A DNA stretch of 64,000 nucleotides. Source: Desulforamulus ferrireducens. Its GTDB lineage: Bacteria > Bacillota > Desulfotomaculia > Desulfotomaculales > Desulfotomaculaceae. Shown piece by piece: positions 1 to 64,000 of the stretch. The notes beneath the pieces were generated by a model, which was given only the letters and a program-made list of their open reading frames with translations, did no database searches and was not told the origin of the DNA. The stretch lies in contig NZ_CP019698.1 in the NCBI RefSeq assembly GCF_002005145.1, forward strand, positions 2,604,001 through 2,668,000, written 5' to 3'. The translations under genes were made by a program, and so were the position numbers. How positions within the stretch are numbered: the stretch's first letter is position 1; every line of letters begins with the position of its first letter.

Positions 1-754
1 AAGCTCTTAAATTCTCCATGGCCTCATATACCTCTTGGCTCATGCAGATTTCAGCCTTGCCTCGGCTTGAGTTGATTAAGTCCAGCACCATGGTATTGAT
101 TCGTTGGCTATGACTCTGACCCAGAACAGCTAAACAATCCTTCGGTAAATCTGATTGTTTTAGGACACTAGCCCGTAAAGCGTCATCAATATCATGATTA
201 ATATAAGCAATGCGATCAGCTTTTTTGACAACCTGCCCTTCCAGGGTGGTACACCTGTTATCCCCTGTGTGATTGACAATACCATCCCGCACTTCCTGGG
301 TAAGGTTAAGTCCGTTAACGCCCTCTAAATGATCCACCACCCGCAGACTTTGTTCATTATGTTTAAAACCAGGCGGATATACTCGGTCTAATACCTGCTC
401 CCCAGCGTGACCAAAGGGAGTATGACCCAAGTCGTGACCCAGGGCAATGGCCTCGGTTAGGTCTTCATTGAGTCCCAGGGCCTTGGCGCAGGTACGGGCT
501 ATCTGAGCCACCTCCAGGGTGTGGGTAAGTCTGGTACGATAGTGGTCACCTTCGGGTATAATAAATACCTGCGTTTTTAATTTCAGACGGCGGAAGGCCT
601 TGGAATGGATAATTCGATCGCGGTCGCGCTGAAATACGGTGCGTACAGGGCAAGGCTCTTCCGGTCGTTGCCTGCCTTTACTTTCACTGCTGCGGCAGGC
701 ATAGGGTGAGAGTATCCTATGTTCCAATTCCTCCGTTTGCAACCTGATCTCCAT
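1..754 (-). CDS. dgt: dGTP triphosphohydrolase-like HD-domain protein (3' end beyond the window)
   Basis: Partial: about 251 codons are readable from an ATG at 754 (GAGAAAGGG upstream) down to base 1 with no stop, so the C-terminus lies to the left. The product has the metal-dependent HD phosphohydrolase pattern of the dGTPase family: a conserved N-terminal segment with [15 protein letters not shown], then H of RLTHTLEV, then the [14 protein letters not shown] motif carrying the HD dyad. Family members hydrolyse dNTPs to deoxynucleoside and triphosphate in the cytosol. The dNTP preference of this one cannot be read from sequence. The start lies inside the 3' end of the upstream flavoprotein gene (38-nt overlap), which suggests translational coupling. 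Confidence 0.88.
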
Positions 755-1367
755 AAATTAATCCCTTTCTCCTTTGTCTTAAGGAAGCCGTGGCCAGGGC
801 CACCATGGCCACCCGACGGCCCAAAATACGACAACGTTCCACCGACTGGGGATCTTCCGCGGCAGGCTTTTGGGCACTGGCCCCTTGGTGTCCCGGATCG
901 TCTAAGTAATTGCCGTCCCCCACCAAAGTCATGCCGTGCACCAGCATCATATCCTGGAGTACTCGGACGGTGCTTTCTTGGCCACCAAAGCGGGAAGCTC
1001 CCACCGACAGCGCCGCACCAACCACATCAACCAAGGCCTTTTCCTTTCTTAGGGCACGGCTTTTATCCCAGAGTAGCTTTAAAGGTGCTGCCACGGTGCC
1101 AAAATAGACCGGACTTCCCATGATAATGCCATCGGCGGTTCTGATAAGTTCAAAAAGCTTTTCCAGCGGGGTATCTTGATAACAAACCCCCGCACAGGGA
1201 TTGGTGCAAGCATCACAAAATAATTTGTCCGCTGTTTCCACTAACTCTGCCACATGAATTAATTTGGTTGTGGCACCCATTTCCTCCGCCGCCTCCAGTG
1301 CTTGATTGAGCATAAAAACCGTATTGCCGGCGGTATTGGGACTGCCATTTAAGCCCAGTATTAACAT
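717..1367 (-). CDS. Flavodoxin-fold NAD(P)H-dependent FMN reductase-like protein
   Basis: A 216-residue protein. Its N-terminus ([15 protein letters not shown]) is the FMN phosphate-binding loop of the NADPH-dependent FMN reductase/iron-sulfur flavoprotein superfamily, and [21 protein letters not shown] is the second flavin-contact segment. A cysteine cluster ([12 protein letters not shown], about residues 51-62) resembles the compact 4Fe-4S motif of iron-sulfur flavoproteins, so electron transfer is likely; the partner is unknown. The ATG at 1367 follows GGGGGGCTTTTTT. The 3' end overlaps the dgt-like gene by 38 nt. The last 40 or so residues are of low complexity and may be poorly conserved. 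Confidence 0.8.
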
Positions 1368-1458
1368 AAAAAAGCCCCCCTATCTGATAGTGAGAGGTGA
1401 AATGTTAGAAGTGAGTGGAAGAATAATATTAAGTGCTATAACACTTTATGCCTCAATT

Positions 1459-2043
1459 TTAGCGATTAGACCGAGTATCCGGAAAAGGAACCCTCCCCAG
1501 TACCTGATAAATCGGTCCGGCAGGGGTAAGGGTACTTTGCATTAGCTCCATGGCGTTAACCTGCCAAGGAGCGCTGCCTTGGTTTTTGAGTAAATTAATT
1601 CTGTCAGGCAAGTCCCCCAGGTTGGCAAATGCTTTAATTCTACCTAAGGTGAGATGGGGGGTATATTGACGTTGCTCCGGGGGAAAGCCGAAGGTAGCTA
1701 ATTTTTGTTCCAAGGATGCCTGAAGTGACACTAACTGACCTTTGTTGCCACCCAGACCTGCCCATACCACCTTTAGTCGCCCTCTGGCTGGGAAGGTACC
1801 AAGGCCTGTTATTCTTAGCTCAAAGGGATTGTAATTTTCCGCCACTTCCTCCATAGCCTGAATAATACCAGGGCATTTTGCTTGCGGGGTTGCCCCTAAA
1901 AATTTCAGAGTAAGATGAAAGTTTTCCCGCTCTACCCATTTTACCTGGTCCCCGCCGACCTGGAGATTTTTTTGTAACTCAGCTAAGCTTGCTTTAATAG
2001 CTGCTGGCAGACTGATAGCGATGAACAATCTAACAGTATCCAT
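1459..2043 (-). CDS. thpR: RNA 2',3'-cyclic phosphodiesterase (LigT/ThpR family)
   Basis: A 194-residue protein of the two-histidine 2H phosphoesterase superfamily. The two HxTL catalytic motifs are visible as HLTLKFLG (about residue 43) and HLTLGR (about residue 130), at the usual separation. The N-terminal RLFIAISLP strand is typical of ThpR/LigT. Family members open 2',3'-cyclic phosphates on RNA ends; the physiological role is unclear in most bacteria. The start ATG at 2043 has GAAAGG about 10 nt upstream. It is read in the same direction as the flavoprotein gene, 91 nt away. Confidence 0.9.
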   Translation of the reverse strand: MDTVRLFIAISLPAAIKASLAELQKNLQVGGDQVKWVERENFHLTLKFLGATPQAKCPGIIQAMEEVAENYNPFELRITGLGTFPARGRLKVVWAGLGGNKGQLVSLQASLEQKLATFGFPPEQRQYTPHLTLGRIKAFANLGDLPDRINLLKNQGSAPWQVNAMELMQSTLTPAGPIYQVLGRVPFPDTRSNR

Positions 2044-2334
2044 ATTATTAATAACCTTTCTTGAATTATTTGTAATTTATTCGACGCAACTGCGTAAATT
2101 CCTTTTTTCAAGTCATTCTTCAGCAATAAAGTCCATTCTATCGCTTTAGCTTTATTTTGTAGCCATTATCTTGATTTTAGTCTTGCCCAGTTACAGCTCA
2201 GCATAAAGGGCGTCATAACTCACACATTAAAGGCTCGCATTTAATATCTTACGTAACCTATTGACACCATAATGTTAATCTATCGTTTCCCCTCGGTTAC
2301 ACTTGTGTTATATTAAAAAAGAGGTGTATTCCAG

Positions 2335-2662
2335 ATGAGCAATTTAGGAAAATATATAATGAACAAAGGGTGACCACAAAAGCTATCCATGCGTAAACTG
2401 GCCGACATTGCTCAAGTCAGCCATACAGAAATATATCTTTTAGAAAGCGGGAAATGAAAAAATCCCTCCCCATGATAATGAATCCATTGCTAATGCCTTG
2501 GGTTTAAATTTTTCTGAAATCACGCAAGCGGCCGGTTATACAAATAATTATCTACCCAATGCAATTACCCAGGTGAGCTTACCTGGAATTGAAGTTCTGG
2601 ATGAAAGGGAATTAGAAGAGGTGAGAGACTTTAGCAAATTTTACACAGCAAAAAGAAACTAA
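2335..2662 (+). pseudogene. Degenerate XRE-family HTH regulator
   Basis: From the ATG at 2335 the reading frame gives MSNLGKYIMNKG, a stop, then KLSMRKLADIAQVSHTEIYL and LESGK, then another stop at the usual RKNPSP position. A shift into the next frame (around 2470) restores an HTH-like continuation (NESIANALGLNFSEI) through to a stop at 2660-2662. Joined together, these pieces match the layout of small XRE/Cro-type regulators: an HTH of about 60 residues plus a short tail. Two nonsense codons and one frameshift make it non-functional unless the assembly is wrong. It sits 10-30 bp upstream of the DUF1538 gene in the same direction, so it may be a lost local regulator. Confidence 0.75.
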
Positions 2663-2690
2663 CAAATAATGCGTGAAAGGAAGTGAGTGT

Positions 2691-4196
2691 TTGAATTTAC
2701 TCTTTGAAAAATTTAAAGAGGTTATCTTCTCCGTCCTGCCCATTACATTTATCGTTGTAATACTACACTTTACCCTTACTCCTCTGGAAACACCGCAGTT
2801 TATCAGATTTCTCCTCGGGGCACTACTGATAATCATTGGACTTTCAATTTTTTTGGTAGGAGTAGACAAAGGGATCACTCCCATTGGCAATTTAATGGGT
2901 TCCTCTCTGACGAAAACTAATAAATTATGGATTGTAGGCGTGGCCGGTTTTTTTCTGGGCTTTTTTATTTCCATTGCCGAACCTGATTTACATATATTAG
3001 CAGGACAAGTGGATTTTGTTACTGGCAGTGTGGTTTCTAAGTTTACCATAGTTGTCATTGTGTCACTCGGTATTGCCGCCCTTCTCGCTCTGGGTCTGAT
3101 CAGAATTGTTTATAATATGCAGTTACATAAAATGCTAACTATACTATATCTAATAGTATTTGCCTTAGCTATCTATACCTCCCCGGAATTTCTTGCCATA
3201 TCATTTGATGCCTCCGGTGCCACCACCGGTGCTTTAACCGTACCCTTCATTTTAGCCCTTGCTTTGGGTGTATCCAAACTAAAAAAGGACAGTCAGGCTT
3301 CAGAAAACGACAGTTTCGGACTAGTTGCCATTACATCAGCTGGTGCTATAATAGCAGTAATGGTGATGAATATTATTACTGGAACTGAAGAAATGTCCGG
3401 CAGTCTTGAATTTAATCTTTCTCACTCTGCCTCTATTCTGGAACCTTTTATTCATGAATTACCAAAAATATCAGGGGAAATAATTTTGGCTTTGTCTCCC
3501 ATTATTATCCTTTTTTTACTTTTTCAGAAGATTTCTTTTAAGCTCTCAAAAAGAACAGTTCTTAAGATCATTAAGGGTCTTATTTACACTTTTGTTGGTT
3601 TAGTATTATTTTTAGTAGGTGTTAATGCCGGCTTTATGGAAGTGGGTGGTGTAGTAGGCTACAGTGTCGCATCACTGGAAAGTAAGTCTTATGTAGTTAT
3701 TATCGGCTTTATTTTGGGCTTAGTAACTATTTTAGCTGAACCTGCGGTACACGTACTTACGAACCAGATTGAAGATGTGACCAGTGGTTCTGTAAAGAGG
3801 AGCGTGGTATTGTTTGCACTATCAATTGGAGTTGGTATCGCCATTGCGCTCTCCATGGTCAGAATAATTATTGCGGAAGTCCAGTTATGGCATTATTTGT
3901 TGCCAGGATACATTATCGCCATTGTTATGACCTATTACGTGCCAAAACTTTTTGTGGGTATTGCTTTTGATTCGGGAGGTGTTGCTTCCGGACCAATGAC
4001 AGCAACCTTTATCTTGGCCTTTGCCCAAGGTGTGGCGGAGGCTATTGAAGGAGCAGATGTTTTAAGAGAGGGCTTTGGCATGATAGCAATGGTTGCCCTA
4101 ACACCATTGATTGCCCTGCAGGTCCTAGGTTTTATTTATAAAATTCAGTCCTCCAAAGGAGGGATCAAAGCGAATGCTAATGCAAAAGAATTATGA
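2691..4196 (+). CDS. DUF1538 integral membrane protein, internally duplicated (putative transporter)
   Basis: About 501 residues from a TTG at 2691, chosen because AAAGGAAGTGAG lies 6-14 nt upstream; an in-frame GTG at 2673 lies upstream of that signal. The protein is almost wholly hydrophobic and consists of two homologous halves (about 1-235 and 255-500). Each half carries an AEPxxHxLxxQ segment followed by VT(s)GS (ISIAEPDLHIL; TILAEPAVHVL) and a second FDxxGxxxGxxTxxFILAxAxGV segment. I count about seven hydrophobic segments per half. The sequence matches the DUF1538 family, whose function is unknown. It overlaps the downstream P-II-like gene by 23 nt, which suggests control by a P-II protein as in AmtB/GlnK. 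The substrate is not predictable. Confidence 0.8.
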   Translation: MNLLFEKFKEVIFSVLPITFIVVILHFTLTPLETPQFIRFLLGALLIIIGLSIFLVGVDKGITPIGNLMGSSLTKTNKLWIVGVAGFFLGFFISIAEPDLHILAGQVDFVTGSVVSKFTIVVIVSLGIAALLALGLIRIVYNMQLHKMLTILYLIVFALAIYTSPEFLAISFDASGATTGALTVPFILALALGVSKLKKDSQASENDSFGLVAITSAGAIIAVMVMNIITGTEEMSGSLEFNLSHSASILEPFIHELPKISGEIILALSPIIILFLLFQKISFKLSKRTVLKIIKGLIYTFVGLVLFLVGVNAGFMEVGGVVGYSVASLESKSYVVIIGFILGLVTILAEPAVHVLTNQIEDVTSGSVKRSVVLFALSIGVGIAIALSMVRIIIAEVQLWHYLLPGYIIAIVMTYYVPKLFVGIAFDSGGVASGPMTATFILAFAQGVAEAIEGADVLREGFGMIAMVALTPLIALQVLGFIYKIQSSKGGIKANANAKEL

Positions 4197-4860
4197 TAAT
4201 AAAGAACTTGAATTAATTTGTATGATCCTAAATTTTGGCCTGGCAAGTAAAGCCATTAAACTGGCTAAGAAGAATGGGGTATTGGGAGCTACAGTCTTTT
4301 TAGGCAGGGGAACCATAAAGAACCGTATTTTAGAATTCTTAGAGATAAATGATTCGCGGAAAGAAATTGTTTTAATGATTGCTGAAAAGGCAACTGCTTA
4401 TAAAGCCTTGGAGGCACTAAATAAAGACCTGGCTTTGCATAAACCAAATCATGGCATAGCTTTTACCTTCTCAGTGGCTAACCTATGGGGTAGTAAAGAA
4501 TACCAAAAACAAGATAGCCAAGTTCAGCAGGATAACAATAAAAGAGGTGGTGAAAACACCATGTATCAGGCTATTTATACCATCGTAGATAGAGGAAATG
4601 CAGAAAATGTTATTTCGGCAGCAAATAAGGCAGGCGCCAGGGGAGGTACCATAATAAATGCCCGGGGTTCAGGCATTCATGAAACCCAAACCCTGTTTGC
4701 CATGCAGATTGAACCGGAGAAAGAAATGGTACTGATTATTTCTAAAAACACCCTAACAGAAGCCATTGTTGCGTCTATTAGAGAAGAGCTTAGCATTGAT
4801 GAACCAGGTAAGGGCATCATCTTTGTCCTTGATGTAAACAAAACTTACGGACTATATTAA
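4174..4860 (+). CDS. Tandem P-II-like signalling protein (two fused P-II domains)
   Basis: A 228-residue protein with two P-II-like ferredoxin-fold domains. Domain 1 is about residues 10-108 (start LELICMILNFGLASKAIKLA, HGIAFTFSV near its end). Domain 2 is about 130-228 (QAIYTIVDRGNAENVISAA, GARGGTIINARG, PGKGIIFVLDVNKTYGL). The GxGxIFV strand near the end corresponds to the P-II B-loop/C-terminal region. The T-loop tyrosine motif of classical GlnB is absent. The ATG at 4174 has AAAGGAGG at 4155-4162. The 22-residue linker contains a ribosome-binding-site-like AGAGGTGG (4543-4550) followed by ATG at 4561, so domain 2 might also be made alone. It probably binds a small effector and acts on the adjacent DUF1538 protein. 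Confidence 0.78.
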   Translation: MLMQKNYDNKELELICMILNFGLASKAIKLAKKNGVLGATVFLGRGTIKNRILEFLEINDSRKEIVLMIAEKATAYKALEALNKDLALHKPNHGIAFTFSVANLWGSKEYQKQDSQVQQDNNKRGGENTMYQAIYTIVDRGNAENVISAANKAGARGGTIINARGSGIHETQTLFAMQIEPEKEMVLIISKNTLTEAIVASIREELSIDEPGKGIIFVLDVNKTYGLY

Positions 4861-4878
4861 TAAATAGCCAGTTCAAAA

Positions 4879-4907
4879 GGTGTCAAGGGGACGGTTCCCT
4901 TGGCACC
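4879..4907. repeat. GTGTCAAGGGGACGG-type palindrome; likely terminator
   Basis: GGTGTCAAGGG, a 7-nt loop (GACGGTT), then CCCTTGGCACC: a near-perfect 11-bp inverted repeat starting 19 bases after the P-II stop codon and followed by TTTCTTG. It could terminate the rightward operon, and it belongs to the repeat family also seen at 7539, 16330 and 16777. A weaker related stretch (GTCAAGGGAACAGGAGCCG) lies at about 4936-4955. Confidence 0.75.
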
Positions 4908-5009
4908 TTTCTTGTTAGTTGGCAGGGGAGTCTGTCAAGGGAACAGGAGCCGTCTGCTTGAGAACCCACTCACAGAACTAGAGACATCCACAAATTATCT
5001 GATAAAACC

Positions 5010-6716
5010 CTATCGAAATCTAAACCAGAATATGACACCTTCCACACGATTTTCAGCTCCATAAGAAAAATTGTGTAATTCCAAAATTGCACGTGAAATT
5101 GCTAAGCCTAACCCTGTCCCTTTTGTATGACTACGTGATACATCTCCCTTTTTGAAGGGTAGCCATATTTCATCAATTTTATCTTGGGGTATACGACTGC
5201 CACTATTGTATATTTCAACTGTATCATCAAAAATTCTTATTTTTATTGAGCCCCCTTCTGGTGTGTTTTCGATAGCATTAACGAGAAAGTTATCGACAAC
5301 CCTTGCTATTAAAGAGTAATCCGCCTTGATTAACGCTTTACCCTCCAAAGAAATCGTAATTGATTTGTCTTCGCCAACCAACTTGTAACGATCAATAATT
5401 TTTTTACACACCTCGTCAAGTGCTACATCTTCAAATTTAATTTGCAGTGAATCTGATTCTAATCTAGTTAGCTCGAGCATCTTGTGAATTATTTTATCCA
5501 TACGGTTCACGTTTGCCTGGATATGATTAGCATAATGCTCCCTTTTATCTGTATGAACATTTTCTTGTAAATTTTGAGCATACCCCGAAATAATACTCAA
5601 AGGAGTTTTTAGATCATGAGCCAGAGCGTTGGTCATTTCCTTGCGCTGGTTTTCAAGTTCTTCCTGCTGTTTATATGTTTTAAAGGTTTGCCTCGCAAGT
5701 ATTAATGCTGCAATACTGAATGTTATTAGACAGGAAAGCCAGACAAAGGCTAAGGTAGGGAAACACCGTTCTCCAATATTTATGTCACAGCCTATTACCG
5801 TCCAAAAGTCGCTCTCTAGACTCTGGTCATCATTCACCCTCACACTATTCTGATAAGGCATTGACAAGTAATAACGATAAGTTAACATCTCCAACCTTTG
5901 AGATGTTAATCCTTCCGAACTAGTGAAATTCTGTACTGTTTTTTTCAGCTTAGACGGATCTGACACAACTTGGCGAAGCTCGTTTCGTTTTTCACTATTG
6001 GGATTACCATTATTATAGGCAATAATACTCCCCCATTCAAAATATGGTAAACCCCTTGTGTTTTTATAACCGGAAAGATAGCTAATGTCATCTGTATGGA
6101 CACCACCACTTGATCTTAGATTTCCTTCTTCATCAAATTTTTGAGCGTACAAAGCATTAACAGTTATTTTTTCCGGAATGATCATACCGTTATCGACCCA
6201 AAAGCCCTGTAAGTTTAATGTATATTCTGAAAGGTCTCCTACCTTTTTAGGTTGTGGATTGGCATATAAATATCCTTCAAGCTCCCCTATTTCTTCTTTA
6301 CCAAACCAATCCATTGGATTTAAATAGCCATATCCTGTATAATGTTTATTTCCTTCTTTATATTTTGTATAGCTACACTGCCAATAGTTATTAGTATTAA
6401 AAAGAAGTTCATAGTCGCCTGTAAATACTGCCCCCTCAAAATTCCTGCTGGTGAAAATGCTGCTCTCCTGTAATAACTCATTTTTCACTTTAGATATATC
6501 CGTTATCTGCTTGTCATTATCAAGGTAATTTTGCAAAATACTCTCGACACTATTATTGATTTGTAAGGCGTATGTCCGGAGCTCCATGCCGGTCACTTGT
6601 CTTTCCTGGAATACTAAAAATACGCTGAAGCCTATCATCAGCACCAAATAAGTAGCTAAAAACACACTAAAAATACGTAGATAAATTATGCCCTTTGTTT
6701 TGTGTTTTTTCATCAT
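5010..6716 (-). CDS. Two-component sensor histidine kinase
   Basis: A 568-residue membrane sensor kinase. TM1 is at about residues 12-33, followed by a large extracytoplasmic region (about 35-315) and TM2 at about 317-338. The HisKA helix has the phospho-acceptor histidine in ALAHDLKTPLS (near residue 366). The ATPase domain shows the N box (NFLVNAIENTPEGG), a G1-like DTVEIYNSGSRIP and the G2 box GTGLGLAIS. The extracytoplasmic part does not resemble a PAS or Cache motif that I can recognise; it is rich in Tyr, Asn and Gly. The ATG overlaps the stop of the response regulator gene by 4 nt. The signal sensed is unknown. Confidence 0.92.
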   Translation of the reverse strand: MMKKHKTKGIIYLRIFSVFLATYLVLMIGFSVFLVFQERQVTGMELRTYALQINNSVESILQNYLDNDKQITDISKVKNELLQESSIFTSRNFEGAVFTGDYELLFNTNNYWQCSYTKYKEGNKHYTGYGYLNPMDWFGKEEIGELEGYLYANPQPKKVGDLSEYTLNLQGFWVDNGMIIPEKITVNALYAQKFDEEGNLRSSGGVHTDDISYLSGYKNTRGLPYFEWGSIIAYNNGNPNSEKRNELRQVVSDPSKLKKTVQNFTSSEGLTSQRLEMLTYRYYLSMPYQNSVRVNDDQSLESDFWTVIGCDINIGERCFPTLAFVWLSCLITFSIAALILARQTFKTYKQQEELENQRKEMTNALAHDLKTPLSIISGYAQNLQENVHTDKREHYANHIQANVNRMDKIIHKMLELTRLESDSLQIKFEDVALDEVCKKIIDRYKLVGEDKSITISLEGKALIKADYSLIARVVDNFLVNAIENTPEGGSIKIRIFDDTVEIYNSGSRIPQDKIDEIWLPFKKGDVSRSHTKGTGLGLAISRAILELHNFSYGAENRVEGVIFWFRFR

Positions 6717-7393
6717 TCCACCTCCAGTTTATAACCCCTTTTAAACACAGTTTTTATTTGAGTGGAAGCGCTACCTAAGGCTTTTCGCAGTTTTTTTACA
6801 TGGTTGTCCACCACTCTGTCATTACCAGCAAAATCATATCCCCAAATCCTAATCAGTAGGCTGTCACGACTTACCACTTTGCCCCGATTTTCCATAAGCA
6901 TTTTTAAAACAGCAAATTCTATAGGAGCCAGTATTACTTCCTCATCATGTACAAAAACCTTATAGCGATATGGGTCTAGTTTGATGCTACCTGCGGTCAT
7001 TACTTCATTTCTTACCATACCTTTGGCACGTTTTAACAAAGCCTTTACTTTTGCATAAAGCTCTGCCAAAGAAAAAGGCTTAATTACATAATCGTCACAC
7101 CCAAGCCCATAACCATGCAATCGGTCTTCTTCATTGTGCCTTGCTGTAATAAATATGATAGGCACATCGCTAGTTTTTCTAAGTTCCTTACAAATGGTAA
7201 ATCCGTCAACCTCCGGTAGCATGACATCCAAAAGTACCAAATCATATTCGTTATCAAGGCATTTTTGGTGACCTTCATTTCCTCTTTCCGCACAACTAAT
7301 AGCAAAAGTTCCACCGCTTTTCTCTATAAAATAATCTGTAATAATCTCTCTCATTTCCGCATCATCTTCGACTAAGAGAAGCCTAAAAACCAC
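6713..7393 (-). CDS. OmpR/PhoB-family response regulator
   Basis: About 226 residues from a GTG at 7393, chosen because GGGGGTGA lies 4-5 nt upstream and because regulators of this class normally begin 2-6 residues before the LLLVEDD strand. In-frame starts at 7402 (GTG) and 7426 (ATG) would add residues. The receiver domain shows the acidic pair (VEDD), the phospho-aspartate in LVLLDVMLPEVDGF and the lysine in VIKPFS. The C-terminal winged-helix domain ends with the typical VVDNHVKKLRKAL recognition region. It acts with the kinase encoded immediately downstream. Targets are unknown; the nearby DUF1538/P-II pair and the surface-protein cluster are candidates by position only. Confidence 0.92.
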   Translation of the reverse strand: MVFRLLLVEDDAEMREIITDYFIEKSGGTFAISCAERGNEGHQKCLDNEYDLVLLDVMLPEVDGFTICKELRKTSDVPIIFITARHNEEDRLHGYGLGCDDYVIKPFSLAELYAKVKALLKRAKGMVRNEVMTAGSIKLDPYRYKVFVHDEEVILAPIEFAVLKMLMENRGKVVSRDSLLIRIWGYDFAGNDRVVDNHVKKLRKALGSASTQIKTVFKRGYKLEVE

Positions 7394-7538
7394 CTTTTTC
7401 ACCCCCGAGTATAGATTAGCATACAAAAATATCTTTTTTATGTCCTAAGGGGAAGCACCAAGGAAAAAGAACATTTTTGACGATTAATTATTTGGATAAC
7501 TTTGTTTATGCATAGGGTGTCAGGGGGCATAGCAAAAG

Positions 7539-7563
7539 GTGTCATAGGAACCCCTTGACACCT
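7539..7563. repeat. GTGTCAAGGGG-type palindrome between convergent-side gene ends
   Basis: GGTGTCATAGG, a short loop, then CCCCTTGACACC. The outer GGTGTCA/TGACACC arms are exact. It begins 2 bases beyond the stop of the DNRLRE-like gene, with a half-copy (GGGTGTCAGGGGG) at 7515-7527. It is placed to act as a terminator for the leftward glycosyltransferase operon and is a member of the same family as 4879, 16330 and 16777. Confidence 0.7.
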
Positions 7564-7564
7564 C

Positions 7565-8434
7565 TTATTGTCTACCTTGCAACCATATTTTTACTAATCC
7601 CTGGCCGGTTTCCTGGGATGGCAGCCTAAACTTGAGTCTCACATAACGGGTGAAAAAGTTACTTACCATCACCTGTGACATGCCAGGGTATAACTCTATT
7701 TCAGGTTCTTCATCAATAAAGTTTTTATTATCCGGACTGCACTGTAGTTTTACTAGAATATTCTTATGACCAATATTCTTTACAATTAAACTATAGGTGG
7801 AGTAATCCCAGATTTCCACTGCCGAAGAATAACTATCCTGCTTCGCAACCGGATGGACTTCCTCTAGATTAAGTTTATTTATTGTATTAGGAATGTCATG
7901 GGAAAGGGTTTTTACCGTAAGTAAGGGCTGCTTACGCTTATCGTGGCAGTTTTTACCATGGAAGAATAACACGCCATTAGAACAATTACTAATGGGAAGC
8001 AGCGCCAAGCCATGATTAATAATACCACCGTATAACCAGCATTTAACAAAGTTGGTTATATTTAATTCTACCTTCTGGCAACCGACCCTAATAGGAACAA
8101 TTTTTTTCATCTTTGGTATTATGGTTGGTCTATTCAAAAAATTGGTCTGGCAATCTCGAAATGGCTCTGCTAACATTTGAATCACCACTGCTTCCGGAGG
8201 AGTGCCCACAAAAGGAGGGCTAAACAAATTAAGTCTTAATGCTGCTGAGGTAACAACCTCCTTGTCCTCAATACCCTTAAGGTCAAAAAAAATATAGGAA
8301 ATAAAATATGTATTGCGAAAAAAACTATCACTAATTTTTCCGACGGGTAGGTATTGGCTACGGCACTGGGGCTTTGCTGCATTATTGTTATAGACAAAGG
8401 TATCTTGTTGGACAGGAAAGTTGTAAATTGACAT
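7565..8434 (-). CDS. DNRLRE-like/DUF6385-like structural protein, last gene of the glycosyltransferase operon
   Basis: A 289-residue protein without a signal peptide or membrane segment. Residues 1-175 resemble the DNRLRE beta-sandwich domain found in surface and spore proteins: an early QQDTFVY, then SYIFFDL, AALRLNLFSP and VELNITNFVKCWLYG, then LLTVKT. Residues 200-289 resemble the small domain I know as DUF6385 (VKLQCSPDNKNFID, then YVRLKF and KIWLQGRQ at the end), which is shared with the C-terminus of the repeat protein at 15345-16313. It is probably a structural component or glycosylation substrate rather than an enzyme. It lies 68 nt after the two-domain glycosyltransferase gene. The domain names are from memory of family patterns, not from a search. 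Confidence 0.65.
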   Translation of the reverse strand: MSIYNFPVQQDTFVYNNNAAKPQCRSQYLPVGKISDSFFRNTYFISYIFFDLKGIEDKEVVTSAALRLNLFSPPFVGTPPEAVVIQMLAEPFRDCQTNFLNRPTIIPKMKKIVPIRVGCQKVELNITNFVKCWLYGGIINHGLALLPISNCSNGVLFFHGKNCHDKRKQPLLTVKTLSHDIPNTINKLNLEEVHPVAKQDSYSSAVEIWDYSTYSLIVKNIGHKNILVKLQCSPDNKNFIDEEPEIELYPGMSQVMVSNFFTRYVRLKFRLPSQETGQGLVKIWLQGRQ

Positions 8435-8502
8435 ACTAGCTACACCTCATGCTTTTTTACAACATATGTTGCAGCATTAAGATTTGTTCAATATTACAGG
8501 GC

Positions 8503-10044
8503 TTATATCTCCTCCCATTTCACTAAATTAGGCGACGGGTCTAAGATAGACTCGTATTGTTCGGCAATACCATATCTGCATCCTGGGTCCAGTTTCTTAT
8601 AACGATAGTATTTAGCCAGTCGGTCCTCCGGTCTTATCCAGCCCAGGTGTTTAATTCTGAGGAAGTGATTCTCCCCTTTAAAATTACCAATATTGATCGG
8701 AAACCGACCACAGTGGAGAGGTGACTCATGCCACTGGTAGTTATAACCAGGGACATATCTGACCATAAAGGGCCGATAGAATTGATGGGCACACCAGTAC
8801 CTGTCTTCGCGATAATGCGTTTCGGTCCACATATCAAAGAGACGGAAGGCATACCAGTATACATCAGTATTTTGGGCCAGTTTTTTTAAGATTGGCGGAG
8901 CACTTGCCTCAAAGAGCTCATCTGCGTCCAGTATGAGAATCCAGTCCGGCTGCGTATCAATGGCCATCTGCCAAAGTTTTTTTCTCAAATTGATTTCATT
9001 AGCAAACCCTGAAGTGGGGTTGCTTGCAATGGTTAGGGGAATACCCTCTAAAGTTTCCCTACATACCTCAATTGTGTCATCCTCACTGGCATCATCAAGA
9101 ATTACTGCATTATGAATATACTGGCGGGCATTACTTAACACTTGCTTTAAGAACCTACCTGCTTCATTTCTCACTAACATCGCCAGTGTGATTTTATCAC
9201 CCTTACCTCGTTTACTGTTGGTACCCTGCTTTTTTTCCTTTACCAAACCCATCTTTCTTTTGTAATTTTTAAGCTCTTCTAAATCTGATTCTCTGTAAAT
9301 ATGGAAGGGTGGAAAATGGGTATCTGCATAAAGTTCTAAGCCCAGGGCAACAGCCCTCACACAGAAATGACGATCCTCACCCCAGAGGCTGAGATTATAA
9401 ATTTCACTGAAGGATACCCCCTTTAATAGGGCATTTCTGCTGATCAAAGTACAGGCGCCCAGTCCACCAACCTTATAAATGCCGGGTTTTTTAAGCATAT
9501 CAAGAAATTCTTGCATGCGTCTTTTAACTTCTTCTTCATCTAAAGTTTCCTCCCGCCGGGCAAAGAAAAGTTTATACTGATCCGCCACCCATACTTGAGG
9601 CATAGGCGCTAGGTTAGGTTCCCACTTGGTCCAAAAAACTTCTGAAACAATATCCTTATTTTGTTTGACCAAGTGAGTAATTGTTTTTGGATGCAGGTAA
9701 AGATCAGAATCCACCAGGAATAGGTAATCATAGCCTCCCTTAATGGCCCTATCAATTATAAGATTTTTGTAGGCGGCTACCTTCCAAATCAGCCGCTCAT
9801 TCCAGTGATGCGTCTTTTCGTCACAGACATACATATCCTCTACTTTATCAGCTTTGATAATTAGAACATTTTTCCTTTTACTGGCAAAGTGATCTAACAG
9901 GGAATGTTCGTTGTTATCGTCCACAAAAACAAAGTCTAACTGCAGTTCCCCTCTCTCCAGCTTATCCAGGGAGCGTAGAAATTCTTTTAAAATAGCTTCC
10001 TTTTGTTTAACCGGGCTGCCTAATAATACTCTTTTTCTCAGCAT
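8503..10044 (-). CDS. Two-domain glycosyltransferase (GT-A + GT2 fusion)
   Basis: 513 residues from an ATG at 10044 behind GGGGGGAGATA. The N-terminal domain (about 1-255) is a GT-A-like transferase with a DxD-type motif in YLFLVDSDLYLH and a conserved LWGEDRHFCVRA segment. After a lysine-rich linker (KEKKQGTNSKRGKGDK), the C-terminal domain (about 285-513) is a family-2 transferase starting with ITLAMLVRNEAGRFL, with ILILDADELF as the metal/nucleotide-sugar site. Two active sites in one chain suggest two successive sugar additions. The gene overlaps the 3' end of the preceding transferase gene by 38 nt. The sugar donor and acceptor are unknown. Confidence 0.82.
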   Translation of the reverse strand: MLRKRVLLGSPVKQKEAILKEFLRSLDKLERGELQLDFVFVDDNNEHSLLDHFASKRKNVLIIKADKVEDMYVCDEKTHHWNERLIWKVAAYKNLIIDRAIKGGYDYLFLVDSDLYLHPKTITHLVKQNKDIVSEVFWTKWEPNLAPMPQVWVADQYKLFFARREETLDEEEVKRRMQEFLDMLKKPGIYKVGGLGACTLISRNALLKGVSFSEIYNLSLWGEDRHFCVRAVALGLELYADTHFPPFHIYRESDLEELKNYKRKMGLVKEKKQGTNSKRGKGDKITLAMLVRNEAGRFLKQVLSNARQYIHNAVILDDASEDDTIEVCRETLEGIPLTIASNPTSGFANEINLRKKLWQMAIDTQPDWILILDADELFEASAPPILKKLAQNTDVYWYAFRLFDMWTETHYREDRYWCAHQFYRPFMVRYVPGYNYQWHESPLHCGRFPINIGNFKGENHFLRIKHLGWIRPEDRLAKYYRYKKLDPGCRYGIAEQYESILDPSPNLVKWEEI

Positions 10045-11527
10045 TATCTCCCCCCAAAACATCCCCAGTAATCTCCATTTTGGGACAATAATCACGCACA
10101 ATCAGCCTTGCTATTCCATTGGTCAGTTGACTAACTCTCTCATCAATTTTAATAAAAGCATGGTAGTCCTTTTCAATGATTAAGGAGCATAGATATAACT
10201 CCCGAACTAAGAGGCATAAATAATGGAAGGATGGTACCTGCAAAAAAGGTTGGTAGTGAATTATTTGATAAAATTCAAGCACTGACTGGCTTAGCATCAA
10301 ATCCTGCCTGGGTTCTCTAAACAGCAGTTTAATCTCAAAGATGAATAATAACATGGCGTAGTATGGCTGCTGTGCTGCAATCAACTGTTTACCTGCTTTA
10401 TTTAAAGTATCTGCTGACATGTAAGCGCATAGTTTCTCGCAGGTTAACTTATTCTTCCGGAGCAAGTCTACAATTCTAATCACGGGATAGGTAAGGCCTG
10501 TTTCATAAGTCAGTGCCGACAGGTAAAACTTAACTGCTTGCTCAACATTGCCAGACAAAAGAAAGGCATCACCAAGCAAACACAGGTGTTTATGCCTGGG
10601 TAAAAATTTATTTTCCTCTTCACCCAGTGACCTAAAAAGTTCCTCAGCGGCTTGGGCATATTTCTTTGCTTGCATGTGTCCCAATCCTCTAAAAATATGC
10701 AAATTATTATTCTCTGGTAATATTTGTAGGTATTTTTCAGTAAAGCCAAGCAACTCCTCAGAAAGCCCTAAATTTAATAGTCCATTGGCAGTAGCCACTA
10801 TTACATCTTCGAAGTACCCCTCTGAGCCGTTCATAAATTGCAGAGCTTTTTTAAGGCACTCTAGACCTTGGCCCACCAATTCCCTTTGATAATACTCCAG
10901 CGCCAGGCAGTATAAAATAAAGGGGTCCTGAGGACATTTGGCTAGCTCCCTCAATAAAATAGAGGTATTGCGCCTAAATTTATCTTTCTTTTTTATCTCG
11001 GTCTCAAGATAACCGTAATGTTTGATGATCAATGAACAGTTCTGTAAGCCTTTCCCTCGGGATTCCTGCAGTATAGATGGCGCCACCTGTTCATGAATGG
11101 CACCGCTAAACCGGTAGCAAGGCTTGTTTCTGAAGAGCCTGACAACATGATCAATCATGTATTCTCTGCCACTTCCCTGATAACTGTGGATAGTAAGGAA
11201 GTAGCCCTCTGCTTGCTCATTGGCAAGTAAAGCATGAAAGCTTTCTCTGTCAATGGATGCTAAAACTTCATCCGCATCCATTACCAGTATCCAGCTGCCT
11301 GTGGCCTGCTGCAAAGCATAGTTTCTGGCATCAGAAAAGTTTCCGTTCCAGGGATAGAAAAAAACCCTGGCACCGGCCTCCCGGGCGCGCCTCACTGTAT
11401 TATCTGTGGACCCGGTATCAACAACAATTATTTCATCAACAATATGCTTGGTGCTATTAAGGCAATTAAGAATATGCTCCTCTTCATTTTTGACAATTAA
11501 GCACAGGCTCACCTTTATGCCGACCAT
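10007..11527 (-). CDS. Family-2 glycosyltransferase with TPR-like C-terminus (third paralogue)
   Basis: A 506-residue protein. The GT2 domain (about 1-230) begins VSLCLIVKNEEEHIL and contains EIIVVDTGSTDNT (donor binding) and WILVMDADEVL (DxD metal site), then FRNKPCYRFSGAIHEQV, where the HEQ segment is typical of the SunS-like GT2/TPR group. Residues 230-500 are helical with TPR-like periodicity (ALEYYQRELVGQGLECLKKAL; LGDAFLLSGNVEQAVKFYLSAL). TPR domains in such enzymes probably bind the protein acceptor. It lies 12 nt downstream of the second paralogue and is cytoplasmic, with no membrane segments. Confidence 0.88.
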   Translation of the reverse strand: MVGIKVSLCLIVKNEEEHILNCLNSTKHIVDEIIVVDTGSTDNTVRRAREAGARVFFYPWNGNFSDARNYALQQATGSWILVMDADEVLASIDRESFHALLANEQAEGYFLTIHSYQGSGREYMIDHVVRLFRNKPCYRFSGAIHEQVAPSILQESRGKGLQNCSLIIKHYGYLETEIKKKDKFRRNTSILLRELAKCPQDPFILYCLALEYYQRELVGQGLECLKKALQFMNGSEGYFEDVIVATANGLLNLGLSEELLGFTEKYLQILPENNNLHIFRGLGHMQAKKYAQAAEELFRSLGEEENKFLPRHKHLCLLGDAFLLSGNVEQAVKFYLSALTYETGLTYPVIRIVDLLRKNKLTCEKLCAYMSADTLNKAGKQLIAAQQPYYAMLLFIFEIKLLFREPRQDLMLSQSVLEFYQIIHYQPFLQVPSFHYLCLLVRELYLCSLIIEKDYHAFIKIDERVSQLTNGIARLIVRDYCPKMEITGDVLGGDNAEKKSIIRQPG

Positions 11528-11539
11528 ATCTTCACCAAC

Positions 11540-13270
11540 TTAAAAACGGTAACTCACGTATTTGCTTATTTCATTAATTCTTTCTGCATAGTAATCATCC
11601 ATCAGCCTGCGACCCCCGGGAAGAACAAGCAAGATGTCTTGCAGCATGGTCAGCAGCCTTTGCTGAAAAATATCCTTTTCTTTAGGAAAGTCAGGCAGAT
11701 AGCGGTGGCATATATTTAATAATTTTAGGTAAAAATTTTTCGTCTCCAACTGCTCAAAATTTATATAAGGTGGTAACCCCTTGGGCAACCAATGGCTTAA
11801 ACTGTTAAAGAACCTGGCAATTATCCTAAGTTCTTTATGCTGCCACAGTTCCAAACTTTGCGCCCGCACAGCTGCGTAATTTCCCTGTAAAATTAACCCC
11901 AGCATAAGATAAATCTTAGATTCAACATAAAATGCACTGTCCACGGGCAGCTGCTTCAAATATTCCAGCCCCGGGCCAATTTCCCCAGACAAAATATGAT
12001 ATTTCCCTAAATAATACATATACTCCCAAGCCGGTGGATTAAGACCCTTCGCCATTAATAAGCAGCGCTTAGCGTAACCCGGAGACCCCATTTGATAAAA
12101 GAGATCAGCTACTGTCAGGGCTACCTTATAGTTGGCAAAGTAATTCTTATCCTCAAAATATTGCAAAACACCGCTACAACCACAGCGAGCCATTTTGACC
12201 ATAAATAAACTGCAACTGGGATAGTGGTATTGGTTATTTTCTCTTAACGCCTGCTCGTAACACTGTTCCGCCTGCTGTTTTTGGTTTAATTTTTCGTAAC
12301 AAAAACCTAAATGATAATAGGCTAAAAATCCTTCTGTCCCCTGTAAGTGGCTAAAGGTTACCGCCGGGGTGCCGCTTTCTATCGCTTTATGAAACCACTT
12401 AAGTGCAATCTTGTACTCTGCTTTTTCCTCCAACGCACAGCCGGTTAGGTAATAAACATCAGCATAATTAACGTAGTGTAATGCTGCTTCTTGCCCCAAA
12501 CAAATAACTCGCTCAAATTCCTGTAATAAATTAAGGCAGGTTAACAAATACCGTAATGCCGCAGACTTAAACATAATAAAGTCATCGGTTAGCTTACTAT
12601 AAGCCTTTTCCAGCAAGGGCAGCGCCAATTTGGGCTTACCCAAACCCAACCATTCTACTCCCAGGTAGTAACATAAAAAAGGATTTTCCGGCTCATCTTT
12701 AATTTCAGCCTTTAAGAATCTTAGATTGCGCCCTTTCTTTAGGTTACGCTCTTTGGGCGATAGCAGTGCATGTTTTATTTTCACTCCCTCTGCTACACCC
12801 ACCACCTGCCGGTTTTTTACCACAACCTGTTCATGAATCCTACCCGTGAAGTAATATTCATTATTATTTTTAAACAAGCGAAGCACTAAGAAATTATTAA
12901 ACTCACCAGTTGATTCATTGATAGGATGCTCCAGGGGAAGCATATAAGCCTCAATATTTTTATCCTTTACAATAAAATCCTTAAGGGTGCAATCTGCACA
13001 CACTAATTTCTCATCTGCGTCAAGGTACAATATCCAGTCACCGCTGGCCTGGCTTAGGGCATAGTTCCTGGCTGCACTAAAATCATGCTGCCACGCATAA
13101 GAAAAAACTTTATCAGTATATTGGCGAGCCACTTGCATTGTATTATCAGTGGAGCCGGTATCCACTATGACAATTTCATCTACAAAGCCTTGCGCACTCT
13201 CCAAACAGGCAGCCAGACGGGAGGCCTCATTTTTTACAATCATGGTTAAACTAATGGTCATTTCGCTCAA
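11540..13270 (-). CDS. Family-2 glycosyltransferase with TPR-like C-terminus (second paralogue)
   Basis: A 576-residue protein starting at a TTG (13270) whose ribosome-binding site GGAGGGGGG lies inside the end of the preceding gene; only one base separates that stop from this start. The GT2 domain begins ISLTMIVKNEASRL, with EIVIVDTGSTDNT and WILYLDADEKL as donor and metal sites and GRIHEQVVV further on. The C-terminal half contains several TPR-like helical pairs (YYLGVEWLGLGKPKLALPLL; YHLGFCYEKLNQKQQAEQCY). The GT2 domain is clearly homologous to the paralogues on either side, whereas the TPR part is more divergent, which suggests different acceptors or sites. Confidence 0.88.
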   Translation of the reverse strand: MSEMTISLTMIVKNEASRLAACLESAQGFVDEIVIVDTGSTDNTMQVARQYTDKVFSYAWQHDFSAARNYALSQASGDWILYLDADEKLVCADCTLKDFIVKDKNIEAYMLPLEHPINESTGEFNNFLVLRLFKNNNEYYFTGRIHEQVVVKNRQVVGVAEGVKIKHALLSPKERNLKKGRNLRFLKAEIKDEPENPFLCYYLGVEWLGLGKPKLALPLLEKAYSKLTDDFIMFKSAALRYLLTCLNLLQEFERVICLGQEAALHYVNYADVYYLTGCALEEKAEYKIALKWFHKAIESGTPAVTFSHLQGTEGFLAYYHLGFCYEKLNQKQQAEQCYEQALRENNQYHYPSCSLFMVKMARCGCSGVLQYFEDKNYFANYKVALTVADLFYQMGSPGYAKRCLLMAKGLNPPAWEYMYYLGKYHILSGEIGPGLEYLKQLPVDSAFYVESKIYLMLGLILQGNYAAVRAQSLELWQHKELRIIARFFNSLSHWLPKGLPPYINFEQLETKNFYLKLLNICHRYLPDFPKEKDIFQQRLLTMLQDILLVLPGGRRLMDDYYAERINEISKYVSYRF

Positions 13271-13271
13271 G

Positions 13272-15233
13272 CTAAATCCCCCCTCCAGGGTCTTTACCAG
13301 CCGGGTGTTCTATAGCTTCCAGCGACTTTGACCTTAATACTTCCTGCCAGACCTTATAAAGTTCCATTTGCTTTATATAGTACTGCGGAACTTCTGGCTC
13401 AATTTCTATGGCGTAACGATAATGCTTTTCCGCCTCAGCATAGTTGCCTATTTCCCGCTGGGCTTCTGCCAGCAGGAAGTGTGCCTCCCCTGACCTCTTA
13501 TGTTGTAGGTAATCCTCAATAAGCTCAATAGCTTTCTCATAACAGCCATATTTATAAAAGATACGGCTTAGCTCCCACTTCCTCTCCTCGATGCAGGGGG
13601 GAGCCACCTTATTCAACATCTCCCAAGCCAGCTCCAATTGACCTAAGTCCAGCAGCCGGTTGATGATATCCAGCAACAAAGTAACCCCGTCTACCCCAAG
13701 ATAAATTTTTTGGGTCTTTATTCTTTTGTCTTGCGTTTTCAGCATTAGTTTTAAAACATTTTCTGTATCTACCGAGAGTCCCTTACTACAAAGCTCTGTT
13801 ACCAGCTCTCGAACTTTTTTCTTCTTACCTTGCACCCAATAGCAAAATAACTCGTTAAATTTGGCTAAGGGATAAAGATTGTTATCTCCACTAAGCTCTC
13901 CCAGAATCCTTAATGCCTCAAGGAAACGTTTTCTTTGGATTAAACAAAAGGCTTTGCGGAGTAGAATATCTCCCGCCACCAGCCCATTGGCTATTACTTC
14001 TTCAATAAATTCAAGGCATAATTGGTAAGCGCCCTGATCATAAAAAATATTGGCCAGTGCCAACCTTGCTTGGTTATTATCAAAATCAATAACTTTCTCC
14101 AAGCATTTTCTGGTGTAATCCGGGTTTTTCCGTGGTTCAAGTATCTGAATTATTCTTTCTAAAGAATGGATAAAATTAGGGTTATCCTTAAGGCTATCCA
14201 GGTAGTATTTAAGGGCCTCATCATAGTTCAAAAACTTTTCAGCAATCTGCCCGAGATGGTAATAGGAACGGAATCCCCTGGTACCGGCAAAGGAAGCAAA
14301 CTGTGGTGGCTGTTCCGGCATAGCTACTGCTTTTAGGAAAAACTCAGCTGCCTTTTTATATGATTTTTGGTCCAGACAGCACAGGCCTCCGTAGTAATAT
14401 AGATCGGCATAGTTAGGAAATAGACTGACACCAACCTGTACTACCTCCAATGCCTGGGCAGGTTGTTTCGCTGAATAGTAGGCAAGGACTATATATCTCA
14501 ACAATTTGGGAAAATAGATTGTATTGGTATTGGTTTTATTCGCCACCTGAACCAACACCCTGGCCGCTTCTTCAAATTTCTCCGCGCGAAATAATTCAAC
14601 ACCGTAATGGTATTGCAAAATATTATTATCTGGTTTGCTGGCCAATTCTTTTTCAATAATTCTCAGATTTCTTATTTTCTTATTCTTGTCCTCGATTTGT
14701 TGCTCCAGGTAGCCATAGTGATTAATTACCACGCCTTCCGCTATCCGGTAAGCGGCATTGCTATTTTTCTCTAAAATTACATCAACTATCTGTTCATGGA
14801 TGGCCCCATGGAATCTATATTCAGGTTTATTTCTAAAAAGACGAAAAACTAAATCCGGGCAGGTCTCCACCCAACCTTCCTTCCCAATAAAATTAACAAT
14901 TTTAATAAAATAACCCTCCACCTGTTCTTCTCTGATGTACCTTGTTAAATGTTCCCTACTGTCACTGGTTAGCTCCTCATCGGCATCCAAGAATAATATC
15001 CAGTCGGCTTTTGCCTGCTCCAGTGAATAATTTCTTGCCTCACTGAAATTATCGTTCCACTGGTAATGGTAAACTTTAGCACCATATTCCTTGGCCAGTG
15101 CTACGGTATTATCAGAGGAACCTGTATCGACAATGATAATTTCATCCACCACATCTTTGACACTTTTTAGACATCTGCCCAGGTTTTTCTCCTCGTTTTT
15201 GACAATCATGCATAAGCTAATTCCTTTTCCCAT
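13272..15233 (-). CDS. Family-2 glycosyltransferase with long TPR-like C-terminus (first gene of operon)
   Basis: 653 residues from an ATG at 15233 preceded by AAGGGAGT. A longer reading frame to 15368 would run across the divergent promoter region and is rejected. The N-terminus ISLCMIVKNEEKNLGRCL, EIIIVDTGSSDNT and WILFLDADEEL define the GT2 domain, followed by RFHGAIHEQIV. From about residue 200 to the end there are many TPR-like repeats (YYGGLCCLDQKSYKKAAEFF; HFLLAEAQREIGNYAEAEKH). This is the longest of the three paralogues and the first gene of the leftward operon. It is transcribed away from the repeat-protein gene across a 111-bp gap. Confidence 0.88.
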   Translation of the reverse strand: MGKGISLCMIVKNEEKNLGRCLKSVKDVVDEIIIVDTGSSDNTVALAKEYGAKVYHYQWNDNFSEARNYSLEQAKADWILFLDADEELTSDSREHLTRYIREEQVEGYFIKIVNFIGKEGWVETCPDLVFRLFRNKPEYRFHGAIHEQIVDVILEKNSNAAYRIAEGVVINHYGYLEQQIEDKNKKIRNLRIIEKELASKPDNNILQYHYGVELFRAEKFEEAARVLVQVANKTNTNTIYFPKLLRYIVLAYYSAKQPAQALEVVQVGVSLFPNYADLYYYGGLCCLDQKSYKKAAEFFLKAVAMPEQPPQFASFAGTRGFRSYYHLGQIAEKFLNYDEALKYYLDSLKDNPNFIHSLERIIQILEPRKNPDYTRKCLEKVIDFDNNQARLALANIFYDQGAYQLCLEFIEEVIANGLVAGDILLRKAFCLIQRKRFLEALRILGELSGDNNLYPLAKFNELFCYWVQGKKKKVRELVTELCSKGLSVDTENVLKLMLKTQDKRIKTQKIYLGVDGVTLLLDIINRLLDLGQLELAWEMLNKVAPPCIEERKWELSRIFYKYGCYEKAIELIEDYLQHKRSGEAHFLLAEAQREIGNYAEAEKHYRYAIEIEPEVPQYYIKQMELYKVWQEVLRSKSLEAIEHPAGKDPGGGI

Positions 15234-15344
15234 ATAGGCTACTCCCTTGAAGTAATTCTTTTTTAAAATATGCAGAAAAAATGTAACCTTCCACCCCGCA
15301 ACCAAATAATCTGGTAGGGAGAAATTAACAAGGGAGGTATAAAA

Positions 15345-16313
15345 GTGCCAAACTTTAAAATATTCCAAGATAATCCAGATTACGCTCGCATAAAGATTTT
15401 TGGAAGTAATAATATAGCGCTGAACACCGACGCCAGCGGTAATCTCGCCATTACCTCTACCGGATTGGCCATCACCGCCCCCACCAACGGCCTGACTGTT
15501 ACAGCTTCCGCTGATGGTCTTTCTATCACTCCGCCCGCTGATGGCCTTACCATTACCTCTACCGGGCTGGCTATCACGGCTCCCACCAACGGCCTGACTG
15601 TAACAGCTTCCGCCGATGGTCTTTCTATCACTCCGCCCGCTGATGGCCTTACCATTACCTCTACCGGGCTGGCTATCACGGCTCCCACCAACGGCCTGAC
15701 TGTCACAGCTTCCGCCGATGGTCTTTCCATCACTCCCCCTGCCGGTGGCCTTGCCATTACCTCTACCGGACTGGCCATTACGGCTCCCACTAACGGCCTG
15801 ACTGTCACAGCTTCCGCCGATGGTCTTTCCATCACTCCCCCTGCCGATGGCCTTACCATTACCTCTACCGGACTGGCCATTACGGCTCCCACTAACGGTC
15901 TGACTGTCACAGCTTCCGCCGATGGTCTTTCTATCACTCCCCCTGCCGGTGGATTATTGGTAACTGGTTCACTTAGTACGGCACTCGGTACCACCGAAGT
16001 CATTACAGTGGTGAGTAATAACACGTCAACCGCAGGTGGACCGGTTGCTGATGTTAACGCCTTTGCAGTGCGTACCTGGACCTATGGAGTAATAAATGCC
16101 TCCCTGGATGAAAATGCTCAAGCAGTGGTTAAACTTCAAATAAGTCCCGATAGTATTAATTGGATTGACGATGTAAGTAACACCACCATTAATCAAAACA
16201 GCATGCATACTTTTGTGGCAACCACCTTCTTGAAATATGCCCGGTTGTACTACAGTGCGGTAAATGCAGCCAGTGCCATCACACTAAACATTTATTTCCA
16301 GGGACAAATATAG
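15345..16313 (+). CDS. Ser/Thr-rich 34-residue-repeat protein with DUF6385-like C-terminus
   Basis: A 322-residue protein from a GTG at 15345 with AGGGAGG at 15331-15337. The N-terminal cap (about 1-35) precedes five near-identical 34-residue units. Each unit is made of three 9-residue subunits plus a 7-residue one of the form GLxITxPxxD (GLAITAPTN, GLTVTASAD, GLSITPPAD, GLTITST). The alternating hydrophobic/Thr pattern suggests a beta-solenoid. The last 85 residues or so form the domain shared with the protein at 7565-8434 (VKLQISPDSINWID ... YARLYY ... LNIYFQGQI). There is no signal peptide, membrane anchor or LPXTG. Hydroxyl-rich repeats beside four glycosyltransferase genes make it a probable O-glycosylation acceptor and a surface or spore-coat component; this is inference. 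Confidence 0.75.
   Translation: MPNFKIFQDNPDYARIKIFGSNNIALNTDASGNLAITSTGLAITAPTNGLTVTASADGLSITPPADGLTITSTGLAITAPTNGLTVTASADGLSITPPADGLTITSTGLAITAPTNGLTVTASADGLSITPPAGGLAITSTGLAITAPTNGLTVTASADGLSITPPADGLTITSTGLAITAPTNGLTVTASADGLSITPPAGGLLVTGSLSTALGTTEVITVVSNNTSTAGGPVADVNAFAVRTWTYGVINASLDENAQAVVKLQISPDSINWIDDVSNTTINQNSMHTFVATTFLKYARLYYSAVNAASAITLNIYFQGQI
15451..15960 (+). repeat. Five tandem 102-bp coding repeats
   Basis: Units begin at 15451, 15553, 15655, 15757 and 15859, each starting TTACCTCTACCGG. The period is exactly 102 bp (34 codons), so the frame is kept. Differences between copies are mainly third-position changes, plus PPADGL versus PPAGGL. High DNA identity implies recent duplication or gene conversion, so the copy number may vary between strains. 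Confidence 0.95.
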
Positions 16314-16329
16314 TTTTATTATCATAAAC

Positions 16330-16390
16330 GTGCCAAGGGGACGGTTCCTTTGACACTACATGGGTGTCATAGGAACCGTCCCCTTGGTAC
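16330..16390. repeat. Long inverted repeat between convergent genes; likely bidirectional terminator
   Basis: GTGCCAAGGGGACGG through GACAC (16330-16356) is followed after 7 bases by its near-exact reverse complement (16364-16390). The two arms are the same repeat family member in opposite orientations, giving a stem of about 25 bp. It lies 17 bases after the repeat-protein stop and 4 bases before the end of the DUF2200 gene. Confidence 0.85.
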
Positions 16391-16393
16391 TCT

Positions 16394-16744
16394 TTATTTT
16401 CGTAAAATCTTATCCATCGACTTCCCTTTTGCTAACTCATCTATCAGTTTATCCAAATAGCGAATTTCCCGCATAGTGGGTTCTTCGATGTCTTCCACTC
16501 GGACACCGCAGACCACACCTTTGATCAAAGCCCGTGCAGGATTAAGCTGAGGGGCTTCTGCAAAGAAGGTTTCAAAGTCTGTTTGTTTTTCCAGCTGCTT
16601 CTCTAACTCTTCCTGGCTATATCCTGTTAACCAGCGGATAATTTCATCCACTTCTGCTTTCGTACGTCCTTTTTTCTCCGCCTTCTTAACCAAATGTGGA
16701 TAGACGCTGGCGAAACTCATGGTATAGATGCGATGTTTGGCCAT
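16394..16744 (-). CDS. DUF2200 family protein
   Basis: A 116-residue soluble protein starting [19 protein letters not shown], with [17 protein letters not shown] in the middle and a charged C-terminus ([20 protein letters not shown]). This order of motifs matches DUF2200, a widespread family of unknown function whose members are about 110-120 residues. The ATG at 16744 has GAGAGGAT just upstream. It stands between two copies of the palindromic repeat and is probably monocistronic. Confidence 0.8.
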
Positions 16745-16776
16745 GATACATCCTCTCTTAAATAGTTTACTCTAAT

Positions 16777-16805
16777 GTGTCTAGGGGAACCGTCCTCTTG
16801 ACACC
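16777..16805. repeat. GTGTCAAGGGGACGG-type palindrome
   Basis: GTGTCTAGGGGAACCG then TCCTCTTGACACC. It is a shorter copy of the family seen at 4879, 7539 and 16330. It lies between the alpha/beta hydrolase stop (16806) and the DUF2200 start, so it could end hydrolase transcription. Confidence 0.6.
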
Positions 16806-17744
16806 CTAACAATTCTTTGCCATCGTCTTATCCAGGAAAGCTTTCACCGCCATATTTGCCTTCTCCGGTTGTTCCAATGGTAATAGGTGCCCTGCATTGT
16901 TGATAATTTCTAGTGATGCCTCCGCGCCTCCTTGTACTGCCAGCCTAACTGCCCTTTCCATCTCCTGCTGTTTTACCAACACACTTTCCGCTCCCCTGAG
17001 CCACAAGGTAGGACACTTTATGAGGGGAATTCTGTCTAGCAGGTTCCACTTCAGCCTGAACGGTCCGATGGCATTCAGTTGCCAATCATCCAAATCATTT
17101 TCACCGTAATCGTGCTTGCCTTTGATTTCATCTTTCAGAATAGAAACTAGCCTATCAGGGTCGGTTGGCTTATTACCTCCCATGAAAAGGGAATCCAGCA
17201 TTTTTCTGATGGACTCATGGCTTGACCTGACATATTTTTTACTAAGTATTCTGAGCATACCAGGTGTTTTTATATACAGCCAGGTTATAAACTGCCAATC
17301 AACCCTGTCACCCAATCCTCCCGGTTCGAACAGCACCATCGAGACAACCCGCTTTGGCTGCAGCGAGGCATATTCGATACTAAGTCCCCCACCCATGGAA
17401 AGGCCAACCAGGCTAAAGCGTTCCAGCATTAGACTGTTAAATGTACCATGTAAAATATCCATCAGCCTCGTATGATCCAGATTTCCTTCCCACGGTCTAG
17501 ATTTACCGTGCCTAGGTGTGTCGAAGGCAAATACGTGATAATACTTGCTGAGAAAGGGAAACATCTGGTCCCAGGTAAAGCGGGCTTCATCATACATGGC
17601 TCCGTGCAGCAGCACAACGACAGGTTTCTCCTTCGGGCCAGCTTCATAGACAGATATCGAGCCTCCGGAGACCTTTAGGTGATGGTGTATTAGTCCGGGA
17701 ACATTCTCAACTCCGCCAACCAGCACGCTCATGACATCAACCAT
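16806..17744 (-). CDS. Alpha/beta-hydrolase fold protein
   Basis: A 312-residue protein. The oxyanion-hole strand is VVVLLHGAMYD, the nucleophile elbow is LVGLSMGGGLS (GxSxG with Ser), the acid is likely in the CPTLWLRGAES region, and the catalytic histidine is in NNAGHLLPLEQPE. This order is that of the esterase/haloperoxidase-like hydrolases. The substrate is unknown. There is no signal peptide. The ATG at 17744 is immediately preceded by GGAAGGGG, which is too close; the ATG at 17732 may be the real start. Confidence 0.85.
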   Translation of the reverse strand: MVDVMSVLVGGVENVPGLIHHHLKVSGGSISVYEAGPKEKPVVVLLHGAMYDEARFTWDQMFPFLSKYYHVFAFDTPRHGKSRPWEGNLDHTRLMDILHGTFNSLMLERFSLVGLSMGGGLSIEYASLQPKRVVSMVLFEPGGLGDRVDWQFITWLYIKTPGMLRILSKKYVRSSHESIRKMLDSLFMGGNKPTDPDRLVSILKDEIKGKHDYGENDLDDWQLNAIGPFRLKWNLLDRIPLIKCPTLWLRGAESVLVKQQEMERAVRLAVQGGAEASLEIINNAGHLLPLEQPEKANMAVKAFLDKTMAKNC

Positions 17745-18255
17745 CCCCTTCCTTTATGTATTTTCTCCTGCCCTTATTAGTGTTAAATCTAATCAGAATT
17801 TGCTTACATTTACCAATCCTTACAAAAGGATAGCTTCCCAATAGGTATTCGGCTATTGTATTCATAAATTGAGATTTCCTGATTAACTGCGCAAAATAAG
17901 AAAATTACAAATTAGGTTTAGCATTAATAAGTCAAGCAATAGCAACAGAATAACCAATTATCGGAGAAACTCCATATCCCATCATTGGAACTGAAAAATT
18001 ACCATATAGTGTACTCCTTTGGTTACTTTACTACCACACTCTAAGGGATTCTCCTTTGCTAAAGGATATATTAAATTGAAAATGGATTCTTTATGTATAT
18101 AGCAAAAAATACCCCTTGACGGCAGATTGTCGCATGCTCCCAGGATATTCTAAGCAAAATAGGGTATTGCCTTTAATTCTAAAGGACAATACCCTACAAT
18201 ATTTTGAATCTCTCTAATCCTTGATGTATAAGGTTAGATTGTTTTACTATTTAGT
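17745..18255. other. 511-bp gene-free AT-rich stretch between hydrolase and ppdK
   Basis: No reading frame of convincing length or composition and no ribosome-binding site with a following frame was found on either strand. The right part holds the ppdK terminator (18160-18196). TTGACG at 18116-18121 has no -10 box at a normal distance. The rest looks like decayed or regulatory DNA. Confidence 0.6.
18160..18196 (-). terminator. Intrinsic terminator downstream of ppdK
   Basis: Read leftward: AGGGTATTG, TCCTTTA, a short loop, TAAAGG, CAATACCCT, then ATTTTGC. The stem is about 15 bp and lies about 60 bases after the ppdK stop. Confidence 0.75.
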
Positions 18256-20901
18256 TTACCTCGCATTGTTAACTTGGGCCTGGGCGGCAGCTAGGCGGGC
18301 GATGGGCACTCTGTAGGGAGAGCAGCTCACAAAGGTGAGGCCGATGGCGTGACAGAATTCGATGGAATTTGGTTCACCACCATGTTCACCGCAGATACCA
18401 ATGGAAATCTCCGGTTTCTCCTGACGGGCATGCTCAACAGCCCATTGCATAAGCTTGCCAACACCCTTGCGATCCAATACGATGAAGGGGTTTTCGCTCA
18501 AGATTTTCTTTTCAATGTAAGGGGGCAGGAATTTACCCTCTGCGTCATCCCTGGAAAAGCCCAGTGCTGTCTGGGTTAGGTCATTGGTACCGAAGGTAAT
18601 AAAATCTGACTTGCTGGCAATTTCATCGGCTAACAGGGCAGCCCTGGGCACTTCAATCATGGTACCCACACCATAGTGGAAGTCTACACCGGTTTCTTGC
18701 TTCACTTCTTCGGCTACCTTTTCTACCAATTCACGCAGGTAGACCAGTTCTTTCACATCAATCACCAGAGGAATTTCTACCTCGGGATGTACATCATATC
18801 CTTCCTTAACCAACCGAGCGGTGGCTTGGAAAATAGCCCTGGCTTGCATAGCATATACTTCCGGCCAGGTAATGCCTAAGCGGCAGCCCCGGTGGCCCAG
18901 CATGGGGTTGAATTCGGATAAGGAACGAACCTTACGCAGCAGTTCTTCTTTATGCTTAATTTCTGCTTCATCACCGCCGGTGAGCTTTAATTTAGTAATT
19001 TCCACCGATAGCTCTTCCGCATTGGGCAAAAATTCATGGAGGGGAGGATCCAAGAGACGGATGCAAACAGGCAGTCCTTCCATTGCCTTTAAAATACCGT
19101 AGAAGTCCCCTTCTTGCATGGGCAGTAGTTCGGCCAGTGCCTCGGCTCTTTCTTCTATATCGGTGGCCAGAATCATTTTTTGTACAATGGGTAGGCGATC
19201 CAGGGCCATAAACATATGCTCGGTGCGGGTTAAGCCAATACCCTCAGCACCAAATTCTCTGGCCTTGGCAGCATCTTCGGGAGTATCAGCGTTGGCCCTG
19301 ACACCCATGGTCCGGATTTCATCGGCCCACTGCAATAATGTTTGGAACTCGTCGGATAGTTCCGGTTCAATCATGGGTACTTCACCCAAAATTACCTGGC
19401 CGGTGGAACCATCTATGGAGATTACATCTCTATCTTTCACAACAATGTTACCAATGGTAAATTGCTTGTTCTCTAGGTCAATTTTAATGGCTTCGCAACC
19501 ACATACACAGGGCTTACCCATACCACGGGCCACCACAGCAGCGTGACTGGTCATACCACCCCGGGAGGTTAGAATACCCTGGGCTGCCACCATACCGTGA
19601 ATATCATCAGGGGTGGTTTCGGTACCCACCAGGATTACCTTGTGTCCTTGTTCGTTAAGCATTTCTGCCAGGTCGGCATCAAAGACCACTTCACCGGAAG
19701 CAGAACCCGGGGAAGCGGGTAAGCCTTTGGCCACTACCTCTATCTTAGCGTTGGGATCAATGCGGCGATGTAGCAGTTGATCCAGCTGGGCGGGATCTAC
19801 TCTGGTAATGGCTGTTTCTTTTGTAATGATACCCTCTTGCACCATTTCCACAGCAATACGGATGGCTGCCTGAGCGGTACGCTTACCATTACGGGTCTGC
19901 AACATCCACAGCTTATTTCTTTCAATGGTAAATTCAATATCCTGCATGTCCTTATAGTGGTTTTCTAACAGGGTGCAGGTACGGGCAAACTGCTGGTAAA
20001 CATCGGGCATTTCTTCAGCCAATTGGGCAATGGGTTGAGGGGTACGAATACCAGCCACCACATCTTCACCCTGGGCGTTGGTGAGGAATTCACCGTAAAG
20101 TACTTTTTCACCGGTGGAGGGGTTACGGGTAAAGGCTACGCCGGTACCACAGTCGTCACCCATATTGCCAAAGACCATTGCTTGCACGTTAACAGCGGTG
20201 CCAAGGTCATCGGGAATCTTGTGTATCTTACGATAAATAATGGCACGATCGTTTTCCCAAGAATTAAACACGGCATAGATGGCCTGATAGAGCTGCTCCC
20301 GAGGCTCCTGCGGGAAGTCTTTACCGGTTTCTTTGCGCACGATGTATTTATATTGCTCAATTACTTCCTGCCAATCTTCAGCTGTTAATTGATTATCAAA
20401 TTGCACATTTCTTTTATGTTTTTGGTCTTCCAGAACACCTTCAAATTTATGATGCTCAATGTTTAGTACTACGTTGCCAAACATTTGGATAAAACGGCGA
20501 TAGCAATCGTAGGCCCAACGGGCATTGCCGCTGCTGGCAGCCAAGCCAATAACTGTTTGATCATTGAGTCCCAGGTTTAGTACTGTGTCCATCATACCGG
20601 GCATAGAAATCACTGCTCCGGAGCGAACCGAAACCAGCAGAGGACCATTGGGGTCACCAAACTTTTTGCCCAGGGTTTGTTCCAACCAGGCCACCTTTTC
20701 ATCTACTTCCTGTTCCATACCGGCAGGAAATTGGCGTCCGGCTAAATAAAACTCCTTACAGGCTTCCGTAGTAATGGTAAAGCCAGGAGGCACAGGCAAA
20801 CCAATATTGGTCATTTCGGCCAGGTTAGCGCCCTTACCCCCCAGAAGTCCTTTCATGTCTGCCTTACCTTCGGCAAAAGTATAAACATATTTTTTGCTCA
20901 C
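18256..20901 (-). CDS. ppdK: Pyruvate, phosphate dikinase
   Basis: An 881-residue protein of normal length. It interconverts pyruvate + ATP + Pi with PEP + AMP + PPi. The N-terminal nucleotide-binding domain has KGLLGGKGANLAEM and SVRSGAVISMPGMMDTVLN. The swivelling domain has the phosphohistidine motif GGMTSHAAVVARGMGKPCVCG (His in TSHAA). The C-terminal PEP/pyruvate barrel contains GLTRTEHMF, GHRGCRLG and the catalytic-cysteine segment SIGICGEHGG. The start is a GTG at 20901 with GGAGGG 8 nt upstream. The PPSR gene is just upstream and its product is expected to switch this enzyme on and off at the Thr next to the catalytic His. Confidence 0.97.
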   Translation of the reverse strand: MSKKYVYTFAEGKADMKGLLGGKGANLAEMTNIGLPVPPGFTITTEACKEFYLAGRQFPAGMEQEVDEKVAWLEQTLGKKFGDPNGPLLVSVRSGAVISMPGMMDTVLNLGLNDQTVIGLAASSGNARWAYDCYRRFIQMFGNVVLNIEHHKFEGVLEDQKHKRNVQFDNQLTAEDWQEVIEQYKYIVRKETGKDFPQEPREQLYQAIYAVFNSWENDRAIIYRKIHKIPDDLGTAVNVQAMVFGNMGDDCGTGVAFTRNPSTGEKVLYGEFLTNAQGEDVVAGIRTPQPIAQLAEEMPDVYQQFARTCTLLENHYKDMQDIEFTIERNKLWMLQTRNGKRTAQAAIRIAVEMVQEGIITKETAITRVDPAQLDQLLHRRIDPNAKIEVVAKGLPASPGSASGEVVFDADLAEMLNEQGHKVILVGTETTPDDIHGMVAAQGILTSRGGMTSHAAVVARGMGKPCVCGCEAIKIDLENKQFTIGNIVVKDRDVISIDGSTGQVILGEVPMIEPELSDEFQTLLQWADEIRTMGVRANADTPEDAAKAREFGAEGIGLTRTEHMFMALDRLPIVQKMILATDIEERAEALAELLPMQEGDFYGILKAMEGLPVCIRLLDPPLHEFLPNAEELSVEITKLKLTGGDEAEIKHKEELLRKVRSLSEFNPMLGHRGCRLGITWPEVYAMQARAIFQATARLVKEGYDVHPEVEIPLVIDVKELVYLRELVEKVAEEVKQETGVDFHYGVGTMIEVPRAALLADEIASKSDFITFGTNDLTQTALGFSRDDAEGKFLPPYIEKKILSENPFIVLDRKGVGKLMQWAVEHARQEKPEISIGICGEHGGEPNSIEFCHAIGLTFVSCSPYRVPIARLAAAQAQVNNAR

Positions 20902-20950
20902 TGGAAAAACCCTCCCTAATTTATTGAGAAGTGGGAAATGAGAGATGAAA

Positions 20951-21040
20951 GGTAACTCCTGCCCTCAGCTTCGCTGCCACAACCTTCGGGGGGCTAAATT
21001 ATATTCCCCCGAGGGTCACAAAATGACAGGAGGAGTTACC
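20951..21040. repeat. 90-bp cloverleaf-like nested palindrome between PPSR and ppdK genes
   Basis: The outer arms GGTAACTCCT (20951-20960) and AGGAGTTACC (21031-21040) are exact complements. They enclose three smaller hairpins: CAGC-TTC-GCTG, CCTTCGGGGG with CCCCCGAGGG (20983-20992/21005-21014), and GTCA-CAAAA-TGAC. The layout is a four-way junction. It lacks tRNA features (no T-loop motif, no recognisable anticodon arm). It may be a mobile palindromic element, or a processing or termination site in the ccpN-PPSR-ppdK transcript. Confidence 0.65.
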
Positions 21041-21103
21041 CCCTCCCACTCTATAGTACCCCGCCTCAGTTTCTAGCTTTTTCAAACAACAACCATTAAT
21101 AAT

Positions 21104-21934
21104 TTATTTTTTCCTCTCACCACGGTAATAGATTTCCAATACCTTACTGGCAGTCTCTTCCACCGCTTTGTTGGTGACATCAATGATCGGACAGCCAATG
21201 CGTTTCATAATCCCTTCGGCATACTCCAGCTCCTTTAAAATACGCTCATGACTGGCATAATCAGCGTGGGAGGTAAGCCCCAGAGTTTTTAAACGCTCGG
21301 TGCGTATGATATTTAATTGCTGTGGCTTAATGGTTAAGCCGATAACTTTATTGGGCGGCAGGTTGAAAATCTCCTGAGGTGGCGCCACCTCTGGTACCAA
21401 GGGAACGTTAGCTGCTTTGATGCGTTTGTTGGCCAAGTACATACTTAGGGGAGTTTTAGAAGTACGAGATACCCCTAAAAGTACCAGGTCTGCTCGTAAA
21501 ATCCCCCGCGGGTCTTTGCCATCGTCATATTTTACGGCAAACTCAATGGCTTCCACCCGTCGGAAATATTCTTCATCCAGTTTGCGTACCAGTCCTGGTT
21601 CTAATTTGGGGGGACCGGAAGTAATGAGGGTTAGGGAATCCAAAAAGGGTCCCATAATATCCACTGTAGGGATGTGGTGCCTATCGGCCTCTCTGACTAG
21701 AACCTCTCTCAATTCTGGCAGCACCAGAGTAAAGGCAATAATACAATTCTGTCCCTGGGCTTCCTCAACAACATCAACTATTTCCTGAGGGTCATTGACG
21801 TAGGGAACCCGCCGAATTTGCACGTTACCCCCGTTGAATTGGCTAACTGCCGCTTTGGCCACCAATTCTGCTGTTTCACCAATGGAATCGGATACTATAT
21901 AAACCACCGGATTATCGTCCTTTGGTGCAATCAT
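21104..21934 (-). CDS. Pyruvate, phosphate dikinase regulatory kinase/phosphotransferase (PPSR, DUF299)
   Basis: 276 residues from an ATG at 21934 with GGAGGGG upstream; an earlier ATG at 21961 overlaps the preceding gene and is less likely. The N-terminus [17 protein letters not shown] and the P-loop-like [18 protein letters not shown], followed by ANVPLVPE, are the hallmarks of the DUF299 family. These proteins use ADP to phosphorylate, and Pi to dephosphorylate, the regulatory threonine of PPDK (or PEP synthase). The ppdK gene next door fixes the target as PPDK. It lies 13 nt after the CcpN-like gene. B. subtilis YqfL is its relative. Confidence 0.94.
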
Positions 21935-21947
21935 CGCTAACCCCTCC

Positions 21948-22583
21948 TCAAGACCCTTCACCTAACTCCACAAAAATCCGGGTTAGATTGGTCTTTGAAA
22001 ATCTGCCGATCACTTCAAAATCCTTCCCCTTACCCTTTGGTACTTCCTTTACCACCGGGAGGGAATCCACTTCGTGGGTTAGCAGCTTGCACGCCGCCAA
22101 CCAAACAGAATCATTTTCCAATGTCACGTGGACGTTCGGCATGCGAGTCATAATAACTCCCACTGGCAGTTTATGAATATCGTGGCCACCCAGGGTGGTC
22201 TTGAGCAAATCTTTGCGAGAAACCACACCCTCCAGCAACCCTCCATCCCGAACCACATAGAGAGTTCCCACATCTTCTATAAACATGGTAACCACAGCAT
22301 CATAAACTGTACATTTTTCGGAAACCACGATAGGCACAGATTTAACGTCGCCTACCTTAATGCGGGTAATTTTGTCGGCTAAAACTCGATCGACGGTTTT
22401 ACCGCTGTAAAAGTATCCCACCCTCGGTCGAGCCTCAATTAAACCGGCCATAGTCAAGATAGATAAGTCCGGTCTTAGAGTGGCTCTGGTTAGGTTGAGC
22501 TGCTCTGCAATTTGCTCACCGGTGATGGGACCTTGATTTTTTACAATCTCTATGATGGTTTCCTGTCTTTGGGAAAGCTCCAT
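21948..22583 (-). CDS. ccpN: CcpN/YqzB-like transcriptional repressor (HTH + two CBS domains)
   Basis: 211 residues from an ATG at 22583 behind GGGGGTGAGGGG. The N-terminal winged HTH (about 1-60) includes [26 protein letters not shown] and [17 protein letters not shown]. Two CBS domains follow (about 75-135 and 145-205; [22 protein letters not shown] and VDSLPVV ... [11 protein letters not shown]). B. subtilis CcpN represses gluconeogenic genes according to ATP/ADP bound at its CBS pair. Here it is followed directly by the PPSR and ppdK genes, so it probably governs this PEP-pyruvate node. Confidence 0.9.
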
Positions 22584-22701
22584 CCCCTCACCCCCAACCA
22601 TAAATGTGACATACTATTTAACTAATATGCTATCTATAATATAGTACATTTTGAGAAAAAAATCCTTACTTTTACGAAATTTTTTTTAATTTTTTTGGCA
22701 A

Positions 22702-24789
22702 CTATTTAACCTCTACTACTATTTTAGTTAAATCTGCCACACTTTTACTCAATTCCACCAGGCCTTTCAGTAATCCCAAACGGTTGGCTTTAATATTTTC
22801 GTCTTCTGCCATAACCATGACACTTTCAAAAAAGGCATCCAGTGGCTGCTGAATAGTGGCAATTTGCTGCAATACTGCCGCATAATCCCGGTTGGCCAAA
22901 AGTGGCTGTACAGTTTGCTGCAGAGCCTGCAAACGCTGGAATAACTCCTGCTCCGCGGGATGCTCCAGATAGGCTTCCTGAATTGCGGCGCCTGTGGCGT
23001 GTTTAGCCAAATTATTGGCCCGGTTAAAGGCGGTCATCAGGCTGGCAAAGGCCGGTAACTCCCGTAAGGCTGCCACAGCTTGCCCTCTATCCACCACATC
23101 AGCAATGTCATCAAAGCCGGCACCCAGCACAGCCTCCACGGTATCGTAGGAAAGACCTTTATCACTAAGAATTCCCTTAAGTCTTTGCTTAAAGAACTCT
23201 TCTATTTCAGAGGTTACTTGGGCCAGGTCATGTTTTAGCTCCACACCCTCACTGTAACCCTGATAAGCCCAGGCAATTAGTTCCCGTAGGGACAGATGAA
23301 TTTTCCCTTCAATGAGAATATGGCAAATACCTAAAGCCTGGCGACGTAAGGCATAGGGATCCTGGGAACCAGTGGGCTGAATGCCAATGGCAAAGCAACC
23401 GACAATACTATCCAGCTTATCGGCTATACTGAGGACACGTCCAGCCAGGCTGGCAGGCAGGCAATCACCGGCATGGCGGGGTAAATAGTGCTCGTAAATG
23501 GCTTCGGCAACTTCCTTGTCTTCACCGTTACGCAGAGCGTATTCGCGACCCATTTCACCCTGCAATTCGGGAAACTCGAAAACCATGTTGGTAACCAAGT
23601 CAGCCTTGGCTAACAAAGCTGCCCGCTGCACCTTTTCCCGCTGCTTTTCATCCGCTCCTAACTGTTCGGCTAAATGATCGGCCAGCGCGCCGATCCGGTC
23701 TACTTTATCGGCAATAGTGCCTAAGCCTTCCAGGAAAACAACCTTTTTCAAACCATCTACTTTCTGGGCTAAAGGTTGCTTTAAATCCTCTTCAAAGAAA
23801 AAGGCAGCATCAGCCAAGCGGGCCCGCAAAACCTTTTCATTACCGGCAGTAACGATTTCAATATAGTCCTTAGTGCCGTTGCGTACGGCAATGAATTTAT
23901 TTAACAGTTTGCCATCCTGCCCTAAAACAGGGAAATAGCGTTGGTGTTCCCGCATGGGGGTAACCAGTACCGCCGGGGGAAGCTTCAAATAATCTGCATC
24001 AAAGCTGCCACAGAGGGCGGTAGGCCATTCAATGATGTTGGTGATTTCCTCCAGCAGGTCCTCATCTTCTTCCACTTTACCACCTTCTGCGGCGGCCAAT
24101 TCCTGCACCTGCCGCCAAATGAGTTCCTTTCTTTCTGCGGGATCGATGAGCACATAGGCAGCACGAATTTTGGTAAAGTAGTCCTCTGCATTGGCCACAG
24201 ACAGACTACCCTTGGCCAGGAAGCGATGGCCGTAGGTCAAGCGATCCGCTGTTAAATTAGCCAGGGTAAAGGGGATTACTGTGTCGCCAAAGAGGCAAAG
24301 CAACCAACGAATGGGGCGGGCAAAACGCAGTTCTAAATCACCCCAGCGCATGGGTTTAGGAAAATGCAAGCCGGTAATTAACCCCGGGCAAATCTCGGCC
24401 AGCACCTCAGCGGTGGGGCGTCCGGCTTCCCGTTTAATGGCATAAAGATATTCCACCTGACCAATGGGGCGAACCACCAGGTCTTCCAGGTTAACACCCT
24501 GGGAGCGCAGAAAACCTTGGATGGCCTTGGTGGGATTGCCATCCACGTCAAAGGCAGCTTTTTTGGCGGGTCCTTTTACTTCCTTTTCCAGGGCAGCCTG
24601 ATTTTCTGCCACATCCTTAACATAAAGCACCAACCGCCGGGGGGTGCCAAAGGTTTCTATGGAGTTATATGCAATTCTTTGCTCTTGCAGACTTTTAGCA
24701 GCCAGTTCCTTTAATTGGGCCAAAGCCGGACCCAAAAAGCGGGCAGGCATTTCTTCGATACCAATTTCTAAAATAAAGTCCTTAGCCAT
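22702..24789 (-). CDS. glyS: Glycyl-tRNA synthetase beta subunit
   Basis: 695 residues, a normal length. The ATG at 24789 is preferred over 24801 because AAAGGTGG lies 8 nt upstream. The N-terminus [19 protein letters not shown] is diagnostic, with TPRRLVLYV and an HD-like DL(V)[12 protein letters not shown] in the middle and [11 protein letters not shown] later. The beta subunit provides tRNA binding and the HD/anticodon-binding parts of the alpha2beta2 enzyme. It overlaps glyQ by 8 nt, so translation is probably coupled for 1:1 stoichiometry. Confidence 0.97.
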
Positions 24790-25669
24790 TATTTTTGCCA
24801 CCTTTCTTTAAGAGAGGGTATCCTAATTTTTCACGCTGCTCCACGTAGGCATGGGCACAGGCCCTGGCCATTTGCCTTACCCGGGCAATGAAGCCCTGAC
24901 GCTCGGAAACACTGATCGCTCCCCTGGCATCCAGCAGGTTAAAGGCATGGGAGCATTTAAGTACATAGTCGTAGGCCGGCAGCACCAACCCCTTAGCCAG
25001 GATGTTGTTGGCTTCGGTTTCATACATATCAAATAAGTCAAAAAGCATTTCTGCATTGGATACTTCAAAGTTGTAGCCTGATTGTTCCACTTCGTTTTGG
25101 TGGTAAACATCACCGTAGGTAATATCATCTACCCAGATAATGTCATAGACACTGTCCTTCTGTTGAATAAACATGGCTAATCTTTCCAGCCCATAGGTAA
25201 TTTCTGCACTGACCGGGCGACAGTCGATACCGCCACATTGTTGGAAATAGGTAAACTGGGTGATTTCCATGCCGTCTAACCAAACTTCCCAACCCAATCC
25301 CCAAGCACCCAGGGTGGGGGATTCCCAGTTATCTTCCACAAAGCGGATATCGTGTTTATCCGGGTCAATGCCAATGGCCCGCAGGGAATCCAGATAAATG
25401 GGAATAACATCGTCCGGGGAGGGTTTAAGAATAACCTGGTATTGGAAGTAATGTTGTAAGCGGTTGGGATTTTCACCGTAACGCCCGTCGGTGGGGCGGC
25501 GAGAGGGTTCCACATAGGCTACCCGCCAGGGTTCCGGTCCCAAAGCCCGCAAGAAGGTGGCGGGGTTCATGGTACCGGCGCCCTTTTCAATGTCGTAGGG
25601 TTGTTGGATAATGCAGTTTTGTTCGGCCCAGAATTTGTTGAGGGCCAGGATAAGTTCTTGGAAATTCAA
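24782..25669 (-). CDS. glyQ: Glycyl-tRNA synthetase alpha subunit
   Basis: 295 residues starting with a TTG at 25669 (AGGAGG at 25679-25684, 9 nt away); this gives the family's usual length and N-terminus [18 protein letters not shown]. The longer open frame to 25834 runs into the palindromic leader and is rejected. Class II motifs include [22 protein letters not shown] and [25 protein letters not shown]. It forms the catalytic half of GlyRS and is expressed from a T-box leader. Confidence 0.97.
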
Positions 25670-25724
25670 GATTCTCTGCCTCCTGTGTTTAGATTGGTTG
25701 GGATAATAATTGAAAGATTGGTTT

Positions 25725-26031
25725 GGGTATGGCGGCACTAGTACCCGCAGGGCACAGGTACCCGCAGGGCACAAGATTATCCACCGCTCGGCTCCTGCTC
25801 CACGTCGACGACACTGAGGTTCACTGCGGGCCAAATCAGGGTCGCCTCAATTCAACCTCCTGTTTCAGTTCGGCTAGCGCGCACATCCTGTGCGCGCTCC
25901 CCTGATTTGGTCCTGCGTTCACCAAGTGTCGTTACCGACGCTCCGCAAGGGGCTCGCTATGGATAACTTGTGCCCCTTGCGGGTGCTTGTGCCCCTTGTG
26001 GGTACTTGTGCCCCTTGGGTGCACCATACCC
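25725..26031. repeat. 307-bp imperfect palindrome in the glyQS leader
   Basis: The ends GGGTATGG (25725) and CCATACCC (26031) are exact complements. Moving inwards, further arms pair: GTACCCGCAGGGCACAAG with CTTGTGCCCCTTGCGGGT, TTATCCA with TGGATAA, CGACACT with AGTGTCG, and GCCAAATCAGGG with CCCTGATTTGG. The centre holds an exact hairpin AGCGCGCACA-TCC-TGTGCGCGCT (25876-25898). The left arm has two copies of a 16-bp unit, the right arm three of a 19-bp unit. It is more GC-rich than its surroundings and has no plausible gene. It lies between the T-box terminator and the glyQ ribosome-binding site, so it should be transcribed. Confidence 0.85.
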
Positions 26032-26054
26032 TACTGGATAGTTACTTTACCAAA

Positions 26055-26298
26055 AAATAAAAACTCCCGCCCCTGACATAGAGTCAGGGACGGGAGAGTA
26101 TCCCGCGGTTCCACCCTGTTTGGCTGCCAAAACAGCCCACCTTAATTGGTTGCAGGTTTTACTCACCCTTATTAGGGCTTTCCTCCTGCGGCTCAGGAAC
26201 CCCCGTATCCGGCCTGATTTACCGGCTTGCACCACCCCGGCTCGCTGTAAAAGTCAGATCTCCAGATAACCTTTCCTTCATAGCCAAATATTAATATA
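26055..26298 (-). promoter_or_regulatory. T-box riboswitch leader of glyQS
   Basis: The conserved T-box AGGGTGGAACCGCGG lies at 26103-26117 (minus strand), followed by the terminator CTCCCG...CGGGAG with an AT-rich U-tract (26055-26096). Upstream come a distal-loop-like GGTGGTGCAAGCC and the AGGAGGAAAGCCC region. A run of five G at 26200-26204, just before TTCCTGAGC, is at the expected specifier position and fits a glycine codon (GGN). Uncharged tRNA-Gly should stabilise the antiterminator and allow glyQS transcription. Confidence 0.92.
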
Positions 26299-26304
26299 TC
26301 AAAG

Positions 26305-26333
26305 AATTTACCAAAAGAGTTCTTTATTGTCAA
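26305..26333 (-). promoter_or_regulatory. Sigma-A-type promoter of the glyQS leader
   Basis: TTGACA (26328-26333), a 17-bp spacer, and TAAATT (26305-26310) on the minus strand, directly after the stop of the DUF4342 gene and upstream of the T-box leader. Confidence 0.85.
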
Positions 26334-26336
26334 TAC

Positions 26337-26789
26337 TCAGTGTTTGGGAATGTCTTCCTCCTGGGGAACCACAATTTCCGGTTCCCAGTCATCCTTCTGT
26401 TTATCAAATTCCAAGCGATAATTATTGGCTAAACCGGCGATGGTGCCCAGTGCGCCCACAATCAGAATGGGTGTACTGGCCATGGCCCCTAAAACACCCA
26501 GTGCCCCTACGGTAGCAGGTATTTCAGCCACCGTATCATCTTCTTTCTTAATTTTTATTTTCGTCTTTTGTCCTTTATCCAACAGGGCTTTCAGTTGTCC
26601 TACCACTTCGTTACCCTTGCCGTGAATTTTGCCATGGAGTTTTTCATTCCAATGCCGACTTTTCTCTTCCAGACTGATCAGTGCTTGCACCACATCACCG
26701 TCAGCCGCATCTATGGCTTCTTTAGCTTCCTTATAACTAACACCTAATCTTGCCCTTAAAAGGTCTATTTTTTCCAGTTCACTTGTCAC
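26337..26789 (-). CDS. DUF4342 protein with UBA-like N-terminus
   Basis: A 150-residue protein. Residues 1-45 (LDLLRARLGVSYKEAKEAI, DAADGDVVQALISLEE-type) look like the UBA/EF-Ts-N three-helix fold. A lysine-rich strand (KTKIKIKKEDDTVAEIP) and a hydrophobic glycine-rich segment (about 92-118), perhaps membrane-associated, follow. This layout fits the DUF4342 family. The function is unknown. It lies 4 nt after recO, so it is probably in the recO operon. Confidence 0.75.
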   Translation of the reverse strand: MTSELEKIDLLRARLGVSYKEAKEAIDAADGDVVQALISLEEKSRHWNEKLHGKIHGKGNEVVGQLKALLDKGQKTKIKIKKEDDTVAEIPATVGALGVLGAMASTPILIVGALGTIAGLANNYRLEFDKQKDDWEPEIVVPQEEDIPKH

Positions 26790-26793
26790 CGGA

Positions 26794-27585
26794 TCATTCC
26801 TCCCCTTTGTTCCTTGTTATATTTGTACCCCCTTCCGGCCTGCTTTTATGCAATCTATCCAAGAATTCTGTAGTTTTCAGCCTTTTTTCCAAATGATATT
26901 CCAAATAGCCCCGTAGTAATATATTAAGTTCCTTTCGCAAGGGTTCAGATACTTTGAGTTGCTGTAGCTCACTTAATTCAAATCGGTAGAGAGTTTTAAG
27001 GACTTCTATGGTTCCCCGGCTAAAAACCGTGAGCTTTTTTTCCTGTGCGGCACAGGCCTGGCAGAGTAAAGCACCCTGCTCAGCAGCAAACCAGACTTTG
27101 GTTTCTTTGAAAGGTGCTCCACAATGATTACAACCAAGCAACTCCGGCTGCAATCCTGCCAAATTGAGCAAGCGGGCTTCATAGGCACGCAAGGCCATTT
27201 CCACATTACCGGCAGCCAGGAGGTATAGGGTACTTAGTAACAGAGCAAAAAGTTCCTGGTTTGGTTCTCCTTCTCCCACAAAGCTATCCGTCAGTTCTGC
27301 CAGGTAGGCTGCTGCCGTTAAGCGCTCCAAATCATATCTTAAATCCGCAAAGCCTTCCTTTAGTTCTGCCTGACTTACCGAATCTATTTGCCGCCCCCGA
27401 TGTAGCAATAGGGAAGAATAGCAAAAGGGTTGCACCGCTCCCCTTTTCCGGCTGGTCGGTTTGGCTGCCCCGTGGGCAACCACCCTTTGTTTGCCCCTTT
27501 GTATAGAGTATATGGTAATAATTTTGTCCGCTTCTCTCATATCTCTGGATTTCAAAATAATGGCATCTAACTTGTAAGTTTTCAT
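26794..27585 (-). CDS. recO: DNA repair protein RecO
   Basis: A 263-residue protein. The N-terminal OB-fold begins YKLDAIILKSRDMREADKIITIYS, followed by the helical region (YLAELTDSFVGEGEPN) and a four-cysteine zinc site (CNHCGAPF ... CQACAAQ). RecO loads RecA with RecR at single-stranded gaps. The position after era matches other Firmicutes, although mgtE intervenes here. Confidence 0.94.
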   Translation of the reverse strand: MKTYKLDAIILKSRDMREADKIITIYSIQRGKQRVVAHGAAKPTSRKRGAVQPFCYSSLLLHRGRQIDSVSQAELKEGFADLRYDLERLTAAAYLAELTDSFVGEGEPNQELFALLLSTLYLLAAGNVEMALRAYEARLLNLAGLQPELLGCNHCGAPFKETKVWFAAEQGALLCQACAAQEKKLTVFSRGTIEVLKTLYRFELSELQQLKVSEPLRKELNILLRGYLEYHLEKRLKTTEFLDRLHKSRPEGGTNITRNKGEE

Positions 27586-27668
27586 GGGAGGAATTCCTTC
27601 TGTGCATGGATTTATTACCCATATTATATCTATTCTAGATGGTATGTGGCCATCTCATGCAAATACTT

Positions 27669-27708
27669 TCAGCCATCAACCGTCGCAAACCAAAGGCTGA
27701 TGGCTGAG
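27669..27708. repeat. AGCTGATGGCTGA-family inverted repeat
   Basis: TCAGCCATCA (27669-27678) and TGATGGCTGA (27699-27708) are exact complements around a 20-base loop, starting 3 bases after the mgtE stop. This may serve as a terminator or mRNA-stability hairpin for mgtE. Confidence 0.7.
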
Positions 27709-27710
27709 AG

Positions 27711-29030
27711 TTACAGCAGCCAGGCGGCCAAACTGAAGTAGATGAACATACTGGTCACGTCCATAAGGGTAGAGATAAAAGGCCCCGAGGCCACTGCCGG
27801 GTCAGCACCCAGGCGGTGAATAATGACCGGAAAAAAACTACCCAGGATGGTGGCAATGGTAATATTGATGGCTAAGGCTAAGCCCACCACCAATCCCAAA
27901 GATGTTGTACCTTGCCAGAGGTAGGCCACCAGGGCTAGCACAGAGCCGCTGACCAAACCAACGATAATACCCACCTGAGCTTCTTTGCCAACGGCCTTTA
28001 AGAGGCGACGTTGATCCACCTCTCCGGTGGCCAGGCCACGCACCACCAGAGCCAAGGATTGGGTAGCGGCGTTGCCGGGTCCGCCGGCCATGGCAGTGAT
28101 AAAGAAGGCTAAGGCAGTTACCTTTTCTAAGGTGCCGGAAAACTCTTTAATGACATTTCCCGCAATTAGTCCGCCGAATAACAGTCCGATTAACCAGGGC
28201 AAACGCCTGATGGCTCTCTGCCAGGGACTGCTTTCCACAAAATCTTGACCCTCGGCATCCACATTGGCCAGTTTGAGGATATCCTCCGTGGCCTCTTCTT
28301 CCAAAACATCCAATATATCATCCACCGTGACGATGCCCAACAGTTGGTTCTCGTCATTAACCACAGGAATGGCAATAAAATCGTATTTAGCTACCAGCTT
28401 AGCTACCTTTTCCTGATCGTCCCAGACATGGGCCGTAATAACCCTTCTATTGGCCACTTGCTTAATCCTGGCCTCCGGCGGAGCCAAAATTAGCTCCCTG
28501 AGGGAAATGGCTCCGGTGAGCTGGGCATGTTCATTGATGGCATAAACATAATAAATAGTTTCTACCTCCGGCCCCAGCTTCCTGAGGGAAGCCAGTGCTT
28601 CGGCCACCGTCATATCTTCTTTGAGGGATACATATTCGGTGGTCATGATACCACCGGCAGTATCTTTGCCATACTTTAACAATTCTCTTACATCGGCGGC
28701 CTCGGCTTCCTCCATCAGGCTGAGCAGTTGATCCTTTTGGGACTCCGGTAATTCACCCAAAATGTCCGCAGCATCATCATCGGACATAGCATTAAGCACC
28801 TTGGCCAGTCTTATTGGGCCCAGTGCTTCCAGCAAGGGTGGCACCATGTCGCGATCTAACTCATATAAAATTAGGGCAGCCCTTTCTGGTCCGGCTGCCC
28901 GCAGCACTCTTACCCTTTGCGCCAGAGAAACCTCCGGCAAAACCTCAGCAACATCTGCAGGATGCAGGTCTGCCAAACAGTGCCTTAGTTTGGTTTCGTT
29001 AAGCTGGTTAATGCAATCCTTGATGGCCAC
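27711..29030 (-). CDS. mgtE: Magnesium transporter MgtE
   Basis: A 439-residue protein with GTG start at 29030, 9 bases after the era stop. The layout is the N-terminal superhelical domain (about 1-120; LHPADVAEVLPEVSL, MSDDDAADILGELPE), two CBS domains (about 130-250; DTAGGIMTTEYVSL and VDDILDVLEEEATEDIL), then five membrane segments (about 275-439), with the pore motif region GGPGNAATQSLALVVRGLATGEV. It imports Mg2+ and is gated by Mg2+ bound in the cytoplasmic domains. Confidence 0.95.
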   Translation of the reverse strand: MAIKDCINQLNETKLRHCLADLHPADVAEVLPEVSLAQRVRVLRAAGPERAALILYELDRDMVPPLLEALGPIRLAKVLNAMSDDDAADILGELPESQKDQLLSLMEEAEAADVRELLKYGKDTAGGIMTTEYVSLKEDMTVAEALASLRKLGPEVETIYYVYAINEHAQLTGAISLRELILAPPEARIKQVANRRVITAHVWDDQEKVAKLVAKYDFIAIPVVNDENQLLGIVTVDDILDVLEEEATEDILKLANVDAEGQDFVESSPWQRAIRRLPWLIGLLFGGLIAGNVIKEFSGTLEKVTALAFFITAMAGGPGNAATQSLALVVRGLATGEVDQRRLLKAVGKEAQVGIIVGLVSGSVLALVAYLWQGTTSLGLVVGLALAINITIATILGSFFPVIIHRLGADPAVASGPFISTLMDVTSMFIYFSLAAWLL

Positions 29031-29039
29031 TACCCCCGT

Positions 29040-29954
29040 CTAATCTTCTTCGGTAATACCAAAGTTACGAAGATCGTTAATTCTGTTACGCCAATCCTTT
29101 TTTACCTTAACCCATAATTCCAGAAAAACCTTAGAGCCTAGTAAATTTTCAATTTCTTCTCTGGCTCGACGTCCCACTTCCTTCAGCATGTTGCCACCCT
29201 TACCTATCAGGATGGCCTTTTGGGAATCTCGCTCGGTGTAAATAACCGCATTGACGGCCACCACACCATTCGGCCGCTCCTGCACCTGTTCCACCACCAC
29301 CGCTACAGAATGGGGGATCTCTTCACTGGTTAGATGCAGTACCTTTTCCCGAATAATTTCTGCCATAATGAAGCGTTCCGGACGGTCTGTGATCATGTCC
29401 GTTGGATAATACTGCGGCCCTTCAGGCAAATATTTCACAATGGTATCTATCAAGCGTTCCACATTATCTCCCGCCAAAGCAGAGACCGGAACTACCTCGG
29501 CAAAGGGCAGCAGGTCTTTGTAACTTACAATCCTCTCTAAAACCTCTTCTTTTTTAATTAAATCTATTTTATTAATGAGCAGAAATATGGGCGTTTTAAT
29601 AGTTTTCATCTGTTCAGCTATATACTTGTCCCCGGCCCCGGGGGGACTGGTTGCTTCCACCAGGAACAGTACCACGTCTACTTCCTTGAGGGCCCCCAGA
29701 GCAACATCCACCAGATGCTCACCTAGTTTATGTCTGGGTTTATGAATACCGGGAGTATCGAGAAAGACAATTTGAGCATCGTTACGGGTTAGTATTGAGT
29801 GTATTTTATGTCGGGTTGTCTGTGGCTTATCAGACATAATCGCCACCTTTTGACCCACCAGTTTGTTCAGCAGGGTAGATTTTCCCACATTGGGTCGACC
29901 CACCAGGGCGACAAAACCGGAACGAAAGCCTTCGCGGTTCTGGTTGATGTTCAT
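29040..29954 (-). CDS. era: GTPase Era
   Basis: A 304-residue protein. The GTPase domain has G1 GRPNVGKST, G3 DTPG (FLDTPGIHKPRH) and G4 NKID (LLINKIDLIKKEE). The C-terminal KH domain has AILIGKGGNMLKEVGRRAREEIE. Era binds the 3' end of 16S rRNA and helps small-subunit maturation. The ATG at 29954 has an AGGAGG upstream. The cdd-era order is conserved. Confidence 0.97.
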   Translation of the reverse strand: MNINQNREGFRSGFVALVGRPNVGKSTLLNKLVGQKVAIMSDKPQTTRHKIHSILTRNDAQIVFLDTPGIHKPRHKLGEHLVDVALGALKEVDVVLFLVEATSPPGAGDKYIAEQMKTIKTPIFLLINKIDLIKKEEVLERIVSYKDLLPFAEVVPVSALAGDNVERLIDTIVKYLPEGPQYYPTDMITDRPERFIMAEIIREKVLHLTSEEIPHSVAVVVEQVQERPNGVVAVNAVIYTERDSQKAILIGKGGNMLKEVGRRAREEIENLLGSKVFLELWVKVKKDWRNRINDLRNFGITEED

Positions 29955-29978
29955 ATAAAGGTAAACCTCCTGTTTTGG

Positions 29979-30176
29979 CCTTCAGCCTTCAGCCTTCGGC
30001 CGTCGGCTTTCTTGGCGATAGGCTAAGGCCGTTAACTGTTTTGTCGTAGGCCATAGACCTTAGGCTTTTCTCGTTGCTAACCATTTACTATTGTAAAAAT
30101 CAAGAATTGAGATATTAACTACACCCGTGGAGTAAAAATCTATAAAGCCGATGGCCGACAGCTGATGGCCGATGGC
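29979..30176. repeat. Cluster of AGCTGATGGCTGA/TCAGCCTTCGGCC-type repeats between era and cdd
   Basis: The stretch contains TTCAGCCTTCAGCCTTCGGCC, CGTCGGCTTTCTTGG, AGGCTAAGGCCGTTAAC, GTAGGCCATAGACC and AAGCCGATGGCCGACAGCTG. These are partly inverted copies of a short motif interrupted by AT-rich DNA. No gene is visible. Members of the same family lie at 27669, 45435, 48882 and 62499. Confidence 0.65.
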
Positions 30177-30177
30177 C

Positions 30178-30579
30178 CTACTTTTCCATATCCCTCGCCT
30201 TAAAGAATCCGGGTAGCAACTCCTCAACAGTGGTGGTGGCATACTGCCCCTTTAGATTGGCCATATAAACCTTGATATCCCCACCAAATTCAGCTATTAC
30301 CTGGCGGCAGGCACCACAGGGGCTGCACAGGGTGGGTACATCAGCCACTACCGCAAGGGCGGCAAAATTACTATAACCTTCCGAGACAGCTTTAAAAATA
30401 GCGGTGCGTTCCGCACAGCAGGTAAGCCCGTAGGATGCATTCTCCACGTTGCAACCGGTAAAAATTTTTCCATCCTTGGTTAAAAGGGCTGCCCCAACTT
30501 TAAATTTCGAATAAGGCACATAGGCCTTTTCACGGGCTTCTTTTGCTATTTCTATCAGTTTCTCCGCAGATATGGTCAT
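30178..30579 (-). CDS. cdd: Cytidine deaminase
   Basis: A 133-residue homotetrameric-type enzyme. The zinc/catalytic motif is CAERTAIF (in ASYGLTCCAERTAIFKA), with the Glu as proton shuttle, and PCGACRQV supplies the other zinc cysteines. It deaminates cytidine and deoxycytidine for pyrimidine salvage. It lies 15 nt after dgkA and before era, as in B. subtilis. Confidence 0.96.
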   Translation of the reverse strand: MTISAEKLIEIAKEAREKAYVPYSKFKVGAALLTKDGKIFTGCNVENASYGLTCCAERTAIFKAVSEGYSNFAALAVVADVPTLCSPCGACRQVIAEFGGDIKVYMANLKGQYATTTVEELLPGFFKARDMEK

Positions 30580-30594
30580 TTAAACAATCCTCCT

Positions 30595-30945
30595 TTATCC
30601 CCACAGCTTAGGCAGCAAAATCACCCCTGCCACCACCAGAGCATACATCGCCGCCAACAGCACTGCCCCGGCGGCGCAGTCTTTGGCTATTTTGGCCAGG
30701 GGGTGGTACTCAGGTGAAACCAGGTCCACCATGGCTTCAATGGCGGTATTGATACACTCTGTCAATATTACCATAAAAATGGCAGAAAAGATCAACACCC
30801 ATTCAAAACCAGATAAATGCAAAAAAAGGCCCACCGCCACTGCCAGCGTTGCCGCAGCGAAGTGAACCTTCATATTTCTTTGGGTTCGCAAGACGTGCCG
30901 GATGCCAGCTAAAGCAAAGGTAAAACTTCTCAGAAAACCCTTCAT
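30595..30945 (-). CDS. dgkA: Diacylglycerol/undecaprenol kinase family protein
   Basis: A 116-residue integral membrane protein with three hydrophobic segments. It has the family motif ECINTAIEAMVDL and the early FRSFTFALAGI/NMKVHFAAA region. In Gram-positive bacteria this family phosphorylates undecaprenol for envelope carrier-lipid recycling. Position between ybeY and cdd is conserved. Confidence 0.93.
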   Translation of the reverse strand: MKGFLRSFTFALAGIRHVLRTQRNMKVHFAAATLAVAVGLFLHLSGFEWVLIFSAIFMVILTECINTAIEAMVDLVSPEYHPLAKIAKDCAAGAVLLAAMYALVVAGVILLPKLWG

Positions 30946-30980
30946 TATTTGGTAACCTTTCCCAAGAATTGGCCGGTAGG

Positions 30981-31442
30981 TTATCTTGTAATCCCCAGCC
31001 TACCCAAGATGGCCTCTTCCTTCTCCCGCATAATCTGCTTGTCCTCTTCGGTCATATGGTCATAACCCAGCAGATGGAGGGAACCATGGGCAGTGAGGTA
31101 GGCCACCTCCCTGTGGAAGCTGTGTCCGTATTCCTCAGCCTGCCGACGGGCGGTGGGGAGGGAGATAACAATATCCCCCAGCAGTTCCTCTGCCTCTTCT
31201 GCCTCGGCCACTTCTTCCCCTTCATTTAAGGCAAAGGACAGTACATCCGTAGGTTTGTCCACACCCCGGTATTCAGCATTTAAACTCTGAATATAGTCAT
31301 CGTCCACAAAGATTAAACTAACCTCTGCTTCCTCTGAATATCCCTCAGTTTTCAGGCTCTCTGTGACTACATCCTCGACAATTTTAATTAACTGTTCGTC
31401 CACTGCTATTTCTTCCTGAAGATTATTTACGAGAACCGCCAT
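30981..31442 (-). CDS. ybeY: Endoribonuclease YbeY (rRNA maturation factor)
   Basis: A 153-residue protein. The zinc-binding motif HGSLHLLGYDH near the C-terminus defines the family, and LNAEYRGVDKPTDVLSFAL is the second conserved segment. It takes part in 16S rRNA 3' processing and 70S quality control. Its start overlaps the pgpH 3' end by 20 nt. Confidence 0.96.
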   Translation of the reverse strand: MAVLVNNLQEEIAVDEQLIKIVEDVVTESLKTEGYSEEAEVSLIFVDDDYIQSLNAEYRGVDKPTDVLSFALNEGEEVAEAEEAEELLGDIVISLPTARRQAEEYGHSFHREVAYLTAHGSLHLLGYDHMTEEDKQIMREKEEAILGRLGITR

Positions 31443-33582
31443 GGGCTGGCTTGCTCCTTTCCATTTCCTGTTTCATATCAGGATATTCGATTCTGTTATG
31501 GAAGATACCCGAGAGAACCCGCAGAAAACTATTGGCAATGGCGTCCAAATCCTTAAGGGTAAGGTCACATTCATCCAGTTGACCATCCATCAGCTTATCC
31601 TTGATAATTTTCCTCACCAGTCCCTCTACCCTACCGGCAGTGGGATTTTGCAAGGAACGTACGGCTGCTTCGATATTATCAGCCAACATGACAATGGCAG
31701 CTTCCTTGGTGCTGGGTTTGGGGCCTTCGTAACGAAAATCATCTTCATTAACAGACTCAGCACGGTCTCCTTCCAAGGCTTTATGAAAGAAAAAGCTCAC
31801 CAGACTCTTGCCGTGATGCTGTTCAATGATATCAATAATAGGTTGTGGTAGTTTGTGCTCTTTGGCCAGTTCTACTCCATCCTTAACGTGGGAAGTGAGG
31901 ATTAGAGTACTGAGGGAAGGTGCAATTTTATCGTGGGGATTATCTCCCCCTAACTGGTTTTCTATAAAAAAGTAAGGTCTTTTAATCTTACCGATATCGT
32001 GATAATAAGCTCCCACTCGTACCAGCAGAGGTTCCGCGCCTACGCTTTCCGCCGCGGCTTCTGCCAAATTACCCACCAGAATACTGTGGTGATAGGTACC
32101 CGGGGCTTCCGTTAAAAGTTTCTTAAGTAACGGATTATTCGGGTTGGATAGCTCCAGCAGTCTAACGGTGGAGGTAATACCAAAGCTGGTTTCTAAATAT
32201 GGCAGGGCTCCGTTGGTAAGAATGGAGGACAACAGGCCATTGGCAATACCTAAACCCAAAGCAGAGGTAATAAGCAAATACCAGGGAGTCCCCGCTATTA
32301 ACCCCACAACGGCAATGATAATAACATTAACTACCCCTACATAGATACCTGCCCGTACCAGGTCACCCCGTTGGCTCAGCTTGGATACACTGTAAACACC
32401 GCTGACACCGCCAACAAAACCTACCAGTCCAAAATGAAACTGGTTCCCGGACATAACTCCCAATAACAAAGCCAGATTCATCACCACCAACATAGCCAGC
32501 CGGGATTCCAACAAAATGGTAATAAGCATCCCCGCGGCTGCCAGCGGAGCCAGGAAGCCAAATAAAGAGCTAAATTCCGGCCACTTACTGATATTGATGG
32601 CCATTACCGCCCGGGATACCACCAGGGTAATCAGCACAATAATGGCAATCAAGGTAAGATAACTACCGTTGTGATAAATTTCTTTATGGTGAATATGGGT
32701 ATAAAGCAGCACCGAAATCATTAACAGGGCCACCAACAACCCGGTGCCAAATAAAGTATTAAATGTATGCTGCGGTCTGGATAAACCCAAGGCCTGAAGC
32801 TTGGCGATGTGTTCTTCGGTTACTACATCACCCTGGGTAATAATCCGTTCCCGGTATTGAATATTCACCCTTACTGCAGGGACACTTTCGGCTGCTTCCT
32901 GCTGCAGTAAAAGATATTTCTCTTCATCAAAAAAGGCATTAGCCCGTAAAAAATGCTTTACAAGTCCCTGCCCCAAAATCCTATAAGGCTCGTCATATTG
33001 CTTGGCGGCAATTTGGTTAGCCGCTTTTTCCTTGGCTTCAGCCAGTTGGTCCGAACTAATACCCTCGCCCCGATCCAGAATTTCTGTCAGGACGCCAGAA
33101 ATACCGGCGGCCAATTGCTCGGTACTGGTGGGAGCACCTTGAGCCAATTCTGAGAGGATGGCATCGGGCAGGCTAAAAGGTATAATGGCTTTTAACCTGG
33201 CTACCTTGGCGGCGGTTTCACTTTCCGTATCTGCCTGCAGGGTTTTTATGTCATTAAGAACATCATTAATATCACTACGAACTTCCGTGGAGATATCTTG
33301 ATTAATTTCCGGTACCTTGGGTACCTTTTCCATCGCCTTACGCCGTTCCTCGGCAGTTTTAGCCTGGTCAATATATACCACTGCCCGGGGGGCATAGATG
33401 GTAGAAGGTGAAATCTGACCCACCTGTAGGTTTACCTTTTCCGGTACAAACTCAAAGGAAACCACCAGAGTAATCAACACAAAAAAGATTACTGCTGTGA
33501 GGTAGCGGCGAAAATTTTTATTTTTAAAAAGATATTTGAGGCCTTTAACCAGACCTCCGCCCAATTGTTTTAATAATTGCAT
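31423..33582 (-). CDS. pgpH: 7TM-HD cyclic-di-AMP phosphodiesterase (PgpH/YqfF)
   Basis: A 719-residue protein. TM1 (about 25-45) is followed by an extracytoplasmic 7TMR-HDED domain (about 50-285; ISPSTIYAPRAVVYIDQAKT), seven membrane segments (about 290-470) and a cytoplasmic HD domain. The HD motif is visible as TYHHSILVGNLAEAAA ... GAYYHDIGKIKRPYFF, then HGKSLVSFFF. Homologues hydrolyse c-di-AMP. It lies between phoH and ybeY as in other Firmicutes. Confidence 0.95.
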   Translation of the reverse strand: MQLLKQLGGGLVKGLKYLFKNKNFRRYLTAVIFFVLITLVVSFEFVPEKVNLQVGQISPSTIYAPRAVVYIDQAKTAEERRKAMEKVPKVPEINQDISTEVRSDINDVLNDIKTLQADTESETAAKVARLKAIIPFSLPDAILSELAQGAPTSTEQLAAGISGVLTEILDRGEGISSDQLAEAKEKAANQIAAKQYDEPYRILGQGLVKHFLRANAFFDEEKYLLLQQEAAESVPAVRVNIQYRERIITQGDVVTEEHIAKLQALGLSRPQHTFNTLFGTGLLVALLMISVLLYTHIHHKEIYHNGSYLTLIAIIVLITLVVSRAVMAINISKWPEFSSLFGFLAPLAAAGMLITILLESRLAMLVVMNLALLLGVMSGNQFHFGLVGFVGGVSGVYSVSKLSQRGDLVRAGIYVGVVNVIIIAVVGLIAGTPWYLLITSALGLGIANGLLSSILTNGALPYLETSFGITSTVRLLELSNPNNPLLKKLLTEAPGTYHHSILVGNLAEAAAESVGAEPLLVRVGAYYHDIGKIKRPYFFIENQLGGDNPHDKIAPSLSTLILTSHVKDGVELAKEHKLPQPIIDIIEQHHGKSLVSFFFHKALEGDRAESVNEDDFRYEGPKPSTKEAAIVMLADNIEAAVRSLQNPTAGRVEGLVRKIIKDKLMDGQLDECDLTLKDLDAIANSFLRVLSGIFHNRIEYPDMKQEMERSKPAHGGSRK

Positions 33583-33615
33583 GTTATCACTCCCCGGCCA
33601 ACCAAGAGACCTGTC

Positions 33616-34578
33616 CTACTCATCAGCCTGTTGTTCGTAAGCACGAATAATTTCCATCACCAGGGGGTGTCGTACAATATCTGCACCGGTCATCCATTGA
33701 AACGCAATACCCTTAACCCCTTGCAATACCCTCTTAGCATCCACTAAGCCGGAATTCTGGCCCTTAGGCAAATCGATTTGGGTAATGTCACCTGTTATGA
33801 TGGCTTTCGAACCAAATCCCAAACGGGTGAGGAACATTTTCATTTGTTCGGGAGTTGTATTTTGTGCTTCGTCTAAGATAATAAAGGCGTCTTCCAGGGT
33901 TCTCCCCCTCATATAGGCCAGAGGAGCAATTTCTATGATATTTCTTTCTAAATATTTTTGTGTATGATCCAAACCCAAAATATCATACAGGCTGTCATAA
34001 AGCGGCCTCAAATATGGATCAATCTTCTCTTGTAAATCCCCTGGTAAAAAACCCAGTTTTTCTCCTGCTTCCACGGCAGGTCTTGTAAGAATTAGTCGGT
34101 TAACTTCCTTTTTACGCAAGGCATTAACAGCCATGGCCACCGCCAGGTAGGTTTTTCCGCTACCGGCGGGGCCAATGGCAAAGACAACATCATGGGTTTT
34201 AATATTCTGGATATAGTCCTTTTGACCCATGGTTTTGGGTTTAATTTGCTTACCCCGGGCCGTAACCATGACCACATCCTTGGCCAGGTTACTAAGGGCT
34301 TGTTTAACTCCCGCTTTCACTGATCTCAGCACATAGTTAATTTCCTGCCGGCCAATGTGGTTACCTGCTTTATAATATTCCAGCAGTTGGGAAAATACCT
34401 CTTTTCCTTGTTCTATCTGCTCGGTATTACCCTGTAAGACCAGTTCTTCCCCCCGTGCCATGACACGGATGCCTAAGCTTTGTTCAATTAAATTAATATG
34501 TTCATCCTGTTTACCGAAAATTTCTGCGGCGGCTTCATTATCGTCAATGATAACCCTTAGCTCATTTTTGTCGCTCAA
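33616..34578 (-). CDS. phoH: PhoH-like ATPase
   Basis: A 320-residue protein. The N-terminal KH-like part (about 1-110) precedes the ATPase domain with Walker A GPAGSGKTYLAVAMAV and Walker B FIILDEAQNTTPEQMKMFL. An arginine-rich RPAVEAGEKLGFLPGD lies between them. The family is predicted to act in RNA metabolism; its precise role is unsettled. It overlaps yqfD by 4 nt. Confidence 0.94.
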   Translation of the reverse strand: MSDKNELRVIIDDNEAAAEIFGKQDEHINLIEQSLGIRVMARGEELVLQGNTEQIEQGKEVFSQLLEYYKAGNHIGRQEINYVLRSVKAGVKQALSNLAKDVVMVTARGKQIKPKTMGQKDYIQNIKTHDVVFAIGPAGSGKTYLAVAMAVNALRKKEVNRLILTRPAVEAGEKLGFLPGDLQEKIDPYLRPLYDSLYDILGLDHTQKYLERNIIEIAPLAYMRGRTLEDAFIILDEAQNTTPEQMKMFLTRLGFGSKAIITGDITQIDLPKGQNSGLVDAKRVLQGVKGIAFQWMTGADIVRHPLVMEIIRAYEQQADE

Positions 34579-35843
34579 CCCTTAGCCTCCTCAGTTAGCT
34601 TGAGTGGTTTAATAACGCCAATATCTTCTATTGTTTCCACAAAGACCTTAACCCTTACCAGATTTTCCTGCTGCCCTGTGTTAACCACTTCTGAGCGGCG
34701 TTCCACAATTTTGGCATCCTTTGGCAGTTTGGCACTGACTTCTGCCATGGCCTTTTCTTCGGCAATTTGCTTGGCTCCTGTCAGGCCATGCTGAAGACGA
34801 GTTACCACCTTTTCGAGGTAGTGCACTGTTGTAACTTCGACGGGAATCTCGTAATTCCTCCATTTGGGCAAGCTTTTAACGGTTTCCTTAACTTCAAAGT
34901 GCTGATACGGAGAAGTTTTAGGTCCTGATATGATTATTTCCTTACCCTTAAATTTAATACGATGGGAGGTTTTTTGATTGCCTGTTAGTTTCTCAACGGT
35001 TTCCGAGAGAGGACATTCCCCATAGCCTTCGTACCAAACTCTGGCCCTCACAATACCTTTGGCCTGGACAAAACGGCTAATATATTGTGGTTCCGGTGGT
35101 TCCTGACCTGCGGGCAGGGGCTGGTTGAAGGGCTCCGGTTTTACTTCCTCTAAAATCTCACCGCTAATTAGTATACTGCCCGGCAGCACAGTGTCCCCTT
35201 CCTTGACCTTCGCTTGTCCGTTTAATACCAATACCTCTTTGATGAGACCCGCCTTACTGGCTACCAGGTGAGCTGGACCTTTATGGGGTTCCTCCTGAAC
35301 TAATTTTCTTTCCGCAATCTCTATGACCACATGGGTGCCCTTAATATAAACACCTGCCCAGGCCACAGAAGGAAGTTGCTCACGAATGGATTTTTCAATT
35401 TCCTTTGGTTCTAAATTCCATTTGGCAACTCCTCGTCGTAAGCCAGCCTGGGCAGCAGCATTTTTAATCTCCTCGTCGGATAGCTTGTCATTCCCTGTCA
35501 CGCCGATAAACCAGACAAAGGAGGATAAGATATACAGGGTTACTAAAAAGCTAATACCACCCAGGGCTAGTAGCTTACGCTTCTTCAGACGATTAATCAT
35601 AAAGGGCATACCCCGGCGCTCCCGCACTTTAAAGGAACTTTGGGTAGCTCTGGCAATATGCCTGAGAGGACGGACGTCGGCAATACGTACCTTTACCCGG
35701 ACCTTGTCTTTATCTATGCGGGTAATGTCCCATAAATAGATGCCCCTGCTAGCCGCCAGGTTAACAAATTTCTCCAAAAACTCCCCTCGTACCACCAGGG
35801 AGACATGTCCTAATAAAAAGGAAAATAGTCTGAGCAAAACCAC
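34575..35843 (-). CDS. yqfD: Sporulation protein YqfD
   Basis: A 422-residue protein with a cytoplasmic N-terminal part (about 1-90), one membrane segment (about 92-115, LLALGGISFLVTLYILSSFVWF) and a large outer-face domain with ITGNDKLSDEEI-like POTRA features (sequence VTGNDKLSDEEIKNAAAQA). This is the stage IV sporulation YqfD layout, found next to YqfC in endospore formers. It starts one base after yqfC ends and was probably transcribed with it in the mother cell. Confidence 0.92.
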   Translation of the reverse strand: MVLLRLFSFLLGHVSLVVRGEFLEKFVNLAASRGIYLWDITRIDKDKVRVKVRIADVRPLRHIARATQSSFKVRERRGMPFMINRLKKRKLLALGGISFLVTLYILSSFVWFIGVTGNDKLSDEEIKNAAAQAGLRRGVAKWNLEPKEIEKSIREQLPSVAWAGVYIKGTHVVIEIAERKLVQEEPHKGPAHLVASKAGLIKEVLVLNGQAKVKEGDTVLPGSILISGEILEEVKPEPFNQPLPAGQEPPEPQYISRFVQAKGIVRARVWYEGYGECPLSETVEKLTGNQKTSHRIKFKGKEIIISGPKTSPYQHFEVKETVKSLPKWRNYEIPVEVTTVHYLEKVVTRLQHGLTGAKQIAEEKAMAEVSAKLPKDAKIVERRSEVVNTGQQENLVRVKVFVETIEDIGVIKPLKLTEEAKG

Positions 35844-36143
35844 TTAGAACACCTCCCCAGGTTCCAGCAAGCTAAGGGATTTTATCTGACCTTCCACACA
35901 TATTTCATCGGTTTTGATATTACGCAGCATTAGGTTGCTACCTGTAATACCAACTTCCCCTTCGCCCACTTTAATACGGACCTTCTCGGTGGTGTATTCC
36001 ACGACGCCCCTATGATTTTCAATAAACACTTGCAAATTACCCACCAGGACAATTTTAGGCAAGTCCAACATAATGTCACTGGGTATCTCAAAAAAATCCG
36101 AAACTTGCTTTTTAAATTTCCTCTGCAGATCACGTAAGGACAT
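35844..36143 (-). CDS. yqfC: Sporulation protein YqfC
   Basis: 99 residues from the ATG at 36143, which follows GAGGAGGGGA; an in-frame ATG at 36176 lies in the hairpin upstream and is rejected. The YabP/YqfC-fold sequence includes IPSDIMLDLPKIVLVGNLQVFIENHRGV and KVGEGEVGITGSNL. YqfC is a small sporulation protein of unsettled function. The operon partner is yqfD. Confidence 0.93.
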   Translation of the reverse strand: MSLRDLQRKFKKQVSDFFEIPSDIMLDLPKIVLVGNLQVFIENHRGVVEYTTEKVRIKVGEGEVGITGSNLMLRNIKTDEICVEGQIKSLSLLEPGEVF

Positions 36144-36155
36144 AAAAAATCCCCT

Positions 36156-36182
36156 CCTCGGGATATCTTTATGCACCCGAGG
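36156..36182 (-). promoter_or_regulatory. Hairpin just upstream of the yqfC ribosome-binding site
   Basis: On the minus strand CCTCGGG (36176-36182) pairs with CCCGAGG (36156-36162) across a 13-base loop, and the second arm abuts the AGGGG of the yqfC ribosome-binding site. It could affect yqfC translation or be a weak terminator of the preceding gene. Confidence 0.5.
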
Positions 36183-36198
36183 AAGGGAACATTACTAT

Positions 36199-36630
36199 TT
36201 AATGGAAGATATTGTTTCTCCGCCGTTTAGCCAGCGGCGGTCCGAGGATTTCCGACAGTATAATGCCCTGCTGTGCCGTGGCCGGGTTTAGTATATCTAA
36301 ACCTGCCGTACAGGAAGCCTGCCGGGGAGCTTCTTCCTTCTTTAATACCGGTGCCTTTTTTTCCACCGTGGTTAGAGATTTCTGTACAGAGGGAGTAACG
36401 GCAGCAGGTACAGCTATTTTATACTTTTTCGGCGGTGTTACCTCTTCTATCTGCGCTACTTCTTCCTGTGGCGTGGGTGAACCCCACTTACGTCTCAGAT
36501 CCGGTGGCAACCGATAGGCAGGTTCCTCGTCTTCAGGTAACCTGGGTATGGGCTGTTGCTGGTTTTTCTTACGGTCATTTAGCACACGAAAAATAACCCA
36601 GAGGACCAACATTAAAAACAGTCCATCCAT
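36199..36630 (-). CDS. Hypothetical membrane-anchored protein between floA and yqfC
   Basis: 143 residues. One N-terminal membrane segment (LFLMLVLWVIFRVL, about 4-17) is followed by a charged, proline-rich low-complexity tail (PRLPEDEEPAYRLPPDLRRK; many K/E/P), ending ILSEILGPPLAKRRR. I do not recognise a family. The ATG at 36630 has a GGGGGTGG upstream. It is 14 nt from floA in the same direction, so it is likely co-transcribed; association with the FloA membrane domain is possible but unsupported. Confidence 0.65.
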   Translation of the reverse strand: MDGLFLMLVLWVIFRVLNDRKKNQQQPIPRLPEDEEPAYRLPPDLRRKWGSPTPQEEVAQIEEVTPPKKYKIAVPAAVTPSVQKSLTTVEKKAPVLKKEEAPRQASCTAGLDILNPATAQQGIILSEILGPPLAKRRRNNIFH

Positions 36631-36644
36631 GCAGCACCACCCCC

Positions 36645-37640
36645 TTAATCAGTATGTTTGCCCTTTTCCTTGCCGCCATTGGGATTGGAGATGGCTTCGC
36701 GCATTTTGGTATCTGCTAAAATATTTTGCATATTATAATAATCCATCACACCCAGACGACCTGAGCGAAAAGCCTCGGCCATGGCCCGGGGTACTTCTGC
36801 TTCCGCTTCCACAACCTTTGCCCTCATTTCCTGTACTCTGGCTTTCATTTCCTGTTCCAGGGCCACAGCCATGGCGCGACGTTCCTCCGCCTTGGCTTGA
36901 GCAATATTTTTATCCGCTTCAGCCTGATCTGTCTGTAGCTGAGCCCCAATGTTGCGACCAATGTCCACATCGGCAATATCAATGGATAAAATCTCAAAAG
37001 CTGTTCCGGCATCTAAGCCCTTAGTCAAGACTGTCTTGGAAATACTGTCTGGATTCTCCAGTACCATTTTGTGGGATTCCGCGCTACCTACGCTGGTAAC
37101 AACACCTTCACCCACCCTGGCAATAACTGTTTCTTCACCTGCACCACCCACCAGGCGGTCAATATTGGCCCTTACAGTTACTCTGGCTACAGCCTTTAAT
37201 TCAATACCATCCTTAGCCACGGCACTGATCACAGGTGTTTCAATAACCTTAGGGTTAACACTCATCTGTACAGCTTCCAGCACATTACGTCCTGCTAAAT
37301 CAATGGCAGCCGCCCTTTCAAAGGGTAAGGGTATATTGGCTCGCTCAGCAGCAATCAGGGCATCCACCACCCGATCAACATTACCCCCGGCCAAATAATG
37401 GGCCTCTAACTGATCCACTGTTACGTTTAAACCTGCTTTGTCAGCCTTAATCAGGGCATTGACGATTTGGGCCGGTGGCACACGACGCAACCGCATACCT
37501 ACTAAAGTAATGATACCCACTTTCACCCCTGCAGCCAGGGCGGAAATCCACAGTCCCACCGGAATAAAACTAAACAGAACCACAATGAAGATGACTACCA
37601 TGAAGAGTAGTAGTAGGAAGGCTAGACCTCCTGTACCCAT
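36645..37640 (-). CDS. floA: Flotillin-like protein FloA (UPF0365/YqfA)
   Basis: A 331-residue protein. A membrane hairpin region at the N-terminus (about 5-50) is followed by an SPFH-type domain (VIKTPV-like: [42 protein letters not shown]) and a coiled-coil EA-rich region (about 230-290). FloA organises membrane microdomains in Bacillus. It follows an NfeD-like gene, as in the conserved nfeD-floA pair. Confidence 0.95.
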
Positions 37641-37825
37641 GTAATAACCTCCTTTTAATCTATTGTCTTACTATTGTCTTAGGCTTTGTTATCGGCTGTC
37701 AGGATTTTAAAACTGGGCCACCAAGTATTACCCGCAAGCCCAGTTCTGACCTAACAGAATTACTGTCAGCCCAGACAACCTCTAATACTCCAGACTGTTG
37801 TTACAATAAAATGTAACACTAATTA

Positions 37826-38335
37826 TCATTCCCCACTGTCCTCCACTGCTTTCACCACCACTCTGGTACCTTCCACGCGGATTACCAATACCTGTGTACC
37901 AGGGGAGATAAAATCTCCTTCGGTGACCACATCTATTTTTTTGCCCTCAATTAATGCAGCACCCGCAGGACGCAGGGGTGTGGCTGCTACGCCACGACAA
38001 CCCAACAGGCTTTCCAACTCCTGTGGGGGTGCCAGATAACCTTCTTCCCTCTTCTGCCGATTGGCCAGAGTTACCTTGCGCCAAAAATTCAGCTTGGTGG
38101 CCAGCCAAAAACCACCCACTAACAGCACCAGGGTGATGACCAAGGCCGCGGTCAGAGCCTGGGTGGCATGAAAAATATCTACCGATAGTAAAAGCACACC
38201 CCAACCCAGTAAAATAACACCCACTACACCGGCAAAACCAAACCCCGGCGCAATGAATATCTCCAAAATCAAAGCAGCTATGCCCAGAACAAAGGCAAGG
38301 GTTGCCAACCAGCCAGACATTTCGGCTAAAAACAA
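37826..38335 (-). CDS. NfeD-family membrane protein (short form)
   Basis: A 169-residue protein with three or four membrane segments (about 8-90, e.g. LGIAALILEIFIAPGFGFAGVVG) and a C-terminal OB-fold NfeD domain (about 110-165: LLGCRGVAATPLRPAGAALIEGKKIDVV, VEGTRVVVKAV). The long form's ClpP-like protease domain is absent. It lies upstream of floA, its usual partner, separated by 185 bp in which I see no gene. Confidence 0.9.
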   Translation of the reverse strand: MFLAEMSGWLATLAFVLGIAALILEIFIAPGFGFAGVVGVILLGWGVLLLSVDIFHATQALTAALVITLVLLVGGFWLATKLNFWRKVTLANRQKREEGYLAPPQELESLLGCRGVAATPLRPAGAALIEGKKIDVVTEGDFISPGTQVLVIRVEGTRVVVKAVEDSGE

Positions 38336-38429
38336 AATAAATCACCTCACTTGCCCACTTCTTACTATAGTTGTTATTTTCCACACCCTATAGTTTATTC
38401 CCTTTGTTTGCCTAATTTACAGTTAAATT

Positions 38430-38467
38430 AAAAAATGCTTGGCACATATTTGACATGCCAAGCATTT
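38430..38467 (-). terminator. Intrinsic terminator after rpsU
   Basis: Read leftward: AAATGCTTGGCA, an 11-base loop, TGCCAAGCATTTTTT. The 12-bp stem starts 14 bases after the rpsU stop and ends in a T-run. Confidence 0.9.
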
Positions 38468-38480
38468 GTTTGATCTCTGC

Positions 38481-38660
38481 TTATCTAAAATTTTTGCGCT
38501 TACGTGCTGCTTCGGATTTTTTCTTTCTTCTTACACTGGGTTTTTCATAGTGTTCATGTTTGCGTGCCTCAGCCAAAACGCCAGCCTTTTGGCAGGTCCG
38601 CTTAAAGCGCCGGAGGGCACTGTCCAGTGTTTCGTTCTTGCCTACTTTTACTTCCGCCAC
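38481..38660 (-). CDS. rpsU: 30S ribosomal protein S21
   Basis: A 59-residue protein not longer than many noise frames but unmistakable: [19 protein letters not shown], then [20 protein letters not shown] and [17 protein letters not shown]. It starts with GTG at 38660 behind GGAGGGAGG. S21 sits at the mRNA exit side of the 30S head. The gene is followed by a strong terminator and lies next to hinT and mtaB, close to its place in B. subtilis; yqeY, its usual neighbour there, is absent. Confidence 0.96.
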
Positions 38661-38786
38661 TCAATTTCCCTCCCTCCGCCAAACCATCAAACCTAGGATA
38701 ATTTATACGGGCTTCCCCAATATACTATCCCAAAAATTACAATACCACTTTATTATACCTTGACATTTAGAATCAGTCAACAGGTA

Positions 38787-39128
38787 TTAGCCTGGCGGCC
38801 ATTGCATTTGTCTGCCACCTATCAGATGGAAGTGTATATGATATACAGTTTGGCCTCCATCCTCTTTACAGTTGGAAACCACCCGATATCCCTTGGCCAA
38901 ACCTAATTCCTTGGCCAATTTGGCAGCCGTTACCAAAATATGACCCATGAGTTCAGCATTTTCGGCTGTTAAATCCTCAAGGGTGGCAATATGTTGTTTA
39001 GGAATAATTAATACATGAACCGGAGCCACAGGGGCAATATCCTTAAAGGCCAAAACCTGATCGTCTTCGTATACCTTCTGGGCAGGAATCTCACCGGCTA
39101 TGATTTTACAAAAGAGGCAGTCTTGCAC
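38787..39128 (-). CDS. HIT-family nucleotide-binding protein (HinT)
   Basis: A 113-residue protein. The N-terminus has two cysteines (CLFCKIIAGEIPA), with VYEDDQVLAFKDIAP, HVLIIPKQH and the histidine triad HIHFHLIGG (HxHxH) near the C-terminus. HinT-type enzymes hydrolyse purine nucleoside phosphoramidates such as AMP-lysine. It was probably transcribed with rpsU or alone. Confidence 0.95.
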   Translation of the reverse strand: MQDCLFCKIIAGEIPAQKVYEDDQVLAFKDIAPVAPVHVLIIPKQHIATLEDLTAENAELMGHILVTAAKLAKELGLAKGYRVVSNCKEDGGQTVYHIHFHLIGGRQMQWPPG

Positions 39129-39221
39129 AACAACACCTCCCCCCGGAAAAGCTAAACATCTTAGTCATAGTCTTCCCTAAAAGATTATTCAACACACTAT
39201 GATTATTATCCTGCAAACCTG

Positions 39222-40532
39222 TTAAATAATTCTGCCTTTTAGATACTGTCCAAATATTTCATCGATATGTACTCTCACCAACTGGCCCCGCAACTTTTCC
39301 TCGGCGGGAAAAATCACTTTAAGATAGGTATCGGTGTGTCCCTCAAAAAGCCGATTGTCACCTTCGTGGGGTTGTTCCACCAGCACTTCCAGGTCTTGGC
39401 CCAGTTGTTTGCGGGCAAACTTATTAGCTAATTTGTCTCCCAGCTCAATAAGCCTTTTGCTGCGTTCTTCCTTGACATGAGGACTTACCTGGTCTGGCAT
39501 TGCCGCCGCCGGGGTTCCCTTCCGAGGTGAATATTTAAACACGTGTAGCGAGGCAAAGCCTACACGCTCCACTGTTTGCAAGGTATTCTGAAACTGCCCT
39601 TCAGTTTCCCCAGGGAAACCCACAATGACATCGGTGGTCAGGGCGACTCCTGGTATGGCTTGATAAATGTTGTTAACCAGCGACTCGAATTGAGCAATGT
39701 TATAACGTCGCCGCATACTGGCTAAGACCTCATCGTCACCGCTTTGCAGGGGGATGTGGAGATGCCGACAGATGTTAGGATTACTGGCCACAGCCTTAAT
39801 CAGGGCGTCATTAATGTCGTGGGGCTCAATGGAACCCAGTCTTAAACGCAAAAGGCCCGGTAGTTTAGCTAAGCGATCCACCAGCCAGGCCAAGTCTATC
39901 TGCTCATCGGCAAAATCCTGACCATAGGCACCAATATGTATACCGGTTAAAACAATTTCCTTAAAACCCTGTTCAATAAGTTGGGTGGCAGAAGTCAGAA
40001 CATTTTCCGGCAGACGACTGCGTACCGGTCCTCTGGCATAGGGAATAATGCAATAGGCACAGAAACTATTACACCCTTCCTGTATTTTTAGGAAGGCCCT
40101 GGTTTTGCCCTGTTCTATGGGCACAGGCAATTCCTCATAGGAGTGGCTGTCCATAATATCATCCACTGCCTTAACCGGCCCTTTTCCTTTGGCAAAGGCC
40201 TCTACCAGTTTGACAATATTGGCTTTGTCCTTGGTTCCCACCACTAAATCCACCCCGGGGATTTCCAACACTTCCCCCGGTGAGGTTTGGGCATAACAAC
40301 CGGTCACTGCAATGACAGCCTGGGCATTTTGTTTGGCAGCCCGGCGGATCATTTGTCGGGATTTGCGATCTCCCAGGTGGGTGACAGTACAGGTATTAAT
40401 TACATAAACATCTGCCTGCTGCTCAAAATCCACCATCTCATAGCCGGCCTGGCGAAATAAATCACCGATGGCGGCAGATTCGTATTGGTTAACCTTACAG
40501 CCAAGGGTATAGATGGCAGCTGTTTTTGGCAA
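39222..40532 (-). CDS. mtaB: tRNA (N6-threonylcarbamoyladenosine-37-C2) methylthiotransferase MtaB
   Basis: A 436-residue protein from a TTG at 40532 with GGGGGGAT upstream. The UPF0004 domain starts IYTLGCKVNQYESA, with further cluster cysteines in NTCTVTHLGD and TGCYAQTSP. The radical-SAM CxxxCxxC is in QEGCNSFCAYCIIPYARG. A C-terminal TRAM domain follows. It makes ms2t6A at position 37 of ANN-decoding tRNAs. It lies downstream of rsmE, as in B. subtilis (yqeV). Confidence 0.95.
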   Translation of the reverse strand: MPKTAAIYTLGCKVNQYESAAIGDLFRQAGYEMVDFEQQADVYVINTCTVTHLGDRKSRQMIRRAAKQNAQAVIAVTGCYAQTSPGEVLEIPGVDLVVGTKDKANIVKLVEAFAKGKGPVKAVDDIMDSHSYEELPVPIEQGKTRAFLKIQEGCNSFCAYCIIPYARGPVRSRLPENVLTSATQLIEQGFKEIVLTGIHIGAYGQDFADEQIDLAWLVDRLAKLPGLLRLRLGSIEPHDINDALIKAVASNPNICRHLHIPLQSGDDEVLASMRRRYNIAQFESLVNNIYQAIPGVALTTDVIVGFPGETEGQFQNTLQTVERVGFASLHVFKYSPRKGTPAAAMPDQVSPHVKEERSKRLIELGDKLANKFARKQLGQDLEVLVEQPHEGDNRLFEGHTDTYLKVIFPAEEKLRGQLVRVHIDEIFGQYLKGRII

Positions 40533-40544
40533 AGAAATCCCCCC

Positions 40545-41285
40545 TTACCCCAGCTCTGCAAAATGATAGAGCACCATGGTTAGCACCGCGGGGCCTGCCG
40601 TTTCGGTACGTAAAATGCGTTCACCCAGAGTCACCAAGTGGCAGCCTCTCTCCCGGACGACGGTTACTTCCGCTTGCTCGAAGCCACCCTCTGGCCCAAT
40701 AAACAGGTAGACTTCCGTAGGTTTTTCCACCCTTTGTAAAAGCGACCTTAAGGACTGGGAGTTTTCCTCCTCCCAGGGCATTATAAGTAAGGCATCGGCA
40801 GGGAGACTGTTTAAGATCTCCTCCCAGTTGCTTAACCGTTGTACTTCCGGTACACTGGGACGACGGCACTGCTTGGCAGCTTCTAAGGCCACCCTTTGCC
40901 ACCGTTCCTGACGCTCGGCTACTTTTTTCCCCTCTAATTTCACAACTGAGCGAGCTGCCGCCAGAGGTATGATCCGATGCACACCCAATTCGGTACACTT
41001 TTGAATAATGCTCTCCATTTTATCGCCCTTAGGCAAACCTTGCACCAGGGAAACCTTAAGAGTTGGCTCCCCCGCACCGGTTTCCGAGCTAAGGATGCGG
41101 CAGAGTACTTCTTCTTTATTTATGTCACAAATCTCTGCTTGGTAAACCATGCCCCGGCCATCTAAAAGGGTCAGCCGGTCCCCTGGCACCATTCTTAAGA
41201 CCGTTCTAATGTGTTTGACATCCGATCCTGTAATGCTAGCTTTGTCATCTTGTATTTGCTGTGGTGGCACAAAAAAACGGGCCAA
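40545..41285 (-). CDS. rsmE: 16S rRNA (uracil-1498-N3)-methyltransferase
   Basis: A 246-residue SPOUT-class methyltransferase. The start is a TTG at 41285 just behind prmA. The N-terminal PUA-like part (DVKHIRTVLRMVPGDRLTLLDG) is followed by the knot region (FIGPEGGFEQAEV, LGERILRTETAGPAVL). It methylates U1498 of 16S rRNA. Confidence 0.96.
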   Translation of the reverse strand: MARFFVPPQQIQDDKASITGSDVKHIRTVLRMVPGDRLTLLDGRGMVYQAEICDINKEEVLCRILSSETGAGEPTLKVSLVQGLPKGDKMESIIQKCTELGVHRIIPLAAARSVVKLEGKKVAERQERWQRVALEAAKQCRRPSVPEVQRLSNWEEILNSLPADALLIMPWEEENSQSLRSLLQRVEKPTEVYLFIGPEGGFEQAEVTVVRERGCHLVTLGERILRTETAGPAVLTMVLYHFAELG

Positions 41286-41288
41286 GGT

Positions 41289-42218
41289 TTATCCCTCCAG
41301 AACACTCAGGTACGCTACCCACTCGCCGTCTTCCTTCTTCTCCATGATCCGGAAGCCCTTTTGCTCCAGCTTTTCCTGTACTTCTTCCGCCCGGAAACGG
41401 ATAATCCCCGAGGTTATGAAATATCCCCCGGGTTTAAGAATTCTCAGCACATCGGGGGCTAATGTGATAATGACATTGGCGATGATGTTAGCAATAACAA
41501 TATCCACCGGCTCGGTTACTTGCTCCAGCAGGTTGCCTTCCAGAACTGTCACTTGCCCGGCCACCTGGTTAAGCTCAACGTTTTCCTTAGCCACTTTAAC
41601 AGCCACGGGATCTAAATCCACAGCCAACACCTTAGCCGCTCCCAGTTTGGCAGAGGTAATGGCCAAAATACCTGTACCGGTCCCTACATCTGCAACCTGT
41701 TCGCCACCCTTAATAATGTCTTCTAAAAACTCCATACACATGGTAGTGGTGGGGTGGTTACCACAGCCAAAGGCCATGCCAGGGTCCAACTCCAAGACCA
41801 GACGATTGTCCTGGAGGGTGTATGATTCCCAAGTGGGTTTTACCGCCAGCTTTTTGCCAATTTCCAGCGGTTTATAATAGGCCATCCAGGCAGTGGCCCA
41901 ATCCTCTTCAACCACTGGCTTGGTTTCAAAGATGGGGACCTCCGCCAAGGGTAAAGCCGAGAGTTTTTCCTGTAGCCGTACCAATTTGTCCTCCAGCCCT
42001 GTTCCCTCGGGCAGGTAAGCTCTGACAATGGGCATGGTACGATTAAGTACCTCCGGAGGAAATTCATAATGATCCCATTTATTTTCTGCAATACCTTGAG
42101 CAATTAAGGCGGGGTCTTCGATCACTACCCCGCCGGCCCCTAATTCATCAAAGATATAACTAACCATTTCAATTCCCTCCGGGGGGACATGAACGGATAT
42201 TTCAAGCCAAGTGGTCAA
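41289..42218 (-). CDS. prmA: Ribosomal protein L11 methyltransferase
   Basis: A 309-residue protein. An N-terminal substrate-binding domain is followed by a Rossmann methyltransferase core: motif I VADVGTGTGILAITSAKLGA, acidic VLAVDLDPVAV and the post-motif NIIANVIITLAP (NxxxN/P type). It trimethylates L11. It lies between dnaJ and rsmE in the usual order. Confidence 0.96.
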   Translation of the reverse strand: MTTWLEISVHVPPEGIEMVSYIFDELGAGGVVIEDPALIAQGIAENKWDHYEFPPEVLNRTMPIVRAYLPEGTGLEDKLVRLQEKLSALPLAEVPIFETKPVVEEDWATAWMAYYKPLEIGKKLAVKPTWESYTLQDNRLVLELDPGMAFGCGNHPTTTMCMEFLEDIIKGGEQVADVGTGTGILAITSAKLGAAKVLAVDLDPVAVKVAKENVELNQVAGQVTVLEGNLLEQVTEPVDIVIANIIANVIITLAPDVLRILKPGGYFITSGIIRFRAEEVQEKLEQKGFRIMEKKEDGEWVAYLSVLEG

Positions 42219-42239
42219 AGGGGCCGCCTCCTTATTTAC

Positions 42240-43364
42240 TTATTTAAAAGCATTTTTCATTTTCTCAAAAATATTCTTTTCCTGGGCTTTGGGTACTTTA
42301 TCGCCGCTTAGTCTGGCAAATTCCTTTAATAGTTCTTTTTGTTTGTCATTAAGCTTGGTGGGTGTGACTACTTTTACCCGCACATGTTGATCACCCCGGC
42401 CAGTGCCATGAAGGTAGGGAATACCTTTATCTTTAATGCGGAAAATGGTGCCTGTCTGGGTTCCTTCGGGTATCTTTAGAGCGGCAGTACCATCTAAGGT
42501 GGGCACTTCGATTACATCACCCAGTGCCGCTTGGACAAAGGAAAGGTCGATATCGCAGACCACTTCATTGCCTTCCCGACGGAAGAATTTATGCGGACGC
42601 ACCATAATATAAACATAGAGGTCACCGGGCGGGCCACCCCGTATGCCGGCTTCACCTTCACCACTAAGGCGCAGGCGAGAACCTTCGTCAACCCCGGCGG
42701 GAATTTTAACGTGAATGGTCTTGGTTTTCCTAATTTGCCCAGCACCGCGACAGGTGGGACAGGGTTTTTCAATAATTTTACCAGTACCGTGACATTTATC
42801 GCAGGTACGGCTTTGCACAATGCGTCCAAAGGGTGTATTAGCAGCGTATTGTACTTGACCGGAACCATGACAGGTACCACAGGTTATGGGTCTGCTGCCT
42901 GGCGCTGAGCCGCTGCCGGCACAGGTGTCACAGGTTTCGGTGCGGGGCACCTGAATATCCTTTTCCACCCCAAAGGCTGCTTCTTTAAAGGATAATTCCA
43001 GATTAAAGCGCAGGTCATTTCCCTTTTGCGGGCCATTGCGTTGCCGTCCCATACCACCAAAGAACATATCAAAGATATCGCCCAGGCCACCCATATCACC
43101 AAAGCCACCGAAACCACCGGCCCCAAAACCTTGACCGTCTGTGGCAGCGTGGCCGTATTGATCATAGGCTGCCCGCTTATTCTCATCACTGAGCACCGCA
43201 TAGGCTTCAGCTATTTCTTTGAACTTGGCTTCAGCTTCTTCCTTTGGACCATCATAGACGTCCGGGTGGTACTGACGGGCCAGTTTGCGGTAAGCTTTTT
43301 TAATTTCATCCGCCGAGGCACCTCTGGCCACTCCCAATACCTCGTAATAGTCACGCTTAGCCAT
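42240..43364 (-). CDS. dnaJ: Chaperone DnaJ
   Basis: A 374-residue type I J-protein. The J domain has HPDVY (HPD in [15 protein letters not shown]), followed by a Gly/Phe-rich region ([20 protein letters not shown]), four zinc-finger repeats ([32 protein letters not shown]) and a C-terminal substrate-binding domain. It stimulates the ATPase of DnaK. A 13-bp hairpin separates it from dnaK. Confidence 0.98.
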
Positions 43365-43388
43365 GTTTCACCACCTAACATTCATAAA

Positions 43389-43416
43389 TTACAGGGGAAT
43401 CAAGATTCCCCTGTAA
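43389..43416 (-). promoter_or_regulatory. Perfect hairpin between dnaK and dnaJ
   Basis: TTACAGGGGAATC (43389-43401) and GATTCCCCTGTAA (43404-43416) are exact complements. Read leftward the stem is followed by TTTATG, a weak T-run. It could be a partial terminator or an RNA-processing/stability element lowering dnaJ relative to dnaK. Confidence 0.7.
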
Positions 43417-43508
43417 TGAAAGTACTGACTTATTATATGACAAAATCTTAAATCCTGACAATAACTGAATATTTTAGGTTATCGTCGCCCAACACCGGAA
43501 CAATTTGC

Positions 43509-45365
<1,857 letters not shown>

Positions 45366-45434
45366 CTAATATTGAAAAGATTAGCTAAGTTGAGGGTTGT
45401 TGCTTTAAGGCAAAGGTTTGCATTATGTATTGCC

Positions 45435-45551
45435 AACAGCCTTCAGCCATCGACCGTCAGCTTTTTAGGCACACCAATTTGCGTAGCTGGAAAGCCCTCA
45501 AGATAACCAATCTTAGAACTTTAATAATGAAAGCTGAGGGCTGATGGCTAC
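45435..45551. repeat. AGCTGATGGCTGA-family repeat pair in the grpE-dnaK gap
   Basis: Two copies of the motif, ACAGCCTTCAGCCATCGACC (from 45436) and AAAGCTGAGGGCTGATGGCT (from 45530), are inverted relative to each other with about 65 bases between them. Together they fill most of the 200-bp gap between grpE and dnaK. Transcribed, they could form a large hairpin within the heat-shock mRNA. Confidence 0.7.
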
Positions 45552-45553
45552 CT

Positions 45554-46141
45554 TTATTTTGCCACCTTCACCATGGAAGGACGAATTACCTTACCTTTGA
45601 GGTAATAGCCCACCAATAACTCTTCTACAACGGTGTTTTCCGGTTGGTTGGAATCTTCCACTTGCATTACCGCATCGTGGATATTGGGGTCAAATTGTTC
45701 ACCCAGGGCTGGAATGGGTGCCAGACCTTCGCCTTTTAATACGTCGAAGAACTGACGATGAATCATTTCTACCCCATTAATGAACTTTTCCCCACCGTCT
45801 CCGGCAGCAGCCAGAGCTCGCTGAAAATTATCCAGCACAGGCAGCAAATTTTTAATCAGTTGCTCAGAGCCATATTTAATTATTTCTTCCCGTTCCTGGC
45901 GGCTGCGCCGGCGTAGGTTTTCATAATCAGCCTGTAGCCTCAGTGCCCGGTTAAAGTTAGCTTCTGCTTCAGAAATTTTCTCCAACAGCAACTTCTTTAA
46001 TTCCTCTGGGTCATCGGGCAGGTTGAGAGCTTCCGTTGCCTCAGTATTGCTGTTATCTTCAGCAGCATTGCTGTTTTCCTCAGCAACCTGCTGCTCTTTC
46101 AGAATCGTTTCTTGATTCTGCTCCTTCTTTTCTTCGGTCAC
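45554..46141 (-). CDS. grpE: Nucleotide exchange factor GrpE
   Basis: A 195-residue protein starting at GTG 46141. An acidic, Asn/Glu-rich N-terminus leads into a long coiled coil (EEKISEAEANFNRALRLQADYENLRRR-type, about 60-95), the beta-wing and the conserved C-terminal VLKGEGLAPIPALGEQFDPNIHDAV. It releases ADP from DnaK. It starts 4 bases after the chaperonin gene stop. Confidence 0.96.
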   Translation of the reverse strand: MTEEKKEQNQETILKEQQVAEENSNAAEDNSNTEATEALNLPDDPEELKKLLLEKISEAEANFNRALRLQADYENLRRRSRQEREEIIKYGSEQLIKNLLPVLDNFQRALAAAGDGGEKFINGVEMIHRQFFDVLKGEGLAPIPALGEQFDPNIHDAVMQVEDSNQPENTVVEELLVGYYLKGKVIRPSMVKVAK

Positions 46142-46145
46142 TTTA

Positions 46146-47711
46146 TCACCTCTCCAAAGAGTTTGTTTCAGACTGTTGGTAATCTTTCATTTTGATAATG
46201 GTATCAATGCGTAAGATGGCCTCCGCAATTTCGCCAGCGGCCTTTAGCGCGTGTATTTTTACTAAAGCGGGATCTAAAACCCCTAGGTCAAACATATCCA
46301 CAATATCACCGGTGTCACAATCCACAGCCAGGGAAATTTTATTTTGTTCCACCTGAGCAGATAATACATCACCGATTTTTTCCAGTGGATTGAAGCCAGC
46401 ATTGGAGACAATTTGTGCCATGGGGCGGCGCAGGGTTTCTGCCACACACCCTACACCGTAAGCTGCCATGCCACGGGTGTTTTCTTTCAGCTTCTCCACT
46501 TCCCGGGAGACGGCTAACTCCAGGGCTCCTCCCCCCGGCACTACGCCGCCTTTGACAGCAGCCTGCACAGAACTGGCAGCATCCTTGGCAATACGCTCCC
46601 GCTCACCTACCACTTCTTCGGTAGCTGCCCCCACCAATACGGTGGCCATAGGCTTGCCGCTGCCATCCAAAATCCAAAGCTGTTCCAATTTTTCATTCTC
46701 TATCACTTTTTTCGCTGCGCCTAAATACTTTTCTAGCTCAGCACTGTCTTTCTTAAGTCCGGTACGCTTAATAACGCGGGCCCCGGTGTGTTCTGCAGCC
46801 CGTCTTAGTTCTTTATTAAGTACCCGCTGGACCACCATAACTCCAGCATCGGTTAACATCTCTTCCGCAATGTCGGACACTCCCCGGTCCACTAACACCA
46901 GGCCGGTGCCGATATCAATTATTTTTTGGACATTGGCTTTAAACTCGGACTGTAGCTCCAGGTAACGGGCAAAACCGGCTTCGGTTCCCAGAGCCTCATC
47001 CTCAATTTGCTCCGGTTCCAGGGCGTCATCTATAACTAAAACTTTGACATTTTCTAACTCCTTGGGCATTTGCTTATTCATGGTTTCCTTATTCACAATG
47101 ACACCCATGAATACTTGATTATTAGCACCTTCCTGGGACATTACGGTGTCGGATAGCTTGAAATTAGCATCTAATAGTTTTTCCTGGCCGATGAGACGGG
47201 CTGCTTCTACCACCAGTTCGGCTATATCCCGATGTTCTCGCCCAGCCACCAGGGCCACCTGATTTAGCCAGGGGTGCTGTAAATCCTCTATAGGTAGAGC
47301 CTGTTCCTTCATTACCTCCAAGGCCCGCCGTACGCCGCTCCTGATCCCTTCAATCACTCTGGCCACCGGCACCCCTTTGGCCACCTGTTCCACACCGGCA
47401 CTGACTAACGTTCCTGCCATGACCGTAGCCGTGGTGGTACCGTCGCCAATTTCCTCCTGTTGGGATTTAGCAATATTAATAACCATGCGGGCTGCCGGAT
47501 GGTTTGCTTCCATCATAGTGAGGATGGTTACACCGTCATTGGTAATAACCACCTCACCAAATTTATCCACCAACATGGTATCAAGTCCCTTTGGCCCCAG
47601 GGTTCCCTCCACTGCCGAGGCAATTGCCCGTACAGCATTGGCATTGGTCATCAAGGCTGCCATTTTTTCATTAACTTCGGCCCCTTGACTGGCCTGTTGT
47701 TTAAGACTCAC
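46146..47711 (-). CDS. Archaeal-type (group II/III) chaperonin, thermosome-like
   Basis: 521 residues from a GTG at 47711 behind AAGGAGGAACC. The sequence is of thermosome/CCT type, not GroEL type: GPKGLDTMLVDKFGEVVITNDGVTIL; HPAARMVINIAKSQQEEIGDGTTTATV (nucleotide-binding GDGTT); KGGVVPGGGALELAVSREVE; and a C-terminal AAGEIAEAILRIDTIIKMKD like archaeal subunits. The segment around 215-255 (the helical protrusion/lid region) is short and acidic. Lidded chaperonins of this type fold proteins without GroES. It lies between hrcA and grpE under a CIRCE operator. Archaeal-like chaperonins of bacteria (called group III) are known from Carboxydothermus and relatives. Confidence 0.93.
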   Translation of the reverse strand: MSLKQQASQGAEVNEKMAALMTNANAVRAIASAVEGTLGPKGLDTMLVDKFGEVVITNDGVTILTMMEANHPAARMVINIAKSQQEEIGDGTTTATVMAGTLVSAGVEQVAKGVPVARVIEGIRSGVRRALEVMKEQALPIEDLQHPWLNQVALVAGREHRDIAELVVEAARLIGQEKLLDANFKLSDTVMSQEGANNQVFMGVIVNKETMNKQMPKELENVKVLVIDDALEPEQIEDEALGTEAGFARYLELQSEFKANVQKIIDIGTGLVLVDRGVSDIAEEMLTDAGVMVVQRVLNKELRRAAEHTGARVIKRTGLKKDSAELEKYLGAAKKVIENEKLEQLWILDGSGKPMATVLVGAATEEVVGERERIAKDAASSVQAAVKGGVVPGGGALELAVSREVEKLKENTRGMAAYGVGCVAETLRRPMAQIVSNAGFNPLEKIGDVLSAQVEQNKISLAVDCDTGDIVDMFDLGVLDPALVKIHALKAAGEIAEAILRIDTIIKMKDYQQSETNSLER

Positions 47712-47731
47712 GAAATGGTTCCTCCTTAAAA

Positions 47732-48775
47732 CTAACCGTGACCCTTGAGAATTCGTTCAAGGGTGTAGGAAAGATTCTTAGCCATACTTTCCACCACCGT
47801 TACCACCCGGGCATAATCCATCCGTGTGGGGCCTAGCACCCCGATGGTGCCAAGGATTCTGTCGCCAATCTGATAGGTGGCAGTAATCATGCTGCAATCC
47901 TGAATTTCCTGTTGCGGATTTTCACGACCAATCTTTATGGCGACACCTATCTCTTGATTATTTTGATTTAAGATTTCTTTGACCTTATCCTCTTGTTCCA
48001 AGAGAGAAAGCAGCACTTTCACCTTTTCTACATTATGAAATTCCGGTTGATTGAGGATATTAAATACCCCTTCCAGGTATATTCTATCCTCCTTCACCGA
48101 AATGAATTTGTCCTGCATTAAATCGATGGCTAAGTCTAAAATATGTTTGTGTTTAGCCAGTTCAAAGTATATTTCCTTAATCAGGTTCATGCGAATATTA
48201 CCCATGGTCTTACCTTGAAGTTTGGCATTAAGCACTCTGGATATCTGTTCCAAGTCTTCCTGGGTAATATTTTCCGGTATGGATACAATTTGGTGATTCA
48301 CAGCACCGGTATCCATCACCACAATAATCATGGCCTGGCCTGGGTTCATTAAAACCAGTTGTATATGCTTAACTGTACTGATGCCTATGCGAGGTGTCTG
48401 TACCAGGGCTGTATATTTGGTAAGGTTAGCCAATAGTCTACCGGTGCGGTTAAGAACTTCACCCACTTCACGTACTTTATCTTGGTAACTGTTACGGATA
48501 GCTCCCTCTTCCGCCTCGGTCAGTTTCTCCCGTTGCATCAGGCAATCAACATAGTAGCGATAACCAAGATTAGAAGGAATACGTCCGGCAGAGGTATGTG
48601 GTTGTTCAATAAACCCCATATCTTCCAAGTCCGCCATTTCATTGCGAATGGTGGCGGCACTTACGCCCAGTTTATATCTCCGGGAAATGGTTCGCGAACC
48701 AACCGGTTCAGCGGTATCAATATAATCTTTGATGATGGCCAACAGAATCTGTTGTTTACGTTCATCCATTTTCAC
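47732..48775 (-). CDS. hrcA: Heat-inducible transcription repressor HrcA
   Basis: A 347-residue protein from a GTG at 48775 with GGGAGGTG 7 nt upstream. The N-terminal winged HTH contains QQILLAIIKDYIDTAEPVGS and VSAATIRNEMADLEDMGFI. HTSAGRIPSNLGYRYYVD is a family hallmark, followed by a GAF-like core. HrcA binds CIRCE; the operator 34 bp upstream of its start makes it autoregulatory and places the whole chaperone operon under its control. Confidence 0.97.
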   Translation of the reverse strand: MKMDERKQQILLAIIKDYIDTAEPVGSRTISRRYKLGVSAATIRNEMADLEDMGFIEQPHTSAGRIPSNLGYRYYVDCLMQREKLTEAEEGAIRNSYQDKVREVGEVLNRTGRLLANLTKYTALVQTPRIGISTVKHIQLVLMNPGQAMIIVVMDTGAVNHQIVSIPENITQEDLEQISRVLNAKLQGKTMGNIRMNLIKEIYFELAKHKHILDLAIDLMQDKFISVKEDRIYLEGVFNILNQPEFHNVEKVKVLLSLLEQEDKVKEILNQNNQEIGVAIKIGRENPQQEIQDCSMITATYQIGDRILGTIGVLGPTRMDYARVVTVVESMAKNLSYTLERILKGHG

Positions 48776-48808
48776 GTCGGCGCACCTCCCATCAGCACCC
48801 TTCAGGTG

Positions 48809-48835
48809 TTAGCACTCACTGTTGTTGAGTGCTAA
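48809..48835 (-). promoter_or_regulatory. CIRCE operator (HrcA binding site)
   Basis: TTAGCACTC - 9 bases (ACTGTTGTT) - GAGTGCTAA. This is an exact match to the CIRCE consensus, between the promoter at 48846-48874 and the hrcA start. Confidence 0.98.
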
Positions 48836-48845
48836 TTATACATAA

Positions 48846-48874
48846 AATTTAACAAAAGGGTATTAAAAAGTCAA
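48846..48874 (-). promoter_or_regulatory. Sigma-A-type promoter of the heat-shock operon
   Basis: On the minus strand TTGACT (48869-48874), a 17-bp spacer, and TAAATT (48846-48851). Transcription would start about 7-10 bases further on, next to CIRCE. A TATAAT at 48836-48841 has no -35 at a normal distance. Confidence 0.75.
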
Positions 48875-48881
48875 GGGGATA

Positions 48882-48915
48882 GCTGTCGGCCTTTAGCCAG
48901 CAGGCCTCAGCTTTT
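48882..48915. repeat. AGCTGATGGCTGA-family repeat copy
   Basis: AGCTGTCGGCCTTTAGCC then AGCAGGCCTCAGCT. It is a degenerate inverted copy just upstream of the heat-shock promoter and downstream of hemW. Confidence 0.5.
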
Positions 48916-48945
48916 GCTAGGACCACTTGATGAAAACCCCTCTTG

Positions 48946-50082
48946 CTAGACAAATTCTGCAAACACTTGGTTGGCCAGTGGTAATGCTTTCTCTGTTAAT
49001 TTAAGATGCCCGTTGGACAGTTTTAGTAAACCTTTCTCGGTTAATTTACTTACTTGTTTGCCAAAAACCTCTAGGAGAGGTGTTTGAAACCTCTGTTCAA
49101 AGCTGGCCAGGTTTACACCTTTAATCATTCTTAACCCCAAAAAAACCGTTTCTTCCATCTGTTCCTGCAGGGTCAATACTGTCCTGTCGGCCACCGGCCT
49201 GTTTCCTTGTTTTAAGAGGGCAGCATATTCTTCTATATTCTCTACGTTGCTCCAGCGGATTTGGTCCAGATAGGAGTGGGCTGCCGGACCTAGACCCAGG
49301 TAGGTTTGGTTCTGCCAATAGCGTAGATTATGACGGCACTCAAAGCCAGGGCGGGCAAAGTTGGAAATTTCGTAATATTGGTAGCCTGCTAGCCCCAGAA
49401 GCTCCCTGGCCATCTCAAACATAGCCAATTCTTCTTCCTCCGCACAGGGCTTTAGCTGCCCCTGCTCAACCGCTTTGGTTAAGGGGGTTCCCTCTTCCCA
49501 TTGTAAGCCGTAACAAGATATATGTTCCGGTTGTAGAGCGAGAATTTCAGACAAAGACTGCCGCCAATGGGCGGCAGTTTGGGTGGGTAAACCAAATATT
49601 AAATCCAGATTAATATTGTTAAAGCCTGCCGCACGAGCATCTGCCACTGCCTGTTGGGCTTCTGAAAAATTATGAATCCTTCCTATTAAAGTAAGTAATT
49701 CTTGGCGCGTGGATTGAACTCCCAGACTGAGTCTGTTAAACCCCGCTGCTTTAAGCTCTTTAAGGTCCGGGAGATTCACCGTGCCAGGGTTGGCCTCGGT
49801 GGTAATCTCCGCCCCTGGTGGGAGATGAAAATATTTTCCCACCTGTTCTAAAATTTCGGCCAAGTACCTGGGCATAAGGCAAGTGGGCGTACCACCGCCC
49901 ACAAAAATGGTTTCAATAATTTTATTTTTTCCAGTTAATTCTTCACTATAGAGAGCCATCTCGGCAGTTAGACTCTGCAAGTAAAGCTGTACCTGCTCCC
50001 GCTGTACCGGATACGAGGTAAAATCACAATAAAGGCACTTGCGCAGGCAGAAGGGTACATGAATATAGAGTCCTATGGACAT
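48946..50082 (-). CDS. hemW: Radical SAM protein HemW (coproporphyrinogen oxidase-like, heme chaperone)
   Basis: A 378-residue protein. The N-terminus SIGLYIHVPFCLRKCLYCDF holds the CxxxCxxC iron-sulfur site. IFVGGGTPTCL and TTEANPGTV follow, and a C-terminal HemN-like domain. The four-cysteine signature of true HemN (extra Cys after CxxxCxxC) is replaced by F, as in HemW, so heme trafficking rather than coproporphyrinogen oxidation is likely. It lies between lepA and hrcA as in other Firmicutes. Confidence 0.93.
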   Translation of the reverse strand: MSIGLYIHVPFCLRKCLYCDFTSYPVQREQVQLYLQSLTAEMALYSEELTGKNKIIETIFVGGGTPTCLMPRYLAEILEQVGKYFHLPPGAEITTEANPGTVNLPDLKELKAAGFNRLSLGVQSTRQELLTLIGRIHNFSEAQQAVADARAAGFNNINLDLIFGLPTQTAAHWRQSLSEILALQPEHISCYGLQWEEGTPLTKAVEQGQLKPCAEEEELAMFEMARELLGLAGYQYYEISNFARPGFECRHNLRYWQNQTYLGLGPAAHSYLDQIRWSNVENIEEYAALLKQGNRPVADRTVLTLQEQMEETVFLGLRMIKGVNLASFEQRFQTPLLEVFGKQVSKLTEKGLLKLSNGHLKLTEKALPLANQVFAEFV

Positions 50083-50306
50083 GGTTCCACCCGATCCCTA
50101 ATTTCTGTAATTTCCTTAACCAGCAGTTCTTCATGGCCAGGTTCTGCCAACCAGGCTTTAACCAGCGGCCACACCTCCGGACATTTCCCTTTAGCTCCCG
50201 TTAAAGCTCGAATAGTATGGTCCACTGCTTTTCGTTCTGCCGGCGATAATTTAGTCAGACCGGCCTTTTTAAGTACAGGAGTTAGATTTTTTAAATAACA
50301 GGTCAT
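50073..50306 (-). CDS. Small conserved-looking protein of unknown function between lepA and hemW
   Basis: A 77-residue soluble, basic protein (TCYLKNLTPVLKKAGLTKLS, then PAERKAVDHTIRALTGAKGK, ending in acidic EITEIRDRVEPCP). It starts at an ATG 2 bases after the lepA stop and overlaps the hemW start by 10 nt. This tight packing, with a length matching the gap exactly, supports a real gene. I do not recognise a family. Confidence 0.65.
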   Translation of the reverse strand: MTCYLKNLTPVLKKAGLTKLSPAERKAVDHTIRALTGAKGKCPEVWPLVKAWLAEPGHEELLVKEITEIRDRVEPCP

Positions 50307-50308
50307 AA

Positions 50309-52114
50309 CTATTCCTCAATACTTAATACTGCCATAAAGGCTTCCTGTGGTATTTCCACATTGCCCACCTGTTTCATACGCTTTTTACCTTCTTTTTGTT
50401 TCTCCAACAACTTTCTCTTACGAGAGACATCACCACCATAGCACTTGGCTAAGACATCCTTGCGCATGGCCTTAACTGTTTCCCGGGCAATGATTTTGTT
50501 ACCAATGGCCGCCTGAATAGGAATTTCAAACATTTGCCGAGGGATGAGGGAACGCAGTTTTTCGCAAAGACCCCGGCCTCTGGTATAGGCCCTTTCACGG
50601 TGGACAATACAGGACAGGGCATCCAGCACTTCGCCATTAAGCAGAATATCGAGTTTAACCAGATCCGACTCCCGGTAGCCACTCATCTCATAGTCCAGGG
50701 AAGCATAACCCTTGGTACGGGATTTCAGCTGATCAAAAAAGTCGTAAATAATTTCGGATAAAGGTATGTCGTAGGTCAACATCACCCGGTTAACACCCAT
50801 ATATTCCATGTTGCTATAAATGCCGCGTTTTCCTTGACATAACTCCATTACTGTACCGACAAAATCCTTGGGCACCATAATGGTAGCTTTGACAAAGGGT
50901 TCCTCAATGGATTCAATTTTATTAATGGGCGGTAAGTTGGAAGGGTTATCAATTTCCAGCTTTTCTCCCTTGGTGGTGGTTACCCGATAAACTACACTGG
51001 GAGCGGTGGTAATTAAGTTAAGCCCATACTCCCGTTCCAGACGTTCCTGAATAATTTCCATGTGCAGTAATCCTAAGAAACCGCAACGGAAACCAAAACC
51101 CAGGGCATCGGAGGTTTCCGGTTCGTAGATCAGGGAGGCATCGTTCAGGCGCAGCTTGTCCAAAGCATCTCGCAGGTCTTCATAGTCCACTGTATCCACT
51201 GGATATAAACCACAGAAGACCATGGGCGTTACCTTGCGATAACCTGGCAGTGGTTCCGGTGCCGGGTTTTGCGCGCCGGTAATGGTATCACCCACCCGCA
51301 CATCCTGAACATTTTTCATACTGGCAGTAACAAAGCCCACCTCACCGGTACTCAGCTCATCAACAAAAATCATCTGGGGGGTAAAAACACCCACTTCATT
51401 TACTTCAAATTCCTTTTGCGTCGCCATCATACGGATACGCATGCCTGGTTTGATAGTACCCTGGACAACCCTGATATAGGCAATAACTCCCCGGTAAGCA
51501 TCAAAGTGCGAATCAAAGATCAAGGCCTGCAGAGGGGCATCTACCTCTCCCTTGGGCGGCGGTATTTTGCTTACCACCTGTTCCAAGATCTCTTTAATAC
51601 CAAGGCCTGTTTTAGCAGAGGCCAAAACGGCCTCCGAAGTATCTAAACCAATAACATCCTCCACTTCCTGCTTCACCCGCTCGGGCTCGGCACTGGGAAG
51701 GTCAATTTTATTGATGACCGGAATAATTTCCAAGTCATTTTCCAAAGCCAAATAAACATTGGCCAAGGTTTGCGCTTCGATACCCTGGGAGGCATCCACC
51801 ACCAGCAGAGCCCCTTCACAGGCAGCTAAGCTGCGTGATACTTCATAGGTAAAGTCCACGTGACCAGGGGTGTCAATAAGGTTGAGTTGATATTCTTCTC
51901 CATCCGCAGTCCGATAAAAAAGTCTGACCGCTTGTAACTTAATGGTGATGCCCCGTTCCCTTTCCAGATCCATTTTATCCAGAACTTGTTGGGTCATTTC
52001 CCTTTGACTAAGGGCACCGGTGTATTCCAATATCCTATCTGCTAAAGTAGATTTTCCATGGTCAATGTGTGCAATAATACAAAAGTTTCTGATGCGATTT
52101 TGAGGCGTTGCCAT
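50309..52114 (-). CDS. lepA: Elongation factor 4 (LepA)
   Basis: A 601-residue translational GTPase. G1 is [13 protein letters not shown], the switch II region is [31 protein letters not shown], and G4 is NKIDLP. LepA-specific C-terminal parts include [28 protein letters not shown] and [18 protein letters not shown]. It binds ribosomes and can back-translocate tRNAs. The gene order spoIIP-(small gene)-lepA-hemW-hrcA is standard in this phylum. Confidence 0.97.
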
Positions 52115-52203
52115 TCGATACTCCCCCTAGATAAAAAAGACATACCCTTTTATTATAACACCGGATTTCTGTGGCTTCAACTTGTTGGCAAACATCCCCA
52201 TCA

Positions 52204-52587
52204 TTATATTCGTTCTTTTACCCACTGGTTGACCGCCCTTACTTCCTCTTTCTCCATCAGGGTTTGCCACTTCTCTTTAACCTTGGTGGCCATCTGTTGC
52301 AGCTGAGGGCTATCCTTTAGCTCTTGCCACTTGGCCAGAGCCATTGCTGTGTTGATTTCCGCCTGTTGTTTCAGCTCACCCACATCAAAGCAAAGGGTCT
52401 CGCCAACCAGTTCAACATATATGACACCGGGGGTACTCTCCCTTACTTCGTAGAGTTTCAGGGGTCGCTCAGGTAAGACAATTTGATTGAACTGTTGTAT
52501 GGCAGTATTCACCCCAAGCCCCACTATCAACACAAATACACCTAAGGTAATGATTATTAAGCCTATTCGCCACATAAAAAAAGACAC
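52204..52587 (-). CDS. Small membrane-anchored protein, possible YqxA/DUF3679 counterpart
   Basis: 127 residues. One N-terminal membrane segment (MWRIGLIIITLGVFVLIVGLG, about 5-25) is followed by QQFNQIVLPERPLK and a mostly helical outer domain ending VNQWVKERI. It lies between spoIIP and lepA, the position of yqxA in Bacillus. The identity as YqxA rests on position and topology only; I see no decisive motif. Confidence 0.6.
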   Translation of the reverse strand: MSFFMWRIGLIIITLGVFVLIVGLGVNTAIQQFNQIVLPERPLKLYEVRESTPGVIYVELVGETLCFDVGELKQQAEINTAMALAKWQELKDSPQLQQMATKVKEKWQTLMEKEEVRAVNQWVKERI

Positions 52588-52623
52588 CTCCCCATTAATA
52601 AGGATGTGCCCTAGATTAATTCT

Positions 52624-53676
52624 CTATACATTTATTACCAGACCATTTGCTGTTTCATCCTCAAGTTCCCTTTGTTCCGCTTGATTTTCTTGCTTTTCCT
52701 CTGTAGCTGGCAGACTTTCCTTAGCCTTTATTTCTTCTCTCAGCAGTAGGGCCAGGGCCTCTGCCAGCATTTTGCCACTGGCGATAGCTTCCTCCAAAGT
52801 GTTGTTGACGGTACCGACCTCCACCAAAATAGCACCGGGGTGTAAATATTGGTTATAGCGACCTTCCTTAACCCTAACCCCCAGGCATAAACCGGGATAT
52901 AGTTCATCCATTTTAGCCGCCAGTCGACAGGCAAAGGCGTAATTTTGTTGCCAGTTGGGAAAAGGGCGCCGGGCATCCGACCCGATGATAATTAGAATAG
53001 GGGCAACCTTTTGTCCCTTAATCTCGACCAGGCTTTCTTCCCGACTGCGCCCGGCATCTCGGTGAATATCCAGCAAGGCCAGCAGTTGGGGATGGTCCGT
53101 CACCATTTCCTTGGCGGTCTTTTCAGATTCCAAATAGGAGGTGGCGTAGCGAAGATCATGGATGGTCTCCGAGCGTGCCACCCGCAGTGAGTGCTTTTTT
53201 TCCAGTTCCTCCTGGATGGCCTGGGAAACCTTAACAACACCGCCCCTTTGTCCATCCAAGCGGTCAGTGCCATCGGTTGGGGCATAGGTCTCCCCGGTGT
53301 GGGTATTGTAGATACCAACCAACACATCCATAGCCTCTTTTTCCTCATCCACCGGTGCTTGAGTCACCTCAATTACTGGCAAAGCCGGGGATCTTACCTG
53401 CCCCAGCAGCGGTATTTGGGCTGCCAAAATCCCCGCAGGCGAACTATCAATACCAATGACACCGGTTATCCAGGAGATCATAGCCTGTCTGGGACTTTCC
53501 ATTTCCTCCGGAGTATCCTGCCAGGACAAGGCTGGCATGGCTGTTAAAAGCATGGCTTGGGGATCCTGGAGGGCTTGAGAAACCAACCAATCAACAGACT
53601 GATTAAATATCCTCAGCCCTACCGTTGTATGCTGCCAAAAAATAAAAAAAACAATTAGGAGACTAAAAATGATCAC
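52624..53676 (-). CDS. spoIIP: Stage II sporulation protein P
   Basis: 350 residues as drawn, with a membrane segment at the start (FSLLIVFFIFW), an extracytoplasmic stretch, and the cell-wall hydrolase domain from about residue 110 (VGIYNTHTGETYAPTDGTDR). The zinc-binding histidine/glutamate motifs are NTHTGE and LDIHRDAGRSREES, with ILVEVGTVNNTLEEA later. SpoIIP cleaves peptidoglycan with SpoIID during engulfment. Basic residues (QQRKKYFLR) continue in frame upstream of the GTG at 53676, so the true start may lie some 13 codons further up. No usual start codon is found there. Confidence 0.94.
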   Translation of the reverse strand: MIIFSLLIVFFIFWQHTTVGLRIFNQSVDWLVSQALQDPQAMLLTAMPALSWQDTPEEMESPRQAMISWITGVIGIDSSPAGILAAQIPLLGQVRSPALPVIEVTQAPVDEEKEAMDVLVGIYNTHTGETYAPTDGTDRLDGQRGGVVKVSQAIQEELEKKHSLRVARSETIHDLRYATSYLESEKTAKEMVTDHPQLLALLDIHRDAGRSREESLVEIKGQKVAPILIIIGSDARRPFPNWQQNYAFACRLAAKMDELYPGLCLGVRVKEGRYNQYLHPGAILVEVGTVNNTLEEAIASGKMLAEALALLLREEIKAKESLPATEEKQENQAEQRELEDETANGLVINV

Positions 53677-53719
53677 TCTGAGAAAGTATTTTTTTCTTTG
53701 CTGTGCTAAAATTAAATCA

Positions 53720-53769
53720 CCCCCCTATGGGGCTTGTTTTTATAATGGATATGCCTCACCATAGGGGGG
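53720..53769. repeat. Inverted repeat at the spoIIP upstream end
   Basis: CCCCCCTATGG (53720-53730) and CCATAGGGGGG (53759-53769) are exact complements with a 28-base loop. It lies between the holin-like gene and spoIIP. Read leftward its second arm supplies the GGGGGG that looks like the spoIIP ribosome-binding site. Confidence 0.75.
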
Positions 53770-53795
53770 TATGATTTTTTTACTTCTGGTCCGAC

Positions 53796-54137
53796 TTATC
53801 TTACAACAGTGGGTACAAAAGCATCAATAAGTCCAATCACAAAGGCCGAGATTAAGGCACCAAAAATACTCACATTAAGCAGATTGGGAACAATAAACTG
53901 AGCCAGGTAAATCACTACAGCTGCGGTAATAAAACCAACCAGTCCACGTCTTTGGGGCGAAACCCTGTCACCCAGCAGACTCTCGGCTATGTAGCCCAGG
54001 ATAGCAATAACAACCGCGGCAATGAGTGCCCCGATAAAACCACCTTTAACTACAAAGCCAGGTGAAAGCCAACTCACCACAATTAACACCAGTGCAGAAA
54101 CAATGAATCTGACCACCATGCCTAACAAGTATATCAC
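53796..54137 (-). CDS. Phage-holin-4-type (YvlD-like) small membrane protein
   Basis: A 113-residue protein with four hydrophobic segments (LVLIVVSWLSPGFVV, ALIAAVVIAILGYIA, GFITAAVVIYLAQFIV, ALISAFVIGLIDAFV). The motif order fits the chromosomal phage_holin_4_2/YvlD family. Nothing else phage-like is nearby. The function is unknown. It is divergent from rpsT and occupies the place where gpr (spore protease) lies in B. subtilis. Confidence 0.7.
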   Translation of the reverse strand: MIYLLGMVVRFIVSALVLIVVSWLSPGFVVKGGFIGALIAAVVIAILGYIAESLLGDRVSPQRRGLVGFITAAVVIYLAQFIVPNLLNVSIFGALISAFVIGLIDAFVPTVVR

Positions 54138-54202
54138 CCCCCTAATTTTTTAAATCCGTTATTATGATTGACCAATTTAGGATATGATATACGAAAGTTC
54201 AC

Positions 54203-54231
54203 TTGCATTTTGTAATTGCCCGTGGTAAAAT
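54203..54231 (+). promoter_or_regulatory. Sigma-A-type promoter of rpsT
   Basis: TTGCAT (54203-54208), a 17-bp spacer, and TAAAAT (54226-54231), 26 bases upstream of the rpsT start. GGGGAGGTG follows as the ribosome-binding site. Confidence 0.85.
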
Positions 54232-54257
54232 ACTGCTTGTTGGGGAGGTGAGAAAAT

Positions 54258-54521
54258 TTGCCTAATATTAAGTCTGCCATTAAGCGGGTCGAAATCGCAA
54301 GAAAGCGTACCATTCGTAATGCAAGCATTAAATCCGCTGTTAAAACTGCCATTCGCAAATTTGAAGTAGCTTTAAAAGGTGAAAGCCGTGAAGTGGCCGA
54401 GGCAACTCTTCGTAAAGCGTTGGTTGCTTTAGATAAAGCAGTTACCAAGGGCGTTTTACATAAAAATGCCGCTGCCAGAAAGAAATCTCGCCTTACCAAG
54501 AGATTTAACAAAGCTGGCTAA
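54258..54521 (+). CDS. rpsT: 30S ribosomal protein S20
   Basis: An 87-residue basic protein beginning at TTG 54258 (PNIKSAIKRVEIARKR), with RNASIKSAVKTAIRKFEVAL and ending KNAAARKKSRLTKRFNKAG. This is the full S20 pattern. The TTG is used because the family starts at PNIKSA and the ribosome-binding site fits. S20 binds 16S rRNA helix 44 and helix 9. It has its own promoter and terminator, and is convergent with holA. Confidence 0.97.
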   Translation: MPNIKSAIKRVEIARKRTIRNASIKSAVKTAIRKFEVALKGESREVAEATLRKALVALDKAVTKGVLHKNAAARKKSRLTKRFNKAG

Positions 54522-54541
54522 TACATCACGAAATGTAAACA

Positions 54542-54564
54542 AACCACCCAGAGGGTGGTTTTTT
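54542..54564 (+). terminator. Intrinsic terminator of rpsT
   Basis: AACCACCC, a short loop, GGGTGGTT and a run of six T, starting 20 bases after the rpsT stop. On the other strand it can also end holA transcription, though the T-run favours rpsT. Confidence 0.92.
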
Positions 54565-54609
54565 GCTTGTTGATGGGGCACCTTCCTCAGAGGAAGGTAT
54601 TAATCCCTG

Positions 54610-55656
54610 TTACCGATTCATACTATATTTGATTAACACATTTTCAATGGCCGACGGAAATTCCTGTTGGCCCTTTTTCATCTGGGCATCCAACTCAGCC
54701 AGTTGTTGCAAGGCCCAACGGAGCTTTTTGCTGCCACTGCGGCGGGACTGTTGTAAGGCCTTTTTGACGGCAAAGTCAGGGAGACCCAGTTGACTGGCCA
54801 TCTCCCTTTCAGTATAACCTGCTTTGGCCAAGGCAGCCACTTGCAAAGTAATACGAAACTGGCGAGCCAGTAAAGCTAGTATTTTGGGCGGTTGTTCCTT
54901 GAGGGCCAATAATTCCCTGATACCGCTTAAAGCTTTGCCGGTCTGGCCGGCAACAACCGCATCCACTACGTTGAAAATATTTTGTTCGATATTGTTCACT
55001 GCCACTTGCTGTACATCCGAGAGCTCTACCAAGCTTCGCTCCCCTAGATAGCATAATAATTTATCCACTTCCTGCTGCAGGTTTAATAATCCTAATTTTC
55101 CATTAGCTTCCACCAAAGCCCTGGCAGCTGCCGGTTCAATTTGTTTCCCGGCAGCCTTTAATATTTGAGTTACCCAGGCAACCATTTCCGCTGCTTTTAA
55201 AGCCTTAAACTCAATGGCCGTACCTGCGGCAGTTATTGCCTTGAAAATCTTTTTACGGCGATCCACAGAGTTACCCGCCAGAAAGATCAGGCAGGTGGTG
55301 GGTGCAGGATTACTGAGATACTTAATGAGCACTTCTTCCTGACCGACGGTTTTTTCTTCCTCCCCTGACTGCTCTCCGCTCTTACCTTTACCCGCAAACC
55401 AAGGAGCGTCTTTAACAATAACCAACCGGCGTTCCGCCATAAAGGGCAAATTTTCTGCCAGGGCCACCACCGAGGTTAACTGGGAGGTTTCGCCATCCAA
55501 GATATCCAGGTTAAAGTCCGCAGCTTGGGGTAATAGCACCTCTCTAAACTTGGCCACTGCCTTTTCCTTCAAGTATGTTTCTTCACCATAGAACAAATAG
55601 ACAGGAGACACCACTCCCCTGGCCAAGCTGTTCATTAGACCCTTGTAATATTCCAT
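54610..55656 (-). CDS. holA: DNA polymerase III delta subunit (HolA/YqeN)
   Basis: A 348-residue protein with SPVYLFYGEETYLKEKAVAKF at the N-terminus (clamp-loader fold), RRLVIVKDAPWF, YLSNPAPTTCLIFLAG and a C-terminal collar helix region (LALLARQFRITLQVAALAKAG). Delta opens the sliding clamp. It lies just downstream of the thiamine-binding-like gene with which it shares one base. Confidence 0.93.
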   Translation of the reverse strand: MEYYKGLMNSLARGVVSPVYLFYGEETYLKEKAVAKFREVLLPQAADFNLDILDGETSQLTSVVALAENLPFMAERRLVIVKDAPWFAGKGKSGEQSGEEEKTVGQEEVLIKYLSNPAPTTCLIFLAGNSVDRRKKIFKAITAAGTAIEFKALKAAEMVAWVTQILKAAGKQIEPAAARALVEANGKLGLLNLQQEVDKLLCYLGERSLVELSDVQQVAVNNIEQNIFNVVDAVVAGQTGKALSGIRELLALKEQPPKILALLARQFRITLQVAALAKAGYTEREMASQLGLPDFAVKKALQQSRRSGSKKLRWALQQLAELDAQMKKGQQEFPSAIENVLIKYSMNR

Positions 55657-55973
55657 TATTCTGTGCCGCCTGCTGAAATTAGTTTATTCTCTACCGCTGC
55701 CACTTTACTCTGCATGGTGGCTGTTTTGTCCCTGCGGTCATCAATGCGAATGGTTGTGGTAACCCGAGATGCACCGGCCAAAAAGGGTTGTTCGTGCATT
55801 TGCCGCACCAATTCCAGAAGGCTTGCCAATTCCCCTTCAATAATGGTACCCATGGGGGTTAGTTGATACTGAACGCCTGACTGCTGCAAAATCTTAACAC
55901 AGCCGGCCACAAAACTGCTTAAACTGGTGGAGTCTGTCCCCAGTGGAATCACGGTCACTTCTACTATGGCCAC
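55656..55973 (-). CDS. MTH1187/YkoF-type thiamine-binding-fold protein
   Basis: 105 residues from a GTG at 55973, which has AGAGGGGG upstream; the longer frame to 56006 lacks this. AIVEVTVIPLGTDSTSLSSFV, QYQLTPMGTIIEGELASLLELV and TTTIRIDDRRDKTATMQSK match the small ferredoxin-like family (Thiamine_BP, formerly DUF77). Binding of thiamine or a related molecule is known for some members. The role here is unknown. The stop overlaps the holA start. Confidence 0.88.
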   Translation of the reverse strand: MAIVEVTVIPLGTDSTSLSSFVAGCVKILQQSGVQYQLTPMGTIIEGELASLLELVRQMHEQPFLAGASRVTTTIRIDDRRDKTATMQSKVAAVENKLISAGGTE

Positions 55974-56088
55974 AAAAATACCCCCTCTGGAGGAATTCCC
56001 TCGCATATATTTTTACTAAATTTATTATATTACAGTAACGCGCATATCACAAATAATGGTTACCTTCATTGAACGGGGGTTCAAAATA

Positions 56089-56868
56089 ATGAATCGCCAG
56101 GCTTTTCTTAAGCTTGTTACTGAATACATTTTAACATCGGTTCCTCAAGCACTAATTTATTACCTAGATAACTTTGCCATTCGCATGAAGAAGGGAGATT
56201 ACTGGATTGATTTGTCCTTGGAAAATTTCTACCGCGGCTTCTGTCGTCAGACTCCCCTCTTGCGCCAGCAGTATGTTGCAGAGGTTTTGGCACCCTTTAT
56301 TAAGGATTTAAAAAGGGAGAGTGGAGTTAATCACCAGGATGTCAAAGACAATCTACAACGGGTTTACCCTATCATTGTTGGGGCACAGGAGGCCAGGGAA
56401 ATTGCCACCACCAAGCTGGCCGAAGGTCTTTTTGTGGCTTATGTTTTAGATGAGGGCATGCGGATCTTTTTTCTTGATGAACCTACTGTTAAGAAGTTGG
56501 ATGTTTCCCTGGCAAGAATTCATCAAATTGCCTTGGATAATTTCTTGCGGGATCTAGTCAGACCCTTACAACTATTTGATGAACAGCGGGGCATCTATGG
56601 GTTTAACTACGGTGATACATACGATTCCAGCCGTCTGCTATCCCTTGTGCTAGCCCCCGGACAGCATGGCTTGTCCACTAACCGTCCTTTGCCTGTCATG
56701 ATCCCCAACCGTGACGTGGTATTGCTGTGTTACAGCTTGGAGGAAAGTTACCTTCGGCAAGCCCTGATGATTGGTCGCAGCAGCTTTCTCAATAATCCTT
56801 ATCCCGTTAGCGGTAAAGTTTATCAATTGTATCAAGGGACTGTGCTACCAGTCACCCTGGCCTGGTAA
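56089..56868 (+). CDS. DUF1444/YtpQ-like protein
   Basis: 259 residues from an ATG at 56089 with GGGGG 9 nt upstream; the ATG at 56056 has no good site. RVYPIIVGAQEAREI, YGDTYDSSRLLSLVL, VMIPNRDVVLLC and SFLNNPYPVSGKVYQL resemble the DUF1444 pattern (e.g. B. subtilis YtpQ). Function unknown. It runs against the direction of its neighbours and is convergent with the hypothetical gene at 56876. Confidence 0.7.
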   Translation: MNRQAFLKLVTEYILTSVPQALIYYLDNFAIRMKKGDYWIDLSLENFYRGFCRQTPLLRQQYVAEVLAPFIKDLKRESGVNHQDVKDNLQRVYPIIVGAQEAREIATTKLAEGLFVAYVLDEGMRIFFLDEPTVKKLDVSLARIHQIALDNFLRDLVRPLQLFDEQRGIYGFNYGDTYDSSRLLSLVLAPGQHGLSTNRPLPVMIPNRDVVLLCYSLEESYLRQALMIGRSSFLNNPYPVSGKVYQLYQGTVLPVTLAW

Positions 56869-56875
56869 AGTTTGC

Positions 56876-57151
56876 TCAAGGTAAGATGTTACCGCTAAAA
56901 ATACTGCCACCTGGCTCCAAGTCTAGCACAGAGTTCAGTGTGGTAGTTGGGTTGATAAAGACAACCAATTCAATGGCAGCCGCTTCCCTTCTGGTACCGG
57001 GTGAATAGGCTAAATCAAAAGGAATACCCACCTTGACCAATAGAGCCAGCACAGCATTTAATTGACATAGTTTGATCACATCAGCATTGAGGATATTTTT
57101 AAAAGCATCACTGGCCAGCAGGAATTCTAATTCCTTTCTATAGTCCTTCAT
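56876..57151 (-). CDS. Hypothetical protein downstream of comEC
   Basis: 91 residues from an ATG at 57151 behind AAAGGGTGG; an upstream ATG at 57169 lies before that site. The sequence DYRKELEFLLASDAFKNIL is followed by a strand-rich part (GIPFDLAYSPGTRREAAAIEL, VVFINPTTTLNSVL). I do not recognise a family. It may be co-transcribed with comEC, 73 nt upstream. Confidence 0.55.
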   Translation of the reverse strand: MKDYRKELEFLLASDAFKNILNADVIKLCQLNAVLALLVKVGIPFDLAYSPGTRREAAAIELVVFINPTTTLNSVLDLEPGGSIFSGNILP

Positions 57152-57224
57152 GCGCCCCACCCTTTGCATAGGCCTTACCTTAGAATATGATTTAGCGGTT
57201 TGATTAGTGACTAAGGGCGGCGAC

Positions 57225-59624
57225 TCACTTCCCCGTTTTCACCCGCCAGGTTTCTCCATCGGTAGTTAAAACAATTGCCCCCTGCTGATCCGTCCGGTAG
57301 ACCCGGCTGCCCAGACCTTGTAATTCTTCCAATGTTTTAGGAGCGGGATGGCCGAAACGGTTACCTGCTCCGGCGGAAATCACCGCAATTTTGGGCTTTA
57401 GTTGGGCAAAGAAACCATGGTAAAAATAACCGCTGCCATGATGGGGTACTTTCAGAACTTCAATGGGAGTCAAGGCATTGTTTTGCACCAAGTCCCGCTC
57501 CGCCTCCTCTTCGATATCTCCGGTATAAAGTGCACTGCGTTGGAGGTAATCAAGGCGGAAAACTAAACTACTGTTGTTGGCGTCTGAGCGGGTATGATCG
57601 TATTTTTGTGCCGGGGATAGGAATTTTATGTTAACTAGTCCGTCAACCTTTAATTGGTCTCCGGCAACGGCGGTACTGTGGGCAATACCTTGCTCCTTCA
57701 TTTCCCTTAGCAATATTTCATAGCCATCATCCACCTCATCCCCTACCCCGAAACCATAGGGGGATAATACAACCAGTTTGACGGGAAAGGCTTTGAGTAC
57801 CGCCCTGGCGCCACCGGCATGATCAGTGTGAGGATGGGTGATGACCAACACATCTAAACTATTAATTCCCAACCGATGCAGATAGGGAACCACCCTGTTG
57901 GTGCCCGCCCCTTGGCCGGTTATCAGCTCATCCTGCCAGCCGCCGGCATCAACTAAAATGGTACGTTGGGCAGGGGTAATGATTAACGTACTATCACCCT
58001 GGCCCACATCAATAAAATGTAACTCCAGTTGATTATTCACCGGCCACAGCAGCCAAACTGCCATGAGCAGCAGCAAAATACAACCGCCAAAGACCAACTT
58101 CACTCTGGCCAGATAATTAATTAATACTGTTAGCCCGGCTCTCAGTGACTTCTGCCATTGCGGTTGATTGGCTAGCTGGCAGATGGCCACCAAGAAAACA
58201 TAATAAAGGGCTATGAGCCATAGGGGAGGTGCCGGAATATACCAGGCCGCCCCGGGTAGCGAGACACTCATTTGTACCAGTCCAAGGAAACAAGAGGTCA
58301 ATAACTCTGTGGCTGTATTAATGAACTTCGCCCATGGCAGGTAGCAGATGCCGGCCAGCATACCCAGACCACCGAACAACATCACCAGCGCCACCAGATG
58401 GGCAGTGATAAGATTGGCCAAAATGGCTACCGGGGACACCAAATTAAAATAAAACACTACCAAAGGCCAGGTGGCTAATTGCGCAGCCAGGGGTACTGTT
58501 ATTAACACCGCCAGAGAGAGGGGCATGTGTGGTAGCAGTTTATTTAATTTCGGGGTTAAATATAGCAGGCCCCAGGTGGCAACAAAGGAAAGTTGAAAAC
58601 CAATATCAAATAAATCCAGGGGATAGAAGAAAAGAATGATGCCTGCGGCAGCGGCCAGGGTGGTGGGCCAGTCTTGCCAGCGACCCAGGTGATGGGCGAG
58701 CAGTAACAGGCTAGCCATGAGGGTGGCCCGCATAACAGCCGGCCCCATACCTGTCATGACGGCATAAAAAAGCAGTAGCGGCAGGGCCACCCAGAGTGTA
58801 AACCTACGGGGTAATTTTATTATCCTTAGTAAGGCCAGTACCATGGCAGCAATAAGCCCCACATGATACCCTGATACGCTCAGGATGTGTACCAGACCCG
58901 ATTCTTGGAAGGCTAATTGTACATCCGCAGGGATCTCCCCCCTGGTGCCAAAAAAAATGCCTTTTAACACCGAAGCACCGGTCTGGCTCATGGTACGATC
59001 AAAAATATTTTCCAAATGATCCCGAATATTATAGGCGCTGCGGATGATTACATGGCCGGAGCGGCCCAATAATTTAATCTCCTTGGCATCCTTAACGCTC
59101 AGGGTAGCGGCAATACCCTGACGTTGTAACCAAGTTCGGTAATCAAAAGCCCCGGGATTTCCTGGAGGTTCGGGTAAGGATAAGTAGCCTTTCATCTGGA
59201 GAATATCCCCATAATGAAAAACCTTCCCTTTACCTGCTACCTTAACCCGTAAAACCCCGCTTATCTCCTTAGTGGTCCCTTCTACGGTAACCTTAGACAG
59301 GCCAAGTTTGTAAAATACTCCATCCGGTCGCACATCCGGACGTTCCAGCACCTCACCAACCACCAGAATCGTTTTACCCGCCAAGGTTGTCACTGGCGAA
59401 TTGGCCTTGGCTATGGCTAGGCTTGTCCATAATGTTCCCAGGCAAAGAAAAACACAAAAAAGGACCCACGGGTTATGCCGCCAGGTCCTCATGATGCCAA
59501 TGATAGCTAGGCCACAGGCAACAACAGTTATGCCCATGGCAAGTATTATATCTATTTGATAGGTTGTACCTATGATAATGCCTAAAATAAAGGCCAGAAT
59601 CAGAATTAGCAGGGGTCTGTTCAT
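57225..59624 (-). CDS. comEC: Competence protein ComEC (DNA uptake channel)
   Basis: About 799 residues from an ATG at 59624, chosen because AGGTGG lies upstream; a GTG at 59633 is possible. N-terminal membrane segments and an OB-like domain are followed by the competence domain (GLVHILSVSGYHVGLIAAM; PAVMRATLMASLLLLAHHLG) with many TM segments, and a C-terminal metallo-beta-lactamase-like domain (HFIDVGQGDSTLIIT, VLVITHPHTDHAGGARAVL, VLKVPHHGSG). It forms the inner-membrane channel for transforming DNA. It starts one base after the transglycosylase stop. Confidence 0.96.
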   Translation of the reverse strand: MNRPLLILILAFILGIIIGTTYQIDIILAMGITVVACGLAIIGIMRTWRHNPWVLFCVFLCLGTLWTSLAIAKANSPVTTLAGKTILVVGEVLERPDVRPDGVFYKLGLSKVTVEGTTKEISGVLRVKVAGKGKVFHYGDILQMKGYLSLPEPPGNPGAFDYRTWLQRQGIAATLSVKDAKEIKLLGRSGHVIIRSAYNIRDHLENIFDRTMSQTGASVLKGIFFGTRGEIPADVQLAFQESGLVHILSVSGYHVGLIAAMVLALLRIIKLPRRFTLWVALPLLLFYAVMTGMGPAVMRATLMASLLLLAHHLGRWQDWPTTLAAAAGIILFFYPLDLFDIGFQLSFVATWGLLYLTPKLNKLLPHMPLSLAVLITVPLAAQLATWPLVVFYFNLVSPVAILANLITAHLVALVMLFGGLGMLAGICYLPWAKFINTATELLTSCFLGLVQMSVSLPGAAWYIPAPPLWLIALYYVFLVAICQLANQPQWQKSLRAGLTVLINYLARVKLVFGGCILLLLMAVWLLWPVNNQLELHFIDVGQGDSTLIITPAQRTILVDAGGWQDELITGQGAGTNRVVPYLHRLGINSLDVLVITHPHTDHAGGARAVLKAFPVKLVVLSPYGFGVGDEVDDGYEILLREMKEQGIAHSTAVAGDQLKVDGLVNIKFLSPAQKYDHTRSDANNSSLVFRLDYLQRSALYTGDIEEEAERDLVQNNALTPIEVLKVPHHGSGYFYHGFFAQLKPKIAVISAGAGNRFGHPAPKTLEELQGLGSRVYRTDQQGAIVLTTDGETWRVKTGK

Positions 59625-59625
59625 A

Positions 59626-60276
59626 TCAACCACCTAGAAAACTTCGTTGATAGGCCAGTACTTTTTGCACATAACCTATGGTCTCCCGGTAGGGTGGCAC
59701 ACCTTGATATTTATCCACAGCACCGGGACCGGCATTATAGGCAGCCAGAGCCAGTTTCACATCACCGTCATATTTATTAAGCATAGCCTTGAGGTAACGA
59801 ACTCCGCCATCGGCATTTTGCTCGGGGTCATAGGGGTTGGTTACACCCAAACTTTGGGCGGTTGCCGGCATGAGCTGCATTAAACCCATGGCTCCCGCCT
59901 GAGAAGTAGCCAGGGGATTAAAACCAGACTCCGCCCTGGCCACAGCCTTACAAAGGGCAGGGTCCACCCCATGTCTGAGAGCTGCTTTTTCCACCAGGGC
60001 TTCATATTCCCTGGCCGAACTGGCCTTCTGAAAAGCAGTTGCCGCTGCTTGCGCCGAGGCTTGGATGCTTTTTTGAGTAATCCGGGGCACCTCCACCAGG
60101 CGTACAGCAGGCTGAATATTAACAGCACTGTTGATCGAACCAGCCTCCGCAGCCATTAACCTCGCCAGCAACAAAGAAAACTCAGGGGAATTATCCTGTT
60201 GATTGGTTTTATTACTTATGAGGCTGTTTTCCATCGCTTGGAGGCGGATTAATTGGGCCAGGGTTGCTGGATCCAT
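59626..60276 (-). CDS. Soluble lytic transglycosylase-type protein
   Basis: 216 residues from an ATG at 60276 with AAAGGATGTG upstream; a longer frame to 60369 has no such site. The C-terminal SLT domain (about 95-216) shows the catalytic Glu in [29 protein letters not shown] and [12 protein letters not shown]. No signal peptide is evident at the N-terminus ([18 protein letters not shown]), so export is unexplained. It sits between comEA and comEC and could open the wall for a DNA-uptake apparatus; this is inference. Confidence 0.85.
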
Positions 60277-60397
60277 GATTTCACATCCTTTAGTCTGTTG
60301 GGTATGCGTTCTTGTGTCAGCGTTAGACATTAGACTACCGTACCAATCCGGGTAATGTATCATAAACAAATGCTTTAGTTAACCAAACTGCTGACAA

Positions 60398-61021
60398 CTA
60401 ATATACCGTTATTAAATGTTCCAGCTCGGCAAATTTTTTCTCTCCGATACCTGAAACGTTTAGCAAATCCCGGGGCTCCTGAAAAAGACCGTTAGTTTGG
60501 CGATACTGGATTATTCTTTCAGCCAAAGCCGGTCCAATACCAGGTAAACTATCTAATTCTGCTGCACTTGCCGTATTAATATTCACCTTACCGGAGGTTG
60601 GGGCTGGGCCTGGGGTTGCCTTTGCCCCTGGCACCGGAGCAACCACTACCGTTGACCCGGGAGTTATAGCTTCACTGGGCACTGCTGGTTGTATTTGACT
60701 GGGTACGATGATTTTTTGTTCATCCTTGAGGCGTGCCGCCAGATTTAAGTTGCTCAGATCAGCTTCCGGCAAGGCACTGGCTTGTTCAATGGCATCGTTC
60801 ACCCTACTGCCAGGGGGCAATTTATAAAGCCCTGGTTTGGCCACTGCACCGGTAACATGGACTAACAAATCCTCTTCCCCTGCGGAAGCATCCAAATTGG
60901 CAGCTCCCACCAGTTCAACGGTGGCATCATTCTGATTAGCTAACTGGTAACCGGCGGTAAATATTAAAATGGCTGCCACAAGCACAAGTAAATACTGTTC
61001 CTTGCGACCAAGGTTAAACAT
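60398..61021 (-). CDS. comEA: Competence protein ComEA (DNA receptor)
   Basis: About 207 residues from an ATG at 61021 (GTG at 61030 also possible). N-terminal membrane anchor (YLLVLVAAILIFTAGYQLA), SLBB-type domain (about 50-115: LLVHVTGAVAKPGLYKLP), proline-rich linker, and C-terminal helix-hairpin-helix pair (INTASAAELDSLPGIGPALAERII; LLNVSGIGEKKFAEL). ComEA binds DNA outside the membrane and passes it to ComEC. Confidence 0.95.
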   Translation of the reverse strand: MFNLGRKEQYLLVLVAAILIFTAGYQLANQNDATVELVGAANLDASAGEEDLLVHVTGAVAKPGLYKLPPGSRVNDAIEQASALPEADLSNLNLAARLKDEQKIIVPSQIQPAVPSEAITPGSTVVVAPVPGAKATPGPAPTSGKVNINTASAAELDSLPGIGPALAERIIQYRQTNGLFQEPRDLLNVSGIGEKKFAELEHLITVY

Positions 61022-61135
61022 GATAACCACCGACCCTAAAAAGATGAGCCAATGAAAGATATTTCTAGCTTTATCAGCATATTCCTTCCTCTTTTTGAGA
61101 TAAGGCGCTGTAAAAGACAGAAATAATCTCCTACC

Positions 61136-61840
61136 TCATCTTCTGGCGTGGGCATCGTTCTGGGGGTCTATTAATAAATCTCCTTTATTATTAAGGGTTG
61201 CCAGTAGGACTTGTTCCGGCCGCAAGCCCTTTTCCGCCAACTTCTCATTAAGCCACTGCTCATCCAGATTAACCATTTGTAAATTCTCTTTGATAATTTC
61301 CCCATCCATCACAAGCACCGCAGGAAGCCCCTCATATTCGGTAGGTATATTAAGATCCGCCGGGGTTACCGGTCTTTTTTGCGAACGAGGAATAACACTT
61401 AGCCTGCCGGAGGGTTCCAGGATGGCATATTCCACATCGGCTATATCATGAAACCCCTTTTCCCTCAATTGACTTAACAAGTCATCTAAATTATACCGGG
61501 AGGAACGCATCTCATGCTTTAATAAACGGCCATTTTCAATAATAATTTGCGGCATGCCATATAATAACTTCCGGAGAGGACGACTGATCAAAGAAATATA
61601 GGAAAACCCTACCTCCAGTAAACCCAGGGTGGCGATGGCAACAATACCATGCCAGATGGGTATATCTTGGGATCCCATGGGGATAGCCGCTAATTCCGCC
61701 AAAATAATGGCCACCACAAAATCAAAGGTGGATAATTGCCCTATTTCCCTTTTCCCCATTAATCTTACAATAATTAATACCGCTACATAAATAACTACAG
61801 TGCGCCAGACATGGGGCCAAAGTTCAAGCAACCCTTGCAC
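61136..61840 (-). CDS. DUF421 (YetF-like) membrane protein
   Basis: A 234-residue protein with three membrane segments (about 12-30, 37-58, 63-85) and a cytoplasmic C-terminal part (about 95-230). VVIYVAVLIIVRLMGKREIGQLSTFDFVVAIILAELA is the family signature region. The function is unknown, and members occur in sporulating Firmicutes. It lies 50 nt downstream of the UPF0316 gene and in the same direction. Confidence 0.9.
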   Translation of the reverse strand: MQGLLELWPHVWRTVVIYVAVLIIVRLMGKREIGQLSTFDFVVAIILAELAAIPMGSQDIPIWHGIVAIATLGLLEVGFSYISLISRPLRKLLYGMPQIIIENGRLLKHEMRSSRYNLDDLLSQLREKGFHDIADVEYAILEPSGRLSVIPRSQKRPVTPADLNIPTEYEGLPAVLVMDGEIIKENLQMVNLDEQWLNEKLAEKGLRPEQVLLATLNNKGDLLIDPQNDAHARR

Positions 61841-61889
61841 CTCCCCAAAGCAATCAAGTTTATTATGTGCGGCAGGGCTGGAATTATTC

Positions 61890-62444
61890 TTATTTCATTT
61901 TGAGCAAGTGACTTTTAGGAGTTGGAAAAACACCCCCGCGCACAGCCCGAGAATCAGAAATATTATAAAAGGTCTCCGGTTCTACTTGATCCAATATATC
62001 TGTGGCTCGCTTTAAGTCCTTTCTTTTTAGGTGCACAAACATAATGGTACGCTCACCGCTTCTCCCACAACCACAAACGGTAGTGACACCAAAACCCTCG
62101 TCCCTAAATCTCTGGCAGAGTATCTCTACTTTTGCGGGTGAGGGAAAAACTTGCATGGACAGGTGGCCCACCGCCAACCATTCTTCTATCAGGGAGCCTA
62201 CAAAGTTCCCGGTGGCAAAGCCTGCGGCGTAGGCAATAATTTTGCCCGGGTCATCTAAACCCCCGCTCAGGGCTTGTCCTAAAGCAACTATAAAGATACT
62301 TACTTCCACGAAACCAACTAGGCTGGCGATGGCTTTCTTACCTCGCATGAGCATTAATAAACGCAACACATCCAAGGACATATCCATCACTCTGGCTATA
62401 AAAATAAACAAGTAGGCACCCATGGGAGTATTAAGTAATTCCAA
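61890..62444 (-). CDS. UPF0316/DUF2179 membrane protein
   Basis: 184 residues from a TTG at 62444; GGAGGAG lies 9 nt upstream (a TTG at 62447 is also possible). Three membrane segments (about 10-90; MGAYLFIFIARVMDMSLDVLR, FVEVSIFIVALGQAL) are followed by a cytoplasmic DUF2179 domain (VEILCQRFRDEGFGVTTVCGCGRSGERTIMFV). Family function unknown. Confidence 0.88.
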   Translation of the reverse strand: MELLNTPMGAYLFIFIARVMDMSLDVLRLLMLMRGKKAIASLVGFVEVSIFIVALGQALSGGLDDPGKIIAYAAGFATGNFVGSLIEEWLAVGHLSMQVFPSPAKVEILCQRFRDEGFGVTTVCGCGRSGERTIMFVHLKRKDLKRATDILDQVEPETFYNISDSRAVRGGVFPTPKSHLLKMK

Positions 62445-62514
62445 CAAAGCTATCTCCTCCAAAGAAACTAGAGTATAACATTGGCCCAAAACCGCTGGCC
62501 AATGGCTGACAGCC

Positions 62515-62558
62515 CAAAAAACGGGAGTGTCGCATCACCGTAGTTTTGCGACACTCCC
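62515..62558 (-). terminator. Intrinsic terminator of leuS
   Basis: Read leftward: GGGAGTGTCGCA, a 12-base loop, TGCGACACTCCC, G, then six T. The 12-bp stem is exact and starts 23 bases beyond the leuS stop. A degenerate repeat-family copy (CTGGCCAATGGCTGACAG) lies just after it at about 62496-62513. Confidence 0.93.
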
Positions 62559-62581
62559 TTGATTTTGGATTTCATCAAAAG

Positions 62582-64000
62582 TTATTTTACCACAATATTA
62601 ATGAGTTTGCCTGGCACGGGGATAACTTTTACCACTTGTTTGCCGGCAATTAGCTCCTGCACCGTTGGAAGTTCCATGACATACTGTTGCATTTCGGCAG
62701 GCTTCATGTTAGCAGGAATATTTAAACGTTCCTTGACTTTACCATTAATTTGTACCACAATCTCTACTTCATCCTCTACCAAAGCAGCGGGATCAAAGAC
62801 AGGCCAAGGTTGTTTGTGTACACTGCCCTGATGGCCGGTCGCCGCCCAAAGTTCTTCGGCAATATGCGGGGCAAAGGGTGCCAGCAGGATAATGGTACTA
62901 TTGATAGCCTCTGCCAGGATAGAGGTATCCCGCTCCACTTCGGCCACCTTATCCCGGTAGGTGTGGATACCATTTACCAGTTCCATAATGGTACTGATGG
63001 CGGTGTTGAAATTAAATCTGCCAGAAACATCTTCGGTTACTTTTTTAATGGCATAATGGGTTAGGCGCCGCATTTCTTTGTGCACACCAACATAATTTTT
63101 GTTGGTATCCACCTGGGGCGCATTTTTAACTTGATCTTTAACGGAATAAACCAGACGCCAAACTCGATTGAGGAAACGGTGGCAACCCTCTACCCCACGG
63201 TCACTCCATTCCAAATCCCTTTCAGGGGGAGCGGCAAAGAGAATAAATAGTCTGGCGGTATCCGCGCCATAACGACCGATAATCTCCTCGGGGCTAACCA
63301 CATTGCCCTTAGATTTAGACATTTTGGCTCCGTCTTTGAGGACCATACCCTGGGTTAGCAGGTTATTAAATGGCTCATCCACATCTACCAGCCCCAGGTC
63401 GTAAAATACCTTGGTAAAGAACCTGGAATAAAGCAAGTGTAAAATGGCATGCTCTACGCCACCAATATATTGATCAACACCCATCCAGCGGTTTGCTTTC
63501 TCTTTATCCCAAGCCTGCTGACCATCCCGTGGGCTGGTATAGCGGAGGAAATACCAGGAGGAATCCACAAAGGTGTCCATGGTATCGGTTTCCCGCTGGG
63601 CCGGCCCACCGCACTCTGGGCAGGTGGTGTTCACAAAATCCGGTCTGGCTTTTAAGGGAGACTCGCCAGTGGGTTTAAATTCCACATCGGTGGGTAACAT
63701 CACCGGCAACTGATCCTCTGGCACCGGTAGGGCACCACATTTTTCGCAATACACAATGGGAATGGGGGTGCCCCAATAGCGCTGACGGGAAATTAACCAG
63801 TCTCTGAGCCGGTAGTTAATAACTCCCCTACCAATACCCTGTTCTTCGGCATATTGGATCACCTTCCTGATGCCCTGCCGATTGGGGGTACCACTAAAGG
63901 GCCCGGAGTTAGCCATCACACCGTCCTGGGTGTAGGCTTCGGTCATCTCCTCCGGATTTAAGGCCTGGTTTTCCTTGGGATAGATAACTACTTTTATCGG
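62582..64000 (-). CDS. leuS: Leucyl-tRNA synthetase (5' part beyond the window)
   Basis: C-terminal 472 residues of a bacterial LeuRS; the frame stays open to base 64000 with [23 protein letters not shown], a LeuRS segment after the editing domain. The visible catalytic part has [35 protein letters not shown] and the KMSKS loop ([13 protein letters not shown]). The anticodon-binding and C-terminal domains follow, ending [11 protein letters not shown]. Class I enzyme charging tRNA-Leu. Confidence 0.97.

What the first reader, a model, noticed from the sequence alone, without database searches (positions are those of the whole stretch)
7539..16390. Self-contained glycosyltransferase/repeat-protein cluster bracketed by the same palindrome
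Seen: a leftward operon of three tandem GT2+TPR genes, one GT-GT fusion and a DNRLRE-like protein. Divergent from it, across 111 bp, is a Ser/Thr-rich 34-residue-repeat protein. The two non-enzymatic proteins share a C-terminal domain. A copy of one palindrome family lies 2-17 bases outside the cluster at each end. Inference: a surface or spore-coat glycoprotein system in which cytoplasmic TPR-GT2 enzymes build O-glycans on the repeat protein and its partner, then assemble them through the shared domain. The flanking repeats may mark a mobile or exchangeable cassette, or may only be terminators. TPR-GT2 enzymes of the SunS type modify peptides, which supports protein rather than lipid acceptors.
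Basis: partly seen in the sequence, partly recalled or inferred. Interest (0 to 1): 0.78.

Follow-up and report, generated by a model that had tools for sequence, protein, structure and literature searches.

The report
Dedicated spore-surface glycoprotein gene cluster
A conserved block of six genes in spore-forming bacteria looks like a kit for making a sugar-decorated repeat protein on the spore surface: it works like the collagen-like spore glycoproteins of Bacillus and Clostridium, but with a different, unstudied protein family as the scaffold.

Summary
The gene content is confirmed. Three tandem GT2-TPR genes, a GT-GT fusion and a DNRLRE+DUF6385 protein run leftward. A divergent repeat protein (five 102-bp units, 34 aa each, built from 9-aa GLxITxPxx steps) also ends in DUF6385. 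The spore guess gains independent support. A sigma-K-type promoter lies upstream of 18 of 25 repeat-gene orthologues. With the pattern fixed, it lies upstream of 24 of 53 DUF6385 genes in a second set, against 16 of 299 neighbouring ORFs (p about 1e-12). In 299 related genomes, all 38 with DUF6385 also carry spoIVA. Neither non-enzymatic protein has a signal peptide. The GT2-TPR enzymes are closest to the protein glycosyltransferases GmaR and SunS, and C. difficile SgtA beside bclA3 has the same architecture. In one genome the same GT-GT enzyme sits next to a BclA-like collagen protein. The palindromes are 3'-end hairpins. They also occur outside the block and are absent from congeners, so they do not define a mobile cassette. 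Best reading: a late mother-cell spore-surface glycoprotein system, a new variant of the BclA-SgtA kind. Glycosylation and location are inferred.

The parts
15345..16313 (+). Repeat protein (322 aa): conserved N-terminal motif MPNFKIFQDNPDxARIKIFG, Ser/Thr-rich 9-aa GLxITxPxx repeats in 34-aa higher-order units, C-terminal DUF6385 jelly roll; no Cys, no signal peptide
13272..15233 (-). GT2-TPR glycosyltransferase 1 (closest solved structures GmaR, SunS)
11540..13270 (-). GT2-TPR glycosyltransferase 2
10007..11527 (-). GT2-TPR glycosyltransferase 3
8503..10044 (-). GT-GT fusion (weak Anp1-like N-terminal half + GT2); best-conserved marker of the block
7565..8434 (-). DNRLRE/CBM96-like domain + C-terminal DUF6385 partner protein
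15286..15313 (+). Sigma-K-type promoter of the repeat gene (AC-N17-AATAATCTG), same place and spacing in most orthologues
15264..15272 (-). CATATTTTA: mother-cell-type -10 (CATAnnnTA) of the glycosyltransferase operon, conserved in orthologues
8460..8487 (-). Second sigma-K-type promoter (AC-N17-CATATGTTG) just upstream of the DNRLRE-DUF6385 gene
   Evidence: one of only four strict matches on both strands of the 64-kb window
7538..7563 (.). Palindrome at the 3' end of the operon; hairpin followed by TTTT on the - strand, probable terminator
16330..16390 (.). Long palindrome between two convergent genes; strong hairpin (-53 kcal/mol), probable bidirectional terminator

Best explanation
The block is a self-contained spore-surface glycoprotein module. 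Late in sporulation, sigma-K in the mother cell turns on the repeat gene, the divergent glycosyltransferase operon and the DNRLRE-DUF6385 gene (promoters shown by sequence pattern; regulation inferred). The repeat protein stays in the mother-cell cytoplasm because it has no signal peptide. There the GT2-TPR enzymes grip the repeat with their TPR parts and add sugars to its many Thr/Ser, and the GT-GT fusion extends or caps the chain (inferred from enzyme family and neighbours). The conserved N-terminal motif docks the protein on the outer coat or exosporium, the glycosylated repeat forms the stalk, and the DUF6385 jelly roll forms a knob or oligomerising end. The DNRLRE-DUF6385 protein is a second, probably sugar-binding, surface component (inferred). 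Mother-cell lysis then exposes the coat.
For: The divergent order repeat gene / TPR-GT 1, 2, 3 / GT-GT is kept in nearly all of 24 loci from several genera. The six-gene block is kept in six of the seven congener regions read besides the window (one cut at a contig end), with differing flanks. Sigma-K pattern upstream of the repeat gene: 18/25, expected 0.8, only at the N17 spacer. Fixed pattern on 53 DUF6385 genes: 24 hits versus 1.4 expected, z=11.8, no enrichment for sigma A, D, E, F, G or H; 16/299 in neighbouring ORFs. The consensus comes from PMC3416734. DUF6385 occurs only in spoIVA-positive genomes, 38/38, p=0.002. GT-GT and DUF6385 co-occur, p=3e-8; 20 of 31 DUF6385 loci have a strong GT2-TPR gene within 8 kb, although the window's genome holds only five such genes. 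TPR-GT 1 matches GmaR 1e-38 and SunS 6e-24, with the DADE motif invariant. In another genome a GT-GT orthologue and a GT2-TPR gene adjoin a BclA-like collagen protein. C. difficile SgtA, GT2+TPR beside bclA3, adds O-GlcNAc to Thr in the collagen repeats (PMC7157674).
Against: No experiment: expression, spore location and glycosylation are all inferred. Eight of 21 genomes with a full-length GT-GT fusion lack DUF6385, and one of these (G028) lacks spoIVA, so this enzyme also serves other settings. Eleven of 31 DUF6385 loci have no strong GT2-TPR gene nearby. The operon promoter has the right -10 but no clear sigma-K -35. The repeat-gene -10 reads AATA, not CATA, in most orthologues. Genomes and genes in these tests are not independent by descent, and the 53 genes include some members of the same cluster type.
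Confidence: 0.75

Rival explanations
1. The enzymes make a vegetative surface polysaccharide or S-layer glycan, and the repeat protein is an ordinary cell-surface adhesin.
For: GT2 domains are generic, and some DUF6385 loci lack GT2-TPR genes.
Against: No signal peptide, transmembrane segment or anchor in the repeat protein; sigma-K-type and not sigma-A promoters; TPR-GT2 enzymes closest to protein glycosyltransferases.
Confidence: 0.1
2. The DUF6385 proteins build a spore filament or coat lattice whose function is structural, and the adjacent enzymes glycosylate something else, such as coat polysaccharide.
For: The DUF6385 jelly roll resembles endospore-appendage (Ena) subunits in fold searches (7a02 Z 10.3; 8pdz, 9i0y, 9t3p).
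Against: Unrelated jelly rolls (GOLD domains, XepA, YomS, PirA) score as well; profile comparison shows no sequence relation; Ena (PF13157) is in 2 of 299 genomes, neither with DUF6385. Conserved linkage argues the enzymes act on the repeat protein.
Confidence: 0.12
3. A mobile cassette mobilised or delimited by the flanking palindromes.
For: The exact palindrome core occurs only in this window in the whole genome; the block has different flanks in many congeners.
Against: Palindromes also lie at 4879 and 16776, always at gene 3' ends, most folding as clear hairpins, and are absent around the block in congeners; the GT-GT gene is present in 9 of 9 congeners.
Confidence: 0.03

Closest known systems
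BclA3 / SgtA of Clostridioides difficile (spore glycoprotein and its GT2-TPR O-GlcNAc transferase)
   Same: Cytoplasmic GT2+TPR enzyme gene next to a Thr-rich repeat protein gene; Thr in the repeat is glycosylated; spore surface (PMC7157674).
   Different: Here there are three GT2-TPR enzymes plus a GT-GT fusion; the scaffold is a DUF6385 protein with 9-aa GLxITxPxx repeats, not collagen-like; a second DNRLRE-DUF6385 protein is present.
GmaR (Listeria flagellin glycosyltransferase) and SunS (S-glycosyltransferase of sublancin)
   Same: GT2 domain of TPR-GT 1 matches their solved structures by sequence (1e-38, 6e-24).
   Different: They act on flagellin or a bacteriocin peptide, and each is a single enzyme.
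Endospore appendages (Ena, DUF3992/PF13157)
   Same: Jelly-roll fold similarity; sporulation context.
   Different: No sequence relation, non-overlapping distribution in the sample, no Cys in the repeat protein.

Membership tests
BclA-type collagen-like spore glycoprotein | Collagen-like GXX repeats | tested here: not met
   Repeats are GLxITxPxx; no collagen match. A related enzyme pair does adjoin a collagen-like protein in locus L074.
BclA-type collagen-like spore glycoprotein | Layout of N-terminal docking region, Thr-rich repeat stalk, C-terminal beta knob | tested here: met
   Conserved N-terminal 33 aa, variable repeat number, DUF6385 jelly roll pLDDT about 93. The roles of the parts are inferred.
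SgtA-like protein glycosyltransferase | GT2 domain + C-terminal TPR, gene beside the acceptor repeat gene | tested here: met
   architecture of SgtA from PMC7157674. Direct sequence comparison with SgtA was not made.
SgtA-like protein glycosyltransferase | Transfers GlcNAc to Thr of the repeat | not testable with these tools
   Needs an enzyme assay.
Sigma-K regulon (late mother cell) | AC-N17-CATAnnnTA promoter | tested here: met
   the -10 of the repeat gene often begins AATA; the operon lacks a clear -35.
SunS S-glycosyltransferase (TIGR04195) | NCBIfam score over the cut-off of 350 | tested here: not met
   73-100 bits.
Endospore appendage (Ena, PF13157) | Sequence family membership | tested here: not met
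   No PF13157 match in the window's genome; hhalign probability 0.5%.
Endospore appendage (Ena, PF13157) | Subunit jelly-roll fold | tested here: inconclusive
   Ena chains are among the top hits but tied with unrelated jelly rolls.
Mobile cassette bounded by repeats | Boundary repeats conserved with the block | tested here: not met
   Absent in congener blocks.

The most novel reading that the evidence does not exclude
DUF6385 is a previously unrecognised spore-surface domain. With its 9-residue-repeat stalks it builds a non-collagen, Ena-like glycosylated fibre or nap layer on the spores of many anaerobic Firmicutes, with enzymes interchangeable with those of BclA-type collagens.
Probability: 0.3. 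Interest if true: 0.75.

Novelty: new variant of a known kind. Interest (0 to 1): 0.55.

Why it matters
It gives a testable function (late-sporulation spore surface) to DUF6385, a domain with no paper in the library searched. It points to a glycosylated spore surface in sulfate reducers and related anaerobes, where the papers searched held nothing on the subject, and suggests that one set of protein glycosyltransferases can be paired with quite different repeat scaffolds.

Tried and rejected
Palindromes as transposon or REP/RAYT array: two Y1 transposase genes exist in the genome, but about 240-410 kb away, and the exact palindrome core is confined to this window. Presence/absence between syntenic neighbours: the GT-GT gene is in 9/9 congeners, so no empty site could be sought; the HK and PPDK genes that flank it here are not next to it in the congener genomes where this could be read. 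DUF6385 as a distant Ena homologue: not supported by profile comparison. Literature on DUF6385, or on spore glycosyltransferases in Desulfotomaculum: no paper. Structure of the repeat stalk: AlphaFold confidence about 50-65, not interpretable. PDB sequence search with the repeat-protein profile: nothing. Second structure job not used.

Full report
Observation. All genes described are present at the stated coordinates. From the left: a DNRLRE + DUF6385 protein (7565-8434, -), a GT-GT fusion (8503 to about 10044, -), three GT2-TPR genes (10007-11527, 11540-13270, 13272-15233, all -) and, divergent across 111 bp, a repeat protein (15345-16313, +). The array is five copies of a 102-bp unit at 94% matches; the 34-aa unit is itself made of 9-aa steps of the form GLxITxPxx. 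Both non-enzymatic proteins end in DUF6385 (PF19912), and the genome holds no other copy. All four sit at 3' ends of genes; three fold as clear hairpins and the fourth (16776) only weakly.

Co-occurrence. A scan of one genome per species found 24 loci with a relative of the repeat protein. In nearly all of them the divergent order repeat gene / TPR-GT 1 / TPR-GT 2 / TPR-GT 3 / GT-GT is preserved where the contig is long enough. Within the genus the six-gene block, including the DNRLRE-DUF6385 gene, is preserved in six of the seven congener regions read besides the window (one of them cut by a contig end; the seventh, L083, is rearranged), in several different gene contexts, and the GT-GT gene is found in 9 of 9 congeners. 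In a sample of 299 genomes of the phylum, DUF6385 is in 38, full-length GT-GT in 21 and both in 13 (Fisher p 3e-8). Of 31 DUF6385 loci read, 20 have a strong GT2-TPR gene within 8 kb, while the window's own genome has only five such genes in 3.24 Mb, three of them here. Genes are related by descent, so these p-values are guides.

Sporulation link. Upstream of the repeat gene, 18 of 25 orthologues carry AC-N17-nATAnnnT(A/G), expected 0.8, and neighbouring spacer lengths give only about the chance number. This pattern was relaxed after seeing the alignment, so it was then fixed and applied to 53 DUF6385 genes from other genomes, some of them members of the same cluster type: 24 hits against 1.4 expected, 15 with CATA, again only at N17. 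Scoring against published B. subtilis consensus sequences (PMC3416734 Table 4, for sigma F, E, G and K; sigma A, D and H from general knowledge) gave z=11.8 for sigma K and nothing for the others. Neighbouring ORFs in the same loci gave 16 of 299 (p about 1e-12). In the window itself one of only four strict matches on both strands of 64 kb lies directly upstream of the DNRLRE-DUF6385 gene (8460-8487), and the glycosyltransferase operon has a conserved CATAnnnTA -10 without a clear -35. All 38 genomes with DUF6385 have spoIVA, against 257 of 299 overall (p 0.002). Repeat proteins have no hydrophobic N-terminus and almost no Cys, as expected for proteins made in the mother cell and laid on the spore.

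Enzymes. The GT2 domain of TPR-GT 1 is closest, among solved structures, to GmaR (1e-38) and SunS (6e-24), both protein or peptide glycosyltransferases. DADE is invariant in all three. The NCBIfam SunS model is far below its cut-off, so they are not SunS. C. difficile SgtA has the same GT2+TPR layout, is encoded beside bclA3 and adds beta-O-GlcNAc to Thr of its collagen repeats (PMC7157674). In genome G105 the GT-GT orthologue and a GT2-TPR gene adjoin an 892-aa collagen-like protein with a C-terminal beta domain (locus L074). This is a single case, but a direct bridge to BclA-type systems.

Structure. AlphaFold gives a confident jelly roll for DUF6385 (pLDDT about 93) and low confidence for the stalk. 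Fold searches list Ena subunits among the best hits, but tied with GOLD domains, XepA, YomS and PirA. Profile comparison shows no relation to Ena, and Ena is in 2 of 299 genomes, neither with DUF6385. A shared fold is possible; kinship is not shown.

Conclusion. The block is best read as a late mother-cell spore-surface glycoprotein system: gene content, linkage and promoter pattern are shown; glycosylation, location and the role of each enzyme are inferred. It works like BclA3-SgtA but is not a member of the BclA family, because the collagen repeat is absent. The palindromes are most likely terminators. Weak points are the GT-GT genomes without DUF6385 (8 of 21, one without spoIVA), the DUF6385 loci without nearby GT2-TPR genes (11 of 31), and the lack of any experiment.

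Noticed in passing
L074:4884-10454: BclA-like collagen repeat protein (892 aa) immediately beside a GT-GT fusion and a GT2-TPR gene; the same enzyme family with a different scaffold.
   Followed up: partly
L036:5986-10966: GT-GT and two GT2-TPR genes around a DNRLRE/CBM96 protein without DUF6385; another possible acceptor type.
   Followed up: no
window 25795-25948 (-): TwoAYGGAY RNA motif (Rfam, 48.9 bits) overlapping the start of the glycyl-tRNA synthetase alpha gene, with short tandem repeats nearby (25741-25773, 25966-26017).
   Followed up: no
window 4879-4906, 7538-7563, 16330-16390, 16776-16805: Palindrome family AAGGGGACGGTTCC whose exact core occurs in the whole genome only in this window; why it is local is unexplained.
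   Followed up: partly
window 2673-4860: DUF1538 membrane protein gene next to a P-II-like regulator gene.
   Followed up: no
own genome C1:1365201-1368109 and 1339770-1340567: The only other two GT2-TPR genes and a stand-alone relative of the N-terminal half of the GT-GT fusion lie within 30 kb of each other; possibly a second protein-glycosylation locus.
   Followed up: no
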